A DNA stretch of 64,000 nt, taken from Acidovorax defluvii. Its GTDB lineage: Bacteria; Pseudomonadota; Gammaproteobacteria; Burkholderiales; Burkholderiaceae_C. The DNA is taken from the NCBI GenBank assembly GCA_003268905.1, contig QLTU01000023.1:1-64000 (forward strand), read 5' to 3'. The position numbers and the translations under genes were made by a program. Positions 1-64,000 of the stretch are shown piece by piece (positions within the stretch are counted from its first letter, which is position 1; each line of letters starts with the position of its first letter). A model generated the notes under the pieces. That model saw nothing but the letters and a program-made list of their open reading frames with translations, had not been told where the DNA came from and made no database searches.

Positions 1-575
1 ATGATGTTGGGCAAGGTGACGTAGCGGGGCTCGTTCAGGCGCAGGTCGGTGGTGATGACGGCAGGCAGGCTCAATGCCAGGGTTTCCAGGCCGCCGTCGA
101 CTTCGCGGGTGACGCTGACGCTGTCCGCCGAGAGTTCGACTTTGCTGGCGAACGTGGCCTGGGGCAGGTCGGCCAGGGCAGCGAGCATCTGGCCGGTCTG
201 GTTGGCGTCGTCGTCGATGGCTTGTTTGCCCAGGATGATGAGGCCGGGCTGTTCTTTGTCGACCAGGGCTTTGAGGAGCTTGGCCACGGCCAGCGGCTGC
301 AGGTCGGCGTCGGTCTCCACCAGGATGGCGCGGTCGGCACCAATGGCCATGGCGGTGCGCAGGGTTTCCTGGCACTGGGCCACGCCGCAGCTCACCGCGA
401 TGACTTCGGTCACCAGGCCTTTTTCTTTCAGGCGCACGGCCTCTTCAACGGCGATTTCGTCAAAGGGGTTCATGCTCATCTTGACGTTGGCTGTGTCCAC
501 ACCGCTGCCGTCCGATTTGACGCGGACTTTCACGTTGTAGTCCACCACGCGTTTGACAGGGACCAAGACCTTCAT
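1..575 (-). CDS. etfB: Electron transfer flavoprotein beta subunit (3' end cut by window edge)
   Basis: Reading the minus strand from the ATG at 575 gives [20 protein letters not shown]..., then the ETF-beta stretch around [19 protein letters not shown], and the frame is still open at base 1 at ...RYVTLPNI. About 191 of the usual ~249 residues are present. In the known family this subunit binds AMP and pairs with EtfA to carry electrons from acyl-CoA dehydrogenases to ETF-ubiquinone oxidoreductase in the cytoplasm. A good ribosome site (AGGAG) lies 9-10 bases before the ATG. etfA would be expected just beyond the left edge, but that cannot be seen. A perfect 12-bp palindrome lies 32 bases upstream of the start. 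Confidence 0.95.
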
Positions 576-606
576 TGCTGCGGCTCCTAGAGTTGGTTAA
601 ATTGAC

Positions 607-618
607 GTTTACGTAAAC
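607..618. promoter_or_regulatory. 12-bp palindrome upstream of etfB, possible operator
   Basis: GTTTACGTAAAC is a perfect palindrome in an AT-rich stretch in front of etfB, preceded by TTGAC. From memory it resembles the ACGT-containing operators of LiuR-type MerR regulators that control branched-chain and fatty acid breakdown, a regulon that can include etfBA. The palindrome is seen directly; the regulator is inferred. Confidence 0.5.
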
Positions 619-794
619 AAAACATTTTATGCCGCACTGCAACGAATAACGCTGCTACCCGCGATACAAAGAGTCATAAAAAGAACGATCGTGCTTTTTA
701 TGGATTATAGGCCAGTGCACGATCCCTATGTCCACCCCATGCTGTCACTTGCGGGTCGAAGCGGGTCAACCCGGATAGTTGCCAAGCTTCGAGA

Positions 795-2105
795 TCAGGC
801 AATGGCTCCAGCGCCTGGCGAAGCGCGGGTCTCCTCGACACCAGCGGGCGACTCCGGCCGCTGGAGGTGCACCACGCGCTGTGGGTAAGGAATTTCAATC
901 TGATGGGCGCGCAGCGCCGCGAGGATGGCGAGGTTGATGTCCGAACGCAAAACCAGCACCCCGTTTTCTGGGTCGGTTATCCAGAAACCAACGGTGAATT
1001 CCAGCCCGTCCGCGCCAAAGGCCGACAAAGCCACCGCAGGCCCCGGGTCGCGCAACACGCGCGGGTTGACCAGTGCCGACTCGCCCAGCAAACGAATAAC
1101 GAGGTCCACATCACTGTCATAGCCCACACTGACCACGGTGGACATCCACACACGCGGGTCGGCCAGTGAGAGGTTTTCTACCCGCTGCGTGATCAGCATC
1201 TCGTTGGGCACGATGGATTCGCGCCCAACCCCCGACCGGATCAACGTGTAGCGCCCGGTGATGTCGGTGATCCGGCCCTCGAAACCGTCCACCCGGACGT
1301 TGTCGCCAATGCGCACGCTGCGCTCGGCCAAAATGACAAAGCCGCTCACATAGTTGGCCGCCAGCTTCTGCAGGCCAAAGCCGATGCCCACGCCTATAGC
1401 GCCACCCAGCACCGACAGGGCCGTGAGGTCGATACCCACGGTGGACAAGGCCAGGATCAAACCCAGAAACATCAGCAGGGCACGCGCGGCATTGCTGAAC
1501 GCCTTGCGGACCGACAGCTCGCTGCCCGTGACCGAGCGCAACAGGCGCGTTTCGATGGCCGACGATATCCACAAGGTCACGATCAGCACGGCGCAGGCCG
1601 TCACGACACCTTCGATCATGGTGCGCACCGACAGCGTGGACGCGCCCACCTTCCAGGTGATTTCGTCAAGTTGCTGCAGCACCAGCGGCAACAGGCCCGT
1701 AACCCACAGCACCATGGCCAGCCAGGCCAGCCAGGAGATGCTGCGCTCGATGGGGCGCACCCAGGCAGACTGAGGAAACGCCGCCTGCAGCACCTTCACC
1801 CCGACGCGGATCACCACCAGCGAGATCAGTACCGGAATCACAAGCTTGAACGCCGCCAACGGCACCCACTGCACCACCACCGCACGCGCCACATAAACCA
1901 GGCCCAGCAAGGTCAGGGGGAACAGCACGCCATCCACCACCTTGCGGCCAAACAGGATGGAGCGCGGCTCGTTGCGGTGCACCGCGCGGCGCACGGCAGA
2001 CACCATGAGCCAGGCCAGCGCCACACACACGGCCAGCGTGCCAAGCTCCACCAGAACCGTGGGCTGTGCAAATGCCCGAAACCACTGCTGCACGTCGTCA
2101 AACAT
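795..2105 (-). CDS. MscS-family mechanosensitive ion channel
   Basis: The protein is 436 aa from the ATG at 2105. Several hydrophobic segments fill roughly residues 10-230. They are followed by the MscS signature region (GGAIGVGIGFGLQKLAANYVSG, about residues 240-260), which forms the pore helix, then by the beta domain (IGDNVRVDGFEGRITDITGRYT). The C-terminal part is the soluble alpha/beta cytoplasmic domain. Such channels open under membrane tension and release solutes on osmotic downshock. A TTG start at 2162 would add 19 residues but overlap the upstream crotonase gene, so 2105 is preferred. The gene lies 22 bp after the crotonase on the same strand. It is longer than E. coli MscS (286 aa), as in the mid-size MscS-like proteins. 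Confidence 0.88.
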   Translation of the reverse strand: MFDDVQQWFRAFAQPTVLVELGTLAVCVALAWLMVSAVRRAVHRNEPRSILFGRKVVDGVLFPLTLLGLVYVARAVVVQWVPLAAFKLVIPVLISLVVIRVGVKVLQAAFPQSAWVRPIERSISWLAWLAMVLWVTGLLPLVLQQLDEITWKVGASTLSVRTMIEGVVTACAVLIVTLWISSAIETRLLRSVTGSELSVRKAFSNAARALLMFLGLILALSTVGIDLTALSVLGGAIGVGIGFGLQKLAANYVSGFVILAERSVRIGDNVRVDGFEGRITDITGRYTLIRSGVGRESIVPNEMLITQRVENLSLADPRVWMSTVVSVGYDSDVDLVIRLLGESALVNPRVLRDPGPAVALSAFGADGLEFTVGFWITDPENGVLVLRSDINLAILAALRAHQIEIPYPQRVVHLQRPESPAGVEETRASPGAGAIA

Positions 2106-2127
2106 CGGCGAAGAAAACTGCACGGGT

Positions 2128-2913
2128 TCAAACCTTCCAGGCAGGAGCGCGCTTTTCGGCAAAGGCCCGCGCTCCTTCTTGCGCCGCCCCGTCCATCATG
2201 TTGGCGGCCATGGTCTGGCCGGCCAGCTGGTAGGCCGCTTCCAGGCCCAGTTCACGCTGCTGATAGACCAGCGCCTTGCCCATGGCAATAGCCGCGCGGG
2301 GCTTTTGCACAATGGATTGCACGAGCTTCTCGACTTCGGCGTCCAGCGCATCGGGCGCCACGACCCGGTTCACAAGGCCTTGCGCCAGCGCGGTGGGAGC
2401 GTCGATAAAGTCGCCGGTGAGCAGCATTTCCATGGCGCGCTTGGCCGGCACATTGCGCACCAGCGGCACGCTGGGCGTAGCGCAGAAAAGCCCGTAGTGG
2501 ATGCCGCTGGTGGCAAAGCTGGCGTTGTCGGACGCCACTGCCAGGTCGCACTGCGCCACCAGCTGACAACCGGCCGCGGTGGCCATGCCCTGCACCCGTG
2601 CGATCACCGGCACCGGCAGCTTGTGGATGCTCAGCATCATGCGGCTGCACTGCGAAAACAGCTGCTGGTACCAGGCCAGCTCGGGGTGCGCCGCCATGTC
2701 CTTGAGGTTGTGCCCGGCGCAAAACGCCTTGCCCTCGGCAGCCAGCACCACCACGCGCGCGCTGTCATCGTGGGCAACAGCGTCCAGCGCCTGTTGCAGC
2801 GCGGTCAGCATTTCAGAGCCCAGCGCATTGAAGCGGGCGGGGTCGTTCAGGGTGAGGGTCACCACGCCGCGCGCGTCGCGCGCGACTGACAGCGGTGTAG
2901 CGGCAGAAGTCAT
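2128..2913 (-). CDS. Enoyl-CoA hydratase/isomerase family protein (crotonase fold)
   Basis: This is a 261-aa crotonase. Visible family marks are the N-terminal VVTLTLNDPARFNALGSEM strand/helix, the oxyanion-hole segment AFCAGHNLKDMAAH near residues 65-78 and MATAAGCQLVAQCDLAVASD near 105-125. The C-terminal half carries the usual trimer helices. Crotonases act on acyl-CoA thioesters (hydration, isomerisation or hydrolysis). The typical catalytic Glu pair of ECH is not obvious: the GGG/E region reads AAGCQL, so it may be an ECHDC3-like member rather than a beta-oxidation hydratase; this is inference. The ATG at 2913 (MTSAATP) is preferred over an upstream TTG. It lies 18 bp after the HDAC-like gene, in an apparent operon with it and the MscS gene. 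Confidence 0.9.
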   Translation of the reverse strand: MTSAATPLSVARDARGVVTLTLNDPARFNALGSEMLTALQQALDAVAHDDSARVVVLAAEGKAFCAGHNLKDMAAHPELAWYQQLFSQCSRMMLSIHKLPVPVIARVQGMATAAGCQLVAQCDLAVASDNASFATSGIHYGLFCATPSVPLVRNVPAKRAMEMLLTGDFIDAPTALAQGLVNRVVAPDALDAEVEKLVQSIVQKPRAAIAMGKALVYQQRELGLEAAYQLAGQTMAANMMDGAAQEGARAFAEKRAPAWKV

Positions 2914-2931
2914 AAGGGGGTTTTTCAAAAA

Positions 2932-3885
2932 TTACAGGTCCGCCAACACACGCACATGGGCTTCCACGCTGCGCGCCAGGGGGCCCATCACGTAACCGCC
3001 CTCCAGGCACGACACAATGCGGCCCTTGGAGTAGCGCCGGGCGATGTCCATGATGCGGTGGGTGATCCAGGCGTAGTCGGCCTCCACCATGCCCAGCTGC
3101 CCCATGTCGTCCTCGCGGTGACCATCAAAGCCCGCGCTGATGAAGATCATCTCGGGCTTGAAGGCCTCCAGGCGCGGAATCCACATCATCTCGATCATCT
3201 CGCGGATATCCATGCCGCGCGTGTAAGCGGGCACCGGCACGTTGACCATGTTGGGCGCCGGATTCTGGTCGCCGCTGTAGGGATAGAACGGGTGCTGGTA
3301 AATGCTCACCATGAGCGCACGCGGCTCGCTGGCCAGGATGTCTTCGGTGCCATTGCCGTGGTGCACATCAAAGTCCACCACCGCCACACGCTGCAGGTTG
3401 TAGCGCTGCAGCGCATATTTGGCCGCCACGGCCACGTTGTTGAAAAAGCAAAACCCCATGGCCTTGTTGTGGCAGGCATGGTGACCGGGCGGGCGAACCG
3501 CGCAAAACGCGTTGGAGATCTCGCCAGCCATCACCGCGTCGGTGGCGGCAAGGGCCGCACCTGCCGAGCGCAGTGCCGCACGCCAGGTGTGGGCATTGAT
3601 CGAGGTGTCGGTATCGAGCTGCGAGTAGGCGGGGCCACCGGCCAGCAGTTCTTCGTTGAGCAGATCGGACAGGCCGCGCATGGCCGCCACGTGCAGCCGG
3701 TCGTGCGCCAGTTCGATGTCGGCCAGCGAGGCCTCAGGGGCTTCGTAGCGCTCCAGAGCATCGGCCACGCCGGTGATCAGCAAGCGGTCTTCGATGGCGT
3801 CCAGCCGCTCGGGGCATTCCGGATGGCCGGGCCCCATTTCGTGTTTGCGGCAGTCCGGGTGGGTGAAATAGCCTGTTTTGCTCAC
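2932..3885 (-). CDS. Histone deacetylase family protein (acetoin utilisation/acetylpolyamine hydrolase class)
   Basis: The 317-aa product has the complete arginase/HDAC active site: MGPGHPECPERL near residues 17-28, the tandem histidines RPPGHHA (H135, H136), the zinc ligands in VVDFDVHHGNGT (D173, H175), ISAGFDGHRED near 250 and CLEGGY near the C-terminus. It should be a cytoplasmic zinc hydrolase removing acyl groups from small amines or protein lysines; the substrate cannot be read from the sequence. The GTG at 3885 is chosen because a GGGGAT sequence precedes it and because an upstream GTG at 3936 would run into the divergent moxR gene. Only 41 bp separate it from moxR, so the two share a divergent promoter region. 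Confidence 0.92.
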   Translation of the reverse strand: MSKTGYFTHPDCRKHEMGPGHPECPERLDAIEDRLLITGVADALERYEAPEASLADIELAHDRLHVAAMRGLSDLLNEELLAGGPAYSQLDTDTSINAHTWRAALRSAGAALAATDAVMAGEISNAFCAVRPPGHHACHNKAMGFCFFNNVAVAAKYALQRYNLQRVAVVDFDVHHGNGTEDILASEPRALMVSIYQHPFYPYSGDQNPAPNMVNVPVPAYTRGMDIREMIEMMWIPRLEAFKPEMIFISAGFDGHREDDMGQLGMVEADYAWITHRIMDIARRYSKGRIVSCLEGGYVMGPLARSVEAHVRVLADL

Positions 3886-3926
3886 AGTGAAATCCCCGTG
3901 TCTCTTTTTTCGGATAATGTGACGCC

Positions 3927-4847
<921 letters not shown>

Positions 4848-4858
4848 CCCTGCAAGCC

Positions 4859-5935
4859 ATGCCGCCCGCCGCTGCCCCCGCATCCGTCGCCCCCGCCAAT
4901 GCCCCCGCGACCGCTGCACCGCCACGCGGCGCAACGCCCTCGCGCCTGGCCGCGCTGAGTCCGCTGGCCTTTGCGCGCGGGCGTTTTCAGCGCTGGTGGC
5001 AAGCACGCCTGCCGCTGTCCGACCCCCTGGTGCTGACGCAGCGCAACGTGTACATCCTGCCCACCGGCGCCGGCTGGATGCTGGCATTGACGCTGGTTGT
5101 ATTGCTCATTGCGTCCATCAATTTCCAGCTCAACCTGGGCTATCTGCTGACCTTTTTGCTGGCGGGCAGCGCGGTGGTGGGCATGCACCTGAGCCATGCC
5201 ACGCTGCGCGGTATCACGCTGCACCTCAAAGCGCCCGAGCCCCACTTTCTGGGCGGCAGCACGGCGTTTGAAGTGCAGCTTTTCAGCGACCGGAACACGC
5301 CGCGGCACGGCATTGCGCTGTCTGTGCACGGCCATGGCAAGGCCGGCCACGACTGGGCACTGACCGACGTGCCCGCGCAGGGCAGCGCCAGCGTGCAGGT
5401 GGCGTTTCGCCCCGAGCGCCGGGGCCTGCACCGGGTGCCCACCCTGATGGCCGAAACCCGCTTTCCGCTGGGCACCTTTCGCGTCTGGACCTACTGGCGC
5501 CCCGCCGCGCAGGTGCTGGTGTACCCCGCTCCCGAAGTGCCCGCGCCGCCGCTTCCGCCCGGTGAGCCGCGTGCCAGCGGCACGGGCAGCGCCAGCACCC
5601 AGGGCATTGGCGAGTTCGACGGCGTACGCGCCTACCGGCGTGGCGACCCGCTCAAGCTGGTGGTCTGGAAGAAAGCCGCCAAATCGCTGGCCACGGGCAC
5701 GGACGACCTCGTCAGCCGCGACGCGCAGCAGGCCCAGCGCCACGAGCTGTGGCTGGACCTGGCCCATGCCGCCCTGCCCGACCATGAAGCCCGCATCTCG
5801 CGCCTGACAGCCTGGGTGCTGCAGGCCGACCGCCTGGGCATCGACTATGGCCTGCGTCTGCCGGCGCTGGAGCTGGCCCCGGACACCGGCGCGGCCCACC
5901 GCCAGCGCTGCCTGGAGGCATTGGCACTGTGCTGA
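4859..5935 (+). CDS. DUF58 domain-containing membrane-associated protein
   Basis: This 358-aa protein starts with a Pro/Ala-rich stretch of about 35 residues. Two adjacent membrane helices follow near residues 75-118 (LALTLVVLLIASINF and YLLTFLLAGSAVVGM). The DUF58 signature (EFDGVRAYRRGDPLKLVVWKKAAK) lies near residue 250, ahead of a VWA-like C-terminal region. DUF58 proteins sit in the inner membrane and are thought to work with MoxR ATPases; their biochemical role is not settled. Its position between moxR and the transglutaminase gene supports a shared operon. Confidence 0.88.
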   Translation: MPPAAAPASVAPANAPATAAPPRGATPSRLAALSPLAFARGRFQRWWQARLPLSDPLVLTQRNVYILPTGAGWMLALTLVVLLIASINFQLNLGYLLTFLLAGSAVVGMHLSHATLRGITLHLKAPEPHFLGGSTAFEVQLFSDRNTPRHGIALSVHGHGKAGHDWALTDVPAQGSASVQVAFRPERRGLHRVPTLMAETRFPLGTFRVWTYWRPAAQVLVYPAPEVPAPPLPPGEPRASGTGSASTQGIGEFDGVRAYRRGDPLKLVVWKKAAKSLATGTDDLVSRDAQQAQRHELWLDLAHAALPDHEARISRLTAWVLQADRLGIDYGLRLPALELAPDTGAAHRQRCLEALALC

Positions 5936-5954
5936 GCCCCATTCCAGAAATATG

Positions 5955-6012
5955 CACAAAAATAGCCTGTAGCGCTTATCCATCAAGCGCTGACAGCTCC
6001 TTATTTAATAGC
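5955..6012 (+). repeat. Type A AT-rich hairpin repeat, copy A1
   Basis: An AT-rich island in the 115-bp gap between the DUF58 and TgpA genes. It has the stem AGCGCTT (5971-5977) / AAGCGCT (5985-5991), then GACAGCTcc and an AT tract ending TAATAGC. It follows the same order of blocks as the other type A copies (AATAGCC, stem, AGCTAT-like block, AATAGC). Confidence 0.8.
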
Positions 6013-6050
6013 AAATTCCCGCCCTGTGTGCGGGCGCTGCGCCTCACACC

Positions 6051-8114
6051 ATGACCCTGCGCCAGACCCTTGCCACGTTGCCACGCGACACGCGGGACAC
6101 GCTGTTCCTGCTCGTTGTGATTGCCTGGGTGATGGCGCCGCAGGTGGCCCACCTGCCCGCATGGGCCAGCCTGATGGCGGGTGCCGTGCTGCTGTGGCGC
6201 GGCTGGCTGGCCTGGAACGGTCGGCAACTGCCGGGGCGCTGGGCCGTGGCCGGGTTGCTGGCGGTGGCCGTGGCTGGCACCCTGTTCACCCACCAGACCA
6301 TTCTGGGGCGCGATGCGGGTGTCACGCTCATCGTGATGCTGCTGGCGCTCAAGACGCTGGAAGTGCGCGCGCGGCGCGATGCCATGGTGGTGTTCTTCCT
6401 GGGCTTCTTCACGATGCTCAGCAACTTCTTTTTCTCGCAATCGCTGCCCACCGCCGTGGCCATGCTGGTGGCGCTGCTCGGGCTGCTTACGGCGCTGGTC
6501 AACGCCCACATGCCGGTGGGGCGCCCGCCGCTGGCGCATGCGTTTCGCCTGGCCGGCACCATGGCACTGCTGGGGGCGCCCATCATGGCGGCGCTGTTTT
6601 TGCTGTTTCCGCGCATGGCCCCGCTGTGGGGCATGCCCAGCGACACCATGGCGGGGCGTAGCGGGCTGTCAGGGGTGATGAAGGTGGGCAACATCGCCGA
6701 GCTGGCGCTGGACGACAGCGTGGCAATGCGCGTGCGCTTCGACACCCCCGGCGGTGCCCCGCCGCCGCAGAGCGACCTGTATTTTCGGGGACCGGTGTTT
6801 GCCACCTTTGACGGTAGCGAATGGCACCCTTTGTCGTACCGCGCGGGCAACCGCGCGCTGGAGCGCCCCAACAGCCCCGCCCAGCTGCAAGTGGAGGGCG
6901 CGCCCCTGCGCTACGAAGTGACGCTGGAGCCCCACAAGCGCCCCTGGCTGCTGGTGCTGGACGCCGTGCGTGACAAGCCAAGCGTGGCTGGCATGGGTGC
7001 CTTCATGACGGACGACCTGCAGTGGCTCACCAGCCGCCCGATCACCGACGTGACGCGCTACCAGGCGACAAGCTACCCGCAGTTTCGCCACGGCCCCGAC
7101 ACCCCCACTCCCGCGCTGCGCGCCTACACCGAGCTGCCCCCTGGCTTCAACCCGCGCACGCTGGCGCTGGCCCAGGAGCTGCGCAGCGACCCGCGTTTTG
7201 CCTCCGACTCGGCTCCCGACACGGCCCGCGACGCCACGCCCGCGCTGGTCAACGCCGCGCTCACGCGCCTGCGCACCGGCGGCTACCGCTACACCCTGGA
7301 GCCCGGCGTGTACGGCCAGCACACGGCGGACGAGTTCTGGTTTGACCGCAAGGAAGGTTTTTGCGAGCACATTGCCTCGGCCTTTGTGGTGCTGATGCGC
7401 GCCATGGACGTGCCCGCACGCATCGTCACCGGCTACCAGGGCGGCGATCGCAACACCGTGGACGGCTACTGGACGGTGCGCCAGAGCGACGCCCACGCCT
7501 GGGCCGAAGTGTGGATGGCCGGGCGCGGCTGGGTGCGCGTGGACCCCACCAGCGCGGTGGCGCCCGGGCGCACCGGCGCCTTTGAGCGCCTGCAGGCGCC
7601 GCGCGGCGCCCTGGCCACCGCCATGGGCACCGTGATGAGCCCCGGCATGGCGCAAAACCTGCGCGCCATGTGGGAGGCCGTGAACAACGGCTGGAACCAG
7701 TGGGTGCTGAACTACACGCAAAGCCGCCAGCTCGACCTGCTCAAGGCGCTGGGGTTTGAATCGCCCAGCTGGCAAGACCTCACCACTGTGCTGGGCGCGC
7801 TGGTGGGGCTGGCCGCGCTGGGCGGTGCCGGCTGGACGCTGTGGGAGCGCAGCCAGCACGACCCCTGGCTGCGCCTGCTGGCCCGCGCCCGCCAGCGCCT
7901 GACCAAAAGCGGGTTGCCCCTGCCCGACACCCTGCCTCCCCGCGCCATGGCCGAGCGGGTGCAGGCACAATTTGGCGATTCCGCGCAGGGCGTGGCCAAC
8001 TGGCTGCTGCGGCTGGAGCAACTGCGCTATGCCGCCCACCCTGCCCACCAACTCGGCGCCCTGCGCCGCGAGTTCCGAACCCTTTCCTGGCCCGCCGCCC
8101 CCGCGCGCCGATGA
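6051..8114 (+). CDS. TgpA-like transmembrane transglutaminase-fold protein (DUF3488)
   Basis: The product is 687 aa. About five or six membrane helices fill residues 15-190, an extracytoplasmic region follows, then a transglutaminase-like core with the Cys-His-Asp triad C438 (KEGFCEHIASAF), H482 (DAHAWAEVW) and D498 (VDPTSAV). One further membrane helix lies near residues 580-605 with a short cytoplasmic tail. TgpA of Pseudomonas is the named relative; its periplasmic domain has been linked to growth and cell envelope function, but its substrate is unclear. This gene completes the MoxR-DUF58-transglutaminase operon. It is followed after 10 bp by a murein transglycosylase gene, which supports an envelope role. 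Confidence 0.9.
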   Translation: MTLRQTLATLPRDTRDTLFLLVVIAWVMAPQVAHLPAWASLMAGAVLLWRGWLAWNGRQLPGRWAVAGLLAVAVAGTLFTHQTILGRDAGVTLIVMLLALKTLEVRARRDAMVVFFLGFFTMLSNFFFSQSLPTAVAMLVALLGLLTALVNAHMPVGRPPLAHAFRLAGTMALLGAPIMAALFLLFPRMAPLWGMPSDTMAGRSGLSGVMKVGNIAELALDDSVAMRVRFDTPGGAPPPQSDLYFRGPVFATFDGSEWHPLSYRAGNRALERPNSPAQLQVEGAPLRYEVTLEPHKRPWLLVLDAVRDKPSVAGMGAFMTDDLQWLTSRPITDVTRYQATSYPQFRHGPDTPTPALRAYTELPPGFNPRTLALAQELRSDPRFASDSAPDTARDATPALVNAALTRLRTGGYRYTLEPGVYGQHTADEFWFDRKEGFCEHIASAFVVLMRAMDVPARIVTGYQGGDRNTVDGYWTVRQSDAHAWAEVWMAGRGWVRVDPTSAVAPGRTGAFERLQAPRGALATAMGTVMSPGMAQNLRAMWEAVNNGWNQWVLNYTQSRQLDLLKALGFESPSWQDLTTVLGALVGLAALGGAGWTLWERSQHDPWLRLLARARQRLTKSGLPLPDTLPPRAMAERVQAQFGDSAQGVANWLLRLEQLRYAAHPAHQLGALRREFRTLSWPAAPARR

Positions 8115-8124
8115 GCCCACCGAC

Positions 8125-9225
8125 ATGCTGAAAACCGTATCAACCGCTATATTATTAATAGCTGCTTGCGCAATACCCATAAGCGCTAGCGCCCAAAAAA
8201 ACCAAAATTCTGGCAAAACCCAGGCTGCCGCCACCGCCCGCAGCACCGCAGCGAACGGCAGCACCGTCTACGCCACGCGCCCCGAGGCGCTGCAATTTGC
8301 CGACGACCTGGCACAGCGCCGCGACCTGGACCGCGAATGGGTGCGCCAAGCCATTGGGCAGGCGCGCTTTTTGCCCCAGGTGCCCAAGCTCATGCTGCCG
8401 CCGCCCAAGGGCACGGCCAAGAACTGGCGGGTGTACCGCAGCCGCTTCATCGACCCGGTGCGCATCCGCGCGGGCCTGCGCTTTTGGCAGGACAACGCCG
8501 ACACGCTGGCGCGTGCCGAAAGCGAATTTGGCGTGCCCGCGCAAACCATCGTGGGCATCATCGGCGTGGAAACCATCTACGGTCAGCAGATGGGCAACTT
8601 CCGGGTGATGGACGCGCTGGCCACCCTGGCCTTTGATTTTCCTGCCGCACACCCGCGCGCCGCCGAACGCACCGAGTTCTTCAAGCGCGAGCTGGAGCAG
8701 TTTTTAAGCCTCACGCACCGCACCAACGTCGATCCGTTCGAGCCACGCGGCAGCTACGCCGGTGCCATGGGACTGGGTCAGTTCATGCCCTCCAGCTGGG
8801 TGCGCCACGCCATTGATTTCGACGGCGACGGCAGCGTGGACCTGTTCAACAGCCCTGCCGACGCCATTGGCTCGGTGGCCAATTACTTCATCGCCCACGG
8901 CTGGACGCCGGGCATGCCCACGCATTACGCCGTACAGTTCGACCCCGATCCCGCCCGCGTGCAGCTCGACGAGCTGCTGGCCCCCGACATCCTGCCCAGC
9001 TTCAGCGCCGCCAGCATGCAGGCCAAGGGCGCCTTGCTCGATGCCACGGCCGCGCAACATGCCGGGCCACTGGCGCTGGTCGAACTGCAAAACGGCGGCG
9101 CAGCGCCAAGCTATGTGGCCGGCACCGAGAATTTCTACGCCATCACGCGCTACAACTGGTCGAGCTACTACGCGATGGCCGTGATCGAGCTGGGGCGGGA
9201 GGTGGCGGCGGCACGCCGGCCGTAA
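8125..9225 (+). CDS. Lytic murein transglycosylase, MltB family
   Basis: From the ATG at 8125 the product is 366 aa. An N-terminal signal peptide with a hydrophobic core (ILLIAACAIPI) ends in a signal peptidase I type site SASA|Q near residue 23. The MltB/SLT fold follows: IVGIIGVETIYGQQMG contains the catalytic glutamate E149, and GSYAGAMGLGQFMPSSW is the conserved goose-lysozyme-like segment. The enzyme should cleave the MurNAc-GlcNAc bond in peptidoglycan with formation of 1,6-anhydroMurNAc. No lipobox fits the true cleavage site, although a Cys lies at position 15. The signal peptide from residue 8 onward is encoded by a type A dispersed repeat, unlike the surrounding GC-rich coding sequence. 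Confidence 0.9.
   Translation: MLKTVSTAILLIAACAIPISASAQKNQNSGKTQAAATARSTAANGSTVYATRPEALQFADDLAQRRDLDREWVRQAIGQARFLPQVPKLMLPPPKGTAKNWRVYRSRFIDPVRIRAGLRFWQDNADTLARAESEFGVPAQTIVGIIGVETIYGQQMGNFRVMDALATLAFDFPAAHPRAAERTEFFKRELEQFLSLTHRTNVDPFEPRGSYAGAMGLGQFMPSSWVRHAIDFDGDGSVDLFNSPADAIGSVANYFIAHGWTPGMPTHYAVQFDPDPARVQLDELLAPDILPSFSAASMQAKGALLDATAAQHAGPLALVELQNGGAAPSYVAGTENFYAITRYNWSSYYAMAVIELGREVAAARRP
8146..8202 (-). repeat. Type A repeat, copy A2, inside the mltB-like signal peptide
   Basis: Read on the minus strand this AT-rich stretch has the type A order: GGCGCTAGCGCTTAT, an AAGCAGCTATTAATAATATAGC-like right half, ending in AT tracts. On the plus strand it is translated in frame as residues 8-26 of the transglycosylase. 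The left arm is kept but the right arm is degenerate, so only a partial hairpin remains. Confidence 0.75.
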
Positions 9226-9327
9226 GGCATCGCCGCGCTCGCACACAACGCTCGGGGCCTGTTAATCGATCCTTCAGATGCGGCGGACACACTCTCGCCA
9301 TCCCAACCATTTCTTGAAGGAAAAACC

Positions 9328-9705
9328 ATGACCAAGCTCTCCATTTTTCTGGCCGCACTGGCGCTCACAGGCGCAGCCGCCGCGCAATCGGCGGCAGGCG
9401 GTTTGACCGGCACTGCGCAGGCAACGCACGGAGGCTTCACGGGGCCGATGGCCCTGGTCACCGCAGAACATGCCAAGACCCTCCCCGACGACACCAAGGT
9501 CACGCTGCAGGGCCAGATCGACAGCCACCTGGGCGGCAAGAACTACCTCTTCAAAGATGCCAGCGGCACCGTGCCCATTGAAGTGGACAGCAAGCGCTGG
9601 CAAGGCCAGGCGGTCGCCCCGCTCGACCGGGTGCAGATCGACGGCGAAGTCGAACGCCAGCGCGACACCGTCAAGATCGAAGTCAAGCAACTGCAAAAGC
9701 TCTGA
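9328..9705 (+). CDS. YgiW/YdeI-family periplasmic OB-fold stress protein
   Basis: A 125-aa protein with a cleavable signal peptide (LAALALTGAAAAQ, cleavage near residue 19). It carries the BOF domain pattern GGFTGP, followed by VTLQGQIDSHLGGKNYLFKDASGTVPIEVD, and ends LDRVQIDGEVERQRDTVKIEV. E. coli YgiW (VisP) and YdeI are small periplasmic OB-fold proteins tied to peroxide, cadmium and acid stress and to peptidoglycan binding; function here is by family only. A clear ribosome site (GAAGGA) precedes the ATG. The gene stands alone, with a convergent neighbour on the right and a hairpin between them. Confidence 0.9.
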   Translation: MTKLSIFLAALALTGAAAAQSAAGGLTGTAQATHGGFTGPMALVTAEHAKTLPDDTKVTLQGQIDSHLGGKNYLFKDASGTVPIEVDSKRWQGQAVAPLDRVQIDGEVERQRDTVKIEVKQLQKL

Positions 9706-9732
9706 GTTGCTGTTCCTCTGAGCCTTCCCACA

Positions 9733-9757
9733 GGCCGGCGCCACGCATGCCGGCCTC
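9733..9757. terminator. Hairpin between convergent genes
   Basis: GGCCGGC (9733-9739) pairs with GCCGGCC (9749-9755) around a 9-base loop, followed by TCTTGTG. It lies between two converging genes and may terminate from either side, although the T tract is weak. Confidence 0.5.
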
Positions 9758-9765
9758 TTGTGCGT

Positions 9766-11112
9766 TTAAAACCGCTGCATGGTGCAGCTGTGCGGCTGCT
9801 GCGCCTTGGCGGCGGCAATCTGCCGCACCACGCGAAAGCCATAGCCCGAGCCTTCCACGTCAAACTTCACGCCGGGTGTGCCCTTTTTGTCCATCACGCC
9901 CACGGCCAGGGCCTGCTGAAACTGGTGGTCGGCCGCGCGCATGGTGCCGCCCTGTCCGGCCAGCTGCACGCTGGCTTTTTCCATCTGCCGTGCCACAGCC
10001 ACCACGTCGGTGCTGCCCGCGCGCTCGACGGACTGGGCCAGCGCCTCCACCATGAGCTGCATGCGCATGTGCACATAGTCATCCTCCGGCTTGGGAAAGC
10101 GTGCGCGGAACGACCGGTAGAACGCCTCGTTTTGCGCGCTCGGCACATTGGGCAGCCAGTCGGCCACGGCCACCACCTTGCCCACACCGGCATCGCCTAT
10201 GGCAGCGGGGGCGCCCAGTGCGTTGCCATAAAAGGTGAAAAAGCTGCCATCAAACCCCACCTCGCGCGCGGCCTTCACCAGCAGCGTCAGGTCGTTGCCC
10301 CAGTTGCCGGTGACCACGGCCTGCGCGCCGCTGGACTTGATCTTGACGGCATAGGGCGCAAAGTCTTTCACGCGGCCCACGGGGTGCAGCTCGTCGCCCA
10401 CCACGGCCACATCGGGGCGCTGCGCGGCCAGCTGCTTTTTGGCCTCGCGCAGCACGGCCTGGCCAAAGCTGTAGTCCTGACCGATGAGGTACACGCTTTT
10501 GAGCGTTTTGTCCTCACGCACCACTTCCATGAGCGCGGCCATGCGCATGTCGGCGTGGGCATCAAAGCGAAAATGCCAGAAGCTGCATTTCTCGTTGGTG
10601 AGGATGGGATCTACCGCAGAGTAGTTGAGGAACAGCACGCGCTTGCCCGGCTCGCGCTCGTTGTGTTTGTTGATGGCCTCGATCAGCACCGCTGCGGTGG
10701 ACGATGAATTGCCCTGCAGGACGACCTGCGCGCCCTCATCGATGGCCGCGCGCAGCGCTGACAGGGCCTCTTCGTTCTGGCCCTTGCTGTCGTAGCGCTC
10801 CAGCGCCAGCGGCCGCGCGCCGCCAGCGGCTGCGGGCAGTTGCACGCCGCCGCGCGCATTCACGCGCTCGATGGCCCAGAAGATGTTGCGAAAAACCGCT
10901 TCGCCCGTGTTGGCAAAAGGACCAGAGAGGCTTTCGATGAGGGCCAGTTTCACGGGCCGCGCCTGGGTGGCCGCAGCGGTAGCGCTGGTGGGCTGTGCAT
11001 GGGCAGCCGTCAGCGGCAACAGGCCAACGGTGGCAGCGCCCGCCAGCGCGCAAAGGCCGCGCCGTAAGGCCACAACGCCCGATTTCAAGCCTGCTGGGTT
11101 CAATTTATTCAT
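9766..11112 (-). CDS. Branched-chain amino acid-type ABC transporter substrate-binding protein (orphan)
   Basis: The product is 448 aa from the ATG at 11112, with AAGGGA upstream. A signal peptide (GLCALAGAATVGLLPLTAAHA) is followed by a type 1 periplasmic binding protein fold of the LivK/Peripla_BP_6 group: ALIESLSGPFANTGEAVFRNIFWAIERVN at the start and VYLIGQDYSFGQAVLREAKK in the middle. Such proteins present amino acids, amides or aromatic acids to LivHMGF-type transporters. No permease or ATPase gene is nearby, so it must share a transporter coded elsewhere or have been recruited for another use. It is divergent from the Hsp20 gene. Confidence 0.88.
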   Translation of the reverse strand: MNKLNPAGLKSGVVALRRGLCALAGAATVGLLPLTAAHAQPTSATAAATQARPVKLALIESLSGPFANTGEAVFRNIFWAIERVNARGGVQLPAAAGGARPLALERYDSKGQNEEALSALRAAIDEGAQVVLQGNSSSTAAVLIEAINKHNEREPGKRVLFLNYSAVDPILTNEKCSFWHFRFDAHADMRMAALMEVVREDKTLKSVYLIGQDYSFGQAVLREAKKQLAAQRPDVAVVGDELHPVGRVKDFAPYAVKIKSSGAQAVVTGNWGNDLTLLVKAAREVGFDGSFFTFYGNALGAPAAIGDAGVGKVVAVADWLPNVPSAQNEAFYRSFRARFPKPEDDYVHMRMQLMVEALAQSVERAGSTDVVAVARQMEKASVQLAGQGGTMRAADHQFQQALAVGVMDKKGTPGVKFDVEGSGYGFRVVRQIAAAKAQQPHSCTMQRF

Positions 11113-11204
11113 GTGATTTTTCCCTTGAAAGAGCCGGGGATGCACACACCTTTTGACCATGCGGCGACCACACCGAGAGCCGCGCAGTGTATAGGAGCTA
11201 CCCC

Positions 11205-11600
11205 ATGATTTTCGCCCCCGTGATCCGCCGCGCCGCCTACGCCAACGCCCCCCGCTCTGCCGACCTGGCGCTGCAACGCTTCCTGATGGGCGCCCTTGAA
11301 ACACCTGCCCGCGCCAGCACCAGCACCGCCGGCTGCACCGTGACCCAGAACGACAAGGCCACCACGCTGCAGCTTGATGTGCCCGGCCTGGCACGCGAGC
11401 AGCTGCAAATCAGCATCGAAGGCAATGTGGTCAAGCTGCAAAGCGTGGCCGGCGCACCCCGCCAGGTGCAGCGCGCCTGGGAGCTGGCCGATGAAATTGA
11501 CGCCACCGCCAGCACGGCCAAGCTGGAAAACGGCGTGCTCACACTCACCTTGGCCCGCATGGTGCCGACCGACAAATCGGTGCAGCTGGTCGTGCACTGA
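11205..11600 (+). CDS. Hsp20/alpha-crystallin family small heat shock protein
   Basis: A 131-aa protein with one alpha-crystallin domain: TVTQNDKATTLQLDVPGLAREQLQISIEGNVVKLQS in the first half, and the beta8-beta9 region LENGVLTLTLARM near residue 107, where the conserved (A/L)xNGVLxLxxPK motif is mostly kept. These chaperones bind unfolding proteins without ATP. It is slightly short and lacks the C-terminal IxI anchor, so its oligomer may be small. The ATG at 11205 is chosen for its AGGAG at the right distance; an in-frame start at 11187 has none. A strong terminator follows. Confidence 0.88.
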   Translation: MIFAPVIRRAAYANAPRSADLALQRFLMGALETPARASTSTAGCTVTQNDKATTLQLDVPGLAREQLQISIEGNVVKLQSVAGAPRQVQRAWELADEIDATASTAKLENGVLTLTLARMVPTDKSVQLVVH

Positions 11601-11640
11601 GACGGTGTGAACGCCCCACCATGGCCGCTGAGTCCGCTGT

Positions 11641-11680
11641 AAAAACCGCCTGAAACGCGCATGTTTCAGGCGGTTTTTTC
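11641..11680 (+). terminator. Strong Rho-independent terminator after the Hsp20 gene
   Basis: AAAAACCGCCTGAAAC pairs with GTTTCAGGCGGTTTTTT around the loop GCGCAT; a T tract follows. This is a textbook intrinsic terminator 40 bp after the Hsp20 stop, and the symmetric A tract could also let it act in the other direction. Confidence 0.92.
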
Positions 11681-11826
11681 TTGCACAACCCCATGCAGGG
11701 GCCAGCGCCGATGTGGCCCTGCACCAATACAAGAACACTGGCCGCAACCGCGTGTGCGTGGCGGGCGAAACGCCTTCAATGGCGGCACCACACAGGCTGA
11801 CAGCGCCAGCCATACAAATTTGATGC

Positions 11827-11884
11827 CAAATATGGCCTTAGCCCTTGCATAGCAAGCGCTAACAGCTATTATTACAATAGCAAA
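11827..11884 (+). repeat. Type A repeat, copy A3
   Basis: AT-rich block with TATGGCCTTAGCcCTTgcat, the right arm AAGCGCT, then AACAGCTATTATTACAATAGC. One base of the left arm differs from the family (AGCCCTT for AGCGCTT), weakening the stem. Confidence 0.8.
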
Positions 11885-11972
11885 AAAATCTGCAACCGCG
11901 CAAACGACCCTGGTTCACCCAAACTTGCAATGCACCGGGCATCCGTGAAGCCGCGCAGTCGGTGCCCGTGCG

Positions 11973-12032
11973 CTGGCACTGGCACTGGCACTGGCACTGG
12001 CACTGGCACTGGCACTGGCACTGGCACTGGCG
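11973..12032. repeat. Hexanucleotide tandem repeat (CTGGCA), 9 perfect copies plus one imperfect
   Basis: CTGGCA is repeated perfectly from 11973 to 12026, and a last unit reads CTGGCG. It lies 37 bp beyond the stop codon of the MacB-like permease, outside any supported gene. Such arrays change copy number by slippage. Confidence 0.95.
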
Positions 12033-12068
12033 CAGCAACGCAGTGGGCGCTTTGGCCGCCCATCCGCA

Positions 12069-14073
<2,005 letters not shown>

Positions 14074-14077
<4 letters not shown>

Positions 14078-15432
14078 GGCGCGGCCCCGGCAGAGCGCTG
14101 GTCGGTGATCACGGCCATGCCCTCGGCCAGGCCTTCGCCGCTGACCTCGGTCTTGCGGCCGTCGCTGATACCCACTTGCACATTCACGGCTTGCGCCACG
14201 CCGTCCTTGAGCACCCACACCTGGCGCACACGGCCCGCGCCGTCTGCCGCATCGCCGGTACCGCCCGCCCGGCGCGTGCCCGAGCGTGGCATGCGCGGCA
14301 TGAGCTGCGACATGATGCCGCCGCCCGACGACGACGCCGCCGGCTGCGCCGCCGCCCCTGCGGCAACCGCCGGGGTAAACCGCAGCGCCGTGTTGGGCAC
14401 CAGCAGCACATCGTTGCGCTCGGTCGAGGTGATGGTGGCCGCCGCCGTCATGCCGGGGCGCAGGCTCAGATCGGAGTTGTCCACCTCCAGCCAGGTGATG
14501 TAGGTGACCACGTTGTCGGTTTTGGTGGAGCCAAACGACACCCGCGTCACCTTGGCCGGATAACGGCGCGAGGGATAGGCGCTGACGGTGAAGCTGGCTT
14601 TCTGGTCGAGTTTTACCGAGCCCACATCGGCCTCGTCCACGCTCACATCCAGCCGCAGTCGCGTCAGGTCTTCGGCCAGCGTGAACAGCGTCACGGCCTG
14701 CAGCGAGGCGGCCACGGCGTTGCCGGGCTCAACGGTGCGGGTCAGCACCACGCCGTTGATGGGCGAGCGGATCGAAGCCTTGGACAAATTGGTGACATCG
14801 GTGGAGAGAGCCGCCCGGGCGTCGTCCACCGATGCGCGCGCACTGGCCTCGTCGGCATGGGCACGGTCGAGCGTGGCACGGCCGCTGTCAAGCTCGGCGG
14901 CCGACGGCACCTTGCCGCCCGACAGGCGTGCCACCTCTTGCAGCCGGCCAAAGCCAGCCTGTGCCTCTTTGGTGGTGGCCGCCGCCTGCGCCAGCCGCGC
15001 CTGCGCAGCCGCCAGCGAGGCGCGCGAGCGCAGCACCTGCGCATCGAGCTTGGCCGTGTCGAGCTCGACCAGCACCTGCCCCTTTTTTACCTTGTCGTTG
15101 ACGTCCACCAGCACGTTTCTGACCGTACCCGACAGCTCGCTGCCAATGGTCACCGCCCGCGTGGGCTGCAGGGTGCCGTTGGCCGACACGTTGAGCGTGA
15201 GGTTGCCGCGGCGCACCTCTTCGGTCACATACACCGGTGCGGCTTTGGCGCGCTGCTGGCTTTGCCAGTAGTAGAGGCCGCCGCCCGCCGCCAGCAGCAC
15301 CGCCACGCCCAGCCACAGGGTGGAGCGCTGCCACCAGCGGCGCGTTGGGCCGCCACCGATCAGCGTCTGCAGGTCGGCGGGGGTGGATGGGCTGGCGGGA
15401 GGTGTGATTTTTTCTGAAGAAGTCATGGCCAT
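14074..15432 (-). CDS. MacA-like periplasmic adaptor (HlyD/RND family membrane fusion protein)
   Basis: A 452-aa adaptor: one membrane anchor near residues 38-58 (LWLGVAVLLAAGGGLYYWQ), the lipoyl half-motif GTLQPTRAVTIGSELSG, a long alpha-hairpin rich in Ala and Arg (residues ~130-220), then INGVVLTRTVEPGNAVA and the beta-barrel domain. The C-terminal region contains a Gly/Ser/Pro-rich insert of about 40 residues (AAGAAAQPAASSSGGG...), unusual for MacA. It should bridge the permease and the TolC-like protein. Two close ATGs (15432, 15426) are possible; neither has a strong ribosome site. Confidence 0.9.
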
Positions 15433-15476
15433 GGCATTCGGTAGGGGTTGGGTGCGCGTTCGGGGGCTGGCGCGGG

Positions 15477-16928
15477 CTATTGCCAGCCGCCGCCCAGCGC
15501 CTTGTACAGCCGCACATGGTCGGCAGAAATGCTGGCCACCGTGGCGGCCACGCTGTCCTGGGTGGACAGCAGCGTGCGCTGGGTTTCCAGCACCGACTGG
15601 AAGTCGATCAGGCCGCTGCTGTAGCGCTGCTGGGCCAGCAAGGCTGCATTGCCTGCGGCATCGGCAGCAGCCTGCAGCCGCACCAGGCGCTCACGATCGC
15701 CGCGCAGGGCCACCAGGGCATCTTCCACATCCTTCAGCGCCGTGAGCACCGAAGCCTCATAGCCCACACGGGCCTGCTCCAAAGCTGCCTCCTGCACACG
15801 CACCTGGGCACGCGCCGCGCCACCATCCATCAGCGGCATCGACACACTGGCCAGCAAGGCGCTGGCGATGGAGCTGCCGTTGGTAAGGGCTCCCACCGTG
15901 AGGGCGCGCAGGCCCAGATTGCCCGAGATACGGAAGTCCGGGTAGCGCGCGGCATCGGCCTGCGACACCCGCGCCAGGGCAGCGGCAATGCGCTGTTCGG
16001 CTGCGCGCACATCGGGCCGCTGGCGCAGCGTTTCGGCAGGAATGGCCAGCGCAAGGTCTTGCGCGGGCTGCGGCACGGCAACCGTGTCGGCCAACAACCC
16101 ATCCAGCGCCAGCGGGGCCTGCCCGGTGAGCACGGCCAGGCTGTGGCGCGACTGGGCCAGGCTGGACTCGAGCACCGGAATCTGCGCGGCCGTCTGCTCG
16201 GCCGCCGCGCGGGCCTGCTCGGCCACCAGCGAGGTGGTGAGCCCGGCCTGCAGGCGCCACTGGGTGATCTGCAGGGTTTCCTGCTGGCTGGCCAGGTTGC
16301 TGCGCGCAATGGCCAGCCGCTGCTGCAGGCCCCGCAACTCGATGTAGTTGACGGCCGTTTCGGCGGCCAGAGACACCTGCACGTCGGCCAGGCTGGCCTC
16401 GGCGGCCTGGGCGTCGGCTGCGCTGGCGCTCACGCCGCTGCGCAGGCGGCCAAACACATCGGGCTCCCAGCTGGCATCAAAACCCGCCTGAAAACTGTTG
16501 CCCGTGTTGTTCGATGCCCGACTGCGCTGCGCCGAGGCCGAAGTCCCCACGCTGGGCAGCAGGCCTGCAGACTGCACATCCACCTGGGCGCGCGCCTGTA
16601 GCAGGGCGGCTTGCGCGCTGCGCAGGCTGGTGTTGGCCTGAAGGGTCTGCGTGACCAGCTGCGTGAGCTGTGGGTCGTTGAACCGCTGCCACCACTGCGC
16701 CAGCGGTGTGACCGGCTGCGCCAGCCCCACGCTGCCAGACGGTGGCTGCACCGACCACGCCGACGGAACCGGGGTCTGTGGCAAGCGGCTGTAGGGCGAC
16801 ACCAGGCTGGCACAGCCGGCCAGCAGGGCCACCGCCGAGGTCACCCCCAAAAACCCGAAAGCAGCCCGAAAACGAAAGGGGCCGCGCAAAGGCGTGCGCC
16901 CGGCAGCGGCAAAAGATGGTTCATTCAT
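15477..16928 (-). CDS. Outer membrane efflux lipoprotein, NodT/OprM (TolC-like) family
   Basis: The product is 483 aa from the ATG at 16928. A lipoprotein signal (VTSAVALLAGC) places Cys at about residue 38. Two OEP repeats follow, with the typical NxSLRSAQAALLQARAQV and ALxxVEDALVAL helices, and the C-terminus is YKALGGGWQ as in NodT proteins. It forms the trimeric channel for the ABC efflux genes downstream. It is the first gene of the operon OMF-MacA-ATPase-permease. Confidence 0.9.
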   Translation of the reverse strand: MNEPSFAAAGRTPLRGPFRFRAAFGFLGVTSAVALLAGCASLVSPYSRLPQTPVPSAWSVQPPSGSVGLAQPVTPLAQWWQRFNDPQLTQLVTQTLQANTSLRSAQAALLQARAQVDVQSAGLLPSVGTSASAQRSRASNNTGNSFQAGFDASWEPDVFGRLRSGVSASAADAQAAEASLADVQVSLAAETAVNYIELRGLQQRLAIARSNLASQQETLQITQWRLQAGLTTSLVAEQARAAAEQTAAQIPVLESSLAQSRHSLAVLTGQAPLALDGLLADTVAVPQPAQDLALAIPAETLRQRPDVRAAEQRIAAALARVSQADAARYPDFRISGNLGLRALTVGALTNGSSIASALLASVSMPLMDGGAARAQVRVQEAALEQARVGYEASVLTALKDVEDALVALRGDRERLVRLQAAADAAGNAALLAQQRYSSGLIDFQSVLETQRTLLSTQDSVAATVASISADHVRLYKALGGGWQ

Positions 16929-17076
16929 GGGAAAGAAGCGGCAAGCGTTGCATGCCCCATTGTGCGGTGCGGGCATGTATTGCCCGATGCAGAAGAGTGA
17001 AGCCCGGGTAAAGCTGCCGCACATCGCCAACGCAGGCCCCACGTCGGCATGCCCGGTCTCGTTGTTCAACGCAATG

Positions 17077-18123
17077 TCAGGACGCGGCCAGGGCGTGCAG
17101 GGGCCAGCGGGGTTTGACGTCAAACGCATAGTCGCGGTTGGCCGTCTGCTGGCCCGCCTGCAGCCGCATGGCAGCGGCCATGGCAATCATGGCGCCGTTG
17201 TCGGTGCACAGGTGCAGCTCGGGGTAGTGCACGCGCACCTTTTGCTGCGCGCAGGCCGCATTGAGCTGGCTGCGCAGGTGCCGGTTGGCCCCCACGCCGC
17301 CGGCCACCACCACCCGCTGCAGGCCCGTCTGGCGCAGGGCGGTCAGCGTTTTTCTGACCAGCACATCCACAATGGCCGCCTCGGTGCTGGCGGCCAGATC
17401 GGCCTTGCGCGCTTGCAGCTCATCCCCGAGTTTTTTGGCTTGCGTGAGCACCGCTGTCTTGAGGCCGGCAAAAGAAAAATCGAGGTTGCCACTGTGCAGC
17501 AAGGGGCGGGGCAGCTTGAACGCCGTGGCGCTGCCCTGCTCGGCCAGGCGCGACAAGGCCGGCCCTCCGGGGTAGCCCAGGCCCATCAGCTTGGCCGACT
17601 TGTCAAACGCCTCTCCCGCCGCATCGTCAATGGTCTCGCCCAGCAATTCATAGCGCCCCACGCCATCCACGCGCATGAGCTGTGTGTGGCCGCCCGATAC
17701 CAGCAGCGCCACGAAAGGAAATTCAGGGGGGTCGGCACTTAAAAAGGGCGACAGCAAATGCCCTTCGAGGTGGTGCACGCCCAGCACGGGCTTGTCGAGC
17801 GCCGCACCCAGCGCGCAGGCCACGCCAGCCCCCACCAGCAGCGCCCCTGCCAAGCCCGGCCCCCGGGTGTAGGCCACCACATCCACATCAGCAAGGCGCT
17901 GGCCCGCTTCGGCCAGAACGGCCTCGGTGAGAGGGAGCACCCGGCGGATATGGTCGCGGCTGGCCAGTTCGGGCACCACGCCGCCATAGGCCTGGTGCAT
18001 CTCGATCTGGCTGTGCAAGGCATGCGCCAGCAAGGTGGGCACGGCCGCCCCACCAGTTGAGCGGACCAGCGCCACGCCGGTTTCATCGCACGAAGATTCA
18101 ATACCCAGGATCAGCAAGCTCAT
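17077..18123 (-). CDS. tsaD: tRNA N6-adenosine threonylcarbamoyltransferase
   Basis: The 348-aa protein starts [20 protein letters not shown], the ASKHA-fold phosphate-1 motif of TsaD (Gcp/Kae1). It carries the metal-binding HHLEGH motif (about residues 112-117) and the nucleotide-binding [10 protein letters not shown] and VVAGGVGAN loops. With TsaB, TsaC and TsaE it makes the t6A37 modification on ANN-decoding tRNAs, an essential step. Length matches the bacterial family. The gene is divergent from the nasT-like gene, 156 bp apart. Confidence 0.97.
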
Positions 18124-18279
18124 GCCCCAAGTGTAAAACCCGGGGCCCGCACTGCCACGCCTGCGGGTTGAACCCGTTGCAACGCCCTGCTGGGCGCAGC
18201 GGCAGGTGCACCCTTGCACCAGGGCTGCGCACCAAACCGGCGCACCAATATGTGGCGTAAATCTTGCATGCTGCAGGGC

Positions 18280-18906
18280 ATGACCGACGCACTGCGCATT
18301 GTGGTGGTGGCCCCCGACCTGGCCATTGCCGACCCCGACGACGAACACGCCGCCACACAGGCCGAACGCTCGCGCGCGCTGCGCATTGGCCTGCTGGAAA
18401 ACAACTTCAACCTCATTGCCACATTGCCGGCCGATGTGTTTTTGAGCGAGCGGCTGGCCCAGTTGCAGCCCGACATGATCATCGTGGACGCCGAGAGCGA
18501 GGCCCGCGATGCGCTGGAGCATGTGGTGATGGCCACGCGCGCCGCACGCCGCCCCATCGTCATGTTCACCAACGATGAAGACACCACACATGTGAAAGAC
18601 GCCGTGGCCGCCGGCGTGTCTGCCTACATCGTCGCAGGCCTGGCGCCGCAGCGCATTCGACCCATCCTCGATGTCGCCATGGCGCGCTTTCAGCACGAGC
18701 AGGCCCTGCGTGCCGAGCTGGCCGACGCCAAAACCGAGCTGCAGGACCGCAAGACCATCGACCGTGCCAAGGGCGTGCTGATGCAGCGCCAGGGCCTGTC
18801 CGAACAAGCCGCCTATGAAAAACTCCGCAAGACCGCCATGGACAAGGGCCTGAAGTTGGGCGAGGTGGCCAGGCGGATGCTGGAGATGGTGGATCTGCTG
18901 GGGTGA
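18280..18906 (+). CDS. nasT: ANTAR-domain response regulator, NasT type (transcription antiterminator)
   Basis: The product is about 208 aa. An N-terminal receiver-like domain has the aspartate of MIIVDAES as likely phospho-site, preceded by [10 protein letters not shown] coiled linker ([22 protein letters not shown]) leads to the C-terminal ANTAR domain, with [47 protein letters not shown] domains bind paired RNA hairpins and prevent formation of a terminator; NasT does this for nitrate assimilation operons and is normally held inactive by NasS. Three candidate target leaders lie in this window (nrt, nir, nas). No nasS is adjacent, which is unusual. The ATG at 18280 is preferred over those at 18268 and 18250, but the ribosome site is weak for all. 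Confidence 0.88.
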
Positions 18907-19224
18907 GATGGCGGCCCACGGCGGTGGGCTGCGCGGGCCCCGTTGGCACAGCCCCATGCAACCGCATGTTTGCCGGGCGATAGAATTTCCCCCATGGCGC
19001 GGCTTTTCGACTCTGACCCACCGGCCACGGTGCACTTTCGGGGTTCGGCATTGCCGCGCGGCTACTTCTTTTCCGTCACACCCCCTTAGAACGTGCTTAC
19101 GTTCTCAATGCACGACGGGCAGTTTGCCCGGCATTGCTTTTCCCATTTTTGTCGCGGGGCACGGCCCCTGGCGCACCTCTCACCCTGTATTTGGACCACC
19201 CTGTTCGGGTGATCCGCGATCCCT
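18907..19224. other. Gap before sulP with a structured leader
   Basis: No gene is visible in these 318 bp. The first 170 bp are plain GC-rich sequence. From 19088 onward two hairpins stand out (listed separately). A weak GGGGCACGGCCCC stem follows near 19157. Confidence 0.6.
19088..19136 (+). promoter_or_regulatory. Two tandem hairpins in the sulP leader
   Basis: AGAACGT (19088-19094) pairs with ACGTTCT (19099-19105) around GCTT. Directly after it CAATG (19106-19110) pairs with CATTG (19132-19136), enclosing CGGGCA/TGCCCG (19116-19121/19125-19130). There is no T tract, so this is not a plain terminator. It may be an mRNA leader element or a protein binding site for the SulP gene 90 bp downstream. 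Confidence 0.45.
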
Positions 19225-20706
19225 ATGTCACTACAAACACTGAAGCTGGACTGGTTTTCCAATGTCCGCAACGATGTGCTCGCCGGTCTGGTGGTTGCAT
19301 TGGCCCTGATCCCTGAGGCCATCGCGTTCTCCATCATTGCGGGCGTTGACCCGAAGGTTGGCCTCTACGCCTCGTTCTCCATTGCCACCATCATTGCCTT
19401 CGCCGGCGGTCGCCCCGGCATGATTTCCGCCGCCACGGGGGCCATGGCGCTGGTGATTGCCTCCCTGGTCAAGGACCACGGGCTGCAGTATCTGCTGGCC
19501 GCCACAGTGTTGACCGGTGTGCTGCAAATCATTGCTGGCTGGATCAAGCTCGGGGTTCTGATGCGTTTTGTTTCCCGCTCGGTGGTTACCGGCTTCGTCA
19601 ACGCGCTGGCCATCCTGATTTTCATGGCCCAGTTGCCCGAGCTGACCAACGTGGGCTGGCAGGTGTATGCCATGACGGCGGCGGGTCTGGGCATCATCTA
19701 CGGGCTGCCTTGCATCACCAAGGTGGTGCCGTCTCCGCTGGTGACCATTGTTTTTCTGACCGGCGTTTCCATTTACCTGGGGCTGGACATCCGCACGGTG
19801 GGCGACATGGGCGAGCTGCCCGACAGCCTGCCGGTGTTCCTGCTGCCTGATGTGCCCCTTGCCTGGGAAACGCTGGGCATCATCCTTCCGTATTCCGTCA
19901 CGCTGATGGTGGTGGGTTTGCTGGAGTCGCTGATGACGGCCACCATCGTGGACGACATGACCGACACCAAAAGCAACAAGAACCGCGAATGCGTGGGCCA
20001 GGGTGTGGCCAACATCGCCACGGGCTTCATAGGCGGGATGGCGGGCTGCGCCATGATCGGTCAGTCGGTCATCAACGTGAAATCCGGTGGGCGCGGGCGC
20101 TTGTCCACGCTGGTGGCGGGGGTGGTGCTGCTGATTCTGGTGGTGTTCCTGGGGGACTGGGTCAAGCAGATCCCCATGGCCGCCCTGGTCGCGGTGATGA
20201 TCATGGTGTCCATCGGCACGTTCAACTGGGGTTCGTTCAAAAACCTGCGCGAGCACCCCAAAAGCTCCAGCGTGGTGATGCTGGCCACCGTGGCGGTGAC
20301 CGTCTACACCCACGACCTGGCGCGCGGTGTGCTCACGGGTGTGCTGCTGTCGGGCTTCTTCTTTGCCCACAAGATTGCCCAGATTCTGCTGATCGAGGCG
20401 CAGACCGAAGACGATGGTGAAACGCGCAGCTATGCGATCTATGGCCAGGTGTTCTTTGCCTCTGCCGACCGGTTTGTCGATGCGTTTGATTTCGACGCCT
20501 CACCACGCCGCGTTCGCATCGACCTCACGCACGCCCACTTCTGGGACATCACTGCGGTCAATGCGCTGGACAAGGTGGTGCTGAAGTTCCGCCGCAAAGG
20601 GGCTGAGGTGGAGGTGCTGGGGCTCAACGAAGCCAGCGCCACCCTGGTCGACAGGTTCGGCGTGCACGACAAAGACATCGCTGACGGCATATTAATGGGG
20701 CACTGA
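19225..20706 (+). CDS. SulP-family anion transporter with STAS domain
   Basis: The 493-aa protein begins directly with [35 protein letters not shown], the SulP signature, and has about 10-12 membrane helices up to residue ~400. The C-terminal STAS domain (residues ~410-490) contains [27 protein letters not shown]. SulP proteins carry sulfate, bicarbonate or other oxyanions. The compact N-terminus and [13 protein letters not shown] resemble the bicarbonate/BicA-like or molybdate-like bacterial subgroup rather than the classic sulfate one, but the substrate cannot be decided. The ribosome site is weak. Confidence 0.92.
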
Positions 20707-20754
20707 GCCTGCCGCCACTAAAATGAAACGCAGCAACTGCTGAAGGCGTGAACC

Positions 20755-22200
20755 ATGGATCTGATGCTCAAGCTGCTCAACGGCGGTGCCGGAAGTCTGG
20801 CTTCTTACCTTGCGGCGCATGTGTTGCTGTGTTTGCTGCCCGCGTTTTTCATTGCGGGCGCCATGGCGGCACTCATCCCCAAGGCCAGCATCACCCGGTG
20901 GCTCGGTCGCAGCACGCCGGCCTATGTTTCTTACCCGGCGGCGGCCCTGGCCGGGTCGCTGATTGCGGTGTGCTCGTGCACCATCGTGCCCTTGTTTGCC
21001 GGCATTTACCGCAAGGGTGCGGGCATTGGGCCAGCCATCACTTTTCTCTTTTTCGCGCCTGCGGGCAACATCATGGCGCTGGCCTACACCGGCAGCATCC
21101 TGGGGCCTGAGTTTGCGGTGGCACGGGTGGTCTTGTGTTTGTTGTTTGGTATCGGCATCGGTCTGCTGATGTCGCGCATCTTCTGGCGCGATGACGCCAC
21201 GCACGATGCTGAAACCGATGACGCCTTTGCCGACAAAGCGCAGATAGCCCCCGCTGCGCTGGGCGTGCTGCTGTCGCTGGTGGCGCTGCTGATCGCAGGC
21301 ACATTGAAACTCTGGCCCCTCACGGCCACCGTGGGCTCCGCCACGCTGCCTTTGGGCTGGGCACAGGCGTGGCAAGACACACTTTTTGCGTGGGTACCGT
21401 TTGATGCGGCCAGAGGCGAAGAAGGCGTGAGCTTTCAGGGCTCGGTCCTGATAGCCCTGCTGTTCATGATTGCGGCCACGGCCTGGAAAGGCATGGAAAA
21501 CATCATGGATGGCGCCAACCGCTGGACCTGGGTGGCGCTGGGCCTGGCTGCAACCACCTTGCTGGTGGCTGCCGCGCGCCTGACACCTGTCGCCGACGGC
21601 CTGGAACTCGCACTGACCGGCCGTGTGCTGGGTGTGGGCCTTGCGCTGGGGGCGGTGTGGCACTTCGCCCGCCAACTGCCCGCCGATGAATGGCAAGCCT
21701 GGTTGTGGGAAGCCTGGCGCTTCGTCAAGCAGATTTTCGTGCTGCTGATCGTGGGTGTGTTCATCGTGGGCATGGTGCGGCAGGTCATCCGCCCCGAATG
21801 GATTGAGGCAGTGGCTGGTAGCAACACGGTGCTGGCCAACGCGGTGGCGGTGGGGTTTGGCGTGTTCATGTACTTCCCCACCCTGGTCGAGGTGCCGGTG
21901 GCGCGCATGTTCCTGGACCTGGGCATGCACCCCGGCCCACTGCTGGCCTACCTGATGGCCGACCCCGAACTCAGCCTGCAAAGCATGTTGATGGTTGCCG
22001 CCGTGATTGGCCGCACCAAAACCGCCGCTTACGTGGGCCTGGTGGCCTTGTTCAGCATCTGTGCAGGGTTCATTTATGGCACCTGGATTGATGGTGCGGC
22101 ACTTCTATCCACCGCAATGGCCCTGGGGCTTTTTTCGCTGGTTGTGGTGACCACTTTCTTCTGGTCGCGCGCACGAGGCGCGGGTCAGCCCCAGGCCTGA
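20755..22200 (+). CDS. Permease of the DUF318/ArsP_1 superfamily
   Basis: The product is 481 aa with two four-to-five-helix blocks separated by a polar loop (residues ~140-165 and again ~220-240). The first block has AVCSCTIVPLFAGIYRKGAGIGPAITFLFFAPAGNIMAL with the paired cysteines C73 and C75, the family mark. The second block reads FGVFMYFPTLVEVPVARMFLDLGMHPGPLLAYLMADPELSLQ. ArsP-type permeases export organoarsenicals; many relatives in this superfamily have no known substrate. The gene is followed at 31 bp by a CxxC mini-thioredoxin, an arrangement repeated on the other strand near 29.5 kb. Confidence 0.85.
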   Translation: MDLMLKLLNGGAGSLASYLAAHVLLCLLPAFFIAGAMAALIPKASITRWLGRSTPAYVSYPAAALAGSLIAVCSCTIVPLFAGIYRKGAGIGPAITFLFFAPAGNIMALAYTGSILGPEFAVARVVLCLLFGIGIGLLMSRIFWRDDATHDAETDDAFADKAQIAPAALGVLLSLVALLIAGTLKLWPLTATVGSATLPLGWAQAWQDTLFAWVPFDAARGEEGVSFQGSVLIALLFMIAATAWKGMENIMDGANRWTWVALGLAATTLLVAAARLTPVADGLELALTGRVLGVGLALGAVWHFARQLPADEWQAWLWEAWRFVKQIFVLLIVGVFIVGMVRQVIRPEWIEAVAGSNTVLANAVAVGFGVFMYFPTLVEVPVARMFLDLGMHPGPLLAYLMADPELSLQSMLMVAAVIGRTKTAAYVGLVALFSICAGFIYGTWIDGAALLSTAMALGLFSLVVVTTFFWSRARGAGQPQA

Positions 22201-22231
22201 TGTCTTTCCCTCATTTTTCAGGAGATTTCAC

Positions 22232-22471
22232 ATGTTGACCATCAAGATCCTCGGCTCTGGCTGCGCCAATTGCAAGAAGCTCGAAGCCGTCGCCCGTGAA
22301 GCCGCCACCCAGGCCAATGTTGCGGCCGAGTTTGTCAAGGTCAGCGACATGAAAGAGATCATGGCCTATGACGTGATGTCCACCCCGGCGCTGGTGATCA
22401 ATGACAAGGTCATGAGCAGTGGCCGCATTCCGGCCACTGCGGATGTGGCCAAGTGGCTGGCCACCGCCTGA
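22232..22471 (+). CDS. Thioredoxin-like small redox protein (redox-active disulfide protein 2 type)
   Basis: A 79-aa protein with MLTIKILGSGCANCKKLEAVA at the start (C11, C14) and the cis-Pro loop STPALVINDKV near residue 50. It is a minimal thioredoxin fold without signal peptide, so it acts in the cytoplasm, probably reducing a substrate or a partner of the permease encoded 31 bp upstream. CAGGAG gives a strong ribosome site. It resembles the second copy at 29255-29488 (same GSGCANCK motif). Confidence 0.88.
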   Translation: MLTIKILGSGCANCKKLEAVAREAATQANVAAEFVKVSDMKEIMAYDVMSTPALVINDKVMSSGRIPATADVAKWLATA

Positions 22472-22498
22472 TCCCGCGGGCACCCGAGAGGCTGGCCA

Positions 22499-22520
22499 CC
22501 TGGGCGATTAATCGCCCAGG
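22499..22520. terminator. 22-bp perfect palindrome between converging genes
   Basis: CCTGGGCGATT (22499-22509) is followed directly by its reverse complement AATCGCCCAGG (22510-22520). It covers the last codons and stop of the NodT-like gene and lies 28 bp after the stop of the mini-thioredoxin gene. It may stop transcription from both sides or bind a dimeric protein. There is no T tract. Confidence 0.45.
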
Positions 22521-23989
22521 CTGACGCCACCACCCAGCGCCTGATACAACGCCACACTGTCGACCAGGCGCTGCGCCTGGGCTGCCACCAGGCTGGTCCG
22601 CATGCGCTGTGCCTGTTGCTGCGCCACCAGCAACTGCAAGTAGCTGGCAGCACCCAGCAGGTATTGCCGCTCCACCGACTGCAAGGAAGACTGTGCTGCC
22701 AAATCAGCGCCCGCCAGGGCCGCCAAGGACTGCGCATCGCCTTCCAGCGCGCGCAGGGTGTCGGCCACGTTACGCAAAGACTGCAACACCACGCTCTGGT
22801 AGTTGGCGGCAGCAGCATCCAGAGCGGCAAGCGCTGCCCGCTTCTCGGCAGGCAACCCGGGGTTGAACAGGGGCTGGGTGATTTGCCCCACCAGGGCCCA
22901 CACTGCCGAACCACCACCAAACAGGGCGCCAGCGGTCAGCGCCTGGGAGCCCAGACTGGCGCTCAGGTTGAGCTGCGGGTAGAGCCTGGCGACCGCCACG
23001 CCATAGTCCGCATTGGCCGCATGCAGCAACGCTTCAGCCGCCTGGATATCCGGGCGGCGGCGCGCCAGCTCCGAAGGCACCATCAGTGGCAGATCGGCCG
23101 GCAGGGTGAAATCGCTCAGCGTGAAGGCAGGCACGCCACCGGCACCCGGCGCACGACCGGCCAACACGGCCAGCAGATGCTCGGTTTGTTGCAGTTGTTT
23201 GCGCAGCGCAGGCTGTTCAGCGCGCGTTTGCTCTGCCTGGGCCTGCAGGCCCAACACTTCATCGGGCGATGCCTGGCCAAACCGCACGCGCTCGTTGGTC
23301 AGGCGCAGCTGCTCGTCCTGCGCACGCACGATGTCTGTGGTTGCGTCCAGCTGCGCGGCAAGGCGCGCACGGGTGATGGCAGCGGCCGCGATGTTGCCAG
23401 CCAGCGCAAGGCGCGCAGCATCCCATTCGAAGCGGCGGTAGTCAGCGCGTGCAGCCAGGGCTTCAAGTGCGCGCTGATTGCCACCCGCCAGATCAAGGTT
23501 GTAATGCACGCCCACGCTGGCGTTGTAAAGGCTGAACTGGCGCGCATCACCGCTCTGCCCCTGGCTGCTGGGGTTCGATTGCTGGCGCTGGGCACCCAGC
23601 CCGACATCCACCTGCGGAAATTGCGTTGAACCTGAACGTGCGGACACAAGCTCCTGTGCCTGCCGCAAATTGGCGCGGGCGCTCGCCAGGGTCGGACTGG
23701 CCTGAAGCGCCTCGTCGATCAGCCCGTCGAGTGCCGGAGAACCCAGCGCACGCCACCACTGCGCATCGATGGCAAGCCCTGGCACCAGGCGTTGTGCCTG
23801 ACCAAACGGCGCGGGGGCAGACGCAGTGTGGGCTGCCATCGCGGTGGCGGTGTAGCGCGTTGCATCGGGTGCCACGGGGCGCTGAAAATCAGGGCCAACG
23901 GCGCAGCCCGTCAGACCGGCTGCGGCAAAGCCGGCCACAAGGCAAATGGCTGCAAATCGGCGTGCGCGGCGGTGTTGACGGTTGGTCAT
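22508..23989 (-). CDS. Outer membrane efflux lipoprotein, NodT family
   Basis: The product is 493 aa from the ATG at 23989, with AGAGG upstream. The lipoprotein signal CLVAGFAAAGLTGC has its lipobox LTGC at about residue 28, followed by AVGPDFQRP as in most NodT/OprM proteins. Two OEP domains follow, and the C-terminus is YQALGGGVSLGD. It is the last gene of the TetR-HlyD-permease-ATPase-OMF operon on the minus strand and should form its outer channel. The upstream start at 24022 (MRERWNEKEVF) is less likely. Confidence 0.9.
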   Translation of the reverse strand: MTNRQHRRARRFAAICLVAGFAAAGLTGCAVGPDFQRPVAPDATRYTATAMAAHTASAPAPFGQAQRLVPGLAIDAQWWRALGSPALDGLIDEALQASPTLASARANLRQAQELVSARSGSTQFPQVDVGLGAQRQQSNPSSQGQSGDARQFSLYNASVGVHYNLDLAGGNQRALEALAARADYRRFEWDAARLALAGNIAAAAITRARLAAQLDATTDIVRAQDEQLRLTNERVRFGQASPDEVLGLQAQAEQTRAEQPALRKQLQQTEHLLAVLAGRAPGAGGVPAFTLSDFTLPADLPLMVPSELARRRPDIQAAEALLHAANADYGVAVARLYPQLNLSASLGSQALTAGALFGGGSAVWALVGQITQPLFNPGLPAEKRAALAALDAAAANYQSVVLQSLRNVADTLRALEGDAQSLAALAGADLAAQSSLQSVERQYLLGAASYLQLLVAQQQAQRMRTSLVAAQAQRLVDSVALYQALGGGVSLGD

Positions 23990-24018
23990 AAAAACCTCTT
24001 TTTCATTCCATCGTTCTC

Positions 24019-24729
24019 TCATTCGAACCCCCGCCCTTCACCGGCTTCTTCATGGGTCACGCCGTCGCGGATGTGGTAGATGCGCTTGAAAGTCGGGATG
24101 ATTTTTTCGTCGTGGGTCACGACGATGATGGCGGTTTCGAACCTGCGGGCCATGTCGTTGAGGATGCGGATCACCGCCATGGCACGCTCGCTGTCCAGCG
24201 GCGCGGTGGGTTCATCGGCCAGGATGACGGGCGGGCGGTTGACCAGGCCACGCGCAATGGCCACCCGCTGCTGCTCGCCACCCGAGAGCTGCGAGGGCAT
24301 GGCACGCGCGCGGTGTTGCACGTCCAGCGCCGTGAGCAGTTCAAGGGCCCGGGCGCGCGCCTCGCCATTGGCAACGCCCGCGAGCATGGGCAGCAGCGCC
24401 ACGTTATCGGTAACGTCAAGAAACGGAATCAGGTAGGGGGCCTGGAAGACGAACCCGATCTTGTCGCGCCGCAGGGCGCGCAGGTCGCGCACTTTCCAGC
24501 CCTCGTCGTAGATGACTTCGTCGCCCAGCGTCATGCGGCCGCCGCTCGGGTCAATTACCGCACCCAGGCATTTAAGCAGCGTGCTCTTGCCCGAACCCGA
24601 AGGGCCAATCAATCCCACCACCTCGCCCGGCTCGACGCGCATGTCCACGTTTTTCAAGGCATCGACAGCGGTGTCGCCTTCGCCATAACGTTTGCGCAAG
24701 CCTTCGATGCGTATGCCTTTGCCGACCAT
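24019..24729 (-). CDS. ABC transporter ATP-binding protein (efflux, MacB/LolD type)
   Basis: A 236-aa ATPase starting MVGKGIRIEGLRKRYGEGDTAVDALKNVDM. Walker A is GPSGSGKSTLLKCLG, the signature LSGGEQQRVAIARG, Walker B VILADEPTAPLD, and the H-loop VVTHDEK. It starts one base after the permease stop. The Q-loop FVFQAPYLIPFLDVTDN is of the type seen in DevA/heterocyst-glycolipid-exporter-like ATPases, which pair with HlyD and FtsX proteins. Confidence 0.92.
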   Translation of the reverse strand: MVGKGIRIEGLRKRYGEGDTAVDALKNVDMRVEPGEVVGLIGPSGSGKSTLLKCLGAVIDPSGGRMTLGDEVIYDEGWKVRDLRALRRDKIGFVFQAPYLIPFLDVTDNVALLPMLAGVANGEARARALELLTALDVQHRARAMPSQLSGGEQQRVAIARGLVNRPPVILADEPTAPLDSERAMAVIRILNDMARRFETAIIVVTHDEKIIPTFKRIYHIRDGVTHEEAGEGRGFE

Positions 24730-24730
24730 T

Positions 24731-25936
24731 TCAGCCTCCAATCGCTTCGGCCGGATCGACCTTGAGCGCCATGCGAATGGCAACAATGCTGGCCAGCACG
24801 CAGATGGCGAGCACGGCAAAAAAACCGACGATCGAGTCGGCTGGCATCAGCAGCACGTATTTGGGAAACAGCGGCGCCGCAAAGGTGGCCGTGATCTTGC
24901 CCACCACAAAGCCAATCACGCCCAGGGCAAGCGCCTGCTGCAAGATCATGGCGGCGATGGTGCGGTTGCGCGTGCCAATCAGCTTCAAGACGGCGATCTC
25001 GCGGATCTTGTCCATCGTGAGCGAATAGATGATGAAGGCCACGATGGCCGCACTCACCACAGCCAGAATCACCAGAAACATGCCGATCTGCTTGGCCGAG
25101 GTGGCGATCAGCTTGCCCACCAGAATGCCCTCCATCTGCGCCCGGGTGTAAACCGTCATGCGTTTCCAGCGGCGGATGGACTCGGCCACCTCTTCAGGCT
25201 CCTGCCCCGGCTTGAGCGTGACGAGCACGGCATTGACGAACGCGTTGGTGCTCTGCGAGGCCACCACGGCATCCAGCAAGCCCGGAACACCGGGTCGGTT
25301 GAAGACCGGGTTGGCCTCGGTGCGGCGCCGGCTTTGCCAAATGGCGTCGTTGTCCTTGAGGAACTGGGCCTCCTGCGCGTCCTTGAGCGGAATGAACACC
25401 ATCGGGTCGCCACTGGAGGACACCATGCGCCGGGTCAACCCCACAACGGTGTAGTGGTTGCGGCGGATTTTGACCGCGTCACCCAGCTGGAAGCCGGTGG
25501 CGATGTCGGCCACGGCCTCGTAATGGCCCCGGGTGATCTGGCGCCCCGCCACCAGATACGGCGGCCAGCCCGGCGTGGCCCCCAACGCGCCAGGGGCGAT
25601 GCCCACCACCATGGTGCGCACATCGCTGTCGCCCTTGCGTGCCTGCATGGTCAGGTAAGTCACGTTGGCGGCCTGGGCCACTCCCGGCATGGCCAGCACG
25701 GTGCGGTACACGTCATCGTTGAGACTGGACGGCTCGGCATAGGGGCCCAGCGTGTCCTTTTGCACCACCCACAGGTCTGCGCCACTGTTGTCGAGCAGCG
25801 CCTTGCCATCGTCCACCATGCCCCGGTACACCCCGGCCATGACCAGAGTGACCCCAATCAGCAGGCCCAGGCCAATGCCGGTGAAAACGAATTTTCCCCA
25901 GGCGTGGAGAATGTCGCGGCCGGCCAGGCTGATCAT
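24731..25936 (-). CDS. ABC transporter permease, FtsX/DevC-like
   Basis: A 401-aa permease with an N-terminal helix (WGKFVFTGIGLGLLIGVTLVMAGVYRG), a periplasmic domain (residues ~45-270) and three C-terminal helices (FLVILAVVSAAIVAFIIYSLTMDKIREIAVLKLIGT; LGVIGFVVGKITATFAAPLFPKY; FFAVLAICVLASIVAIRMAL). It belongs with the DevC subgroup of FtsX permeases. The start overlaps the HlyD stop (ATGA). It works with the ATPase and HlyD-type adaptor of the same operon. Confidence 0.9.
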   Translation of the reverse strand: MISLAGRDILHAWGKFVFTGIGLGLLIGVTLVMAGVYRGMVDDGKALLDNSGADLWVVQKDTLGPYAEPSSLNDDVYRTVLAMPGVAQAANVTYLTMQARKGDSDVRTMVVGIAPGALGATPGWPPYLVAGRQITRGHYEAVADIATGFQLGDAVKIRRNHYTVVGLTRRMVSSSGDPMVFIPLKDAQEAQFLKDNDAIWQSRRRTEANPVFNRPGVPGLLDAVVASQSTNAFVNAVLVTLKPGQEPEEVAESIRRWKRMTVYTRAQMEGILVGKLIATSAKQIGMFLVILAVVSAAIVAFIIYSLTMDKIREIAVLKLIGTRNRTIAAMILQQALALGVIGFVVGKITATFAAPLFPKYVLLMPADSIVGFFAVLAICVLASIVAIRMALKVDPAEAIGG

Positions 25937-27084
25937 CGCGAAACTCCGGGAATCTGCTCCACCACCTTGATGCGGCTGCGCGCCGTCAGTGCCTTTTCGC
26001 TGTAGGTCACGACCTGGTCACCGTTGCTGAGCCCTTCTTGCACCTGCACGTAGCCCTGCAGGTCGGTGGCACCCAGTTTGAGCGGAGAAAACTGCAGATC
26101 GCCTTGCACTATTTTCCAGACACCCACCCTGTCACCATCACGACGAATGGCGGCGTTGGGAACCGATGGAGCAGCGGCAAGCGTGGGCAGGTCGGCCGTG
26201 ACTTCGGCCAGCTCTCCCACCGGGGGCAGTGGTTGCGGGATGCTGCTGAAGGCCACTTTGGCAAGCGTTTCCTCGGTGACCGCGTCAGCCTTGGGCTCCA
26301 CCCGGAGCACATGGCCTTCCAGCACCTGGCCGGTGCGCGAACGCAAGGCAATGCGGGCAGGCAGCCCTGCGGCCAGCCCCGATGCACTGATCTGGTCAAA
26401 ACGCGCATGGATCCACAAACTCCTGGGGTCGATCACTTCCACCACGGCCTGGCCCGCAACAATGGTGGTGCCGGGGTCGGCATCGCGCACGGCGACCACG
26501 CCATCCACCGGCGCGATCAGGCGCAGATTGCTCCGCTGCGCCACCAGCGCTTCGCGGTCTGAGCGGGCCCGGGCGGTTTCTTCCCGCGCCGCAGACAGGG
26601 CGGCATCGGCGATCTGCAGCTCTTGCCGTTTGGTGGCAACGATTTCTTCGCTGGTCGAGCGCACCGCGAGCAATTGCTCATAACGGCGCGCCTGGGTTTG
26701 CGCGTGGGCTTGGCGGGCCTGTGCCTCAGTCAAGGCCGCCTGGGACCGCTTGTAGGCCGCGTCCTGTGAGCGCACGCGGTCATCCAGATCAACCGGCTCC
26801 ATTTCGCCCAGCACCTGTCCGGCCTTGACCTGATCACCTACCTGCACCTCCAGGCGTTTGACGCGCCCGGCCACCGTCGGCCCGATCTTGTAGGTGTAGC
26901 GCGCCTGCACCGTGCCAATACCAAAAAGCGCGGGCGTGATGGCCCGTGATTGCACCTCGACCACCGTCACGGCTACCGGCGCCAGCGGCCCCGAGCGCAA
27001 ACCCACGTAGATGAAAAGCAGCAACAACGGAACGACAACGGCCAGCAGCGCGAGGGTGCGGCCTTGCAAGGGCAATTTTTTCAT
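25933..27084 (-). CDS. HlyD-family periplasmic adaptor of an ABC efflux pump
   Basis: The product is 383 aa. It has one N-terminal membrane anchor (LALLAVVVPLLLLFIYVGL), the lipoyl part YKIGPTVAGRVKRLEVQVGDQVKAGQVLGEMEP, a coiled hairpin rich in Ala, Arg and Gln (residues ~90-180), then LIAPVDGVVAVRDADPGTTIVAGQAVVEV and barrel domains. Its start overlaps the TetR stop (ATGA) and its stop overlaps the permease start, so the first three genes of the operon are translationally coupled. Confidence 0.9.
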   Translation of the reverse strand: MKKLPLQGRTLALLAVVVPLLLLFIYVGLRSGPLAPVAVTVVEVQSRAITPALFGIGTVQARYTYKIGPTVAGRVKRLEVQVGDQVKAGQVLGEMEPVDLDDRVRSQDAAYKRSQAALTEAQARQAHAQTQARRYEQLLAVRSTSEEIVATKRQELQIADAALSAAREETARARSDREALVAQRSNLRLIAPVDGVVAVRDADPGTTIVAGQAVVEVIDPRSLWIHARFDQISASGLAAGLPARIALRSRTGQVLEGHVLRVEPKADAVTEETLAKVAFSSIPQPLPPVGELAEVTADLPTLAAAPSVPNAAIRRDGDRVGVWKIVQGDLQFSPLKLGATDLQGYVQVQEGLSNGDQVVTYSEKALTARSRIKVVEQIPGVSR

Positions 27085-27689
27085 TGGTGACTCCCGATTC
27101 CACGCCGATAAATGGCAAAAACCCTGGGCGCATCGCGGTGCATGCGCCCCACATCGCCCGCCAGCAACGACTGCATGACCAGGCCCTGAACCGTGCCAAT
27201 GAACAGCGTGGCGGCCGCCTCGTTGTCCAGCGAGGCCGACAGCTCGCCGCTGGCCTTGCCTTTCTCGATGAGACGATGCAAGCGTTCGCCGTAGCGCTGG
27301 ATCAGGGTCTGCACCATGCGCTTGGCCGGAGTCGACTCAGCGCGCTGCAGCTCGCCAAACATCATGCGGGGAACGCCTGGGTGCTCGGCCACGAACTCGA
27401 TATGGCTCATGAACATCGCCTCCAGGGCCGCAAGGGGAGACTCGATGCCCTGTGCGGACCGGTCAATTCGGGCCAGCAGACGGTCTGCCACCCACTCCAT
27501 GACGGCCTGCCAAATGGCCTCTTTGTTCGGAAAGTGCCGAAACAGCGCACCCTGGGTCAGGTTCATGTGCTTGGCGATGGCCGCCGTGGTGATCTCGCTG
27601 GGGTTTTGTGAACCCGCCAGCGCCACAACCGCCTCGACAGTCACTGCACGACGCTCATCGGCCGGCAGATGCTTGGGATGGATTTCCAC
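27081..27689 (-). CDS. TetR/AcrR-family transcriptional repressor of the efflux operon
   Basis: The 202-aa protein starts at the GTG at 27689 (MEIHPKHLPADERR). The N-terminal helix-turn-helix is TVEAVVALAGSQNPSEITTAAIAKHMNLTQGALFRHFPNKEAIWQAVMEW, a standard TetR DNA-binding domain; the rest is the ligand-binding helical domain. A longer reading from 27752 would run through the operator and promoter and is rejected. The gene heads the efflux operon, so it most likely represses itself and the pump genes by binding the palindrome at 27706-27727. The inducer is unknown. Confidence 0.93.
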   Translation of the reverse strand: MEIHPKHLPADERRAVTVEAVVALAGSQNPSEITTAAIAKHMNLTQGALFRHFPNKEAIWQAVMEWVADRLLARIDRSAQGIESPLAALEAMFMSHIEFVAEHPGVPRMMFGELQRAESTPAKRMVQTLIQRYGERLHRLIEKGKASGELSASLDNEAAATLFIGTVQGLVMQSLLAGDVGRMHRDAPRVFAIYRRGIGSHQ

Positions 27690-27705
27690 GAAAACCCCGA
27701 TCAAT

Positions 27706-27727
27706 AGATAGTAATTGATTACTATCT
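27706..27727. promoter_or_regulatory. TetR-type operator: 10-bp inverted repeat
   Basis: AGATAGTAAT (27706-27715) and ATTACTATCT (27718-27727) form a perfect inverted repeat with a 2-bp spacer. It lies 17 bp upstream of the tetR start and overlaps the -10 box. It is the only such AT-rich palindrome near the operon. Confidence 0.85.
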
Positions 27728-27752
27728 TATGCGAAGAGCGGCAGAAACGCAA
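27724..27752 (-). promoter_or_regulatory. Promoter of the tetR-efflux operon
   Basis: On the minus strand TTGCGT (27752-27747) and TAAGAT (27729-27724) are separated by 17 bp, a good sigma-70 pair. The -10 box overlaps the operator palindrome, so repressor binding would exclude RNA polymerase. Confidence 0.75.
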
Positions 27753-27933
27753 AAAAGAATTCAGGGCAAAAAACCGTCAGCCTCGCCACGGTGTAGCGCA
27801 TGCTGGCTTTGGCGTTTTTCAGCCCCCCCGAGGCAACCGGCTGCCTATGCGGCTGGGCAGATGAAAGCGCTACCGCAACGACCACTGCCACTGCCACTGC
27901 AGCTACAGTTGCGCCCTCGTGCCGCAGCCCTGT

Positions 27934-28824
27934 TCATGAACCCGCACACGACTGCGTAAAAGGCTCACGCACCACCTGCACCGTGACGTGCTCGATGTCA
28001 AACCGCTCATGCAGCTCGTGCGTGATGTTCTGAAAGAAGGCGTCTTGCGGGTGGCCATCGGGCATGACCAGATGTGCCGTCAGGGCCACCTCGGAGGTGC
28101 CCATCGCCCAGATGTGCAGATCGTGGACGCGGGTGACACCCGGCAGGGACAGCAGCCAGGCGCGCACGGCGGGCAGGTCCACCGTGGAGGGCACGCCATC
28201 AAACAGCAGGTGCACCGACTGCTTGAACAGGCCCCAGGTGCCCAGAACGATCACGGCAGCAATCACGAGGCTGACGACCGGGTCCAGCCAGTCCCATCCC
28301 AGCCAGAGGGCGAGCCCACCCGCCGCCACCACACCGGCCGAAACCAGCGCATCGGCGACCATGTGCAGAAAAGCGCCACGGATGTTCAGGTCATGGCTGC
28401 CCCGCATGAACAGCAGGGCCGTCACGGTGTTGATGACAATGCCCAGGCCCGCCACCACCATGATCGTGACCCCTTCGATCGGCTGGGGGGAGTTCAACCG
28501 GTCGATGGCCTCCCAGGCCAGCGAGCCCATGGCCACCAGCAAGAGCATCGCGTTGATGAACGCCGCCAAAATGGTGGCCCGCTTCCAGCCATAGGTGTGC
28601 CGGTCATCTGGCCGAAGGCGCCCCGCCAGAGCGCCGCCCCACGCCAGAATCAGCCCGGCCACATCGCTCAGGTTGTGCCCCGCGTCTGCCAGCAGGGCCA
28701 GCGAGTTGATCTTCCAGCCGTAAAACGCCTCCACCGCCACAAAGAGCGTGTTGAGCGCGATGCCGATGGCGAAGGCGCTGCTGTAGCTGGTGGGTGCGTG
28801 GCTGTGCTCGTGTGCAGCGCTCAT
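27934..28824 (-). CDS. Cation diffusion facilitator (CzcD/ZitB-like) metal exporter
   Basis: A 296-aa CDF protein with six membrane helices. The metal site residues are visible in helix 2 (LALLADAGHNLSDVAGLILAW, H and D pair) and helix 5 (GAFLHMVADALVSAGVV). A His-rich N-terminus (SAAHEHSHAP) and the C-terminal cytoplasmic domain with VHDLHIWAMGTSEVALTAHLVM are typical of zinc, cobalt and cadmium exporters driven by the proton gradient. The start overlaps the OsmC stop (ATGA); it is the last gene of the ECF-sigma operon. Confidence 0.92.
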   Translation of the reverse strand: MSAAHEHSHAPTSYSSAFAIGIALNTLFVAVEAFYGWKINSLALLADAGHNLSDVAGLILAWGGALAGRLRPDDRHTYGWKRATILAAFINAMLLLVAMGSLAWEAIDRLNSPQPIEGVTIMVVAGLGIVINTVTALLFMRGSHDLNIRGAFLHMVADALVSAGVVAAGGLALWLGWDWLDPVVSLVIAAVIVLGTWGLFKQSVHLLFDGVPSTVDLPAVRAWLLSLPGVTRVHDLHIWAMGTSEVALTAHLVMPDGHPQDAFFQNITHELHERFDIEHVTVQVVREPFTQSCAGS

Positions 28825-29258
28825 GGATTGCCTGTTTCCTTGCGGCGCAAAAGGCCAGAGAGCTCGGTGCCTGGCGCCACAGTATTGAACACCGTTCCGT
28901 ATTTTTTGACGTTCTCGTGCAGCAGGGCCAGGCGGCGATCCGGCTCTTCGGTGTCCACGGTGATCTCGTAGGAAATGGACTCCAGTCGAGGGGGCACGTC
29001 CTGGCGCACCCCATGCACGTGAACCTCGACCCCGCGCAGCTCGAACTTGAGGATGGGAATGACCCGCTCAATCCCCTTGATCATGCACGCCGACAGGGCT
29101 GCCAGCAGCAATTCTGCGGGATTGAACGCCTGGGGGTTGCCCGCCATGTTCGTGTCGAGTGCAATCGTGGCCTGTTTGCAGTGCGCCTGGCTGGCCTGCG
29201 CACTCAGGCGCACCGACACCACGTCAAACACCAGTTTGGGTGTGGCGGCATCCGTCAT
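28821..29258 (-). CDS. OsmC-family protein (peroxiredoxin-like)
   Basis: A 145-aa protein with the OsmC/Ohr fold: AGNPQAFNPAELLLAALSACMIKGIERV in the middle contains one cysteine of the family (SACM). The second usual cysteine appears to be missing from the second half (ELRGVEVHVHGVRQDVPPRLESISYEITVDTEEPDRR), so it may not reduce peroxides like Ohr and may belong to a YhfA-like subgroup. The ATG at 29258 overlaps the mini-thioredoxin stop (ATGA). It belongs to the sigma-permease-thioredoxin-OsmC-CDF operon. Confidence 0.87.
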   Translation of the reverse strand: MTDAATPKLVFDVVSVRLSAQASQAHCKQATIALDTNMAGNPQAFNPAELLLAALSACMIKGIERVIPILKFELRGVEVHVHGVRQDVPPRLESISYEITVDTEEPDRRLALLHENVKKYGTVFNTVAPGTELSGLLRRKETGNP

Positions 29259-29488
29259 GCCAGCCACGCCTCAATCCTGTCGCGCTGGGGCACCCCGCCT
29301 GCATGAACGACCTTGCCATCCACCACCACCCCTGGCGTGGCCAGGACGCCGTAAGCAATGATGGCTTGCATGTCCTGAATCTTGTCAATATTCACGGCGA
29401 CGCCCTTGTCACGGGCAACCTGCTCGATCAGGGCGGTGGTGGTCTTGCAGTTGGCACAGCCGGAGCCGAGTACCTTGATGTCTTTCAT
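29255..29488 (-). CDS. Thioredoxin-like small redox protein, second copy
   Basis: A 77-aa protein, MKDIKVLGSGCANCKTTTALIEQVARDKG, with C11 and C14 in the same place as the protein at 22232-22471, and the cis-Pro loop ATPGVVVDGKVVHAGG. It has no signal peptide. It lies 29 bp after a CSC-motif permease and overlaps the OsmC gene. The pairing of this small protein with a DUF318-type permease occurs twice in the window. Confidence 0.88.
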   Translation of the reverse strand: MKDIKVLGSGCANCKTTTALIEQVARDKGVAVNIDKIQDMQAIIAYGVLATPGVVVDGKVVHAGGVPQRDRIEAWLA

Positions 29489-29517
29489 GGCGAATCCTGG
29501 TTGGTAGTGATGAATGT

Positions 29518-30573
29518 TCACAGCACAAGGTTGAAGATATAGCCCACCAGCAAAATGCCCAAGGCCACGACGCCGGCAAAGGTGGCTATCAGGCGCGGCT
29601 TGAGGGCCTTGCGCAAAATGATCATTTCGGGCGCGGACAAGGCAATGACGCTCATCATGAACGCCAGCACCGTGCCCAGCGCTGCACCTTTGCCCAGCAG
29701 GGCCTGCACGATCGGAATGACGCCCGCCGCATTGGTGTACATGGGCACACCCAGCAGCACGGCCACCGGCACCGACCACCAGGCATCCCGGCCCATGATG
29801 GCCGCCATGAAGTCTTGTGGAACATAGCCGTGGATGCCCGCGCCCAGCGCAATGCCCGCGACAACGTAGGGCCAGACCTTGCCCACAATCTCGCGCACAT
29901 GGTGTCCACCGGCCTCCAAGCGCTGGGCCCAGCCCATGCCATCGCCGTCGTAAGTGGCCGCGCTCTGCCCGTTGGCAACGGCCAGCACCCAGTCTTCCAG
30001 ATAGCGCTCCATGCGCAGGCGGCCGATCACGATGCCGGCCACGATGGCCACGGTCAGCCCCAGCACGAGGTAAAGGGCGGCCACTTTCCAGCCAAACAGA
30101 CCCAGCAGCATCACCAATGCCACCTCATTGACCATGGGAGCCGAGATTAGAAAAGAGAAGGTCACCCCCAGCGGCACACCCGCCGAGAGAATGCCGATGA
30201 ACAAGGGCACGGCCGAGCATGAGCAAAACGGGGTCACGATGCCCAGCAATGCGGCCAGTACGTTGCCCACCCCTGCACGCTTGCCCGCCAGCAGGGCGCG
30301 CGTGCGCTCGGGCGCAAAGAAGGTCTGCACCACGCCCATCACGAAAACCACCCCGGTCAGTAGCAGCAGCACCTTGGGCGTGTCAAAAAAGAAGAAGTGC
30401 ACCGCCTCGCCCAGTGCGGTCTGGCGCGTCAGCCCCGCCTGCACCAACAGGGCATCCGCAAAATCGGTGAGGTGGGTGTAACTCCACCACCAGGCAGGCG
30501 CCAGCAGCGCCAGCGCGAGCACCCAGCGCGTCAAAGGTGGGATTTTTGGGGTTTTCAGTTCAGACGAAATCAT
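29518..30573 (-). CDS. Permease of the DUF318/ArsP_1 superfamily, second copy
   Basis: A 351-aa membrane protein with about eight helices. The family motif is IVTPFCSCSAVPLFIGILSAGVPLGVTFSFLISAPMVNEVALVML, with C117 and C119. A conserved second-half segment is LLGVPMYTNAAGVIPIVQALLGKGAALGTVLAFMMSVIALSAPEMIILRK. It is closer to classic two-domain permeases of this family than the longer copy at 20755. The ATG at 30573 has AGAGG upstream. Being under the ECF sigma gene and next to redox proteins suggests a thiol- or metal(loid)-linked export role; the substrate is not known. Confidence 0.88.
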   Translation of the reverse strand: MISSELKTPKIPPLTRWVLALALLAPAWWWSYTHLTDFADALLVQAGLTRQTALGEAVHFFFFDTPKVLLLLTGVVFVMGVVQTFFAPERTRALLAGKRAGVGNVLAALLGIVTPFCSCSAVPLFIGILSAGVPLGVTFSFLISAPMVNEVALVMLLGLFGWKVAALYLVLGLTVAIVAGIVIGRLRMERYLEDWVLAVANGQSAATYDGDGMGWAQRLEAGGHHVREIVGKVWPYVVAGIALGAGIHGYVPQDFMAAIMGRDAWWSVPVAVLLGVPMYTNAAGVIPIVQALLGKGAALGTVLAFMMSVIALSAPEMIILRKALKPRLIATFAGVVALGILLVGYIFNLVL

Positions 30574-30604
30574 TGGCAAAACCTCTGGAGGGATGCCATC
30601 GCCG

Positions 30605-30805
30605 TCAAGCCGCCGACGCACGTTCGGGCGCACGCTCGAGCGCGTTTATCTGCGTGTCGGCCACGGGCGGAGCCGAATCACTTGCCTGCGCCGCGTGGTC
30701 TTCCAAGTGCAGCAAGTCGCCCCATTGGTGCAATGCGGCCTCGCGGCGTTCCATTTCCTGGGGGCAAGCCCAGGCCTTGATGTCTTTGGCGTAACCCATG
30801 CACAT
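30605..30805 (-). CDS. Unknown 66-aa protein between the ECF sigma factor and the permease
   Basis: I do not recognise this protein. It reads MCMGYAKDIKAWACPQEMER at the start, then an amphipathic helical part (REAALHQWGDLLHLEDH) and a polar Ala/Pro-rich tail. Two cysteines (C2, C14) and several histidines sit in the first 40 residues, so it could bind metal or be redox-sensitive. The ATG at 30805 has AGGAG 6 bases upstream, a better fit than the ATGs at 30811 or 30799. It lies 61 bp after the sigma gene and 31 bp before the permease gene. A small regulator of the sigma factor is possible, but no known anti-sigma motif is seen. Confidence 0.55.
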   Translation of the reverse strand: MCMGYAKDIKAWACPQEMERREAALHQWGDLLHLEDHAAQASDSAPPVADTQINALERAPERASAA

Positions 30806-30866
30806 GTGCATCTCCTGTGTCGTTGAGTCAGAAGACGCAGCAACTGCCCAAAAGATGCAGCTGCGC

Positions 30867-31424
30867 TTATTTCGGACGTGGGGTGAAGCAGCACACCGCG
30901 CCGCGCTCGTTCAGCACCACCTGGCACGAGGTCAGCAAACGTTCCCTGAGGCGCTTTCGGGCGCGCTGCACACGGGATTTGGCCCCCGGCACGGTGATGC
31001 CCAACATGCGGGCATAGTCCTCCTGCCCCATGCCGTTGAGATGGCACTGGACGATGGCATCCCGGTCCGACGCGCTCAACTCCGCAAGCACGCGCGGCAG
31101 GCAGGTGGCCAGACTGTCCACCGCAGCCGGTGGGTCTGCCTCCACCGCTGGCAGGTCGTCAGGCAAGGCATCCAGAGGGTGGTGCCGGCGCAGGTGATCC
31201 GTCAGGGTGTTGCGGCTAACCTCAAACAGCCAGGCACGGGCGTTGGCCACGTCGCAGAACCGGCGGCCTTGGCGCAAGGCTTTGACGAAAACGTCTTGCA
31301 GCAGGTCCTGCGCTGCCACCGGGTCGTTCAGGTGCCGGGTCAGCCAGCGCTGCAACTCGGTTTCGTGCGCGTGCCACGCGGTCATCAGACAGGTCGGCGT
31401 CGAGGTATCACTCATGCATCGCAT
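30867..31424 (-). CDS. ECF-type RNA polymerase sigma factor (SigZ-like)
   Basis: The 185-aa product has sigma region 2 (LTRHLNDPVAAQDLLQDVFVKALRQGRRFCDVANARAWLFEVSRNTLTDHLRR) and region 4 (LPRVLAELSASDRDAIVQCHLNGMGQEDYARMLGITVPGAKSRVQRARKRLRERL). The C-terminus has an extension with Cys residues (SCQVVLNERGAVCCF), as in several metal- or redox-linked ECF sigmas. The start is 31424 or 31415. No canonical anti-sigma gene follows; instead a 66-aa unknown protein and transport/redox genes do, so this sigma probably directs its own operon. It is divergent from the nitrate transporter operon, and its start lies near the NtrC-like site at 31454. Confidence 0.9.
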   Translation of the reverse strand: MRCMSDTSTPTCLMTAWHAHETELQRWLTRHLNDPVAAQDLLQDVFVKALRQGRRFCDVANARAWLFEVSRNTLTDHLRRHHPLDALPDDLPAVEADPPAAVDSLATCLPRVLAELSASDRDAIVQCHLNGMGQEDYARMLGITVPGAKSRVQRARKRLRERLLTSCQVVLNERGAVCCFTPRPK

Positions 31425-31453
31425 TGTTATCCACTGCAACAGCGCCGACCACA

Positions 31454-31468
31454 GCGCCACGATGGTGC
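31454..31468. promoter_or_regulatory. Near-consensus NtrC site upstream of nrtA
   Basis: GCGCC-ACGAT-GGTGC differs from the NtrC consensus GCACC-N5-GGTGC at one base. It lies about 130 bp upstream of the sigma-54 element of the nrt operon, within the usual enhancer range. Confidence 0.55.
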
Positions 31469-31585
31469 AGCGCACAAGACCGGGGCACTGCCGTCTGTGG
31501 CGCCAGGTCGCTCAATCACGCCACAGCGCCCTGAATCATTGCGCCCAACGCTCTTGATTCAATAGCAAAAACCACTTTTCCAAGC

Positions 31586-31601
31586 TGGCACAAGCCTTGC
31601 A
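31586..31601 (+). promoter_or_regulatory. Sigma-54 (RpoN) promoter of the nitrate transporter operon
   Basis: TGGCAC-AAGCC-TTGCA is an exact match to the -24/-12 consensus TGGCAC-N5-TTGCA. The GG and GC pairs are 12 bases apart as required. Transcription should begin near 31612, at the foot of the first leader hairpin. Confidence 0.9.
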
Positions 31602-31611
31602 TTAGTAGGTT

Positions 31612-31743
31612 CAGACCCTCACAGGTCTGCAATGGCTGCATCGCCCAACGGCGGGCGAATGCGGCCAGAACCCGGACAAAGGCGTCCCCACCCGCGCACT
31701 GCTGCTACTTGCAGCCAGGCGCGGTGTGAGGACGCCTTTTTTT
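31612..31743 (+). promoter_or_regulatory. NasT/ANTAR-type attenuator leader of nrtABD
   Basis: The leader opens with the hairpin CAGACC/GGTCTG around the six-base loop CTCACA (31613-31630). TGCAATGGC, shared with the other two nitrate leaders, is at 31628-31636. A second hairpin (CGCCC/GGGCG extended by GCAT/ATGC) has the hexaloop AACGGC, with A at 1 and G at 4 as in ANTAR target loops. It ends with a long terminator stem GGCGTCC (31681-31687)/GGACGCC (31730-31736) and seven Ts. ANTAR protein binding should favour the upstream hairpins and prevent the terminator. Confidence 0.82.
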
Positions 31744-31768
31744 GTTTGTCACGCCCAAGGGAAGCCCC

Positions 31769-33013
31769 ATGACCGATCTGCTCAAAACCAGCCTCAACCG
31801 CCGCACCGTGCTGCAAGCCGCCACCGTGGGCGCCACGGGCGTGAGCCCCGCGCTGCGCGCCCTCGTCCACGCCCAGGGCTCGGACGCCCCCGAGAAGAAG
31901 GAAGTGAAGATCGGCTTCATTCCGCTGACCGACTGCGCCAGCGTGGTGATGGCGTCGGTGATGGGCTTCGACAAGAAGCATGGCGTGACCATCATCCCCA
32001 CCAAAGAGGCCAGCTGGGCCGGCGTGCGCGACAAGCTGGTGAATGGCGAGCTCGACTTTGCCCATGTGCTGTATGGCCTGGTCTATGGCGTGCACCTGGG
32101 CCTGGCCGGGCCCAAGAAAGACATGGCCGTGCTGATGACCCTCAACCACAACGGCCAGGCCATCACGCTGTCCAAAAAGCTGGCGGACAAGGGCGCCGTC
32201 AATGGCGCGGGCCTGGCCCGGCTGATGGCGGCCGAAAAGCGCGAATACACCTTTGCCCAGACCTTTCCCACGGGCACGCATGCCATGTGGCTCTATTACT
32301 GGCTGGCAGCCAACGGCATCGATCCGATGAAAGACGCCAAGGTCATCACCGTGCCGCCGCCGCAAATGGTGGCCAACATGCGCGTGGGCAACATGGATGG
32401 CTTTTGCGTAGGCGAGCCTTGGAACCACCGCGCCATCATGGACGGCATCGGTTTCACGGCCACCACCACACAGGACATCTGGAAAGACCATCCCGAAAAG
32501 GTGCTGGGCACCACCTCGGAGTTTGTGCAGAAATACCCCAACACCGCGCGCGCCGTGACGGCGGCCATTCTGGAGGCAAGCCGCTGGATCGATGAAAGCC
32601 TGGCCAACAAGACCCGCATGGCCGAAACCATTGCCGGCAAGGCCTATGTGAACACCGGCGTGGATGCCATCAACCAGCGCATCCTGGGCCGCTACCAGGA
32701 TGGCCTGGGCAAGACCTGGGACGACCCCAACCACATGAAGTTCTACAACGACGGCGCGGTGAACTTCCCCTACCTGTCTGACGGTATGTGGTTTCTTACG
32801 CAGCACAAGCGCTGGGGTTTGCTGAAGGCGCACCCCGACTACCTTGGCGTGGCCAAGGCGATCAATCGCATGGACGTGTACCGCCAGGCGGCCACCGCCA
32901 CCAAAACACCGCTGCCCAAGAGCGACATGCGCAGCCACAAGCTGGTGGATGGCGTGGTGTGGGACGGCAAAGACCCCGCCAGATACGCCGACGGTTTCAA
33001 GCTCAAGGCCTGA
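31769..33013 (+). CDS. nrtA: Nitrate ABC transporter substrate-binding protein (NrtA/CmpA family)
   Basis: The product is 414 aa from the ATG at 31769 (AGGGA upstream). The N-terminus has a twin-arginine signal (LNRRTVLQAATVGATG, R11-R12), so it is exported folded. The mature part fits the NrtA/SsuA-like fold: EVKIGFIPLTDCASVVMASVMGFDKKHGV, WAGVRDKLVNGELDFAHVLYGLVYG and DGFCVGEPWNHRAI, the last being the anion-binding region of NrtA. It captures nitrate (possibly nitrite) in the periplasm for NrtB and the ATPase. Because it is exported it is not the cytoplasmic sensor NasS, which has a related fold. First gene of the operon behind the sigma-54 promoter and attenuator. Confidence 0.92.
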   Translation: MTDLLKTSLNRRTVLQAATVGATGVSPALRALVHAQGSDAPEKKEVKIGFIPLTDCASVVMASVMGFDKKHGVTIIPTKEASWAGVRDKLVNGELDFAHVLYGLVYGVHLGLAGPKKDMAVLMTLNHNGQAITLSKKLADKGAVNGAGLARLMAAEKREYTFAQTFPTGTHAMWLYYWLAANGIDPMKDAKVITVPPPQMVANMRVGNMDGFCVGEPWNHRAIMDGIGFTATTTQDIWKDHPEKVLGTTSEFVQKYPNTARAVTAAILEASRWIDESLANKTRMAETIAGKAYVNTGVDAINQRILGRYQDGLGKTWDDPNHMKFYNDGAVNFPYLSDGMWFLTQHKRWGLLKAHPDYLGVAKAINRMDVYRQAATATKTPLPKSDMRSHKLVDGVVWDGKDPARYADGFKLKA

Positions 33014-33073
33014 CAGCCCGCAGTCACCCGCCTGCACCGCCCGCCCCACCCGTCCTGTCTACCGGAGAACACC

Positions 33074-34018
33074 ATGGTCAGTGCCGTATTTCATGCCCCG
33101 CTGGATACCGCCCCTGCAGCAACGCAAGACGCTATTAATAATATAGCTACCAGCGCTTTACCCACGGGCGCTACAACCCAAAAACACTCAAAAAACACAC
33201 CCACCAAGGCCCCGGCAGACCGGGACTGGGCTGCCAGTTTCCGCAGCTTCTGGCTGGCGGTGCTGCCGCCGCTGTGCGGCCTGGGCCTGCTGCTGGGGGT
33301 GTGGGCGCTGGTTTCTGCCGGCACCGGCAACAGCATTCCCGGCCCCCGCGAAACCTGGGCACAGGCGCTGGACGTGTTCAGCAACCCGTTTTATCGCAAC
33401 GGCCCCAACGACCAGGGCGTGGGCTGGAACGTGCTGATGTCGCTCGAACGCGTCGCCGTGGGCTTTGGCCTGGCGGCGGCGGTGGGCATTCCGGCGGGCT
33501 TTGCGATTGGGCGCTTCGAGTTTTTGAGCCGCATGTTCAACCCGCTCATCAGCCTGCTGCGCCCGGTGTCGCCGCTGGCCTGGCTGCCCATTGGCCTCTT
33601 GGTATTCAAGGGCGCCAACCCGGCCGCCATCTGGACCATCTTCATCTGCTCGATCTGGCCCATGATCATCAACACCGCCGTGGGCGTGCAACGGGTGCCG
33701 CAGGACTACATGAACGTGGCCCGCGTGCTCAACCTGTCGGAATGGAAGATCTTCACCAAGATCCTGTTCCCCGCCGTGCTGCCCTACCTGCTGACCGGCG
33801 TGCGCCTGGCGGTGGGCACGGCCTGGCTGGTGATCGTGGCAGCCGAGATGCTGACCGGCGGCGTGGGCATTGGTTTTTGGGTGTGGGACGAGTGGAACAG
33901 TCTCAACGTCAAGAACATCATCATCGCCATCTTCGTGATCGGCATCGTCGGGCTGGTGCTGGAATATGCCCTCATCAAGCTCGCCAGCGCCTTCACGTTC
34001 GAAGAAGTGAAGGCTTGA
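33074..34018 (+). CDS. nrtB: Nitrate ABC transporter permease
   Basis: The 314-aa protein has a 50-residue polar N-terminal extension, then six membrane helices from LAVLPPLCGLGLLLGVWALV. The EAA-like loop (VPQDYMNVARVLNLSEWKIFTKILFPAVLPYLLTGVRLAVGTAWLVIVAAEML) is typical of NrtB/TauC/SsuC permeases. The C-terminus (GIVGLVLEYALIKLASAFTFEEVKA) also matches NrtB. Residues 20-36 of the N-terminal extension come from a type A repeat (A4), so this extension is probably dispensable and recently gained. Confidence 0.92.
   Translation: MVSAVFHAPLDTAPAATQDAINNIATSALPTGATTQKHSKNTPTKAPADRDWAASFRSFWLAVLPPLCGLGLLLGVWALVSAGTGNSIPGPRETWAQALDVFSNPFYRNGPNDQGVGWNVLMSLERVAVGFGLAAAVGIPAGFAIGRFEFLSRMFNPLISLLRPVSPLAWLPIGLLVFKGANPAAIWTIFICSIWPMIINTAVGVQRVPQDYMNVARVLNLSEWKIFTKILFPAVLPYLLTGVRLAVGTAWLVIVAAEMLTGGVGIGFWVWDEWNSLNVKNIIIAIFVIGIVGLVLEYALIKLASAFTFEEVKA
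33131..33190 (-). repeat. Type A repeat, copy A4, inside the nrtB N-terminus
   Basis: Read on the minus strand it has TTGTAGCGC, AAAGCGCTggTAGCTATattATTAATAGC, in family order. On the plus strand it is translated as NrtB residues 20-36 and lies in frame without a stop. AT content is clearly above that of the flanking coding sequence. Confidence 0.75.
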
Positions 34019-34031
34019 CCCACCCCTGAGC

Positions 34032-34063
34032 CGCGCCTGCGGCGCGTCACCCCCTCAAGGGGG
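34032..34063. repeat. GC-rich hairpin block between nrtB and the ATPase gene
   Basis: CGCGCC/GGCGCG (34032-34046, loop TGC) is followed by CCCCCT/AGGGGG (34050-34063, loop CA). A third small stem CCGGC/GCCGG lies near 34078. It resembles in layout the block at 35094-35148 (G/C-run arms and a GGCGC stem). It may limit transcription of the last nrt gene or protect mRNA ends. Confidence 0.55.
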
Positions 34064-34125
34064 CACCACCAGTGGCCCGGCAAAGCCGGTTCCACGGTGG
34101 TCCACCGAAAAACCAGGAGTTCTTC

Positions 34126-34938
34126 ATGCATACATCGCTCACCAGCAAGTTCATCGAGATACAGGGTGTCGAGCAGACCTTTCGCACCCGCAAGGGGCTT
34201 TTCCCCGCGCTGCAGGGCATTGACCTGACGATCGCCCAGGGCGAGTTTGTGGCGCTAATTGGCCACTCGGGCTGCGGCAAATCCACGCTGCTCAACCTGA
34301 TTGCCGGCCTGAACACCCCCACTGCCGGTGCCCTGCTGTGCGCCAACAAGGAGATCAAGGGCCCCGGCCCCGAGCGCGCGGTGGTGTTTCAAAACCACTC
34401 GCTGCTGCCCTGGCTGACCTGCTTTGACAACGTGCACCTGGCAGTCGAGCGGGTGTTCGGCAAAACCGAAAACAAGGCACAGCTCATGGCCCGCACCGAT
34501 GCGGCACTGGCGCTGGTGGGCCTTGCGCATGCTGCGCAAAAGCGCCCCGGCGAAATCTCGGGCGGCATGAAGCAGCGCGTGGGCATTGCCCGTGCGCTCA
34601 GCATGGAACCCCAGGTGCTGCTGATGGACGAGCCCTTCGGTGCGCTTGACGCGCTCACCCGTGCCAAGCTGCAGGACGAGTTGCTGGAGATCGTGGCACG
34701 CACGCACAGCACGGTGGTGATGGTGACGCACGACGTGGACGAGGCCGTGCTGCTGTCCGACAAGATCGTGATGATGACCAACGGCCCCGCCGCCACCATT
34801 GGCGAGGTGCTGGCCGTTGACCTGCCGCGCCCGCGCAACCGCGTGGCACTGGCCGAAGACCCGCGCTATGTGCACTGCCGCAAGGCGGTGATCGACTTCT
34901 TGTACACGCGCCAGGCGCATGTGGAAAAGGCGGCCTGA
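34126..34938 (+). CDS. nrtD: Nitrate ABC transporter ATP-binding protein
   Basis: The product is 270 aa from the ATG at 34126 (AGGAG upstream). Walker A is GHSGCGKSTLLNLIAG, the Q-loop VFQNHSLLPWLTCFDNV, the signature EISGGMKQRVGIARA, Walker B VLLMDEPFGALD, and the H-loop VTHDVDEA. It is a single ABC domain without the NrtA-like tail of NrtC, so it most likely acts as a homodimer (NrtD/NasD type). Last gene of the nrt operon; a strong terminator follows. Confidence 0.92.
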   Translation: MHTSLTSKFIEIQGVEQTFRTRKGLFPALQGIDLTIAQGEFVALIGHSGCGKSTLLNLIAGLNTPTAGALLCANKEIKGPGPERAVVFQNHSLLPWLTCFDNVHLAVERVFGKTENKAQLMARTDAALALVGLAHAAQKRPGEISGGMKQRVGIARALSMEPQVLLMDEPFGALDALTRAKLQDELLEIVARTHSTVVMVTHDVDEAVLLSDKIVMMTNGPAATIGEVLAVDLPRPRNRVALAEDPRYVHCRKAVIDFLYTRQAHVEKAA

Positions 34939-34954
34939 TCCGGCACCACCAAAG

Positions 34955-34987
34955 GGCCCTGGCCACACGCAGCCAGGGCTTTTTTTG
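34955..34987 (+). terminator. Rho-independent terminator of the nrt operon
   Basis: GCCCTGGC pairs with GCCAGGGC around CACACGCA, with a run of seven Ts directly after. It lies about 20 bp past the stop of the ATPase gene. Confidence 0.92.
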
Positions 34988-35093
34988 ACGTTGGCGTCAT
35001 CCATTGCGCTTCACTCCGGCCACGCACCCATGTAACCGGCGCGGGCCAAACCAGGGCAGCCGTGCAAGGGCCGCCCCGCCGCACTGGCTGCGT

Positions 35094-35148
35094 CCCCCTT
35101 CCCGCATTGCGCAGCAATTCGAGAGAAGGGGGAAGGCGCGCAAGCGCC
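35094..35148. repeat. GC-rich inverted repeat block before the CBS gene
   Basis: CCCCCTTC (35094-35101) pairs with GAAGGGGG (35125-35132), and GGCGC (35135-35139) with GCGCC (35144-35148). The following CAGGGGGTTGTCACCCC forms another small stem ahead of the CBS gene stop. Similar to the block at 34032-34063. It probably ends transcription of the CBS gene (minus strand). Confidence 0.5.
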
Positions 35149-35169
35149 TCAGGGGGTTGTCACCCCATT

Positions 35170-35610
35170 TCAGCGCACGCCGCCCGTGATGTAGTGCTCG
35201 AGCTGCTCGATGATGAACTGCTGCTCGGAAATGATGTCCTTGACCAGGTCACCGATGGAGATCAGCCCCACCAGCCTGGCGCCGTCGACCACCGGCAGGT
35301 GGCGCAGGCGGTTTTCGGTCATGAGCGCCATGCACTCCTGGCTGGTCTGGGTGGGGCGCACATACATCACGTCGGCGGTCATGACATCCCGCACCAGCGT
35401 GGCTGCGGACGTGCGCCCCAGCAGGGCGATCTTGCGGGCGTAGTCGCGCTCGGTGACGATGCCCACAATGGTTTCGCCCTCCATGACCAGCAGGGCCCCG
35501 ATGCGTTTTTCGGCCATGCGCTGGAGCGCATCCAGCACTGAGTCTCCGGGTGCGATGGCATGGACGGTGTTGTCGCTCTTGGATTTGAGAATGTCAGCAA
35601 CGGCAGTCAT
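35170..35610 (-). CDS. CBS-domain pair protein
   Basis: A 146-aa protein made of two CBS motifs: residues ~10-60 (VLDALQRMAEKRIGALLVMEGETIVGIVTERDYARKI) and ~75-130 (QECMALMTENRLRHLPVVDGARLVGLISIGDLVKDII). Such stand-alone pairs bind adenine nucleotides or NADH and sense energy state. The ATG at 35610 has GAGGT upstream. It shows no operon link; the neighbouring YidB-like gene has its own gap. Confidence 0.92.
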   Translation of the reverse strand: MTAVADILKSKSDNTVHAIAPGDSVLDALQRMAEKRIGALLVMEGETIVGIVTERDYARKIALLGRTSAATLVRDVMTADVMYVRPTQTSQECMALMTENRLRHLPVVDGARLVGLISIGDLVKDIISEQQFIIEQLEHYITGGVR

Positions 35611-35758
35611 AAGGGACCTCGATAAAAAATGGTGGGCGAACGCCAAAGAGTTTCAACGCATCCTGCCTTGCGCGCAACACCGCCATGGCAAGGGGCCTGT
35701 TGTGTGGCAACTGGCACCACCGCAGTGCCCCATTGCGCCGCAAAACCTTTTTTTGGTC

Positions 35759-35816
35759 AAATAATGCTCTAGCGCTTATCCATAAAGCGCTGATAGCTAT
35801 TAAAAATAGAGCGAAT
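35759..35816 (+). repeat. Type A repeat, copy A5 (clean example)
   Basis: ATGCTCT, stem AGCGCTT (35771-35777)/AAGCGCT (35785-35791), then GATAGCTATTAAAAATAG. This is close to the family consensus and lies wholly in the gap upstream of the CBS gene and downstream of the YidB-like gene. Confidence 0.85.
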
Positions 35817-35827
35817 CACGCGCCACC

Positions 35828-36448
35828 TCAGCGCCGACCACCCAGCAGGCCGCCGCCGATCTTGAGCAGGTCGCCCAGCCCTACCTGACCGTCGCCATCC
35901 TGATCGAGCAGGCTGCCCAGCAAACCACCACCCAGGCCCCCTTGCTGCTGCACGCGCGCCTGCTCCTGGCCCAGCACCTGGCCCAGGCCGCCGGCGTCCA
36001 TGCCGCCCGAGCTCATGCGCTGCGCCAAAAACGACATCACGATGGGCGCCAGCATCTGCAGCAACTGCCCGGCATTGGAGCCCAGCCCCGTGGCCTGGCC
36101 CAAGCCGGTCTCGGCACGTTGCTGGTTGCCCCCAAAAATGTGGCCCAGGATGGCCGCGCCATCGGGCTGGCCGCCCCCCGCGCTGCCGCCGCCGCCCAGC
36201 AGCGAACCGAGCAGACCGCCCAGATCAGGGCTGCCGCTGTGGTCGCGCTGCAATGCGCCAAAAAGGTCCATGGCGCCCTGGGGCTGGGCTGCATTGCGCC
36301 CCAGCGTGCCCAGCAGCAACGGCAGGGCCGCGCCCACGGCGTCCTGGGTCTGCGCGGGGCTGGTGCCCAGTTGCTGTGCCATTTGCTGCAGCGGGGCACC
36401 CTGAAGCTGGGCCATCAGTTCGTCGACAAGGGAGGCAGGGGAGTTCAT
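35828..36448 (-). CDS. YidB-like DUF937 protein with a C-terminal EF-hand-like loop
   Basis: A 206-aa Gly- and Gln-rich protein: DUF937 core (SLVDELMAQLQGAPLQQMAQQLGTSPAQTQDAVGAALPLLLGTLGRNA), glycine-rich linkers (LLGSLLGGGGSAGGG), and LLQMLAPIVMSFLAQRM. Near the end DQDGDGQVGLGD matches a calcium-binding EF-hand/dockerin loop with Asp at positions 1, 3, 5 and 12. The function of YidB proteins is not established. The ATG at 36448 is preferred to 36457 on ribosome-site spacing. Confidence 0.85.
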   Translation of the reverse strand: MNSPASLVDELMAQLQGAPLQQMAQQLGTSPAQTQDAVGAALPLLLGTLGRNAAQPQGAMDLFGALQRDHSGSPDLGGLLGSLLGGGGSAGGGQPDGAAILGHIFGGNQQRAETGLGQATGLGSNAGQLLQMLAPIVMSFLAQRMSSGGMDAGGLGQVLGQEQARVQQQGGLGGGLLGSLLDQDGDGQVGLGDLLKIGGGLLGGRR

Positions 36449-36830
36449 TGCGTGCATCCTTTCAAATCAATGCGTGGGCCACCGGGCCCAGCTGACATGT
36501 TAGGCCCAACGGGTGACTTTGAAATGAACGGAGCCCTGGTAAGCCGGGCACCTTGGCCGGGTTTCAAGGCCCCGGACCAGCAGCTGCGGCAAGTTGTGCG
36601 ACGGCGGGCGGTCGTTGCACACCCGTAACCCGCGCAACCCGCGCCGCCCGTACAACCGGGCGCCGCTGCGGCGGCCATCCGGGGCCACCGCCACGGCCCA
36701 CATGGGGGCGACCGCACTGGCCGGCACATCCACCCCTGCCACATCGCGCGATACCCTGTGGCACCCGGGGCTTCCATGCCCCCTCGCCTTTTGCGTCAGA
36801 ATGTTTCGCAACCCAAGACTGCGCGCGCCC
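36449..36830. other. Gap upstream of the RND efflux operon
   Basis: No gene or clear repressor site is visible in this 382-bp stretch. It is GC-rich, without a good -10/-35 pair for the pump operon. The frames open across it are not supported by codon use or similarity. There is no acrR/tetR-like gene here, so the pump lacks a local repressor. Confidence 0.55.
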
Positions 36831-38108
36831 ATGACCCCTCTTTTCCCAGACCACCTGCCTGCCGCCACGCTGCTGCCCCGCTCTACTCCCCCAAAGCCCT
36901 GCCGTTCACCGCGCAGGCTGGCCTTGGCCGCCGTTGCCGGGCTGGCATTGCTGGTGGGCGCGTGCTCTGACAAGGCTGCGCCCGCAGCGCCCAGCGGCCC
37001 GGTGGAAGTGGGCGTGGTCACCCTTCAGTCCGAGCGCCAGACCGTGACCACCGAGTTGCCCGGACGCACCAGCGCCTTCCTGAGCGCTGAGATCCGCCCC
37101 CAGGTGGGCGGCATCGTGCAGCAGCGGCTGTTCACCGAAGGTGCGCAGGTCAAGGCCGGCCAGGCGCTTTACCAGCTCGATGCCTCGGGCTTCCAGGTGG
37201 CGCTGGCCAGCGCCGAGGCCCTGGTGGCCAAGGCACAGGCCGGTGTGGGCACGGCCGAGGTCAACGCCCGGCGCAACGCCGAGCTGGTCAAAATCGACGC
37301 CATCAGCCGGCAGGTGTATGACGACAGCCAGGCCGCCGTGGTGCAGGCCCGCTCCGACCTGGCCGTTGCCCGCGCCGCGCTGGACAACGCCCGCATCAAC
37401 CTGGGCTACACCCGCATCAAGGCGCCCATTTCGGGCCGCACCACCACCTCCACCGTCACGCCGGGCGCACTGGTCACCGCCAACCAGACCGCCGCGCTCA
37501 CCACCATCTCGCAGCTCGATCCGCTGTATGTGGATGTCACACAGTCCAGCACCGAGGTGCTGCGCCTCAAAAGCGACCTGGCGCGCGGGCGCATACAGAA
37601 AAGCGGCCAGGCCGAAGCGCCCATCACCCTGCAACTGGAAGACGGCAGCCGCTACCCCCACCCCGGCAAGCTGCAGTTTGCGGGCGTGAGCGTGAACCCC
37701 GGCACCGGCGCCGTGACGCTGCGCGCCGTGGTGCCCAACTCCGACGGCCTGCTCATGCCCGGCATGTATGTGCGCGCCATTCTGGAAACCGGCATCAACG
37801 CGCAGGCGCTGCTGGTGCCCCAGCAAGGGGTGAACCGCGACACCGCAGGCAACGCCAGCGTGTTGCTGGTCAACGCACAAGGCAAGATCGAACGGCGCAA
37901 GGTTGTGGTGGAAACGGCCGTAGGCAACCGCTGGTTGGTGGGCAGCGGGCTGGCGGCCGGCGACCGCGTGGTGGTGGAGGGCTTTCAGCGTATCAAGCCC
38001 GGCGACACGGTGAAGCCGACCGAGGTGGTGGCCAAGCCAATGGCTGCCGCGGGTGCCACAGCAGCGACTGCAGCGCCGGCTGCATCCGCCGCATCGGCTG
38101 CGCGCTGA
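36831..38108 (+). CDS. RND efflux periplasmic adaptor subunit (AcrA/MexA-like)
   Basis: The product is about 425 aa. A lipoprotein signal (LALAAVAGLALLVGAC) puts the lipid Cys near residue 46. The adaptor core starts VEVGVVTLQSERQTVTTELPGRTSAFLSAEIRPQVGGIVQQRLFTEGAQVKAGQALYQLD, and continues with the hairpin and IKAPISGRTTTSTVTPGALVTANQ. It binds the RND pump and the outer membrane channel. Starts at 36801 (MFRNPRLRAP) or 36831 are both possible. It lies 13 bp ahead of the RND gene. Confidence 0.93.
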   Translation: MTPLFPDHLPAATLLPRSTPPKPCRSPRRLALAAVAGLALLVGACSDKAAPAAPSGPVEVGVVTLQSERQTVTTELPGRTSAFLSAEIRPQVGGIVQQRLFTEGAQVKAGQALYQLDASGFQVALASAEALVAKAQAGVGTAEVNARRNAELVKIDAISRQVYDDSQAAVVQARSDLAVARAALDNARINLGYTRIKAPISGRTTTSTVTPGALVTANQTAALTTISQLDPLYVDVTQSSTEVLRLKSDLARGRIQKSGQAEAPITLQLEDGSRYPHPGKLQFAGVSVNPGTGAVTLRAVVPNSDGLLMPGMYVRAILETGINAQALLVPQQGVNRDTAGNASVLLVNAQGKIERRKVVVETAVGNRWLVGSGLAAGDRVVVEGFQRIKPGDTVKPTEVVAKPMAAAGATAATAAPAASAASAAR

Positions 38109-38121
38109 GGGCCGGCCCGCC

Positions 38122-41100
38122 ATGGCACAGTTTTTCATCAACCGCCCCATCTTTGCGTGGGTCATCGCCATCATCATCATGCTGGCCGGCGCCATGTCCA
38201 TCAAGACATTGCCGCTGGAGCAATACCCCAACATTGCGCCGCCGCGCGTGTCGATCAGCGCCAACTACACCGGCGCATCGGCCAAAACCGTGGAAGACTC
38301 GGTCACGCAGGTGATCGAGCAGCAGCTCAAGGGGCTGGACAACCTGATCTACATGGGCTCGACCAGCGACGCCTCGGGCAGCTCGCGCACCACGCTCACC
38401 TTCAATGCCGGCACCAACATCGACGTGGCCCAGGTGCAGGTGCAAAACAAGCTGCAGCAGGCCATGTCGCGCCTGCCGCCAGCGGTGCAAAGCCGGGGTG
38501 TTACCGTCACCAAGGGCGGCAACGATTACCTGATGATCATCACCTTCACCTCGCCCGACCCCAGCGTGTCGCAGGTGGACATTGGTGACTACATCGCCAG
38601 CAACCTCGTGGACGTGATCAGCCGCATTGACGGCGTGGGCGACGTGCTCACGCTGGGCACCGGCTACGCCATGCGCGTGTGGCTCGATCCGGGCAAGCTC
38701 GAAAAATACGCGCTCATGCCGTCAGACATCGGCAGCGCCATCAATGCGCAGAACGCGCAGGTGTCGGCGGGCCAGCTCGGTGCCCTGCCCGCCGTGGGCG
38801 AGCAGCAGCTCAATGCCACCATCACCGCGCGCAGCAAGCTGCAAACCAAGGAAGAGTTCGAGCAGATCGTTCTCAAGTCCACCACCGACGGCGCCGCCGT
38901 GCACCTGAAAGACGTGGCGCGCATCGAGCTGGGCGCAGAAAACCTCACCATCACCTCGCGCCTGAACGGCCAGCCCGGCGCCAGCATGGGCGTGGTGCTG
39001 TCCGACAGTGCCAACGCCATGGCCGTGGCCACTGCCGTCAACGCCAAGATCGCCGAGCTGCAGCCGTTCTTTCCCTACCAGCTCAAACCCTTTACCAGCT
39101 ACGACACCACGCCGTTCGTCAGCGCCTCGATCGAAGAAGTGGTCAAGGCCCTGCTCGAAGCCATGGTGCTGGTGGTGCTGGTCATGTACATCTTTTTGCA
39201 GAACTTCCGCGCCACGCTGATTCCGGCCATTGCCGTGCCGGTGGTACTGCTGGGCACCTTTGGTGTGCTGTCGGCAGCCGGTTATTCGATCAACACGCTG
39301 ACCATGTTCGGCATGGTGCTGGCCATCGGCCTGCTGGTGGACGACGCCATCGTGGTGGTGGAAAACGTCGAGCGCGTGATGAGCGAAGAAGGCCTGTCCC
39401 CTAAAGAGGCCACGCGCAAGTCGATGGCCGAAATCACCCCGGCCCTGGTGGGCATTGCACTCACGCTGTCGGCGGTGTTCATTCCCATGGCGTTTTTTGG
39501 CGGCTCCACCGGGGTGATCTACCGGCAGTTTTCCATCACCATCGTGTCGGCCATGGTGCTGTCGGTGCTGGTGGCCCTGACACTCACACCCGCGCTGTGC
39601 GCCACCTTGCTCAAGCCCATTGCCAAGGGGCAGCACAGCCCCCATGGCGCACCCCGCAAGGGCATTGCGGGCTGGATTGACCGCTTTTTTGTGGGCTTCA
39701 ACCGCCGCTTTGACCGCTCGGCCGACAGCTACCAGCGCGGCGTGGGCACCGTGGTGCGCCGGGGCAAACGCATGATGCTGGTGTATGTGCTGATCTGCGC
39801 CGGCATGGCGGTGCTGTTTTTGCGCCTGCCCACGTCATTTTTGCCCAATGAAGACCAAGGCGCGATCTCGGTGCAGATCACGTTGCCGCCAGGCTCGTCC
39901 AACGCGCGGCTGCAGGCCGTGATGGCGCAGGTGCAAAAGTATTTTGCGGCCCAGCCCGATGTGGTCAGCTTCAACTCGATCACCGGTTCGGGTGGTGACC
40001 AGAGCTCGGCGCGCGGCTTTGTGCGGCTGACCAACTGGAGCCAGCGCACACGCCCCGACCAGAGCGCCGACGCCATTGCGCGCAAGGCCACCAAGGACCT
40101 GGCCGCCATCCGCGATGCGCGCATTTTCGTGCTGCTGCCGCCCGCCGTGCGCGGGCTGGGGGCCAATGCGGGCTTCAATTTTCAGCTCAAGGACCTGAAC
40201 GGCCTGGGCCACGATGCGCTGGTGGCCGCGCGCGACAAGGTGCTCGAACTGGCCGCCAAGCGCCCCGAGCTGAGCAACACGCGCAGCACCAACCTCGACG
40301 ACACCGCGCAGCTGGGCGTGGACATTGACGACAACAAGGCCGGCGCACTGGGCCTGGCCACGGTGGACGTGAACAACACCCTGTCGAGCGCGCTGGGCGG
40401 CACCTATGTGAATGACTTTCTCAACAAGGGGCGCGTGAAGCGGGTTTACATGCAGGGCGACGCGCCGTTTCGCATGCTGCCGCAGGACGTGGGCCCCTGG
40501 ACGGTGCGCAACAACCAGGGGCAGATGGTGCCGTTCTCGGCGTTTTCGAGCACCCGCTGGACCTATGGCTCACCCCAGTTGCAGCGCTACAACGGCAGCC
40601 CGAGCTACGAGTTCGTGGGCAGTGCGGCGGCGGGCGTGAGCTCGGGCGTGGCCATGGCGGCGGTTGAAGACATCATGAAGGAAATGCCCGCGGGCATTGG
40701 CTACGAATGGACCGGCGCCTCGTTTCAAGAGCGGCTGTCGGGCTCGCAGGCGCCGCTGCTGTATGCGGTATCGATTCTGTTTGTGTTTCTGTGCCTGGCC
40801 GCACTCTACGAAAGCTGGTCGGTGCCGTTTTCGGTGATTCTGGTGGTGCCGCTGGGCATTGTCGGGGCGCTGCTGGGCATCGGGTTTCGCGGGCTGTCGA
40901 ACGACGTGTACTTTCAGGTGGGCCTGCTCACCACAGTGGGGCTGTCGTCCAAGAACGCCATCCTGATCGTGGAATTTGCCACCCAGTTGCAAGAGCGCGG
41001 CCGCAGCGTGCTCGATGCCACGCTGGAAGCCGTGCGCCTGCGGCTGCGGCCCATCTTGATGACCTCGCTGGCGTTCGGGTTCGGTGTACTGCCCCTGGCG

Positions 41101-41280
41101 CTGGGCAGCGGCGCCGGGGCGGGTGGCCGCCAGGCCATTGGCACCGCCGTGCTGGGCGGCATGGTGTCGGCCACCGTGCTGGGCATCTTTTTTGTGCCGG
41201 TGTTCTTTGTCCTGATTCGCGGTTACTTTGCCGAGCGCAAGGCAAAGCAGACTGCCAGCGAAACCGGAGCCGCCGCATGA
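38122..41280 (+). CDS. RND multidrug efflux transporter (AcrB/MexB, HAE1 family)
   Basis: A 1052-aa pump starting MAQFFINRPIFAWVIAIIIMLAG. The proton-relay pair D407-D408 in helix 4 (AIGLLVDDAIVVVENVERVMSEEGLSPKEA) matches AcrB numbering exactly, and helix 10-12 segments (SSKNAILIVEFATQLQERG, LRPILMTSLAFGFGVLPLALGSGAGAGGRQAIG) are intact. Twelve helices and two large periplasmic loops give the usual length. It exports hydrophobic drugs or solvents using the proton gradient. It overlaps the downstream outer membrane gene by ATGA. Confidence 0.96.
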   Translation: MAQFFINRPIFAWVIAIIIMLAGAMSIKTLPLEQYPNIAPPRVSISANYTGASAKTVEDSVTQVIEQQLKGLDNLIYMGSTSDASGSSRTTLTFNAGTNIDVAQVQVQNKLQQAMSRLPPAVQSRGVTVTKGGNDYLMIITFTSPDPSVSQVDIGDYIASNLVDVISRIDGVGDVLTLGTGYAMRVWLDPGKLEKYALMPSDIGSAINAQNAQVSAGQLGALPAVGEQQLNATITARSKLQTKEEFEQIVLKSTTDGAAVHLKDVARIELGAENLTITSRLNGQPGASMGVVLSDSANAMAVATAVNAKIAELQPFFPYQLKPFTSYDTTPFVSASIEEVVKALLEAMVLVVLVMYIFLQNFRATLIPAIAVPVVLLGTFGVLSAAGYSINTLTMFGMVLAIGLLVDDAIVVVENVERVMSEEGLSPKEATRKSMAEITPALVGIALTLSAVFIPMAFFGGSTGVIYRQFSITIVSAMVLSVLVALTLTPALCATLLKPIAKGQHSPHGAPRKGIAGWIDRFFVGFNRRFDRSADSYQRGVGTVVRRGKRMMLVYVLICAGMAVLFLRLPTSFLPNEDQGAISVQITLPPGSSNARLQAVMAQVQKYFAAQPDVVSFNSITGSGGDQSSARGFVRLTNWSQRTRPDQSADAIARKATKDLAAIRDARIFVLLPPAVRGLGANAGFNFQLKDLNGLGHDALVAARDKVLELAAKRPELSNTRSTNLDDTAQLGVDIDDNKAGALGLATVDVNNTLSSALGGTYVNDFLNKGRVKRVYMQGDAPFRMLPQDVGPWTVRNNQGQMVPFSAFSSTRWTYGSPQLQRYNGSPSYEFVGSAAAGVSSGVAMAAVEDIMKEMPAGIGYEWTGASFQERLSGSQAPLLYAVSILFVFLCLAALYESWSVPFSVILVVPLGIVGALLGIGFRGLSNDVYFQVGLLTTVGLSSKNAILIVEFATQLQERGRSVLDATLEAVRLRLRPILMTSLAFGFGVLPLALGSGAGAGGRQAIGTAVLGGMVSATVLGIFFVPVFFVLIRGYFAERKAKQTASETGAAA

Positions 41281-42839
41281 GCCGCACCCCCCTGATCGCC
41301 CCCCGCCGCACCGTGGTGCGCGCCACCGCCGCCAGCGCACTGGCATTGCTTGCGTTGGCAGGCTGCACCAGCCTGGCGCCCGACTATGCGCGCCCCATGC
41401 TGCCCGTGCCCGCCACGCTGAACGGCACGAACGGCCCAAACGGGCCTGAGGGCACCGCGCTGGCGCCCGAGACCGGCCCCATGGGCTGGCAGGAATTTTT
41501 GCAGGAGCCGCGCCTGCGCGAGCTGGTGGCGCTGGCGCTGCAAAACAACCGCGACCTGCGCGTGGCGGTGCTGGCCATCGAGAAGGCCCGCGCGCAATAC
41601 GGCGTGGAGCAGTCCAACCGGTTCCCAGCCGTGGGCGCCACCGCCGCGGGCAACCGCACGCGCACGGCCGATGACCTGAACACCAGCGGCCGCTCGCCCA
41701 CCAGCAGCCAGTACAGCGCGCAGCTTGGCTTCAGCAGCTACGAGATCGATTTTTTTGGCCGCGTAAAGAACCTCAACGAGGCTGCGCTGCAAGAGTTTTT
41801 GCGCACCACCGAGAACCGCCGCAGCGTGCAGCTGAGCCTGGTGGCCGAAGTGGCCAACGCCTGGCTCACCCTCGACGCCGATGGCCGGCGCCTGCAACTG
41901 GCGCAAGACACCCTGCGCAGCCGCCAGAAGTCATACGAACTGACAGAACGCAGCCATGCCCTGGGCGCCGCCTCGGGCCTGACGCTGACGCAAGCCCAGA
42001 CCACGGTGGACACCGCCCGCGCCGACGTGGCCGCCTTCACCAGCCAGGTGGCGCGCGACCGCAATGCGCTGGCCCTGCTGGCGGGCGCGCCGGTGCCTGC
42101 GGCCCTGCTGCCCGACGGGGCGAACCCGGGGGCCACGGCCTCCCCTGCCCAGGCTGCGTCGGCATCGGCATCGGTGGCACCCGCCCCCAGCCTTGCCACA
42201 CCCGCCGCCACCTTGCTGGCGGTGCCGGGCGACCTGCCCTCGTCGGTGCTGCTCAACCGCCCCGATGTGCGCGCCGCCGAATACACGCTGCGCGGCGCGT
42301 ATGCCAGCATTGGCGCGGCCCGTGCCGCGTTTTTCCCCAGCATCACGCTCACGGCGTCGGCGGGCACCGCCAGCAATGCGCTGTCGGGCCTGTTTGACGG
42401 CGGCAACGGCACCTGGAGCTTTGCGCCACAGATCCGCTTGCCCATCTTTGATGCGGGCCGCAACCGCGCCAACCTCCAGATCGCCGAAACCGCGCGCGAC
42501 ACGGCCCTGGCCCAGTACGACAAGGCCGTGCAAACCGCGTTCCGCGAGGTGGCCGATGCGCTGGCAGAGCGCGCCACGCTGGCCGAGCGCCTGCAGGCCC
42601 AGCAATCGCTGCAGGCGGCCACCCTGAAGGCGCTGCAGCTGTCCGAAGCGCGCTACCGGCTGGGCGCCGACAGTTACCTGCCCGTGCTGGACGCCCAGCG
42701 CGCGCTTTACAGCGCGCAGCAGACACTGATCGGGCTGGCACTGGCCGAGCAGGCCAACCGGATCACGCTGTACAAGGTGCTGGGTGGCCGCTGGATCGAC
42801 ACCACCCCGGGTGACAGCACCGCAACGCCCGGCCCCTGA
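41277..42839 (+). CDS. Outer membrane efflux lipoprotein (OprM/NodT family) of the RND pump
   Basis: A 520-aa protein with lipoprotein signal ALALLALAGC (Cys near residue 29) followed by TSLAPDYARPMLPVP. It has the two OEP domains (NNRDLRVAVLAIEKARAQYGVEQSNRFPAVG; ASIGAARAAFFPSITLTASAGTASNALSGLF) and ends YKVLGGRWID. An insert of about 35 Ala/Pro/Ser-rich residues (PGATASPAQAASASASVAPAPS) is unusual. The start overlaps the RND stop. Confidence 0.94.
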   Translation: MSRTPLIAPRRTVVRATAASALALLALAGCTSLAPDYARPMLPVPATLNGTNGPNGPEGTALAPETGPMGWQEFLQEPRLRELVALALQNNRDLRVAVLAIEKARAQYGVEQSNRFPAVGATAAGNRTRTADDLNTSGRSPTSSQYSAQLGFSSYEIDFFGRVKNLNEAALQEFLRTTENRRSVQLSLVAEVANAWLTLDADGRRLQLAQDTLRSRQKSYELTERSHALGAASGLTLTQAQTTVDTARADVAAFTSQVARDRNALALLAGAPVPAALLPDGANPGATASPAQAASASASVAPAPSLATPAATLLAVPGDLPSSVLLNRPDVRAAEYTLRGAYASIGAARAAFFPSITLTASAGTASNALSGLFDGGNGTWSFAPQIRLPIFDAGRNRANLQIAETARDTALAQYDKAVQTAFREVADALAERATLAERLQAQQSLQAATLKALQLSEARYRLGADSYLPVLDAQRALYSAQQTLIGLALAEQANRITLYKVLGGRWIDTTPGDSTATPGP

Positions 42840-42843
42840 AAGG

Positions 42844-43436
42844 GTGCGCAATGCAGCGCCCGCGCACCAAGCCGGCTTTGCCGCGCTGCTCTGCACCATC
42901 GCCTTCAGCGCCGCCAGCGGCGCCGCAACTGCCGCAGCCGACGAGCTGCAAGCGCTCCCGCAAACCCGGTCGATCTATGTAGAGGCCGGGTATACCGACC
43001 ACGGCGCCCCGGCCACGCGCACACGCACCGTGGGTTTGCGCGTGCCCCTGCAGTATTCGTGGTGGCAAGGGCGCATCCGCACGCACCTGGATGTGTATCT
43101 GAGCGACTGGCCTCCACGGCCGCACCGCCGGCGCGCCGCCACAACACCCAGCTGGGCGTGGTGCCCATGGCCCGCTACCGTTTTGCAGACGGGCAATCGC
43201 TCTGGTTTGTGGAGGGCGGCATTGGCCTGTCGTACCTGAAGGCCACGCACCACACGCCCAACGGCCCCTTTGGCAGCCGCTGGAATTTCAGCGACCATCT
43301 CGGCCTGGGGCGCAACTTTGGTGCACAGCGGCAGCACGAGGTCAGCCTGCAGGCCAAGCATGTATCCAACGCCGGGCTGCGCAAGCCCAACCCGGGGGAA
43401 ACGTTTGTGCAGATACGCTACGCCCACCGGTTTTAA
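42844..43436 (+). pseudogene. pagL: Lipid A 3-O-deacylase PagL-like, frameshifted
   Basis: The first frame, from a GTG at 42844, gives a signal peptide (FAALLCTIAFSAASGAATAAA), RSIYVEAGYTDHG and HLDVYLSDW, then loses similarity. The rest of the protein continues in another frame from about 43110: NTQLGVVPMARYRFADGQSLWFVEGGIGLSYLKATHHTPNGPFGSRWNF..., with the PagL active-site H-x-S (KHVSNAG) and Glu (NPGE) and a C-terminal Phe typical of outer membrane barrels. Restoring one base near 43112 (TGG-CC read as TGGG-CC) rejoins the frames. Either a real inactivating deletion or a sequencing error in a G run. Confidence 0.85.
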
Positions 43437-43507
43437 ACGCACAGCCCACCGGTTTCCATCTGGCGGCTGCGAGCACTCGCGCGCTCCTGGTCGGCCACCC
43501 GTCCACT

Positions 43508-43534
43508 GAATGGTCCGAATGGACCGAATGGACC
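43508..43534. repeat. Three tandem 9-bp units upstream of the nir promoter
   Basis: GAATGGTCC-GAATGGACC-GAATGGACC, followed by GACGAG. The first two units also make the palindrome GGTCC-GAAT-GGACC. It lies about 205 bp upstream of the nir sigma-54 element, in a gene-free stretch. Confidence 0.8.
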
Positions 43535-43656
43535 GACGAGCGTGTCATCAATCCTCCACAGGCCGCGAGCTTGCAAACACGCTGGAACGGCGCACGCACC
43601 AAGCTGGCCCATCCGCTTGTGCGGCTTGCACTGGCAAGGCCAACCGTTTCGTTGAC

Positions 43657-43712
43657 TGCTATTTATTTGATAGCTAATAGCGCTTGATAAATAAGCGCTA
43701 GAGCCATTTTTC
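43657..43712 (-). repeat. Type A repeat, copy A6, just upstream of the nir promoter
   Basis: Stem AGCGCTT (43679-43685)/AAGCGCT (43693-43699), extended to TAGCGCTT/AAGCGCTA, with TTTGATAGCTAA on the left and GAGCCATTTTT on the right. It ends about 28 bp before the sigma-54 element. A weak half NtrC site (GCACC-AAGCT-GGCCC) lies at 43596-43610. Confidence 0.85.
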
Positions 43713-43739
43713 ACTTAAAACCACCATCTTTTCCATCTT

Positions 43740-43755
43740 TGGCACAGGTTTTGCA
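43740..43755 (+). promoter_or_regulatory. Sigma-54 (RpoN) promoter of nirBD
   Basis: TGGCAC-AGGTT-TTGCA, an exact -24/-12 match. Start of transcription is expected near 43766, again at the foot of a hairpin. Confidence 0.9.
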
Positions 43756-43764
43756 TCACCCTGT

Positions 43765-43890
43765 GTGCGGCCACGATAGGCCGCATGTTCGGCCCGGTGC
43801 AATGGCGGATTGGGCTGACGAAGACGATGGCGTCCCTGCGAATGTGTTGGCTACCCGGCCAGCCCACCGTGCGGACGCCTTTTTGTTTTT
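43765..43890 (+). promoter_or_regulatory. NasT/ANTAR-type attenuator leader of nirBD
   Basis: TGCGGCC/GGCCGCA encloses the six-base loop ACGATA (43765-43784). The shared TGCAATGGC lies at 43798-43806, in a CAAT/ATTG stem. GACGAAG precedes the terminator GGCGTCC (43829-43835)/GGACGCC (43873-43879), which is followed by a T-rich run. The nirB start codon is 24 bases further on. Confidence 0.8.
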
Positions 43891-43913
43891 CCGAAACGCC
43901 TACGGGGGTCACG

Positions 43914-46361
43914 ATGAAAAAATCCAGGCTGGTGATGGTGGGAAATGGCATGGCCGGCGTTCGCTCGCTCGAAGAGCTGCTGAAGATAGCGCCCGACCTT
44001 TACGACATCACGGTATTTGGTGCAGAGCCGCACCCCAACTACAACCGCATTTTGCTGTCGCCCGTGCTGGCCGGCGAGCAGACCATCGACGAGATCATTC
44101 TGAACGACTGGCAGTGGTATGCCGACAACCACATCACGCTGCACACGGGTTTCACCGTGACCGACGTGGACCGTGTGCGCCGCATCGTGCACGCCACCAG
44201 TGCAACGGGCGAGACCATCACCGCCGAATACGACCGCCTCATCATGGCCACGGGCTCCAACCCGTTCATCCTGCCCATCCCCGGCAAAGAGCTCCAAGGC
44301 GTGCTGGCCTACCGCGACATTGCCGACACGCAGGCCATGATCGACGCTGCCGCCACCTACAAACATGCGGTGGTCATCGGCGGCGGCCTGCTGGGCCTGG
44401 AGGCCGCCAACGGCCTCATGAAGCGCGGCATGCAGGTCACCGTGGTGCATGTGGGCGACTGGCTGATGGAGCGCCAGCTCGACGATGTGGCCGGCAAGAT
44501 GCTGCAAAAGTCGCTGGCCGAGCGCGGCATGCAGTTTTTGATGGGCGCACAAACGCAGGAGCTGGTGGGCAACGCCGAAGGCCGCGTCGCCGCCGTCAAG
44601 TTCAAAGACGGCACCGAGGTGCCCGCCGACCTGGTGGTGATGGCAGTGGGCATTCGCCCCAACACCGCACTGGCTGAAAAAATGCGCCTGCACGTGAACC
44701 GGGGCATCGTGGTGAGTGACACGCTGCAGACCACCACCGACGCACGCATCTACGCCGTGGGTGAGTGCGCCGCGCACCGGGGCATCGCGTATGGACTGGT
44801 GGCACCGCTGTTCGAGCAGGGCAAGGTGCTGGCGAATCACCTGGCGGAGTTCGGCATTGGCCGCTACCAGGGCTCGCTGACATCGACCAAGCTCAAGGTC
44901 ACGGGCATTGATCTGTTCAGCGCAGGCGACTTCCAGGGCGGCGAGGGCACCGAAGAGATTGTCATGAGCGACCCGAGCGGCGGCGTCTACAAAAAGCTCG
45001 TGCTCAAGGACGACAAGCTCGTGGGCGCCTGCCTGTATGGCGACACGGTGGACGGCAGCTGGTATTTCAAGCTGCTGCGCGACGGCCGCACGGTGAACGA
45101 CATCCGCGACAAACTCATGTTTGGTGAATCCAACATGGGCGACACCGGCCACCAGGGCCAGAACCAGGCCGCCGCCATGGCGGACACCGACGAAGTGTGC
45201 GGCTGCAACGGTGTGACCAAGGGCGCCATCTGCAAGGCCATCAAGGAAAAAGGCCTGTTCACGCTGGACGAAGTGCGCAAGCACACCAAGGCCAGCGCCA
45301 GCTGCGGCTCGTGCACCGGGCTGGTCGAGCAGATCATCATGTTCACCGCCGGCGGCGACTATTCGGCCACGCCCAAGACCAAGGCCATGTGCGGCTGCAC
45401 CGACCATGGCCACCAGGCGGTGCGCGATGCGATCCGCACCAACAAGCTGCTTTCCATCGCAGATGTGTTCTCGTTTCTCGAATGGAAAACGCCCAACGGC
45501 TGCGCCAGCTGCCGCCCGGCCGTCAACTATTACCTCATCAGCACCTGGCCCAAGGACGCCAAGGACGACCCGCAAAGCCGCGCCATCAATGAACGCAGCC
45601 ACGCCAACATCCAAAAGGACGGCACCTACAGCGTGATCCCGCGCATGTGGGGCGGGGAGACCACAGCCGACGAACTGCGCCGCATTGCCGACGTGGTGGA
45701 CAAGTACCACATCCCCACCGTCAAGGTCACCGGTGGCCAGCGCATTGACCTCTTGGGTGTGAAGAAGGAAGACCTGGTCAACGTGTGGAAGGACATAGGC
45801 ATGCCCAGCGGCCACGCCTATGCCAAGGCCCTGCGCACCGTCAAGACCTGCGTGGGCAGCGAGTGGTGCCGCATGGGCACGCAGGACAGCACGCAAATGG
45901 GCAAGGACATGGAGCGCGCCATGTGGCGCATGAATGCCCCGCACAAGGTGAAATTTGCCGTGAGCGGTTGCCCGCGCAACTGCGCCGAGGCCGGCATCAA
46001 GGACGTCGGAATCATCGGCGTGGAAAGCGGCTGGGAGATGTATGTAGCCGGCAACGGCGGCATCAAGACCGAGGTGGCGCACTTCTTCACCAAGCTCAAG
46101 ACCGCCGAGGAAGTGCTGGAGTACACCGGCGCGTTTTGCGAGCTGTACCGCCAGGAAGGCTGGTACCTGGAGCGCACCGTGCACTACGTGAACCGCGTGG
46201 GCCTGGACTATGTGAAAAAACGCATTCTGCAAGACCACGAAGGCCGCAAAGCGCTGTGGGAGCAGCTGCAGTTTGCGCTGGATGGCGAGCCCGACCCGTG
46301 GTTCGACTTTGACAAGGCGGCAGTGGACCAGCGCCAGTTCATCCCGATCTCCGTGGCCTGA
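43914..46361 (+). CDS. nirB: Assimilatory nitrite reductase [NAD(P)H] large subunit
   Basis: An 815-aa protein with an N-terminal FAD/NAD(P)-binding reductase (LVMVGNGMAGVRSLEELL; AVVIGGGLLGLEAANGL), then BFD-like [2Fe-2S] segments (CGCNGVTKGAICKAIKEKG...CGSC; MCGCTDHGHQ...CASC), the nitrite/sulfite reductase ferredoxin-like half and the siroheme/[4Fe-4S] site with C646, C652, C686 and C690 (CVGSEWC; SGCPRNC). It reduces nitrite to ammonium with six electrons from NAD(P)H. The ATG at 43914 follows GGGGGT. The C-terminal part runs to a usual length. It is followed by nirD in the same operon. Confidence 0.96.
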   Translation: MKKSRLVMVGNGMAGVRSLEELLKIAPDLYDITVFGAEPHPNYNRILLSPVLAGEQTIDEIILNDWQWYADNHITLHTGFTVTDVDRVRRIVHATSATGETITAEYDRLIMATGSNPFILPIPGKELQGVLAYRDIADTQAMIDAAATYKHAVVIGGGLLGLEAANGLMKRGMQVTVVHVGDWLMERQLDDVAGKMLQKSLAERGMQFLMGAQTQELVGNAEGRVAAVKFKDGTEVPADLVVMAVGIRPNTALAEKMRLHVNRGIVVSDTLQTTTDARIYAVGECAAHRGIAYGLVAPLFEQGKVLANHLAEFGIGRYQGSLTSTKLKVTGIDLFSAGDFQGGEGTEEIVMSDPSGGVYKKLVLKDDKLVGACLYGDTVDGSWYFKLLRDGRTVNDIRDKLMFGESNMGDTGHQGQNQAAAMADTDEVCGCNGVTKGAICKAIKEKGLFTLDEVRKHTKASASCGSCTGLVEQIIMFTAGGDYSATPKTKAMCGCTDHGHQAVRDAIRTNKLLSIADVFSFLEWKTPNGCASCRPAVNYYLISTWPKDAKDDPQSRAINERSHANIQKDGTYSVIPRMWGGETTADELRRIADVVDKYHIPTVKVTGGQRIDLLGVKKEDLVNVWKDIGMPSGHAYAKALRTVKTCVGSEWCRMGTQDSTQMGKDMERAMWRMNAPHKVKFAVSGCPRNCAEAGIKDVGIIGVESGWEMYVAGNGGIKTEVAHFFTKLKTAEEVLEYTGAFCELYRQEGWYLERTVHYVNRVGLDYVKKRILQDHEGRKALWEQLQFALDGEPDPWFDFDKAAVDQRQFIPISVA

Positions 46362-46365
46362 CCAA

Positions 46366-46431
46366 TTTTTTATATCAAAAGTGCCTGAAACGCTTTACCC
46401 AAAAGCGCAAGCAGCTACAAAAGGAATAGCA
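46366..46431 (+). repeat. Type A repeat, copy A7, between nirB and nirD
   Basis: The whole 70-bp nirB-nirD gap is this AT-rich element: TTTTTTATATCAAAAGTGCC, CGCTT/AAGCG stem, then CAGCTACAAAAGGAATAGC directly before the nirD ATG. The AAGGA inside it is the only plausible ribosome binding site for nirD. Confidence 0.75.
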
Positions 46432-46824
46432 ATGACCGAATGGACCTCCATCTGCCGCGTGGACGATATCCCCGTGCTGGGCTCGCGCCGCGTGGCACGC
46501 GCCCAGGGCCTGGACGTGGCCGTGTTTCGCAACACCTCGAACGAGGTGTTTGCCTTGCTCGACCGCTGCCCGCACAAGGGCGGCCCGCTGAGCCAGGGCA
46601 TCGTTTTTGGCACCAGCGTGGCCTGCCCCATGCACAACTGGACCATTGGCCTGTGCGACGGCCAGGCCGCCGCCCCTGACGAGGGCTGCACGCCCAAGTT
46701 TCAGGTGCGCGTGGAAGACGGCACCGTGCTGCTCAACACCCACGAACTGGCCCACCACGCCCTGAGCGAAACGCGCCCCATCGCAGGGCCGCAGCGGCGC
46801 GCCCCGGCCAGCCCGGCGGCGTGA
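46432..46824 (+). CDS. nirD: Nitrite reductase [NAD(P)H] small subunit
   Basis: A 130-aa Rieske-like protein: WTSICRVDDIPVLGSRRVARAQGLDVAVFRNTSNEVFALLDRCPHKGGPLSQGIVFGTSVACPMHNWTIGL. Here the Rieske ligands are present as C-P-H and C-P-M-H (CPHKGGPLS, CPMHNW), unlike E. coli NirD, which lacks them. It would thus bind a [2Fe-2S] cluster and may pass electrons within the NirB complex. The tail (ETRPIAGPQRRAPASPAA) is unstructured. Confidence 0.93.
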   Translation: MTEWTSICRVDDIPVLGSRRVARAQGLDVAVFRNTSNEVFALLDRCPHKGGPLSQGIVFGTSVACPMHNWTIGLCDGQAAAPDEGCTPKFQVRVEDGTVLLNTHELAHHALSETRPIAGPQRRAPASPAA

Positions 46825-46962
46825 TCCCGCGCGCACATCACACCCACTTCATAACCACCTCACGCCAATCCGCCGGCTTGCCACGCGCCGCGTGCAGGCC
46901 GGCACCCATCGCACCTTTGGCAACTCTGGCACCGCTCCCAGACAGACCGCAGAAAGAAACCC

Positions 46963-47775
46963 ATGGCCTATCTCGTTCCTTCCGAATTCGTCACCAAGAT
47001 GGTGGATGCCGGTGAATCCAAAATCTACATGTCCACCCGGGACACCCTGATCCGCGCCTACATGGCGGGCGCCATCCTGGCGCTGGCGGCGGTGTTTGCC
47101 GTCACGGCCACCGTCATGTCGGGCTCTGCACTGGTGGGCGCCATCCTGTTCCCGGTGGGCTTTTGCATGCTCTACCTGCTGGGCTTTGACCTGTTGACCG
47201 GCGTGTTCGTGCTGACGCCGCTGGCCTGGCTGGACAAGCGCCCGGGCGTCACCATCAAGGGCATCCTGCGCAACTGGGGCCTGGTGTTTACCGGCAACTT
47301 CCTGGGCGCGCTGACCGTCGCCTTCATGATGTCGTTCATCTTCACCTATGGCTTTTCGGTGGCACCCAACGAAATCGGCACAAAAATCGGCCACATCGGC
47401 GAGGCGCGCACCCTGGGCTACGCCCAATACGGCCTGATGGGCTGGCTCACCATCTTCATTCGCGCCATGCTGTGCAACTGGATGGTGTCCACGGGCGTGG
47501 TGGGCGCCATGATCTCCACCACCGTCAGCGGCAAGGTCATTGCGATGTGGATGCCCATCATGCTGTTTTTTGCCATGACCTTCGAGCACTCGGTGGTGAA
47601 CATGTTCCTGTTCCCCTCGGGCCTGATGATGGGCGGCAACTTCTCGATCGTTGACTACCTGATCTGGAACGAAATCCCCGTGGTGCTGGGCAATCTGGTG
47701 GGTGGTCTGGCCTTTACCGGCCTGACGCTGTACGCCACCCACATCAAGACCGGCCCAAAACGCAAGCTCGCCTGA
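46963..47775 (+). CDS. nirC: Formate/nitrite transporter (FNT) family channel, NirC-like
   Basis: A 270-aa protein with six membrane helices. The FNT fold is seen in AYMAGAILALAAVFAVT, GFDLLTGVFVLTPLAWLDKRPGVTIKGILRNWGLVFTGNFLGAL, LCNWMVSTGVVGAMISTTVSGKVIAMWMPIMLFFAMTFEHSVVNMFLFPSGLMMGG (the AxxFEHSVVNMF stretch carries the central His of the pore). In the nir context it should move nitrite across the inner membrane. A hairpin follows, between it and the next gene. Confidence 0.9.
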   Translation: MAYLVPSEFVTKMVDAGESKIYMSTRDTLIRAYMAGAILALAAVFAVTATVMSGSALVGAILFPVGFCMLYLLGFDLLTGVFVLTPLAWLDKRPGVTIKGILRNWGLVFTGNFLGALTVAFMMSFIFTYGFSVAPNEIGTKIGHIGEARTLGYAQYGLMGWLTIFIRAMLCNWMVSTGVVGAMISTTVSGKVIAMWMPIMLFFAMTFEHSVVNMFLFPSGLMMGGNFSIVDYLIWNEIPVVLGNLVGGLAFTGLTLYATHIKTGPKRKLA

Positions 47776-47790
47776 TCGCCCGCCGAAACC

Positions 47791-47820
47791 GCCAGGTGCC
47801 CACACGGCAATGCACCTGGC
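47791..47820 (+). terminator. Hairpin after the FNT gene
   Basis: GCCAGGTGC (47791-47799) pairs with GCACCTGGC (47812-47820), flanked by GAAACC and GTTTCG. There is no T run, so it could be a weak terminator or an mRNA stabiliser between nirC and the kinase gene. Confidence 0.55.
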
Positions 47821-47884
47821 GTTTCGAGCACGGCACCTCCAATCTGCAACCCTGAATCCGACCCCCTGAACGAACGGCGCGCCA

Positions 47885-49621
47885 ATGAGCGACACCCTGA
47901 AAGTAAGCATTGGCCAGCACTCTGACAAGGGCTGCAAGGAGGTCAACCAGGACTTTCACGGCGCCTGCATGCCACAGGGGCTGGCACTGGCCGCCAAGGG
48001 GGTGGTGGTGGCACTGGCCGATGGCATCAGCAGCAGCGATGTCAGCCAGATCGCCAGCGCCGCTGCGGTGCACGGGCTGCTGCAGGACTATTACTGCACC
48101 TCCGAGGCCTGGAGCGTCAAGCGCTCGGCACAGTGCGTGCTGGCGGCCACCAACTCGTGGCTGCACGCCCAAACCCAGCGCAGCCCCTACCGCTTTGACA
48201 AAGACCGGGGCTATGTCTGCACCCTCAGCTCGCTGATTGTCAAATCCGCCACCGCACACCTGTTTCATGTGGGTGACAACCGCATCTACCGGGTGCAGGG
48301 CAAGGCGCTGGAGCAGTTGACCGAAGACCACCGGGTGCGCCTGTCGGCCGAGCAAATCTACCTGGGCCGCGCGCTCGGCGTTCAGCCGCAGCTGGAGGTG
48401 GATTACCGGGCCCTGCCGGTAGAGCCCGCAGACATCTTTGTGCTGACCACCGATGGCGTGCATGAACATGTCAGCGCCAGCTTCATCACGCAGGCCATTG
48501 AAGCCCACGCCACCGATCTGGACCAGGCCGCCCGCGCCATCGTGGACGAAGCCCTGCGCTGCGGCAGCGACGACAACCTGACCATTCAGATCGTGCGCAT
48601 TGATGCGCTGCCCCAACAGGACGCCAGCGAACTGCAACGCCAGCGGGCCACGCTGCAGTTGCCGCCCGTGCTGGAACCCCGCGCCATGCTCGACGGCTAC
48701 CAGATCGTGCGCGAGCTGCACGGCAGCCACCGCAGCCATGTCTACCTGGCCATCGACACCGACAGCGGGCAAAAAACGGTGCTCAAAACGCCCTCGATCG
48801 ACCTGCAGGACAACGCCGCCGGCCTCGACCGCTTTCTGATGGAAGAATGGATTGCGCGGCGCATTCACAGCCCCCATGTGCTGCAGCCCGCGCCCCCGGG
48901 GCGCAAGCGCGAGTACCTCTATGTGGCCATGGAATATGTGCAGGGCCAGACACTGGCCCAGTGGATGATTGACCACCCCAGGCCCGAACTGTCGGTGGTG
49001 CGCGACATCGTGGACCAGATCGCACGCGGCCTGCAGGCCTTTCACCGCATGGAGATGCTGCACCAGGACCTGCGGCCCGAAAACATCATGATCGACACCT
49101 CGGGCACCGTGAAGATCATTGACTTTGGCTCGGTCCACGTCGCCGGCCTGGCCGAAAACGCGGTGCCCGGTGCCGACGATGGCGTTCCGGGCACCTTGCA
49201 ATACGCAGCCCCCGAATACTTTCTGGGCGAGCCGGGCACGCCGCAATCGAACCTGTTCTCGCTGGGCGTCATCACCTACCAGATGCTCACCGGGCGGCAA
49301 CCCTATGGCACGCAGGTGGCCGGGATTCGCACCCGGGCGGCCCTGATGAAGCTGCACTACGCCAGCGCGCTGGACGAACACCGCGCCATTCCGGCGTGGA
49401 TGGATGCCGTGCTGCGGCGTGCGGTGCACCCCAACCCGCGCAAAAGGCAGGAAGCGTTGTCCGAGTTTGTGCACGACCTGCGGCAGCCCAGCGCTGCCTA
49501 CCTGGGCCGCGCACGCCCTGCGCTGTATGAGCGCAACCCGATGGTGTTCTGGCGCGCCATTGCGCTCGTTCTGGGTGTCACCGTGGTGGCGTTGCTGGCG
49601 GTGATTCAGCACCTGCGCTGA
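47885..49621 (+). CDS. Fused PP2C-type protein phosphatase and Ser/Thr protein kinase with C-terminal membrane anchor
   Basis: The product is 578 aa. Residues ~1-235 are a PP2C phosphatase (EVNQDFHG, VVALADGISSSD, HVGDNRIYRVQ, VLTTDGVHEH, SDDNLTIQI with the metal-binding Asp residues). Residues ~260-540 are a Hanks-type kinase: the catalytic loop reads HQDLRPENIMID (HQD instead of HRD), the DFG is IIDFGS, and the APE loop is QYAAPEYFLGE; the Gly-rich loop (ELHGSHRSHVYLA) is degenerate while the lysine VLKTPS remains. A single helix at ~555-573 ends the protein. Same-chain kinase/phosphatase genes beside nitrate/nitrite transporter genes are known in proteobacteria. Its target is unknown; the FNT channel or nitrate reductase are candidates. 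Confidence 0.9.
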   Translation: MSDTLKVSIGQHSDKGCKEVNQDFHGACMPQGLALAAKGVVVALADGISSSDVSQIASAAAVHGLLQDYYCTSEAWSVKRSAQCVLAATNSWLHAQTQRSPYRFDKDRGYVCTLSSLIVKSATAHLFHVGDNRIYRVQGKALEQLTEDHRVRLSAEQIYLGRALGVQPQLEVDYRALPVEPADIFVLTTDGVHEHVSASFITQAIEAHATDLDQAARAIVDEALRCGSDDNLTIQIVRIDALPQQDASELQRQRATLQLPPVLEPRAMLDGYQIVRELHGSHRSHVYLAIDTDSGQKTVLKTPSIDLQDNAAGLDRFLMEEWIARRIHSPHVLQPAPPGRKREYLYVAMEYVQGQTLAQWMIDHPRPELSVVRDIVDQIARGLQAFHRMEMLHQDLRPENIMIDTSGTVKIIDFGSVHVAGLAENAVPGADDGVPGTLQYAAPEYFLGEPGTPQSNLFSLGVITYQMLTGRQPYGTQVAGIRTRAALMKLHYASALDEHRAIPAWMDAVLRRAVHPNPRKRQEALSEFVHDLRQPSAAYLGRARPALYERNPMVFWRAIALVLGVTVVALLAVIQHLR

Positions 49622-49759
49622 CACCACCGCTCCCGGCACGGCCCAGCGCATGCCCGGCACATGCCCATTGGCTGGCCCGCATCACTTTCACACGACTGCT
49701 TCACCACGGCACGGCTTCGCGCCCGCCCACGCAAACCTCCCGCTCTGGAGCGCCCCGTT
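49622..49759. other. Gap between the kinase gene and the nas control region
   Basis: No gene or terminator with a T tract is visible here. The kinase stop is followed by CACCACCGCTCCCGGCACGG and plain GC-rich sequence up to the NtrC site. Confidence 0.5.
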
Positions 49760-49774
49760 GCACCAGGCTGGTGC
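49760..49774. promoter_or_regulatory. Consensus NtrC binding site upstream of nasA
   Basis: GCACC-AGGCT-GGTGC fits the NtrC consensus exactly, and the wider sequence TGCACCA/TGGTGCC is almost fully symmetric. It is centred about 70 bp upstream of the -24 element, a normal enhancer position. Confidence 0.82.
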
Positions 49775-49835
49775 CAGCCTTGCGTCCGTGCCCCATCCGG
49801 ATCGTGTCAAGGCCGGTGTCAGGCGCCACGCGGGC

Positions 49836-49851
49836 TGGCACATGTATTGCG
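49836..49851 (+). promoter_or_regulatory. Sigma-54 (RpoN) promoter of the nasA operon
   Basis: TGGCAC-ATGTA-TTGCG matches the -24/-12 consensus except at the last base. The predicted start of transcription is near 49862. Confidence 0.9.
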
Positions 49852-49861
49852 TTGCATGTGC

Positions 49862-49985
49862 GAGGGCCCGGCAGGGGCCCGTGAACTCGGGGTGCAATGG
49901 CGCAGTCTGGGGGCACACAGACGAAGGCGTCTGCACCTGCGGTTTCGAAACCTCGAAGCCGCAGTGTGTAGACGCCTGTTTTTTT
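49862..49985 (+). promoter_or_regulatory. NasT/ANTAR-type attenuator leader of nasA
   Basis: GGGCCC/GGGCCC forms the 5' hairpin (49864-49880, loop GGCAG). The shared TGCAATGGC is at 49893-49901; here TGC/GCA can close the hexaloop AATGGC, with A at 1 and G at 4. GACGAAG leads into the terminator GGCGTCT (49926-49932)/AGACGCC (49970-49976), with the inner stem CTGCGG/CCGCAG, followed by a T run. The C-to-T change in the left arm is matched by G-to-A in the right one, compared with the nrt and nir leaders. Confidence 0.82.
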
Positions 49986-50081
49986 GAGATTTGCCTTGGG
50001 AGCTGTGATGAGAAATTTCATACAAGCGATGTGGGAAACCAGCGTACTGAAGTCTGCCCTCACCACCAGCACATCGTCACT

Positions 50082-50135
50082 ATAAAAACAATAGCTACTA
50101 GCGCTTTATAAATAAGCACTAGACCTCAAAAAGAC
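50082..50135 (-). repeat. Type A repeat, copy A8, in the nasA 5' untranslated region
   Basis: AAACAATAGCTACT, stem AGCGCTT/AAGCACT, then AGACCTCAAAAAG. It lies between the attenuator and the nasA start, so it will be transcribed in the mRNA leader. One mismatch weakens the stem. Confidence 0.8.
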
Positions 50136-50161
50136 CCCAAAAACACACAAAACTCCACGCC

Positions 50162-53062
50162 ATGCAAGAAACCAAATCCACCTGCCCCTACTGCGGCGTT
50201 GGCTGCGGCGTGATCATCGAAAGCCACGGCCCCCAGATCACCGGCGTGCGCGGCGATCCCTCCCACCCCGCCAACTTCGGTCGCCTGTGCACCAAGGGCT
50301 CCACCCTGCACCTCACTGCCAGCAGCCCCATCACGCTGCAGACTCGTTTGCTGCAGCCCCTGCGCCGCGCGCAACGTAGCGATGCGCCCCAGCCACTGCC
50401 GTGGGACGCCGCCCTGGGCCTGGCCACCGAAAAATTTGCCGACATCATCCAGCGCCACGGCCCCAACGCCGTGGGCTTTTATGTCAGCGGCCAGTTGCTC
50501 ACCGAGGACTACTGCGTCTTCAACAAGCTCGCCAAGGGCCTGATCGGCACCAACAACATCGACTCCAACTCGCGCCTGTGCATGAGCAGCGCCGTGGCGG
50601 GCTACAAAGCCACGCTGGGTGCCGACGCACCGCCCGCCTGCTACGACGACGTGAACCACGCACAGTGCCTCTTCATTGTGGGCAGCAACGCGGCCTGGGC
50701 GCACCCCATTTTGTTTCGCCGCATCGAAGACGCACGCGCCGCCAACCCGGGCATGAAGGTCATCGTGGCCGACCCGCGCCGCACCGACACCGCCGGCATG
50801 GCCGACCTGTTTTTGCCCATCCAGCCGGGCAGCGATGTGATGCTGTTCCACGGCATGCTGCACCTCATGCTGTGGGAGGGCTGGACGGACGCCGAGTACA
50901 TCGCCGCGCACACCACGGGCTTCGATGAACTCAAGGCCCTGGTGCGTGAAGCCACGCCCGAGCGCGTGGCCCAGGTGTGCGGCATCAGCGTGGCCGACCT
51001 CACCACCGCAGCCCAATGGTTTGCGACGTCGAAAGCGACCTTGAGCCTCTACTGCCAGGGCCTCAACCAGAGCAGCAGCGGCACGGCCAAGAACGCGGCG
51101 CTCATCAACCTGCATCTGGCCACGGCGCAGATCGGCAAGCCCGGCGCGGGCCCCTTCAGCCTGACCGGCCAGCCCAACGCCATGGGCGGGCGCGAGGTGG
51201 GTGGCATGGCCAATCTGCTCAGCGCCCACCGCGATCTGGCCAACCCGCAGCACCGCGCCGAAGTGGCCGCGCTGTGGGGGGTGGCCGATGTGCCCAGCCA
51301 GCCCGGCAAGACGGCGGTCGAGATGTTCCAGGCCGCAGCCGACGGCGAAATCAAGGCCCTGTGGATTGCCTGCACCAACCCCGCGCAGAGCATGCCCGAC
51401 CAGGCCACGGTGCGCCGCGCGCTGCAGCGGGCCGAGTTTGTGGTGGTGCAAGAGGCCTTTGCCACCGCCGAAACCTGCGCATATGCCGACCTGCTGCTGC
51501 CCGCCACGACCTGGGGCGAAAAAACCGGCACCGTGACCAACAGCGAGCGCCGCATCTCGCGCGTGCGCACTGCCGTTCCCGCCCCCGGCGAGGCGCGCCA
51601 CGACTGGGCCATTGCGGTGCAGTTTGCGCACCAGCTGGAGGCACGCCTGCGTCCCGGCCAGCCCACGCTGTTCCCCTACACCACCGACCACGCCGACCAG
51701 GGCGCACAGGCCGTGTGGAACGAACACCGCGAAAGCACACGCGGGCGCGATCTGGACATCACGGGGCTTTCGTGGGCGCTGCTCGAATCTGCAGGCCCCC
51801 AGCAATGGCCGTGTCCTGCGGATGCTGCCGGCAGCGGCAATGACGACAACAGCGCGACCACGTTGCCAACCCGAACGCGCGACATCGGCAAGGCCCGCCT
51901 GTACGAAGACGGCATCTTCCCCACCGCCGACGGCCGCGCCCGCTTTGCCGCGCACGCCTGGCAGCCCACGGCCGAGCAGCGCGAGGCGCGCTACCCCTTC
52001 AGCCTGACCACGGGCCGCCTGCGCGACCAGTGGCACGGCATGACGCGCACCGGCACCCTGGGCCGCCTGTTCGGCCATGTGGCGGAGCCCAGCGTGCAAC
52101 TGCACCCGCAGGACATGGAGCGGCGCCAGCTCAAAAACGGCGACCTCGTGCATGTGACCAGCAAGCGCGGCTCCATCGTGGTGCCCGTGCAGGCTGATGC
52201 CACGCTGGGGTTGTCGCAGGCCTTCATGGCCATGCACTGGGGCAGCGAGTTTTTGAGCGGATGCTCGTCCACCGGCGAGCGGCTGGCGGGCGTGAATGCG
52301 CTCACCACTTCGGCGTTTTGCCCCACCTCCAAACAGCCCGAGCTCAAGCACGCCGCCGTGAAGGTGCTCAAGGCCGAGCTGCCCTGGACCCTGCTGGCCA
52401 TGGCCTGGTTGCCGGCCGACAGCGCCCAGGACGTGCGCGAGGCGTTGGCCGCACTGATGGCGCAGTTTCCCCTGTTCCAGTTCACGAGCTGCGTGCCCTT
52501 TAGCAACAACACGCCATTGAACGAACCCGGCCGCGAGCGCATGGGCGTGCTGCTGCGCGCCGCCGCCCACGAGCCGCCGCCCGACGCAATCATTGAACGC
52601 ATCGAGGCCCTGATAGGCCTGGCCACCGCCGACACCTTGCGCTACGCCGATCAAAAGCGCGGCCAGCGCCGCGCCGCCCGGCTGGTGCGCCACGGCAGCG
52701 CCACCATGCTCGAAGCCATCGTGCTGGCAGGCGACACCAGCGCCGAAGGCTGGCTCAAGACCCTGCTGCAGGAAGAGCTGCCCGCCCAAAGCTACGGCCG
52801 CCTGCTGCTGGTGCCCGGCGCCAAGGCCCCGGTGGCCGTGCAGTCGCGCGGCAAGCCGGTGTGCACCTGCCTGAACGTGACCGACGCTGCCATCACCACC
52901 GAGCTCGCGCAGTGCCACGGTACCGACGCTGACCGCCTGGCGCAACTGCAAGGCAAGCTGCGCTGCGGCACGAACTGCGGCTCGTGCCTGCCCGAGCTCA
53001 AGCGCATGGTGCGCAGCACCGGGCCACTGGCGTCCAAGCACATGGCGCAGGCTGCCACATAA
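50162..53062 (+). CDS. nasA: Assimilatory nitrate reductase catalytic subunit (Mo-bisMGD)
   Basis: A 966-aa molybdenum enzyme. The N-terminal [4Fe-4S] cysteines are C8, C11, C15 and C43 (CPYCGVGC...LCTKG). The molybdopterin domains include GFYVSGQLLTEDYCVFNKLAKGLIGTNNIDSNSRLCMSSAVAGY and the C-terminal Molydop_binding part (SLTTGRLRDQWHGMTRTG...). A BFD-like [2Fe-2S] module at the end carries C901, C903, C939 and C942 (VCTCLNV...CGTNCGSC). It reduces nitrate to nitrite in the cytoplasm. No separate NasB/NasC flavoprotein is seen in the window, so the electron donor must be coded elsewhere. Confidence 0.96.
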   Translation: MQETKSTCPYCGVGCGVIIESHGPQITGVRGDPSHPANFGRLCTKGSTLHLTASSPITLQTRLLQPLRRAQRSDAPQPLPWDAALGLATEKFADIIQRHGPNAVGFYVSGQLLTEDYCVFNKLAKGLIGTNNIDSNSRLCMSSAVAGYKATLGADAPPACYDDVNHAQCLFIVGSNAAWAHPILFRRIEDARAANPGMKVIVADPRRTDTAGMADLFLPIQPGSDVMLFHGMLHLMLWEGWTDAEYIAAHTTGFDELKALVREATPERVAQVCGISVADLTTAAQWFATSKATLSLYCQGLNQSSSGTAKNAALINLHLATAQIGKPGAGPFSLTGQPNAMGGREVGGMANLLSAHRDLANPQHRAEVAALWGVADVPSQPGKTAVEMFQAAADGEIKALWIACTNPAQSMPDQATVRRALQRAEFVVVQEAFATAETCAYADLLLPATTWGEKTGTVTNSERRISRVRTAVPAPGEARHDWAIAVQFAHQLEARLRPGQPTLFPYTTDHADQGAQAVWNEHRESTRGRDLDITGLSWALLESAGPQQWPCPADAAGSGNDDNSATTLPTRTRDIGKARLYEDGIFPTADGRARFAAHAWQPTAEQREARYPFSLTTGRLRDQWHGMTRTGTLGRLFGHVAEPSVQLHPQDMERRQLKNGDLVHVTSKRGSIVVPVQADATLGLSQAFMAMHWGSEFLSGCSSTGERLAGVNALTTSAFCPTSKQPELKHAAVKVLKAELPWTLLAMAWLPADSAQDVREALAALMAQFPLFQFTSCVPFSNNTPLNEPGRERMGVLLRAAAHEPPPDAIIERIEALIGLATADTLRYADQKRGQRRAARLVRHGSATMLEAIVLAGDTSAEGWLKTLLQEELPAQSYGRLLLVPGAKAPVAVQSRGKPVCTCLNVTDAAITTELAQCHGTDADRLAQLQGKLRCGTNCGSCLPELKRMVRSTGPLASKHMAQAAT

Positions 53063-53129
53063 CCAGGAGTTGCCTGGATTGCGCCAGAATAGCGGCCCAC
53101 CCTCCTACATCCCCACAACCACCGCACCA

Positions 53130-53229
53130 GGACTTGTGCAATAGGGCTCCGGCTAGGCATTTTCGGCGCAGACAGTACGCCTGTACGGCAAGCCGAAATA
53201 ACGCCGCTGGAGCCCTATTGCACAAGTCC
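53130..53229. repeat. Type B cruciform-like inverted repeat, copy B1
   Basis: A 21-bp arm at 53130-53150 (starting GGACTTGTGCAATAGGG) has its exact reverse complement at 53209-53229. Inside lies GGCTAGGC...TTCGGCGCAGACAGTA and TACGGCAAGCCGAAATAACGCC, which also pair with each other. The element fills the space between nasA and ybiB and ends 14 bp before the ybiB start. Its inner core is shared with copy B2. Confidence 0.9.
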
Positions 53230-53243
53230 CGCCACCAAAAAAC

Positions 53244-54164
53244 ATGGGCATTAGCCAGTACATCAAAGAAATCGGTCGCGGCCCCCGCGGCTCCAAGCCA
53301 CTCACGCGCGAGCAAGCGGCAGACCTGTTTGGCCAGCTGCTCGACGGCAACGTGACCGATCTGGAAATCGGCGCCTTCTGCCTGGCCATGCGCATCAAGG
53401 GCGAAACGCCCGAGGAAATGTGCGGCTTTCTCGGCGCCGCCCACAGCCGGATGGCGCTTTTTCCGGCCAGCGACCGCCCCGTGATCGTGCTGCCCAGCTA
53501 CAACGGTGCGCGCAAGCTGCCCGTGCTCACGCCGCTGCTGGCGCTGCTGCTGGCGCGCGAGGGGCTGCCCGTGCTGCTGCACGGCATGCGCACCGAGGCG
53601 CGCCGCACCCTGGCATCGGATGTGCTGCTGGCGCTGGGCGTTCCCGCCCTCACAGCGCCGGAAAAAATAGCAACCGGCAGCGTGGCCCATATCGAGACCG
53701 GGTATCTGCATGCCGCCCTGGCACGCCTGCTGAAGGTGCGCGAGGTGGTGGGGCTGCGCAATGCGGGGCACAGCATCGTGAAACTCATGAACCCCTGCGC
53801 GGGCCCCGCCGTGGTGGTGACCAGCTACACCCACCCCGAGTATTACGACATGCTGCAGGCCACCTTTGGCGCGCTGCACATGACCGCCCTGCTCTCGCGC
53901 GGCCTCGAAGGCGAAGTGGCGACCGACCCGCGCCGCACGCCCCGCTACGATGCCTTCGTGGCCGGCGTGCACCAGCTGCTGCAAGAGCAGCAACCCGGCA
54001 CCGCAGCCGACGTGCCAGGCCTGCCCACCGAGATCGACATCGACACTACGGCGCGCTACACGAAAGACGTGCTGGACGGCCGCCTGCCCGTGCCGCCAGC
54101 GCTGGCGCAGCAGGTGGAACACATCTTGCATCTGGCTGCGCAAACACCACCGCACGCCCCATGA
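53244..54164 (+). CDS. ybiB: YbiB-like DNA-binding protein (glycosyltransferase family 3 / TrpD2 fold)
   Basis: A 306-aa relative of anthranilate phosphoribosyltransferase: an N-terminal helical part (ISQYIKEIGRGPRGSKPLTREQAADLFGQLLDGNVTDLEIGAFCLAMRIKGETPEEMCGFLGA) and a C-terminal alpha/beta domain with GLRNAGHSIVKLMNPC. The TrpD substrate motifs are changed; E. coli YbiB (TrpD2) is instead a nucleic-acid-binding protein. In many beta- and gammaproteobacteria it sits in nitrate/siroheme loci, as here between nasA and cobA, but its role is not known. There is no clear ribosome site; the type B repeat sits right in front. Confidence 0.9.
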   Translation: MGISQYIKEIGRGPRGSKPLTREQAADLFGQLLDGNVTDLEIGAFCLAMRIKGETPEEMCGFLGAAHSRMALFPASDRPVIVLPSYNGARKLPVLTPLLALLLAREGLPVLLHGMRTEARRTLASDVLLALGVPALTAPEKIATGSVAHIETGYLHAALARLLKVREVVGLRNAGHSIVKLMNPCAGPAVVVTSYTHPEYYDMLQATFGALHMTALLSRGLEGEVATDPRRTPRYDAFVAGVHQLLQEQQPGTAADVPGLPTEIDIDTTARYTKDVLDGRLPVPPALAQQVEHILHLAAQTPPHAP

Positions 54165-54985
54165 ACCCCACCACGCCCCCCACCAGCGCACTGTCGCCCG
54201 CCACCCACCTGGGAACCTGCACGCTGGTAGGCGCGGGCCCGGGCGATCCCGAGCTGCTCACCATCAAGGCCCTCAAGGCCATCCAGGCCGCCACCGTGCT
54301 GCTGGTAGATGACCTGGTGAGCGACGCCATCGTGGCGCACGCATCGCCCACGGCGCGCATCGTTTACGTGGGCAAGCGCGGTGGCTGCACCAGCACGCCG
54401 CAGGCCTTCATCGAAAAGCTGATGCTCATGGCCGTGAGCGAGGGCGAGAACGTGGTGCGCCTCAAGGGCGGCGACCCGTTCATCTTTGGCCGTGGCGGTG
54501 AAGAAGTGGAGCACCTGCGTGCCGCCGGGGTGGCGGTCTCGGTGATCAATGGCATCACGGCGGGGCTGGCGGGGCTGACCTCGCTGGGCGCCCCGCTCAC
54601 GCACCGCGAGCATGCGCATGGCGTGGTGTTTGTCACCGGCCACGCCAAACCCGGCGATGCCGGAACCGACTGGCGCCAGCTGGCCGCCACCGCGCGCGAG
54701 GCCCGGCTCACGCTGGTGATCTACATGGGCGTAAGCGGCGCGGCCCACATCGAGCAAGAGCTGCTCACCGGCCTGCCGGCCCACACGCCCGTGGCCATCA
54801 TCCAGCACGCCAGCCTGCCCCACCAGCGCCATGCCATCACCACGCTGGGCCAGCTGCACGCCACCATCGAACGCGAAGGGCTGGCCAGCCCCTCGGTGAT
54901 TGTGGTGGGCGACGTGGTGCGCGGTGTGGCCAGCGTTTCCCAACCTGCCCCCGACCAGGCCAGCGTCACCCGCCGCACGGGCTGA
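54161..54985 (+). CDS. cobA: Uroporphyrinogen-III C-methyltransferase
   Basis: A 274-aa SUMT: LVGAGPGDPELLTIKALKAIQAATVLLVDDLV at the N-terminus, VRLKGGDPFIFGRGGEEVEHL (SAM loop) and GVVFVTGHAKPG in the middle. It makes precorrin-2 from uroporphyrinogen III, the first step towards siroheme, the cofactor of NirB. The start overlaps the ybiB stop (ATGA). Its placement at the end of the nas operon ties cofactor supply to nitrate use. Confidence 0.95.
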   Translation: MNPTTPPTSALSPATHLGTCTLVGAGPGDPELLTIKALKAIQAATVLLVDDLVSDAIVAHASPTARIVYVGKRGGCTSTPQAFIEKLMLMAVSEGENVVRLKGGDPFIFGRGGEEVEHLRAAGVAVSVINGITAGLAGLTSLGAPLTHREHAHGVVFVTGHAKPGDAGTDWRQLAATAREARLTLVIYMGVSGAAHIEQELLTGLPAHTPVAIIQHASLPHQRHAITTLGQLHATIEREGLASPSVIVVGDVVRGVASVSQPAPDQASVTRRTG

Positions 54986-55045
54986 AAGCCCGCTGCGCAA
55001 GGGGATCGGCGCGCCTGCCCGCCAGCGCGCAGGGCTCAGGGCGCT

Positions 55046-55546
55046 TCAGCCCGCCGGTGCGGGGGTTGGCGCCGAGCGGGCCTGCTCGAAGCGCGCGGCC
55101 AGCTCCTTGCGCAGCGATTTGCGCAGCAGTGCGGCGTCCCAGCGGCGGCGTTCGTCGGGCGTAGAAGGCGACAGGGGCGGCACCTTCACCGGCTTGCGCG
55201 CCTCGTCCACCGCCACCATCGTGAAAAAGCAGCTGTTCACATGCCGCACCACCTGCGAGCGGATGTCTTCGGCCACCACCTTGATGCCGACCTCCATCGA
55301 CGACGCGCCCGTGTAGTTGACGCTGGCCAGAAAAGTCACCAGCTCGCCCACATGAATGGGCTGCAAAAACATCACCTGGTCCACGCTCAACGTGACCACA
55401 TAGCAGGCCGAATAGCGGCTGGCGCACGAATAGGCCACCTGGTCGAGCAGCTTGAGAATCGCCCCGCCATGCACATTGCCCGAGAAGTTGGCCATGTCAG
55501 GAGACATCAGCACGGTCATGCTGAGTTGGTGCGAGGGGATATTCAT
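55046..55546 (-). CDS. Acyl-CoA thioesterase (hotdog fold, YciA-like)
   Basis: A 166-aa protein with the acyl-CoA thioesterase pattern VLMSPDMANFSGNVHGGAILKLLDQVAYSCASRYSA (GNVHGG catalytic region), then VTLSVDQVMFLQPIHVGELVTFLASV and a positively charged C-terminal tail. It hydrolyses acyl-CoAs to free acid and CoA in the cytoplasm. It converges with cobA. A GAGG-type ribosome site is not obvious; the ATG at 55546 is the first in frame. Confidence 0.9.
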   Translation of the reverse strand: MNIPSHQLSMTVLMSPDMANFSGNVHGGAILKLLDQVAYSCASRYSACYVVTLSVDQVMFLQPIHVGELVTFLASVNYTGASSMEVGIKVVAEDIRSQVVRHVNSCFFTMVAVDEARKPVKVPPLSPSTPDERRRWDAALLRKSLRKELAARFEQARSAPTPAPAG

Positions 55547-55898
55547 GCCAGGATTTTAGAGGGCACCCTGCCCGTGCGGATGCGCAGCCAGCGCCCGCTG
55601 CTTCCCCGAATATCTGAACACGCCACACCCGCGCAAAAGCTAGGGCGTGGCGGTGATACGCAACGCCATGCTGGTGGCCATTGCCATTGCCGTTGCAAAT
55701 GCCGTGAAGACGGCGTGCCCAAAGGATTCATCCAGCGGTTCAGGTTTTCGCTTGCCTGAAAGTGGATAGACATTGGCGCAGGCGCCTGTCTCTCACTTGA
55801 CGCCTGCCCGGTGTAAACCCTTGGGCGGCAAGCGCCGGGCGCTCCTACCATCGCCGCACGTTGCGGCCACGTTGGCCGACATCTGAAGGAGCTACTTG
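55547..55898. other. Gap between the thioesterase and binding protein genes
   Basis: No gene is supported in these 352 bp. A short run of GCCATT/GCCGTT units lies near 55676-55700, and a GGCGC/GCGCC stem (55775-55786) near the right side. CAGG/CCTG at 55741-55757 may form a further weak hairpin. AAGGAG close to 55886 is the ribosome site of the next gene. Confidence 0.5.
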
Positions 55899-57074
55899 AT
55901 GATGAACCACGATGCGACGCCCACTGGCCACGGCCTCCCACTGGCGCGCCGCCGCAGCCTGGTGCTGGCACTGGCGGGCAGCGCGGCCTTGGCGGCACTG
56001 CCCGCGGGCGCACAACCGGCTGCAGGAAAGGGCGACCTCCTCATCGGCCGTTCGACCGCCCTGACGGGTGGGATGGCTCCGTTTCTTGCGCCCCTCCACG
56101 AGGGGCAGGAGGCCGCCATCGCAGACGCCAATGCCAAAGGGGGTATCGGCGGCCGCAAGATCCGGTTGGTGTCGCTGGACGACGGGTTCGACCCGCGCCG
56201 TAGGCTGGAAAACGCCAAACAGCTGAACGAAAAAGACGGCGTACTGGCCTTGTTGGGCGTGTCGGGCACTTCACAGGTGATGACGCTGCTGCCCTATCTG
56301 GCGCAAGCCAAATTACCACTGATCGGCGTGTATACCGGCTCCCCCGCCATCCGCGCGCAGCAGCACCCCTACCTGTTCACCACCCGGGCCAGCTACGCTG
56401 ATGAGCTGGTCAAGATCGTGCGCAACCTGGTGGCGGTGCAATCGTCACGCATCGGGGTGGCCTTCGAAAACAACGATTTTGGCAAGCTGCTGCTGCCGCT
56501 TGTCGAAAAAACCATTGCTGCCGAAGGCGCATCTTTGGCGGGCACACATGCGCTGGCCGCCGCCGGAGAAGATGCCAACGAAGCCGCCAAAGCCCTGGCC
56601 GCCCAGAGACCGCAGGCAGTGCTGCTGATAGCGGCAGGGCCGCCTGTTGTGGCCTACGTGCGGGCGCATCGGGCCCATCTGGGTGTGCCGGTGTACACCT
56701 TGTCACTGGGCGCGGGCACCGCCATGCTCAAGGCGCTGGGAGAGGACGCACGTGGCCTGGCCGTGGCGCGTACCGGCCCGTCCCCCAGCAAACCCACCAT
56801 CCAGCTCACGCGCGACTTCCAGGCGTCCATGAAGCACCATGACAAGCCCGTGGATTACGACCGCTATACCGGCTACATGGACGCCCGCGTGCTGATCGAA
56901 GGCCTGCGCGCTGCGGGGCCGGGGGTTACGCGCGCCAGTCTGGTACAGGGCATGGAAAGCCTGGGCAACCTCGACCTGGGCGGTTATGCCTACCAGTTCA
57001 GCCCGCAGAACCACCATGGCTCCAACTATGTGGACATTGCCGTGGTGGGGTCGGGCGGGGTCTTCAGGCAATAG
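55899..57074 (+). CDS. ABC transporter substrate-binding protein, LivK type (orphan)
   Basis: The product is 391 aa with AAGGAG before the ATG at 55899. The signal peptide starts after ARRRSLVLALAGSAALAALPAGAQP; the two arginines are followed by SLVL, so Sec export is more likely than Tat. The mature part has the branched-chain/amide binding fold: LIGRSTALTGGMAPFLAPLHEGQEAAIADANAKGGIGGRKIRLVSLDDG, later GVSGTSQVMTLLPYLAQAKLPLIGVYTG. No transporter genes are nearby. It is not close in sequence to the protein at 9766-11112. Confidence 0.88.
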   Translation: MMNHDATPTGHGLPLARRRSLVLALAGSAALAALPAGAQPAAGKGDLLIGRSTALTGGMAPFLAPLHEGQEAAIADANAKGGIGGRKIRLVSLDDGFDPRRRLENAKQLNEKDGVLALLGVSGTSQVMTLLPYLAQAKLPLIGVYTGSPAIRAQQHPYLFTTRASYADELVKIVRNLVAVQSSRIGVAFENNDFGKLLLPLVEKTIAAEGASLAGTHALAAAGEDANEAAKALAAQRPQAVLLIAAGPPVVAYVRAHRAHLGVPVYTLSLGAGTAMLKALGEDARGLAVARTGPSPSKPTIQLTRDFQASMKHHDKPVDYDRYTGYMDARVLIEGLRAAGPGVTRASLVQGMESLGNLDLGGYAYQFSPQNHHGSNYVDIAVVGSGGVFRQ

Positions 57075-57094
57075 CCCCCTGATCGCGGGCGACA

Positions 57095-58372
57095 ATGGCG
57101 GCCCCGCTACCGCTGCCTAAAACCCCTGTGACCCTCGCTTCCCTTGTTTTTGATGTTGTCATCATCGGCGCCGGTGCCGCCGGCCTGTTCTGTGCAGGCC
57201 AGGCAGGCCAGCGCGGGTTGAAAGCCTTGCTCATCGACCACGCCGACAAGGTGGCCGAGAAGATCCGCATCTCGGGCGGTGGGCGCTGCAACTTCACCAA
57301 CCGCGACCTGGACCCCGCCGCGCCGCACAAGCACTTCGTGGGGCAAAACCCGCAGTTTTGCCGCTCGGCGCTGTCGCGCTACACACCGGCCGATTTCATT
57401 GCGCTGGTGCAAAAGCACGGCATCGCCTTTCACGAAAAACACAAGGGCCAGCTGTTTGCCGACCGCTCGGCCGAGGACATCATCGCCATGCTGCTGGCCG
57501 AATGCGCAGCCGGTGGCGTCACGCACTGGCAGCCTTGCCGGGTTAAAAATATAGCCTTTTTGGCCTCTGGCGCTTATCCAGAAAGCGCCAGCAGCTATCA
57601 AATTGATACTGACCGCGGCACGGTGCAGGCCCGCTCGGTGGTCATTGCCACGGGTGGGCTGTCGATCCCCAAGATCGGCGCGACGGACTTTGGCTACCGG
57701 CTGGCGCAGCAGTTCAATATCCCGCTGGTCGAGCGCCGCCCCGGCCTCGTGCCCCTGACGTTTGACGGCGCGGGCTGGGCGCCGTATGCGCAGCTGGCCG
57801 GACTGGCGCTGCCGGTGCAGATCAGCACCGGCGCCAAGAGGTCCCGCATGGCGTTTGACGAAGACCTGCTGTTCACCCACCGCGGCCTGTCGGGCCCGGC
57901 GGTGCTGCAGATATCCAGCTACTGGCAAGAGGGCACGCCGCTGGCCATCAACCTGGCGCCCACGGTGGACCTGCCCGCCGCGCTGGCGCAGGCCAAGGCG
58001 CGATCGCGCAAACTCATCGCCAACGAGCTGGCCACACTGGTGCCAAGCCGCCTGGCCGACACCTGGGCCCAGCGCGAGGCCGACTGGCAACGCCCCATCA
58101 ACGAGGCCACCGACAAGGCCATGGCCCGGCTGGCCGAGCAACTGGCACGCTGGGAGCTCACCCCCACCGGCACCGAGGGCTACAAGAAGGCCGAAGTCAC
58201 GTTGGGTGGCATCGACACCCGCGCGCTCTCGCAGCAGACGATGGAGTGCAAAACCCAGCCCGGGCTGTACTTCATTGGTGAGGTGGTGGATGTGACGGGC
58301 TGGCTGGGCGGCTACAACTTTCAGTGGGCCTGGGCCAGTGCACATGCTTGCGCCCAAGCGCTGCCTGCTTGA
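57095..58372 (+). CDS. NAD(P)/FAD-dependent oxidoreductase, HI0933/YhiN family
   Basis: A 425-aa flavoprotein: the FAD-binding VVIIGAGAAGLFCAGQAGQRGLKALLIDHADKVAEKIRISGGGRCNFTN is the hallmark of the HI0933 (TIGR00275) family, and GLSGPAVLQISSYW plus VDVTGWLGGYNFQWAWASAHACAQAL complete it. Its reaction is unknown. Residues ~151-172 (KNIAFLASGAYPESASSYQIDTD) are encoded by type A repeat A9; this stretch lies in a loop between domains. Alternative start GTG near 57128 would drop 11 residues. Confidence 0.92.
   Translation: MAAPLPLPKTPVTLASLVFDVVIIGAGAAGLFCAGQAGQRGLKALLIDHADKVAEKIRISGGGRCNFTNRDLDPAAPHKHFVGQNPQFCRSALSRYTPADFIALVQKHGIAFHEKHKGQLFADRSAEDIIAMLLAECAAGGVTHWQPCRVKNIAFLASGAYPESASSYQIDTDRGTVQARSVVIATGGLSIPKIGATDFGYRLAQQFNIPLVERRPGLVPLTFDGAGWAPYAQLAGLALPVQISTGAKRSRMAFDEDLLFTHRGLSGPAVLQISSYWQEGTPLAINLAPTVDLPAALAQAKARSRKLIANELATLVPSRLADTWAQREADWQRPINEATDKAMARLAEQLARWELTPTGTEGYKKAEVTLGGIDTRALSQQTMECKTQPGLYFIGEVVDVTGWLGGYNFQWAWASAHACAQALPA
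57547..57609 (+). repeat. Type A repeat, copy A9, inside the HI0933-type gene
   Basis: AAAAATATAGCC, TGGCCTCTGGCGCTTATCC, then AAGCGCCAG and CAGCTATCAAATTGATA. The stem CTGGCGCTT (57567-57575)/AAGCGCCAG (57583-57591) is perfect over 9 bp; where other copies have A-T pairs this one has G-C pairs on both sides. Translated in frame. Confidence 0.8.
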
Positions 58373-58396
58373 AATTTGCCGCAGCCGGGCTATAAT
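58369..58396 (+). promoter_or_regulatory. Sigma-70 promoter of rpsU
   Basis: TTGAAA (58369-58374) and TATAAT (58391-58396) are separated by 16 bp. The -35 box overlaps the stop codon region of the flavoprotein gene. The rpsU start is 128 bp downstream, so the mRNA has a long leader. Confidence 0.85.
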
Positions 58397-58523
58397 CTCT
58401 GGCTTTGCTGGCAATGCCCCGTCGGCCAAATACTAGTTACAGACGGGGAAACCGCTACGTATGGTCTTGAGGCCCGATCTCCCCAAGCCCCTCTGCGAGC
58501 AACATTTTGGAAAACATTAGCTA

Positions 58524-58736
58524 ATGACTACGATCCGCGTAAAAGAAAACGAACCCTTTGACGTTGCACTGCGTCGCTTCAAGCGCACCATTGAAAAGCT
58601 CGGCCTGCTGACCGACCTGCGCGCCCGTGAGTTCTACGAAAAGCCCACCGCCGAGCGCAAGCGCAAGAAGGCAGCCGCCGTGAAGCGCCACTACAAGCGC
58701 GTTCGCAGCATGCAACTGCCCAAGAAGATGTACTGA
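58524..58736 (+). CDS. rpsU: 30S ribosomal protein bS21
   Basis: A 70-aa basic protein, [27 protein letters not shown]..., ending [26 protein letters not shown], the standard bS21. It helps initiate translation through the 30S platform. The downstream order rpsU-yqeY is widespread in proteobacteria. Confidence 0.98.
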
Positions 58737-58770
58737 TCTTCCGGATCCCAAGCCTGCTTGGGTCCCAGAA

Positions 58771-58805
58771 CCCGCGCTAGGGACGCCAAGCGCGGGTTTT
58801 TGTTT
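58771..58805 (+). terminator. Terminator of rpsU
   Basis: CCCGCGCT pairs with AGCGCGGG around a 10-base loop, and TTTTTGTTTTT follows. A second stem, CCCAAGC/GCTTGGG (58747-58763), lies just upstream. Confidence 0.88.
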
Positions 58806-58809
58806 TTGC

Positions 58810-58909
58810 GGGTCTGCACAAAGCCCCTCTGGCGTCGTTGCAGCGCCTTGCCGTAGCAAAACTACTGTCTGCGGCGCTGCGCCTAGCCAGAGGGGCTTTG
58901 TGCAAACCC
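58810..58909. repeat. Type B cruciform-like inverted repeat, copy B2
   Basis: TGCACAAAGCCCCTCTGGC (58815-58833) is the exact reverse complement of 58886-58904; GGGT and ACCC extend it. The inner part CTTGCCGTA...TACTGTCTGCG...GCCTAGCC is the reverse complement of the B1 core. The outer arms share no sequence with those of B1 apart from TGCA(C/A). It lies between rpsU and yqeY. Confidence 0.9.
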
Positions 58910-58941
58910 TCCGACTCTGTCTTACTAAAAAGGAAGCCGCC

Positions 58942-59388
58942 ATGAGCCTCAAGGACCAGATCACCGAAGACATGAAAACCGCCATGCGCGCCAAGGACAG
59001 CGAGCGCCTGGGCACCATCCGCCTGCTGCAGGCCGCGATGAAGCAAAAGGAAGTGGACGAGCGCGTCGTGCTGGACGATGTCGCCGTGGTCGCCATCGTG
59101 GACAAGCTCATCAAGCAGCGCAAAGACAGCATCACCGCCTTTGAAGGCGCGGGCCGCCAGGACCTGGCTGACAAGGAAAAGTCCGAAATGGCCGTGCTGC
59201 AGGCCTACCTGCCCGAGCGGATGTCGGCCGAGGAAACCCTGGCCGCCGTGAAAGCCATCGTGGCCGAACTGGGCGCCGCCGGCCCCGGCGACATGGGCAA
59301 GGTTATGGGCGTGGTCAAGACCCGCCTGGCCGGCAAGGCCGACATGGGCCAGGTCTCGGCCGCTGTGAAGGCTGCGCTGGCGGGCTGA
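58942..59388 (+). CDS. yqeY: GatB/YqeY domain-containing protein
   Basis: A 148-aa protein, MSLKDQITEDMKTAMRAKDSERLGTIRLLQAAMKQKEVDER..., ending with the C-terminal helix bundle GDMGKVMGVVKTRLAGKADMGQVSAAVKAALAG also found in GatB. It may act as a tRNA-related or amidotransferase-like helper; no enzyme activity is established. ATG at 58942 with AGGAAG upstream. It follows rpsU, separated by the type B element. Confidence 0.94.
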   Translation: MSLKDQITEDMKTAMRAKDSERLGTIRLLQAAMKQKEVDERVVLDDVAVVAIVDKLIKQRKDSITAFEGAGRQDLADKEKSEMAVLQAYLPERMSAEETLAAVKAIVAELGAAGPGDMGKVMGVVKTRLAGKADMGQVSAAVKAALAG

Positions 59389-59437
59389 AAGATAGAGAGC
59401 GCCCCCAGCTGACCACGCAACGGTCAGTATTATTTTG

Positions 59438-59481
59438 ATAGCTGCCAGCGCTTGATAAACAAGCGCTGGCAGCTATTTTTG
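59438..59481 (+). terminator. Type A repeat, copy A10: perfect 17-bp hairpin ending in Ts, terminator of yqeY
   Basis: ATAGCTGCCAGCGCTTG (59438-59454) pairs perfectly with CAAGCGCTGGCAGCTAT (59460-59476) around ATAAA, then TTTTTGCTTTT follows. It is a type A repeat in which the stem has been extended through the AGCTAT block on both sides. It ends 88 bp after yqeY and should stop transcription efficiently. Confidence 0.85.
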
Positions 59482-59791
59482 CTTTTATTTCGCGGGCCCT
59501 GCAGCGCCAGCGCTGCCGCAGTCTGCGGACGCCATCAAGACGGCGGCACACGCCGGATCAGGGGCACGGCCAATACCACGGAGGTTGGAGCGGCGATGAC
59601 GGGGGCAGGCAAGGTCGAAGCGTTGGTATGTGTCGGCGGACCAGGCCGAGCAGCCCATTGCCCGCGTGGTGCGCATGCATGACCGGGTGCGTGGCACGAT
59701 GCCGGGGTAGCCCAGCAACCTCCAAGAGCACAGCTTCGATTTCAAGCCAAATAGCCTGACTATGTACATACCTCAGGCCTCTGTCTCCAAT

Positions 59792-59863
59792 CCGTTCGGG
59801 CTGAGCCTGTCGAAGCCAGGGCGCCCTTGGCCAACAGCCCTTCGACAGGCTCAGGGCGAACGG
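59792..59863. repeat. REP-like inverted repeat (CTTCGACAGGCTCAG type)
   Basis: CCGTTCGGGCTGAGCCTGTC (59792-59811, continuing GAAG) is mirrored at 59840-59863 by CTTCGACAGGCTCAGGGCG plus AACGG. This sequence type is a common proteobacterial REP/BIME-like element. No REP-associated transposase (RAYT) is in the window. Confidence 0.85.
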
Positions 59864-59890
59864 GTCTATCTGAGGAAAATATCCAATCAG

Positions 59891-59945
59891 GCCAAACAGG
59901 CCTCTAGCGCTCATATAGCAAGCGCTGACAGCTATCAAAACAAAA
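59891..59945 (+). repeat. Type A repeat, copy A11
   Basis: AGGCCAAACAGGCCTCT, stem AGCGCT(c)/(c)AAGCGCT, then GACAGCTATCAAAACAAAAG. It runs directly into the terminator at 59941-59966. Confidence 0.82.
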
Positions 59946-59966
59946 GCAGCCCAAAGGCTGCTTTTG
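59941..59966. terminator. Bidirectional Rho-independent terminator before pmbA
   Basis: CAAAAGCAGCC (59941-59951) pairs perfectly with GGCTGCTTTTG (59956-59966) around CAAA. The A and T runs on both sides allow termination in both directions, ending pmbA from the right and any read-through from the left. Confidence 0.9.
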
Positions 59967-59992
59967 TTCTGGATGGCCAGTAGGGACAGGGC

Positions 59993-61435
59993 TCAGCTGC
60001 CGGCCACTTTCATGCGGTTCACCAGGATGGAACCCACCGTTTTGGCACCATAGCTGTAGGCATCGGCACCCACCGCTTCAATGCCCTTGAGCATGTCTTT
60101 CAGGTTGCCGGCAATGGTGATCTCGTGCACGGGGAAGGCAATCTTGCCGTTCTCCACCCAGAAGCCGCTGGCGCCACGCGAATAGTCGCCCGTGACGTAG
60201 TTCACGCCCTGGCCCATCAGCTCCACCACAAACAGGCCGGTGCCCAGCTTTTGCAGCATGGCATCGAGGTTGTCGCTGCTTTGGGTGAGGCGCGAGGTGA
60301 GTGTGAGGTTGTGCGAGCCGCCTGCATTGCCCGTGGTCTTCATGCCCAGCTTGCGTGCCGAGTAGCTGCTGAGGAAATAGCCCTGCACCCGCCCGCCCTG
60401 CACCACCTTGCGTGGCGCCACGCGCACGCCTTCTTCGTCAAAAGGCGAGCTGCCCTTGCCGCGCAGCACAAACGGGTCTTCCAGAATATCGATGTGCTTG
60501 GGAAACACCATCTTGCCCAGCGAGTCAAGCAAAAAGCTGCTCTTGCGGTAAAGCGAGCCCCCACTGACGGCCTGCACAAAACCACCCAGCAGGCCTGCAG
60601 CCAGGGTGGATTCAAACAGCACCGGGCACTGGGTGGTGGCAATCTTGCGGCTGCCCAGGCGGCTCAATGCGCGCTGGGCGGCATAGCGGCCCACGGCCTC
60701 GGGCGAGGCCAGTTCGGCCGCGTCGCGCTCGGAGCTGTACCACGCATCGCGCTGCATCTCGGCATTGCGGCCGGGCAACGAGGCGATGGGTGACACCGAA
60801 AAGCTGTGGCGCGAGCTGGCATAACCGCCGCGAAAGCCGCGCGTGTGGGCGCTGAAAAAATGGCTTTGCTGGGCCGACACGCCAGCGCCCTCGCTGTTGG
60901 TGATGCGGCGGCTGGTCTTGAGCGCGGCGGCCTCGCACTCCATGGCCAGGCGTGCTGCCTGCTCGCTGTCGATGGCCCAGGGGTGGAACAAATCGAGGTC
61001 GCGGTGGGTGTCGGGGGGCGCAATATCGTCGGCATCGGGCAGACCGGCCATGGGGTCTTCGGCGGTGAAACGGGCGATGTCGTAGGCGGCCTGCACGGTC
61101 TGCTCGATGGCCTTGTCCGAAAAGTCGGAGGTGCTGGCATTGCCGCGGCGATGGCCGATATAAACCGTGACGCCCAGCGACTTGTCGCGGTTGCGCTCCA
61201 CGTTCTCCAGCTCGCCCTTGCGCACGCTGACCGACAGGCCGCAGCCCTCGGACGCCTCGGCGCCCGCGTCGGTGGCGCCCAGCTTTTTGGCGTGGGCCAG
61301 GGCACGGTCCACCAGGTCCTCAAAGAACGGGCGGCTGTAGCTGAAACCGCGTTCCGGGGCGGGGGAAGTGGCAGGGGCTTGCGCGGCGGCCGGGGCGCTG
61401 GGGGCGCGCGCGGCGCGTTTGGTGGGTTTATTCAT
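59993..61435 (-). CDS. pmbA: TldE/PmbA family protein (metalloprotease partner)
   Basis: A 480-aa protein from the ATG at 61435 with a basic, Ala/Pro-rich N-terminal stretch of ~30 residues. Family regions are LVDRALAHAKKLGATDAGAEASEGCGLSVSVRKGELENVERNRDKSLGVTVYIGHRRGNASTSDFS, SSYSARKLGMKTTGNAGGSHNLTLT and the C-terminal LFVVELMGQGVNYVTGDYSRGASGFWVENGKIAFPVHEITIAGNLKDM. With TldD it degrades or processes unfolded peptides such as microcin B17 precursor and CcdA. The HExxxH zinc motif belongs to TldD and is not here. It is divergent from yjgA, 64 bp apart. Confidence 0.95.
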   Translation of the reverse strand: MNKPTKRAARAPSAPAAAQAPATSPAPERGFSYSRPFFEDLVDRALAHAKKLGATDAGAEASEGCGLSVSVRKGELENVERNRDKSLGVTVYIGHRRGNASTSDFSDKAIEQTVQAAYDIARFTAEDPMAGLPDADDIAPPDTHRDLDLFHPWAIDSEQAARLAMECEAAALKTSRRITNSEGAGVSAQQSHFFSAHTRGFRGGYASSRHSFSVSPIASLPGRNAEMQRDAWYSSERDAAELASPEAVGRYAAQRALSRLGSRKIATTQCPVLFESTLAAGLLGGFVQAVSGGSLYRKSSFLLDSLGKMVFPKHIDILEDPFVLRGKGSSPFDEEGVRVAPRKVVQGGRVQGYFLSSYSARKLGMKTTGNAGGSHNLTLTSRLTQSSDNLDAMLQKLGTGLFVVELMGQGVNYVTGDYSRGASGFWVENGKIAFPVHEITIAGNLKDMLKGIEAVGADAYSYGAKTVGSILVNRMKVAGS

Positions 61436-61499
61436 AGCGGCGGCTATGATACTTGCCGCTGTGGTGCGCGCTGCGCCACCTCTCTCTTTGCCCCCACCC

Positions 61500-62168
61500 A
61501 TGTCACGCAAACCCAAAAAAGGCTACTTTGTGCGAGGCCAGTTCGTTGCCGAAGGCAGCGAACTGGACATTCAGCTCAAGGCCGAACTCAAAGGCACGCC
61601 CGATGCCAGCCGTACCGATCTCAAACGCGAAAGCGATGAACTGCAAGACCTGGGCAAAGAGCTGCTAACGCTTCGCACCGACCTGTTCGAAGCCGTGGGC
61701 CTGCCCGACAAGCTGGTGGACGCCCTGGCCGAAGCCAAGCGCATCACCAACTTTGAAGGCAAGCGCCGCCAGATGCAGTATGTGGGCAAGCTCATGCGCA
61801 AGCTTGAACCCGAGCTGGTGCAGGCCGCACGGCAGGCACTGGAGGAGCAGCACAAGGGATCGGCCAGCGAAAAACTCTCGCTGCACCTGGCCGAGCACTG
61901 GCGTGACCGGCTGATTGCCGACGACGCTGCCCTGGCCCCCTGGATGGCCGAGCACCCCGACACCGATACCCAGCAACTGCGCGCGCTGATCCGCCAGGCA
62001 CGCAAGGATGCAACCCCGGCCGGCAAGACCGCCAACGTTCAGGTCTCCGAGGGCCTGGCACCGCGCAAGGGCCGCGCCTACCGCGAGCTGTTCCAACTGG
62101 TGCGCGGGCATCTGGGCGGTGCGGCCGGTGAAGACAACACCCCCGAAGACGAGGACCACGATGAGTGA
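61500..62168 (+). CDS. yjgA: Ribosome biogenesis factor YjgA/DarP (DUF615)
   Basis: A 222-aa protein that begins MSRKPKKGYFVRGQFV. The conserved part has LVDALAEAKRITNFEGKRRQMQYVGKLMRKL and HWRDRLIADDAALAPWMAEHPDTDTQQLRALIRQARKD. Such proteins bind late 50S assembly intermediates. The tail is acidic (AAGEDNTPEDEDHDE). It is transcribed with mog, overlapping it by 8 bp, and divergent from pmbA; the pairing pmbA-yjgA is conserved in proteobacteria. Confidence 0.94.
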   Translation: MSRKPKKGYFVRGQFVAEGSELDIQLKAELKGTPDASRTDLKRESDELQDLGKELLTLRTDLFEAVGLPDKLVDALAEAKRITNFEGKRRQMQYVGKLMRKLEPELVQAARQALEEQHKGSASEKLSLHLAEHWRDRLIADDAALAPWMAEHPDTDTQQLRALIRQARKDATPAGKTANVQVSEGLAPRKGRAYRELFQLVRGHLGGAAGEDNTPEDEDHDE

Positions 62169-62754
62169 AGCGCTCCACGACCCGGTCAAGATCGGCATCG
62201 TCTCGATCAGCGACCGCGCCAGCACCGGCGTGTATGAAGACAAGGGCCTGCCGGCCCTGCAGGACTGGCTCACCCGCGCCCTGCGCAACCCCATCAGCTT
62301 TGAGCCCCGCCTGATCCCCGACGAGCAGGACACCATCAGCGCCACGCTGATCGCACTGGTCAACGAGGGCTGCAGCCTGGTGCTGACGACCGGCGGCACC
62401 GGCCCTGCCCTGCGCGACGTGACGCCCGAGGCCACGCTGGCCGTGGCGCACAAGGAGATGCCGGGCTTTGGCGAGCAGATGCGCCAGATCAGCCTGAAGT
62501 TCGTGCCCACCGCCATCCTGTCGCGCCAGGTCGCCGTGGTGCGCGACCAGAGCCTCATCATCAACCTGCCCGGTCAACCCAAGGCGATTGCCGAAACGCT
62601 GGAAGGGCTCAAGGATGCGGCCGGCGCGCAACTGGTGCCGGGCATCTTTGCCGCCGTGCCCTATTGCATCGACCTGATTGGCGGGCCTTACCTCGAAACG
62701 CGCGACGAGGTCTGCAAGGCCTTCCGCCCCAAATCGGCGGTGCGTACCCGCTGA
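62161..62754 (+). CDS. mog: Molybdopterin adenylyltransferase
   Basis: A 197-aa MogA protein: KIGIVSISDRASTGVYEDKGLPALQDWL at the start, VLTTGGTGPALRDVTPEATLAV as the MPT-binding TGGTG motif, and INLPGQPKAIAETLEGL near the end. It adenylates molybdopterin before Mo insertion. The product is needed for the molybdenum cofactor of NasA elsewhere in the window, but the gene itself is in a housekeeping operon. The start overlaps the yjgA stop by 8 bp. Confidence 0.96.
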   Translation: MSEALHDPVKIGIVSISDRASTGVYEDKGLPALQDWLTRALRNPISFEPRLIPDEQDTISATLIALVNEGCSLVLTTGGTGPALRDVTPEATLAVAHKEMPGFGEQMRQISLKFVPTAILSRQVAVVRDQSLIINLPGQPKAIAETLEGLKDAAGAQLVPGIFAAVPYCIDLIGGPYLETRDEVCKAFRPKSAVRTR

Positions 62755-62859
62755 GGTCGCAAGCCTTTTTCAGATACCTGAGCAGCCCACTCAAGCGTCG
62801 CAACGCCACGGACATGTGGACAGCGTAAGATGACACTTTCACACGCAAGGAGCACACCC

Positions 62860-63960
62860 ATGACCGCCATGATGAAAGCCGCTGTTTTTGTCGAAAAGGG
62901 CCGCATCGAGCTGGCCGACAAGCCGATCCCTGACGTAGGCCCGAACGACGCGCTGGTGCGCATCACCACCACCACCATCTGCGGCACGGACGTGCACATC
63001 CTCAAGGGCGAGTACCCGGTGGCCAGGGGCCTGACCGTGGGGCATGAACCCGTGGGCGTGATCGAAAAGCTGGGCAGCGCCGTGCAGGGCTACACCGAGG
63101 GCCAGCGCGTGATTGCAGGCGCCATCTGCCCCAACTTCAACTCGTATGCGGCGCAGGATGGCGCGCCATCGCAAGACGGCAGCTATCTGGTGGCGCAAGG
63201 CCTGTGCGGCTGCCACGGCTACAAGGCCACCGCCGGCTGGCGCTTTGGCAACCTGATCGACGGCACCCAGGCCGAATACGTGCTGGTGCCCGACGCCCAG
63301 GCCAACCTGGCCCCCATCCCCGATGGCCTGACCGACGAGCAGGTGCTGATGTGCCCCGACATCATGTCCACCGGCTTCAAGGGCGCCGAGAACGCCAACA
63401 TCAAGATCGGCGACACCGTGGTGGTGTTCGCGCAGGGCCCCATTGGCCTGTGCGCCACGGCGGGCGCGCGCCTGCTGGGCGCCACCACCATCATCGCCGT
63501 GGATGGCAACGACCACCGCCTGGGCATCGCCAAGAAAATGGGCGCCGACGTGACGCTGAACTTCCGCAACGTGGATGTGGTTGACGAGGTGATGAAGCTC
63601 ACCGGCGGCAAGGGCGCGGACAGCTCCATCGAGGCGCTGGGTACCCAGGCCACGTTTGCGCAGGCCATGAAGGTGCTGCGGCCCGGTGGCACGCTGTCGA
63701 GCCTGGGCGTGTATTCCGAAGACCTCACCATTCCGCTGGCGCAGTTTGCGGCCGGCCTGGGCGACCACACCATCCGCACCGCGCTGTGCCCCGGCGGCAA
63801 GGAGCGCATGCGCCGCCTGATGAACGTGGTGGCATCGGGCCGCCTCGACCTGGGCGTGCTGGTCACGCACCACTACAAGCTCGACGACATCGTGGCCGCC
63901 TACGACCTGTTCTCCCACCAGCGCGACGGCGTGCTGAAGGTGGCGATCAAGCCGTTCTGA
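62860..63960 (+). CDS. Zinc-dependent NAD(P) alcohol dehydrogenase (isopropanol dehydrogenase-like)
   Basis: A 366-aa MDR enzyme: catalytic zinc ligands C41 (ICGTDVH) and the HE pair at 62-63 (GHEPVGV), with an Asp in MCPDIMSTG near residue 167. The four structural-zinc cysteines seen in classic ADHs are not all present, as in secondary-alcohol dehydrogenases of the Clostridium/Thermoanaerobacter type. The Rossmann motif is VVVFAQGPIGLCATAGARLLG, and the end of beta2 is AVDGNDHRL (an Asp followed by Gly), suggesting NAD(H) more than NADP. It should oxidise or reduce secondary alcohols. AAGGAG precedes the ATG. The gene stands alone near the right edge. Confidence 0.88.
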   Translation: MTAMMKAAVFVEKGRIELADKPIPDVGPNDALVRITTTTICGTDVHILKGEYPVARGLTVGHEPVGVIEKLGSAVQGYTEGQRVIAGAICPNFNSYAAQDGAPSQDGSYLVAQGLCGCHGYKATAGWRFGNLIDGTQAEYVLVPDAQANLAPIPDGLTDEQVLMCPDIMSTGFKGAENANIKIGDTVVVFAQGPIGLCATAGARLLGATTIIAVDGNDHRLGIAKKMGADVTLNFRNVDVVDEVMKLTGGKGADSSIEALGTQATFAQAMKVLRPGGTLSSLGVYSEDLTIPLAQFAAGLGDHTIRTALCPGGKERMRRLMNVVASGRLDLGVLVTHHYKLDDIVAAYDLFSHQRDGVLKVAIKPF

Positions 63961-63975
63961 ACGGCCTGCACCCTG

Positions 63976-64000
63976 AACTTTTAGCCAAACTGGCCGCTAG
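63976..64000 (+). repeat. Left half of a type A repeat (A12), cut by window edge
   Basis: GAACTTTTAGCC, AAACTGGCCGCTAG matches the left side of the family (AATAGCC... GGCCTCTAGCGCTT). The sequence ends before the stem, so the assignment depends on what follows. Confidence 0.45.

Follow-up and report, generated by a model that had tools for sequence, protein, structure and literature searches.

A dispersed repeat of about 55 bp, which can be read as a hydrophobic peptide ending in small residues, has very probably come to encode the core of the Sec signal peptide of the murein transglycosylase MltB in Acidovorax defluvii, and likewise the signals of a CopI-like cupredoxin and a TupA-like binding protein. 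The copy in mltB matches the repeat in frame and down to the choice of synonymous codons, it is conserved across the genus, two more genes carry repeat-encoded signals, and different signals are found in repeat-less genomes. Members of all three product families act outside the cytoplasm. In the following, the window denotes the whole stretch of 64 kb of A. defluvii DNA that was analysed.

The repeat family and its copy in mltB

The repeat was modelled by an HMM built from copies in the window and in 800 kb of the same genome (together the 864-kb sample), and the mltB copy formed no part of the seeds or of the final model. The element is AT-rich and palindromic, is dispersed on the chromosome and has the consensus AATTGCTATTAAATTAATAGCTGCTAGCGCTTGATGGATAAGCGCTAGAGGCCAATTTGACTTA. 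We obtained 157 non-redundant copies at E < 1e-3 in the 864-kb sample and 11 non-redundant copies in the window (Table 1), while the reversed 864-kb sample yielded no match of 15 bits or more, the best one reaching 8.4 bits. When both strands of the 4.11-Mb genome were searched for the core pattern ATAGCTGCTAGCGCT with up to two mismatches, 466 matches were obtained, some copies being counted on both strands, vs. 4 for the reversed pattern. A simple, purpose-made gene caller placed 118 of the 157 copies between genes, 29 entirely within called genes, where both orientations occur, and 10 at gene ends; a further 400 kb contained 69 copies, of which 43 are intergenic, 17 are inside genes and 9 are at gene edges. 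Of the 157 copies, 98 have no stop codon in the frame that mltB uses.

The repeat consensus folds into two hairpins (−19.5 kcal/mol, z −2.5). Because the paired positions showed no covariation beyond shuffled controls (196 of 500 shuffles were as high as the 48 repeat copies analysed), an RNA structure of the repeat is not supported, and we rejected an RNA-hairpin constraint. One copy (59422–59485) departs from the usual form with two hairpins and has an extended perfect hairpin of −34.1 kcal/mol (z −7.8). A comparison of the window with Rfam gave 0 matches at the gathering score. The repeat was present in 1 of 72,556 plasmid records and 0 of 50,697 phage records and therefore does not seem to be carried by such elements.

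The gene carrying the copy of interest was identified as mltB by its match to TIGR02282 (323.7 bits vs. an equivalog cut-off of 281.4, E = 9.1e-97), and the product also contains the SLT_2 domain. Its repeat copy scores 44.8 bits (E = 6.4e-12 in the 864-kb sample), spans model positions 4–57 of about 64 and covers codons 8–25, thereby encoding the hydrophobic core and the A-x-A end of the signal peptide; ILLIAACAIPISASA corresponds to codons 9–23. The preliminary description had assigned the hydrophobic core and the cleavage region to a repeat lying in frame from codon 8 to codon 26; these codons indeed occupy positions 8146–8202, and the match to a model that does not contain this copy bears out the assignment. 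Read by eye, the N-terminus shows the features of a Sec type I signal, namely a positive n-region, a hydrophobic h-region and a small-x-small c-region. Among the 34 repeat-type MltB orthologues, position 8 of the block is S or G in 33, position 9 is A in 33, and both apply in 32. The AT-rich block was further said to stand where GC-rich codons are normal, which is also correct: in the same 34 orthologues, GC3 is 0.33 in the block vs. 0.87 over the 60 aligned codons at the start of the mature part, and it is 0.73 in 121 repeat-free, signal-like N-termini of the genome sample.

We propose that in an ancestor within the Comamonadaceae one repeat copy came to sit at the 5′ end of mltB, where it may have arrived either by insertion or by copy-in replacement. 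One sense frame of the repeat encodes a hydrophobic stretch with a small-residue end, roughly A-I-x-L-I-A-A-[SC]-A-x-P-x-S-A, and the ribosome would read it as part of mltB, with the n-region MLKT coming from the gene and the h-region and A-x-A end from the repeat (AILLIAACAIPISASA). The product would then be exported via Sec and cleaved by signal peptidase I, and the repeat-encoded peptide presumably works as an export signal. The same recruitment would have occurred at the copI-like gene, in the same frame, and at the tupA-like gene, on the opposite strand.

Table 1. Coordinates of mltB, its N-terminal features and the repeat copies in the window
Feature	Position	Strand	Basis or remark
Repeat copy upstream of TgpA-type ORF	5957..6014	-	
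TgpA/transglutaminase-core gene upstream of mltB	6051..8114	+	separated from mltB by 10 nt
Gene for an mltB-type lytic murein transglycosylase (366 aa)	8125..9225	+	TIGR02282, PF13406
Predicted signal peptide MLKTVSTAILLIAACAIPISASA, codons 1-23	8125..8193	+	n-, h- and c-regions read by eye from the translation
Full-length palindromic repeat copy, in frame within the mltB signal peptide	8145..8198	+	HMM and synonymous nulls
LIAAC, possible lipobox within the repeat	8155..8169	+	rival type II cleavage
Repeat copy	11825..11883	-	
Repeat copy coding for the extended N-terminus of a nitrate ABC permease (NtrB type)	33129..33188	+	ORF 33074-34018
Repeat copy	35755..35814	-	
Repeat copy	43656..43716	+	
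Weaker repeat copy	46374..46433	-	at 5′ end of a + strand gene
Repeat copy	50077..50129	+	
Repeat copy wholly inside, and in frame with, a FAD-binding protein ORF	57553..57608	-	ORF 57128-58372 (+)
Repeat copy with extended perfect hairpin	59427..59483	+	
Repeat copy	59890..59948	-	

Orthologues and other genes with repeat-encoded N-termini

Orthologues of MltB from 74 genomes, namely 46 congeners and 28 genomes of other genera, were scored at their N-termini with cut-offs of 15 bits for the block and 30 matches for a repeat-bearing genome, both of which were picked after the scores had been seen. The block reached at least 15 bits in 34 of the 46 congeners (34/41 repeat-bearing and 0/5 repeat-poor ones) and in 9 of the 28 other genomes (7/13 repeat-bearing, 2/15 repeat-poor), leaving seven repeat-bearing congeners below the cut-off. 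Two genomes of other genera (G086, G116) contain the block despite core-pattern counts near the control level. In a survey of named records covering the best 80 of 569 relatives, the block was found in Simplicispira, Giesbergeria, Alicycliphilus, Comamonas granuli and Polaromonas and was absent from five of six Variovorax-titled records, both Pseudorhodoferax records and one Xylophilus record; the sixth Variovorax-titled record, a MAG, scored 23.2 bits.

The preliminary description had expected orthologues lacking the block to possess a different signal peptide if the repeat had been recruited, and many of them do carry a different, GC-rich one. It had also regarded the same codons in orthologues with no repeat nearby as speaking against recruitment; this situation does exist in form, but not in substance, because the codons are the same by way of the same repeat copy. 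In a tree of MltB plus TupA, calculated by a quick method that left 33 of 72 inner branches weak, four repeat-poor Acidovorax genomes come out together as one clade within repeat-rich lineages, and a tree-aware test of repeat load vs. MltB block was not significant: well-supported branches provided 2 pairs, and the median p was 1. Because the tree shows few independent changes, the fact that repeat-poor genomes have GC-rich signals is not taken here as statistical proof of recruitment. The genomes of this clade (G013, G016, G020 and G044; 6.8–7.5 Mb) contain 8–9 core-pattern matches, which equals the control level, while their relatives bear hundreds; the clade either lost the repeat or never had it.

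Screening the 864-kb sample for repeat copies at gene starts yielded ten open N-termini including that of MltB, three of which are doubtful by eye. Besides MltB, clear signal peptides were found in the CopI-like cupredoxin, whose signal consists almost entirely of repeat in the same frame as in mltB, and in the TupA-like binding protein, whose signal is encoded by the opposite strand of the repeat; both are called “like” because their family matches lie below the equivalog cut-offs. For the TupA-like signal, 32 of the 39 genomes scored reached at least 15 bits (32/34 repeat-bearing and 0/5 repeat-poor; 45 genomes had a match, six of them unscored), and for the CopI-like signal 33 of 41 did so (33/36 and 0/5, respectively). 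For either gene, the five repeat-poor genomes scored have GC-rich signals instead. The repeat also provides N-terminal extensions of the NtrB-type permease and of an ABC ATPase, the latter family being assigned by eye, whereas the NtrB-type, NodT-type, TupA-like and CopI-like assignments come from family matches. In a NodT-type outer membrane factor (L140:3757-5217, minus strand), the repeat lies in the n-region, in another sense frame, before a lipobox-like LLTAC.

No additional clear repeat-encoded signal peptide was found among the 69 copies of the further 400 kb. Three or four copies are centred in signal-coding DNA vs. 1.7 of 157 expected by uniform placement, which is too few to show targeting of the repeat to such DNA; the crude signal rule applied missed MltB and CopI, and its counts are lower bounds.

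Upkeep, export route and origin of the block

The way in which the block is kept is the point at which an alternative fares best. The chances are nearly even that it is a slowly decaying relic under selection at the protein level only, with no constraint on the DNA. Such a relic would agree with the decayed MltB block in some repeat-rich genomes (G018, G019, G030 and G038), with the missing excess of RNA-pair covariation over shuffles and with the codon identity of same-residue pairs, which is no higher in the block than elsewhere in either gene analysed: the values are 0.68 in the MltB block vs. 0.74 in the mature part, and 0.73 in the block of the FAD gene vs. 0.75 upstream and 0.67 downstream. 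The decayed blocks and the identity values count against a DNA constraint or strict concerted evolution, although codon bias may hold the GC-rich codons outside the block and so blur the identity comparison.

On the other side, isoleucine is encoded by ATA in 72 of 86 cases in the MltB block of the 34 genomes vs. 0 of 61 over 60 aligned codons of the mature part, and one block codon is ATA in all 34 genomes; this set contains only genomes of at least 15 bits, which favours repeat-like codons, inflates the ATA figure and partly accounts for the invariant codon. The ATA share of isoleucine codons is 2.2% in long ORFs and 4/148 in other signal-like N-termini of the genome. In the gene for the HI0933/TIGR00275-type FAD-binding protein, the repeat copy (57553–57608) encodes a loop with the codons AGC TAT invariant in 30 Acidovorax genomes, and of 12 conserved columns in the block, 4 are fixed for A/T-ending codons (at least 90% of the 30 genomes), vs. 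3 of 98 columns in the flanks. The upkeep of ATA and the fixed codons of the FAD gene are hints of a constraint on the repeat DNA, or of its copying, and either process may help to keep the AT-rich codons in place. A wider generalisation, to which we give a rather low probability, would be that the repeat is kept as DNA by factor binding or inter-repeat copying and carries a ready-made export signal that was repeatedly recruited by core exported proteins of a bacterial family, so that some signals would be doubly constrained, by export and by the repeat DNA.

E. coli MltB is a lipoprotein, and the I-A-A-C in the N-terminus of the A. defluvii protein fits the lipobox pattern. The LIAAC encoded by the repeat may thus represent a lipobox, in which case the A-x-A end would be irrelevant; we consider this possible but doubtful. 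The Cys is present in 27 of the 34 repeat-type orthologues and is replaced by S, T, W or F in the other seven, while 33 of the 34 retain the final A (position 9). Because seven orthologues lack the Cys, the case for lipidation is weakened compared with the Sec type I signal proposed here.

It is somewhat less probable still, and in our judgement unlikely, that the signal peptide predates the repeat and that repeat copies later reshaped its DNA, either by conversion or through selection for resemblance to them, in which case the repeat would not have supplied the export signal. A clean empty site was not found in any of the four genes for which repeat-less orthologues were compared (MltB, TupA-like, CopI-like and the FAD gene), and therefore an insertion is inferred; these orthologues are of roughly equal length, with no additive insertion visible. 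In Acidovorax, the FAD-protein loop has 84 nt in 40 of 40 repeat-bearing genomes (including G021 and G006, which score below 15 bits at the FAD copy) and 75–78 nt in four repeat-poor ones, while in other genera it has 84 nt in ten repeat-bearing and 60–93 nt in fourteen repeat-poor genomes. Accordingly, the event was either old and trimmed afterwards, or the repeat replaced existing sequence. An older signal is favoured by the similar length of the signals kept in repeat-less orthologues, by some shared peptide letters (ACALPALAS in L065 vs. ACAIPISAS) and by F and SY at the edges of the FAD repeat, which also occur in some repeat-poor genomes. This is countered by the unrelated signal letters in many repeat-poor orthologues, and the nested clade of four repeat-poor Acidovorax genomes fits a later loss with GC drift as well.

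A chance resemblance or convergence, in which AT-rich, non-optimal codons at 5′ ends or in signal peptides merely look like the repeat, is very improbable and largely refuted by synonymous nulls, in which the 50 N-terminal mltB codons were recoded in 1000 trials of each kind. None of the 1000 recodings by genome codon usage reached 44.8 bits (maximum 16.3), nor did any of the 1000 uniform recodings (maximum 22.9), whereas when the existing synonymous codons of the gene were permuted, 1 trial in 1000 did (45.0 bits). Because recodings fail to match the score, the nucleotides of the mltB block represent the repeat itself, beyond a similar peptide. The single permutation and the somewhat lower GC3 of signal-like N-termini compared with mature MltB codons (0.73 vs. 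0.87) leave some room for convergence; against it stand the other two nulls, the low scores in the reversed genome sample, the extent of the match, which includes the non-hydrophobic end of the model, and the opposite strand used in the tupA-like signal. The TupA-like and CopI-like copies of the A. defluvii genome outscored 1000 of 1000 recodings of each of the three kinds, with the restriction that they may be part of the repeat model, unlike the mltB copy.

Finally, a mobile repeat that had recently entered mltB of this A. defluvii strain alone would agree with a copy score within the range of the other copies in the window, but this is refuted by the block, which occupies the same mltB position in the majority of the congeners scored and also in several genera. 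On the same grounds, a recent or locus-specific insertion of any kind is not supported.

Relation to known repeats

As a DNA motif, the repeat has been seen before: an unnamed motif, GCTTAT(N)5AAGCG, was described from Acidovorax ebreus TPSY with 114 copies, 107 of them intergenic and 5 in genes (PMC5217627). It is the same repeat as in A. defluvii: 52 of the 53 matches to this pattern in our 864-kb sample fall within repeat copies. The accessible text of this section contains no element model, coding role or signal peptide, unlike the present analysis. The Polaromonas motif of the same section, ATAGCT(N)22CAAAAG, gave 0 matches in the 864-kb sample (PMC5217627). A repeat-derived signal has been proposed once in Yersinia, for YPO1552 and the element RU-2/YPAL; in the accessible parts of these sources the element has 168 bp and concerns one putative exported protein (PMC2759123, PMC2229807), whereas the Acidovorax repeat involves three unrelated exported families, both strands and genus-wide occurrence and was analysed with synonymous nulls and an orthologue comparison. 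What was already known from the accessible texts is therefore the repeat as an unnamed A. ebreus motif and the idea of a repeat-derived signal in Yersinia; new is that such signals recur in several genes and are old and conserved, in which their interest lies. Our literature search, to which most subscription papers were outside scope, revealed no paper on the Acidovorax repeat as a source of signal peptides.

The Rickettsia palindromic elements (RPE) are likewise small, palindromic and in frame inside protein genes, as are the 29 of 157 copies found wholly inside called genes here. As far as the consulted text goes, RPE measure 105–146 bp (PMC2229807), vs. about 55 bp for the Acidovorax repeat, for which no additive insert could be demonstrated by comparison with repeat-less orthologues; at the FAD gene, the one gene considered in this respect, no RPE-like extra segment was found. 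Beta-proteobacterial repeat elements (BRE) are also dispersed, partly intragenic and found in Comamonadaceae, and the two Acidovorax listed in the consulted part of the source have 1 and 4 copies (PMC3110155). An identity with BRE was rejected, as these are given there as 75–91 bp long with about 69% GC in Bordetella, vs. an AT-rich element of about 55 bp (PMC3110155). The repeat resembles MITE/REP-like elements in its many dispersed, mostly intergenic copies and in inverted repeats able to form hairpins, but its stems are not kept by compensatory change (48 copies).

With three unrelated exported proteins and two strands within one genus, the repeat is a natural and replicated example of largely non-coding repeat DNA becoming part of a protein in bacteria. 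It makes the origin and replacement of signal peptides testable, as well as the persistence of rare codons in a few signal peptides of GC-rich bacteria, and an abundant, unnamed repeat gains a concrete phenotype for testing.

A RAYT-type transposase was considered as mobiliser of the repeat and dropped as not discriminating, since the Y1 transposase family PF01797 occurs in 44 of 47 genomes, including repeat-poor ones. Repeats were found near a Y1 transposase gene in 4 of 20 regions, while in 6 of the 20 the picked ORF does not look like a transposase; in these four regions (L358 at 641–694, L360, L362 and L369), the repeat abuts the 3′ end of the Y1-transposase-like gene. Genome G046 contains 37 PF01797 matches, most of them of equal score, which looks like an expanded insertion sequence.
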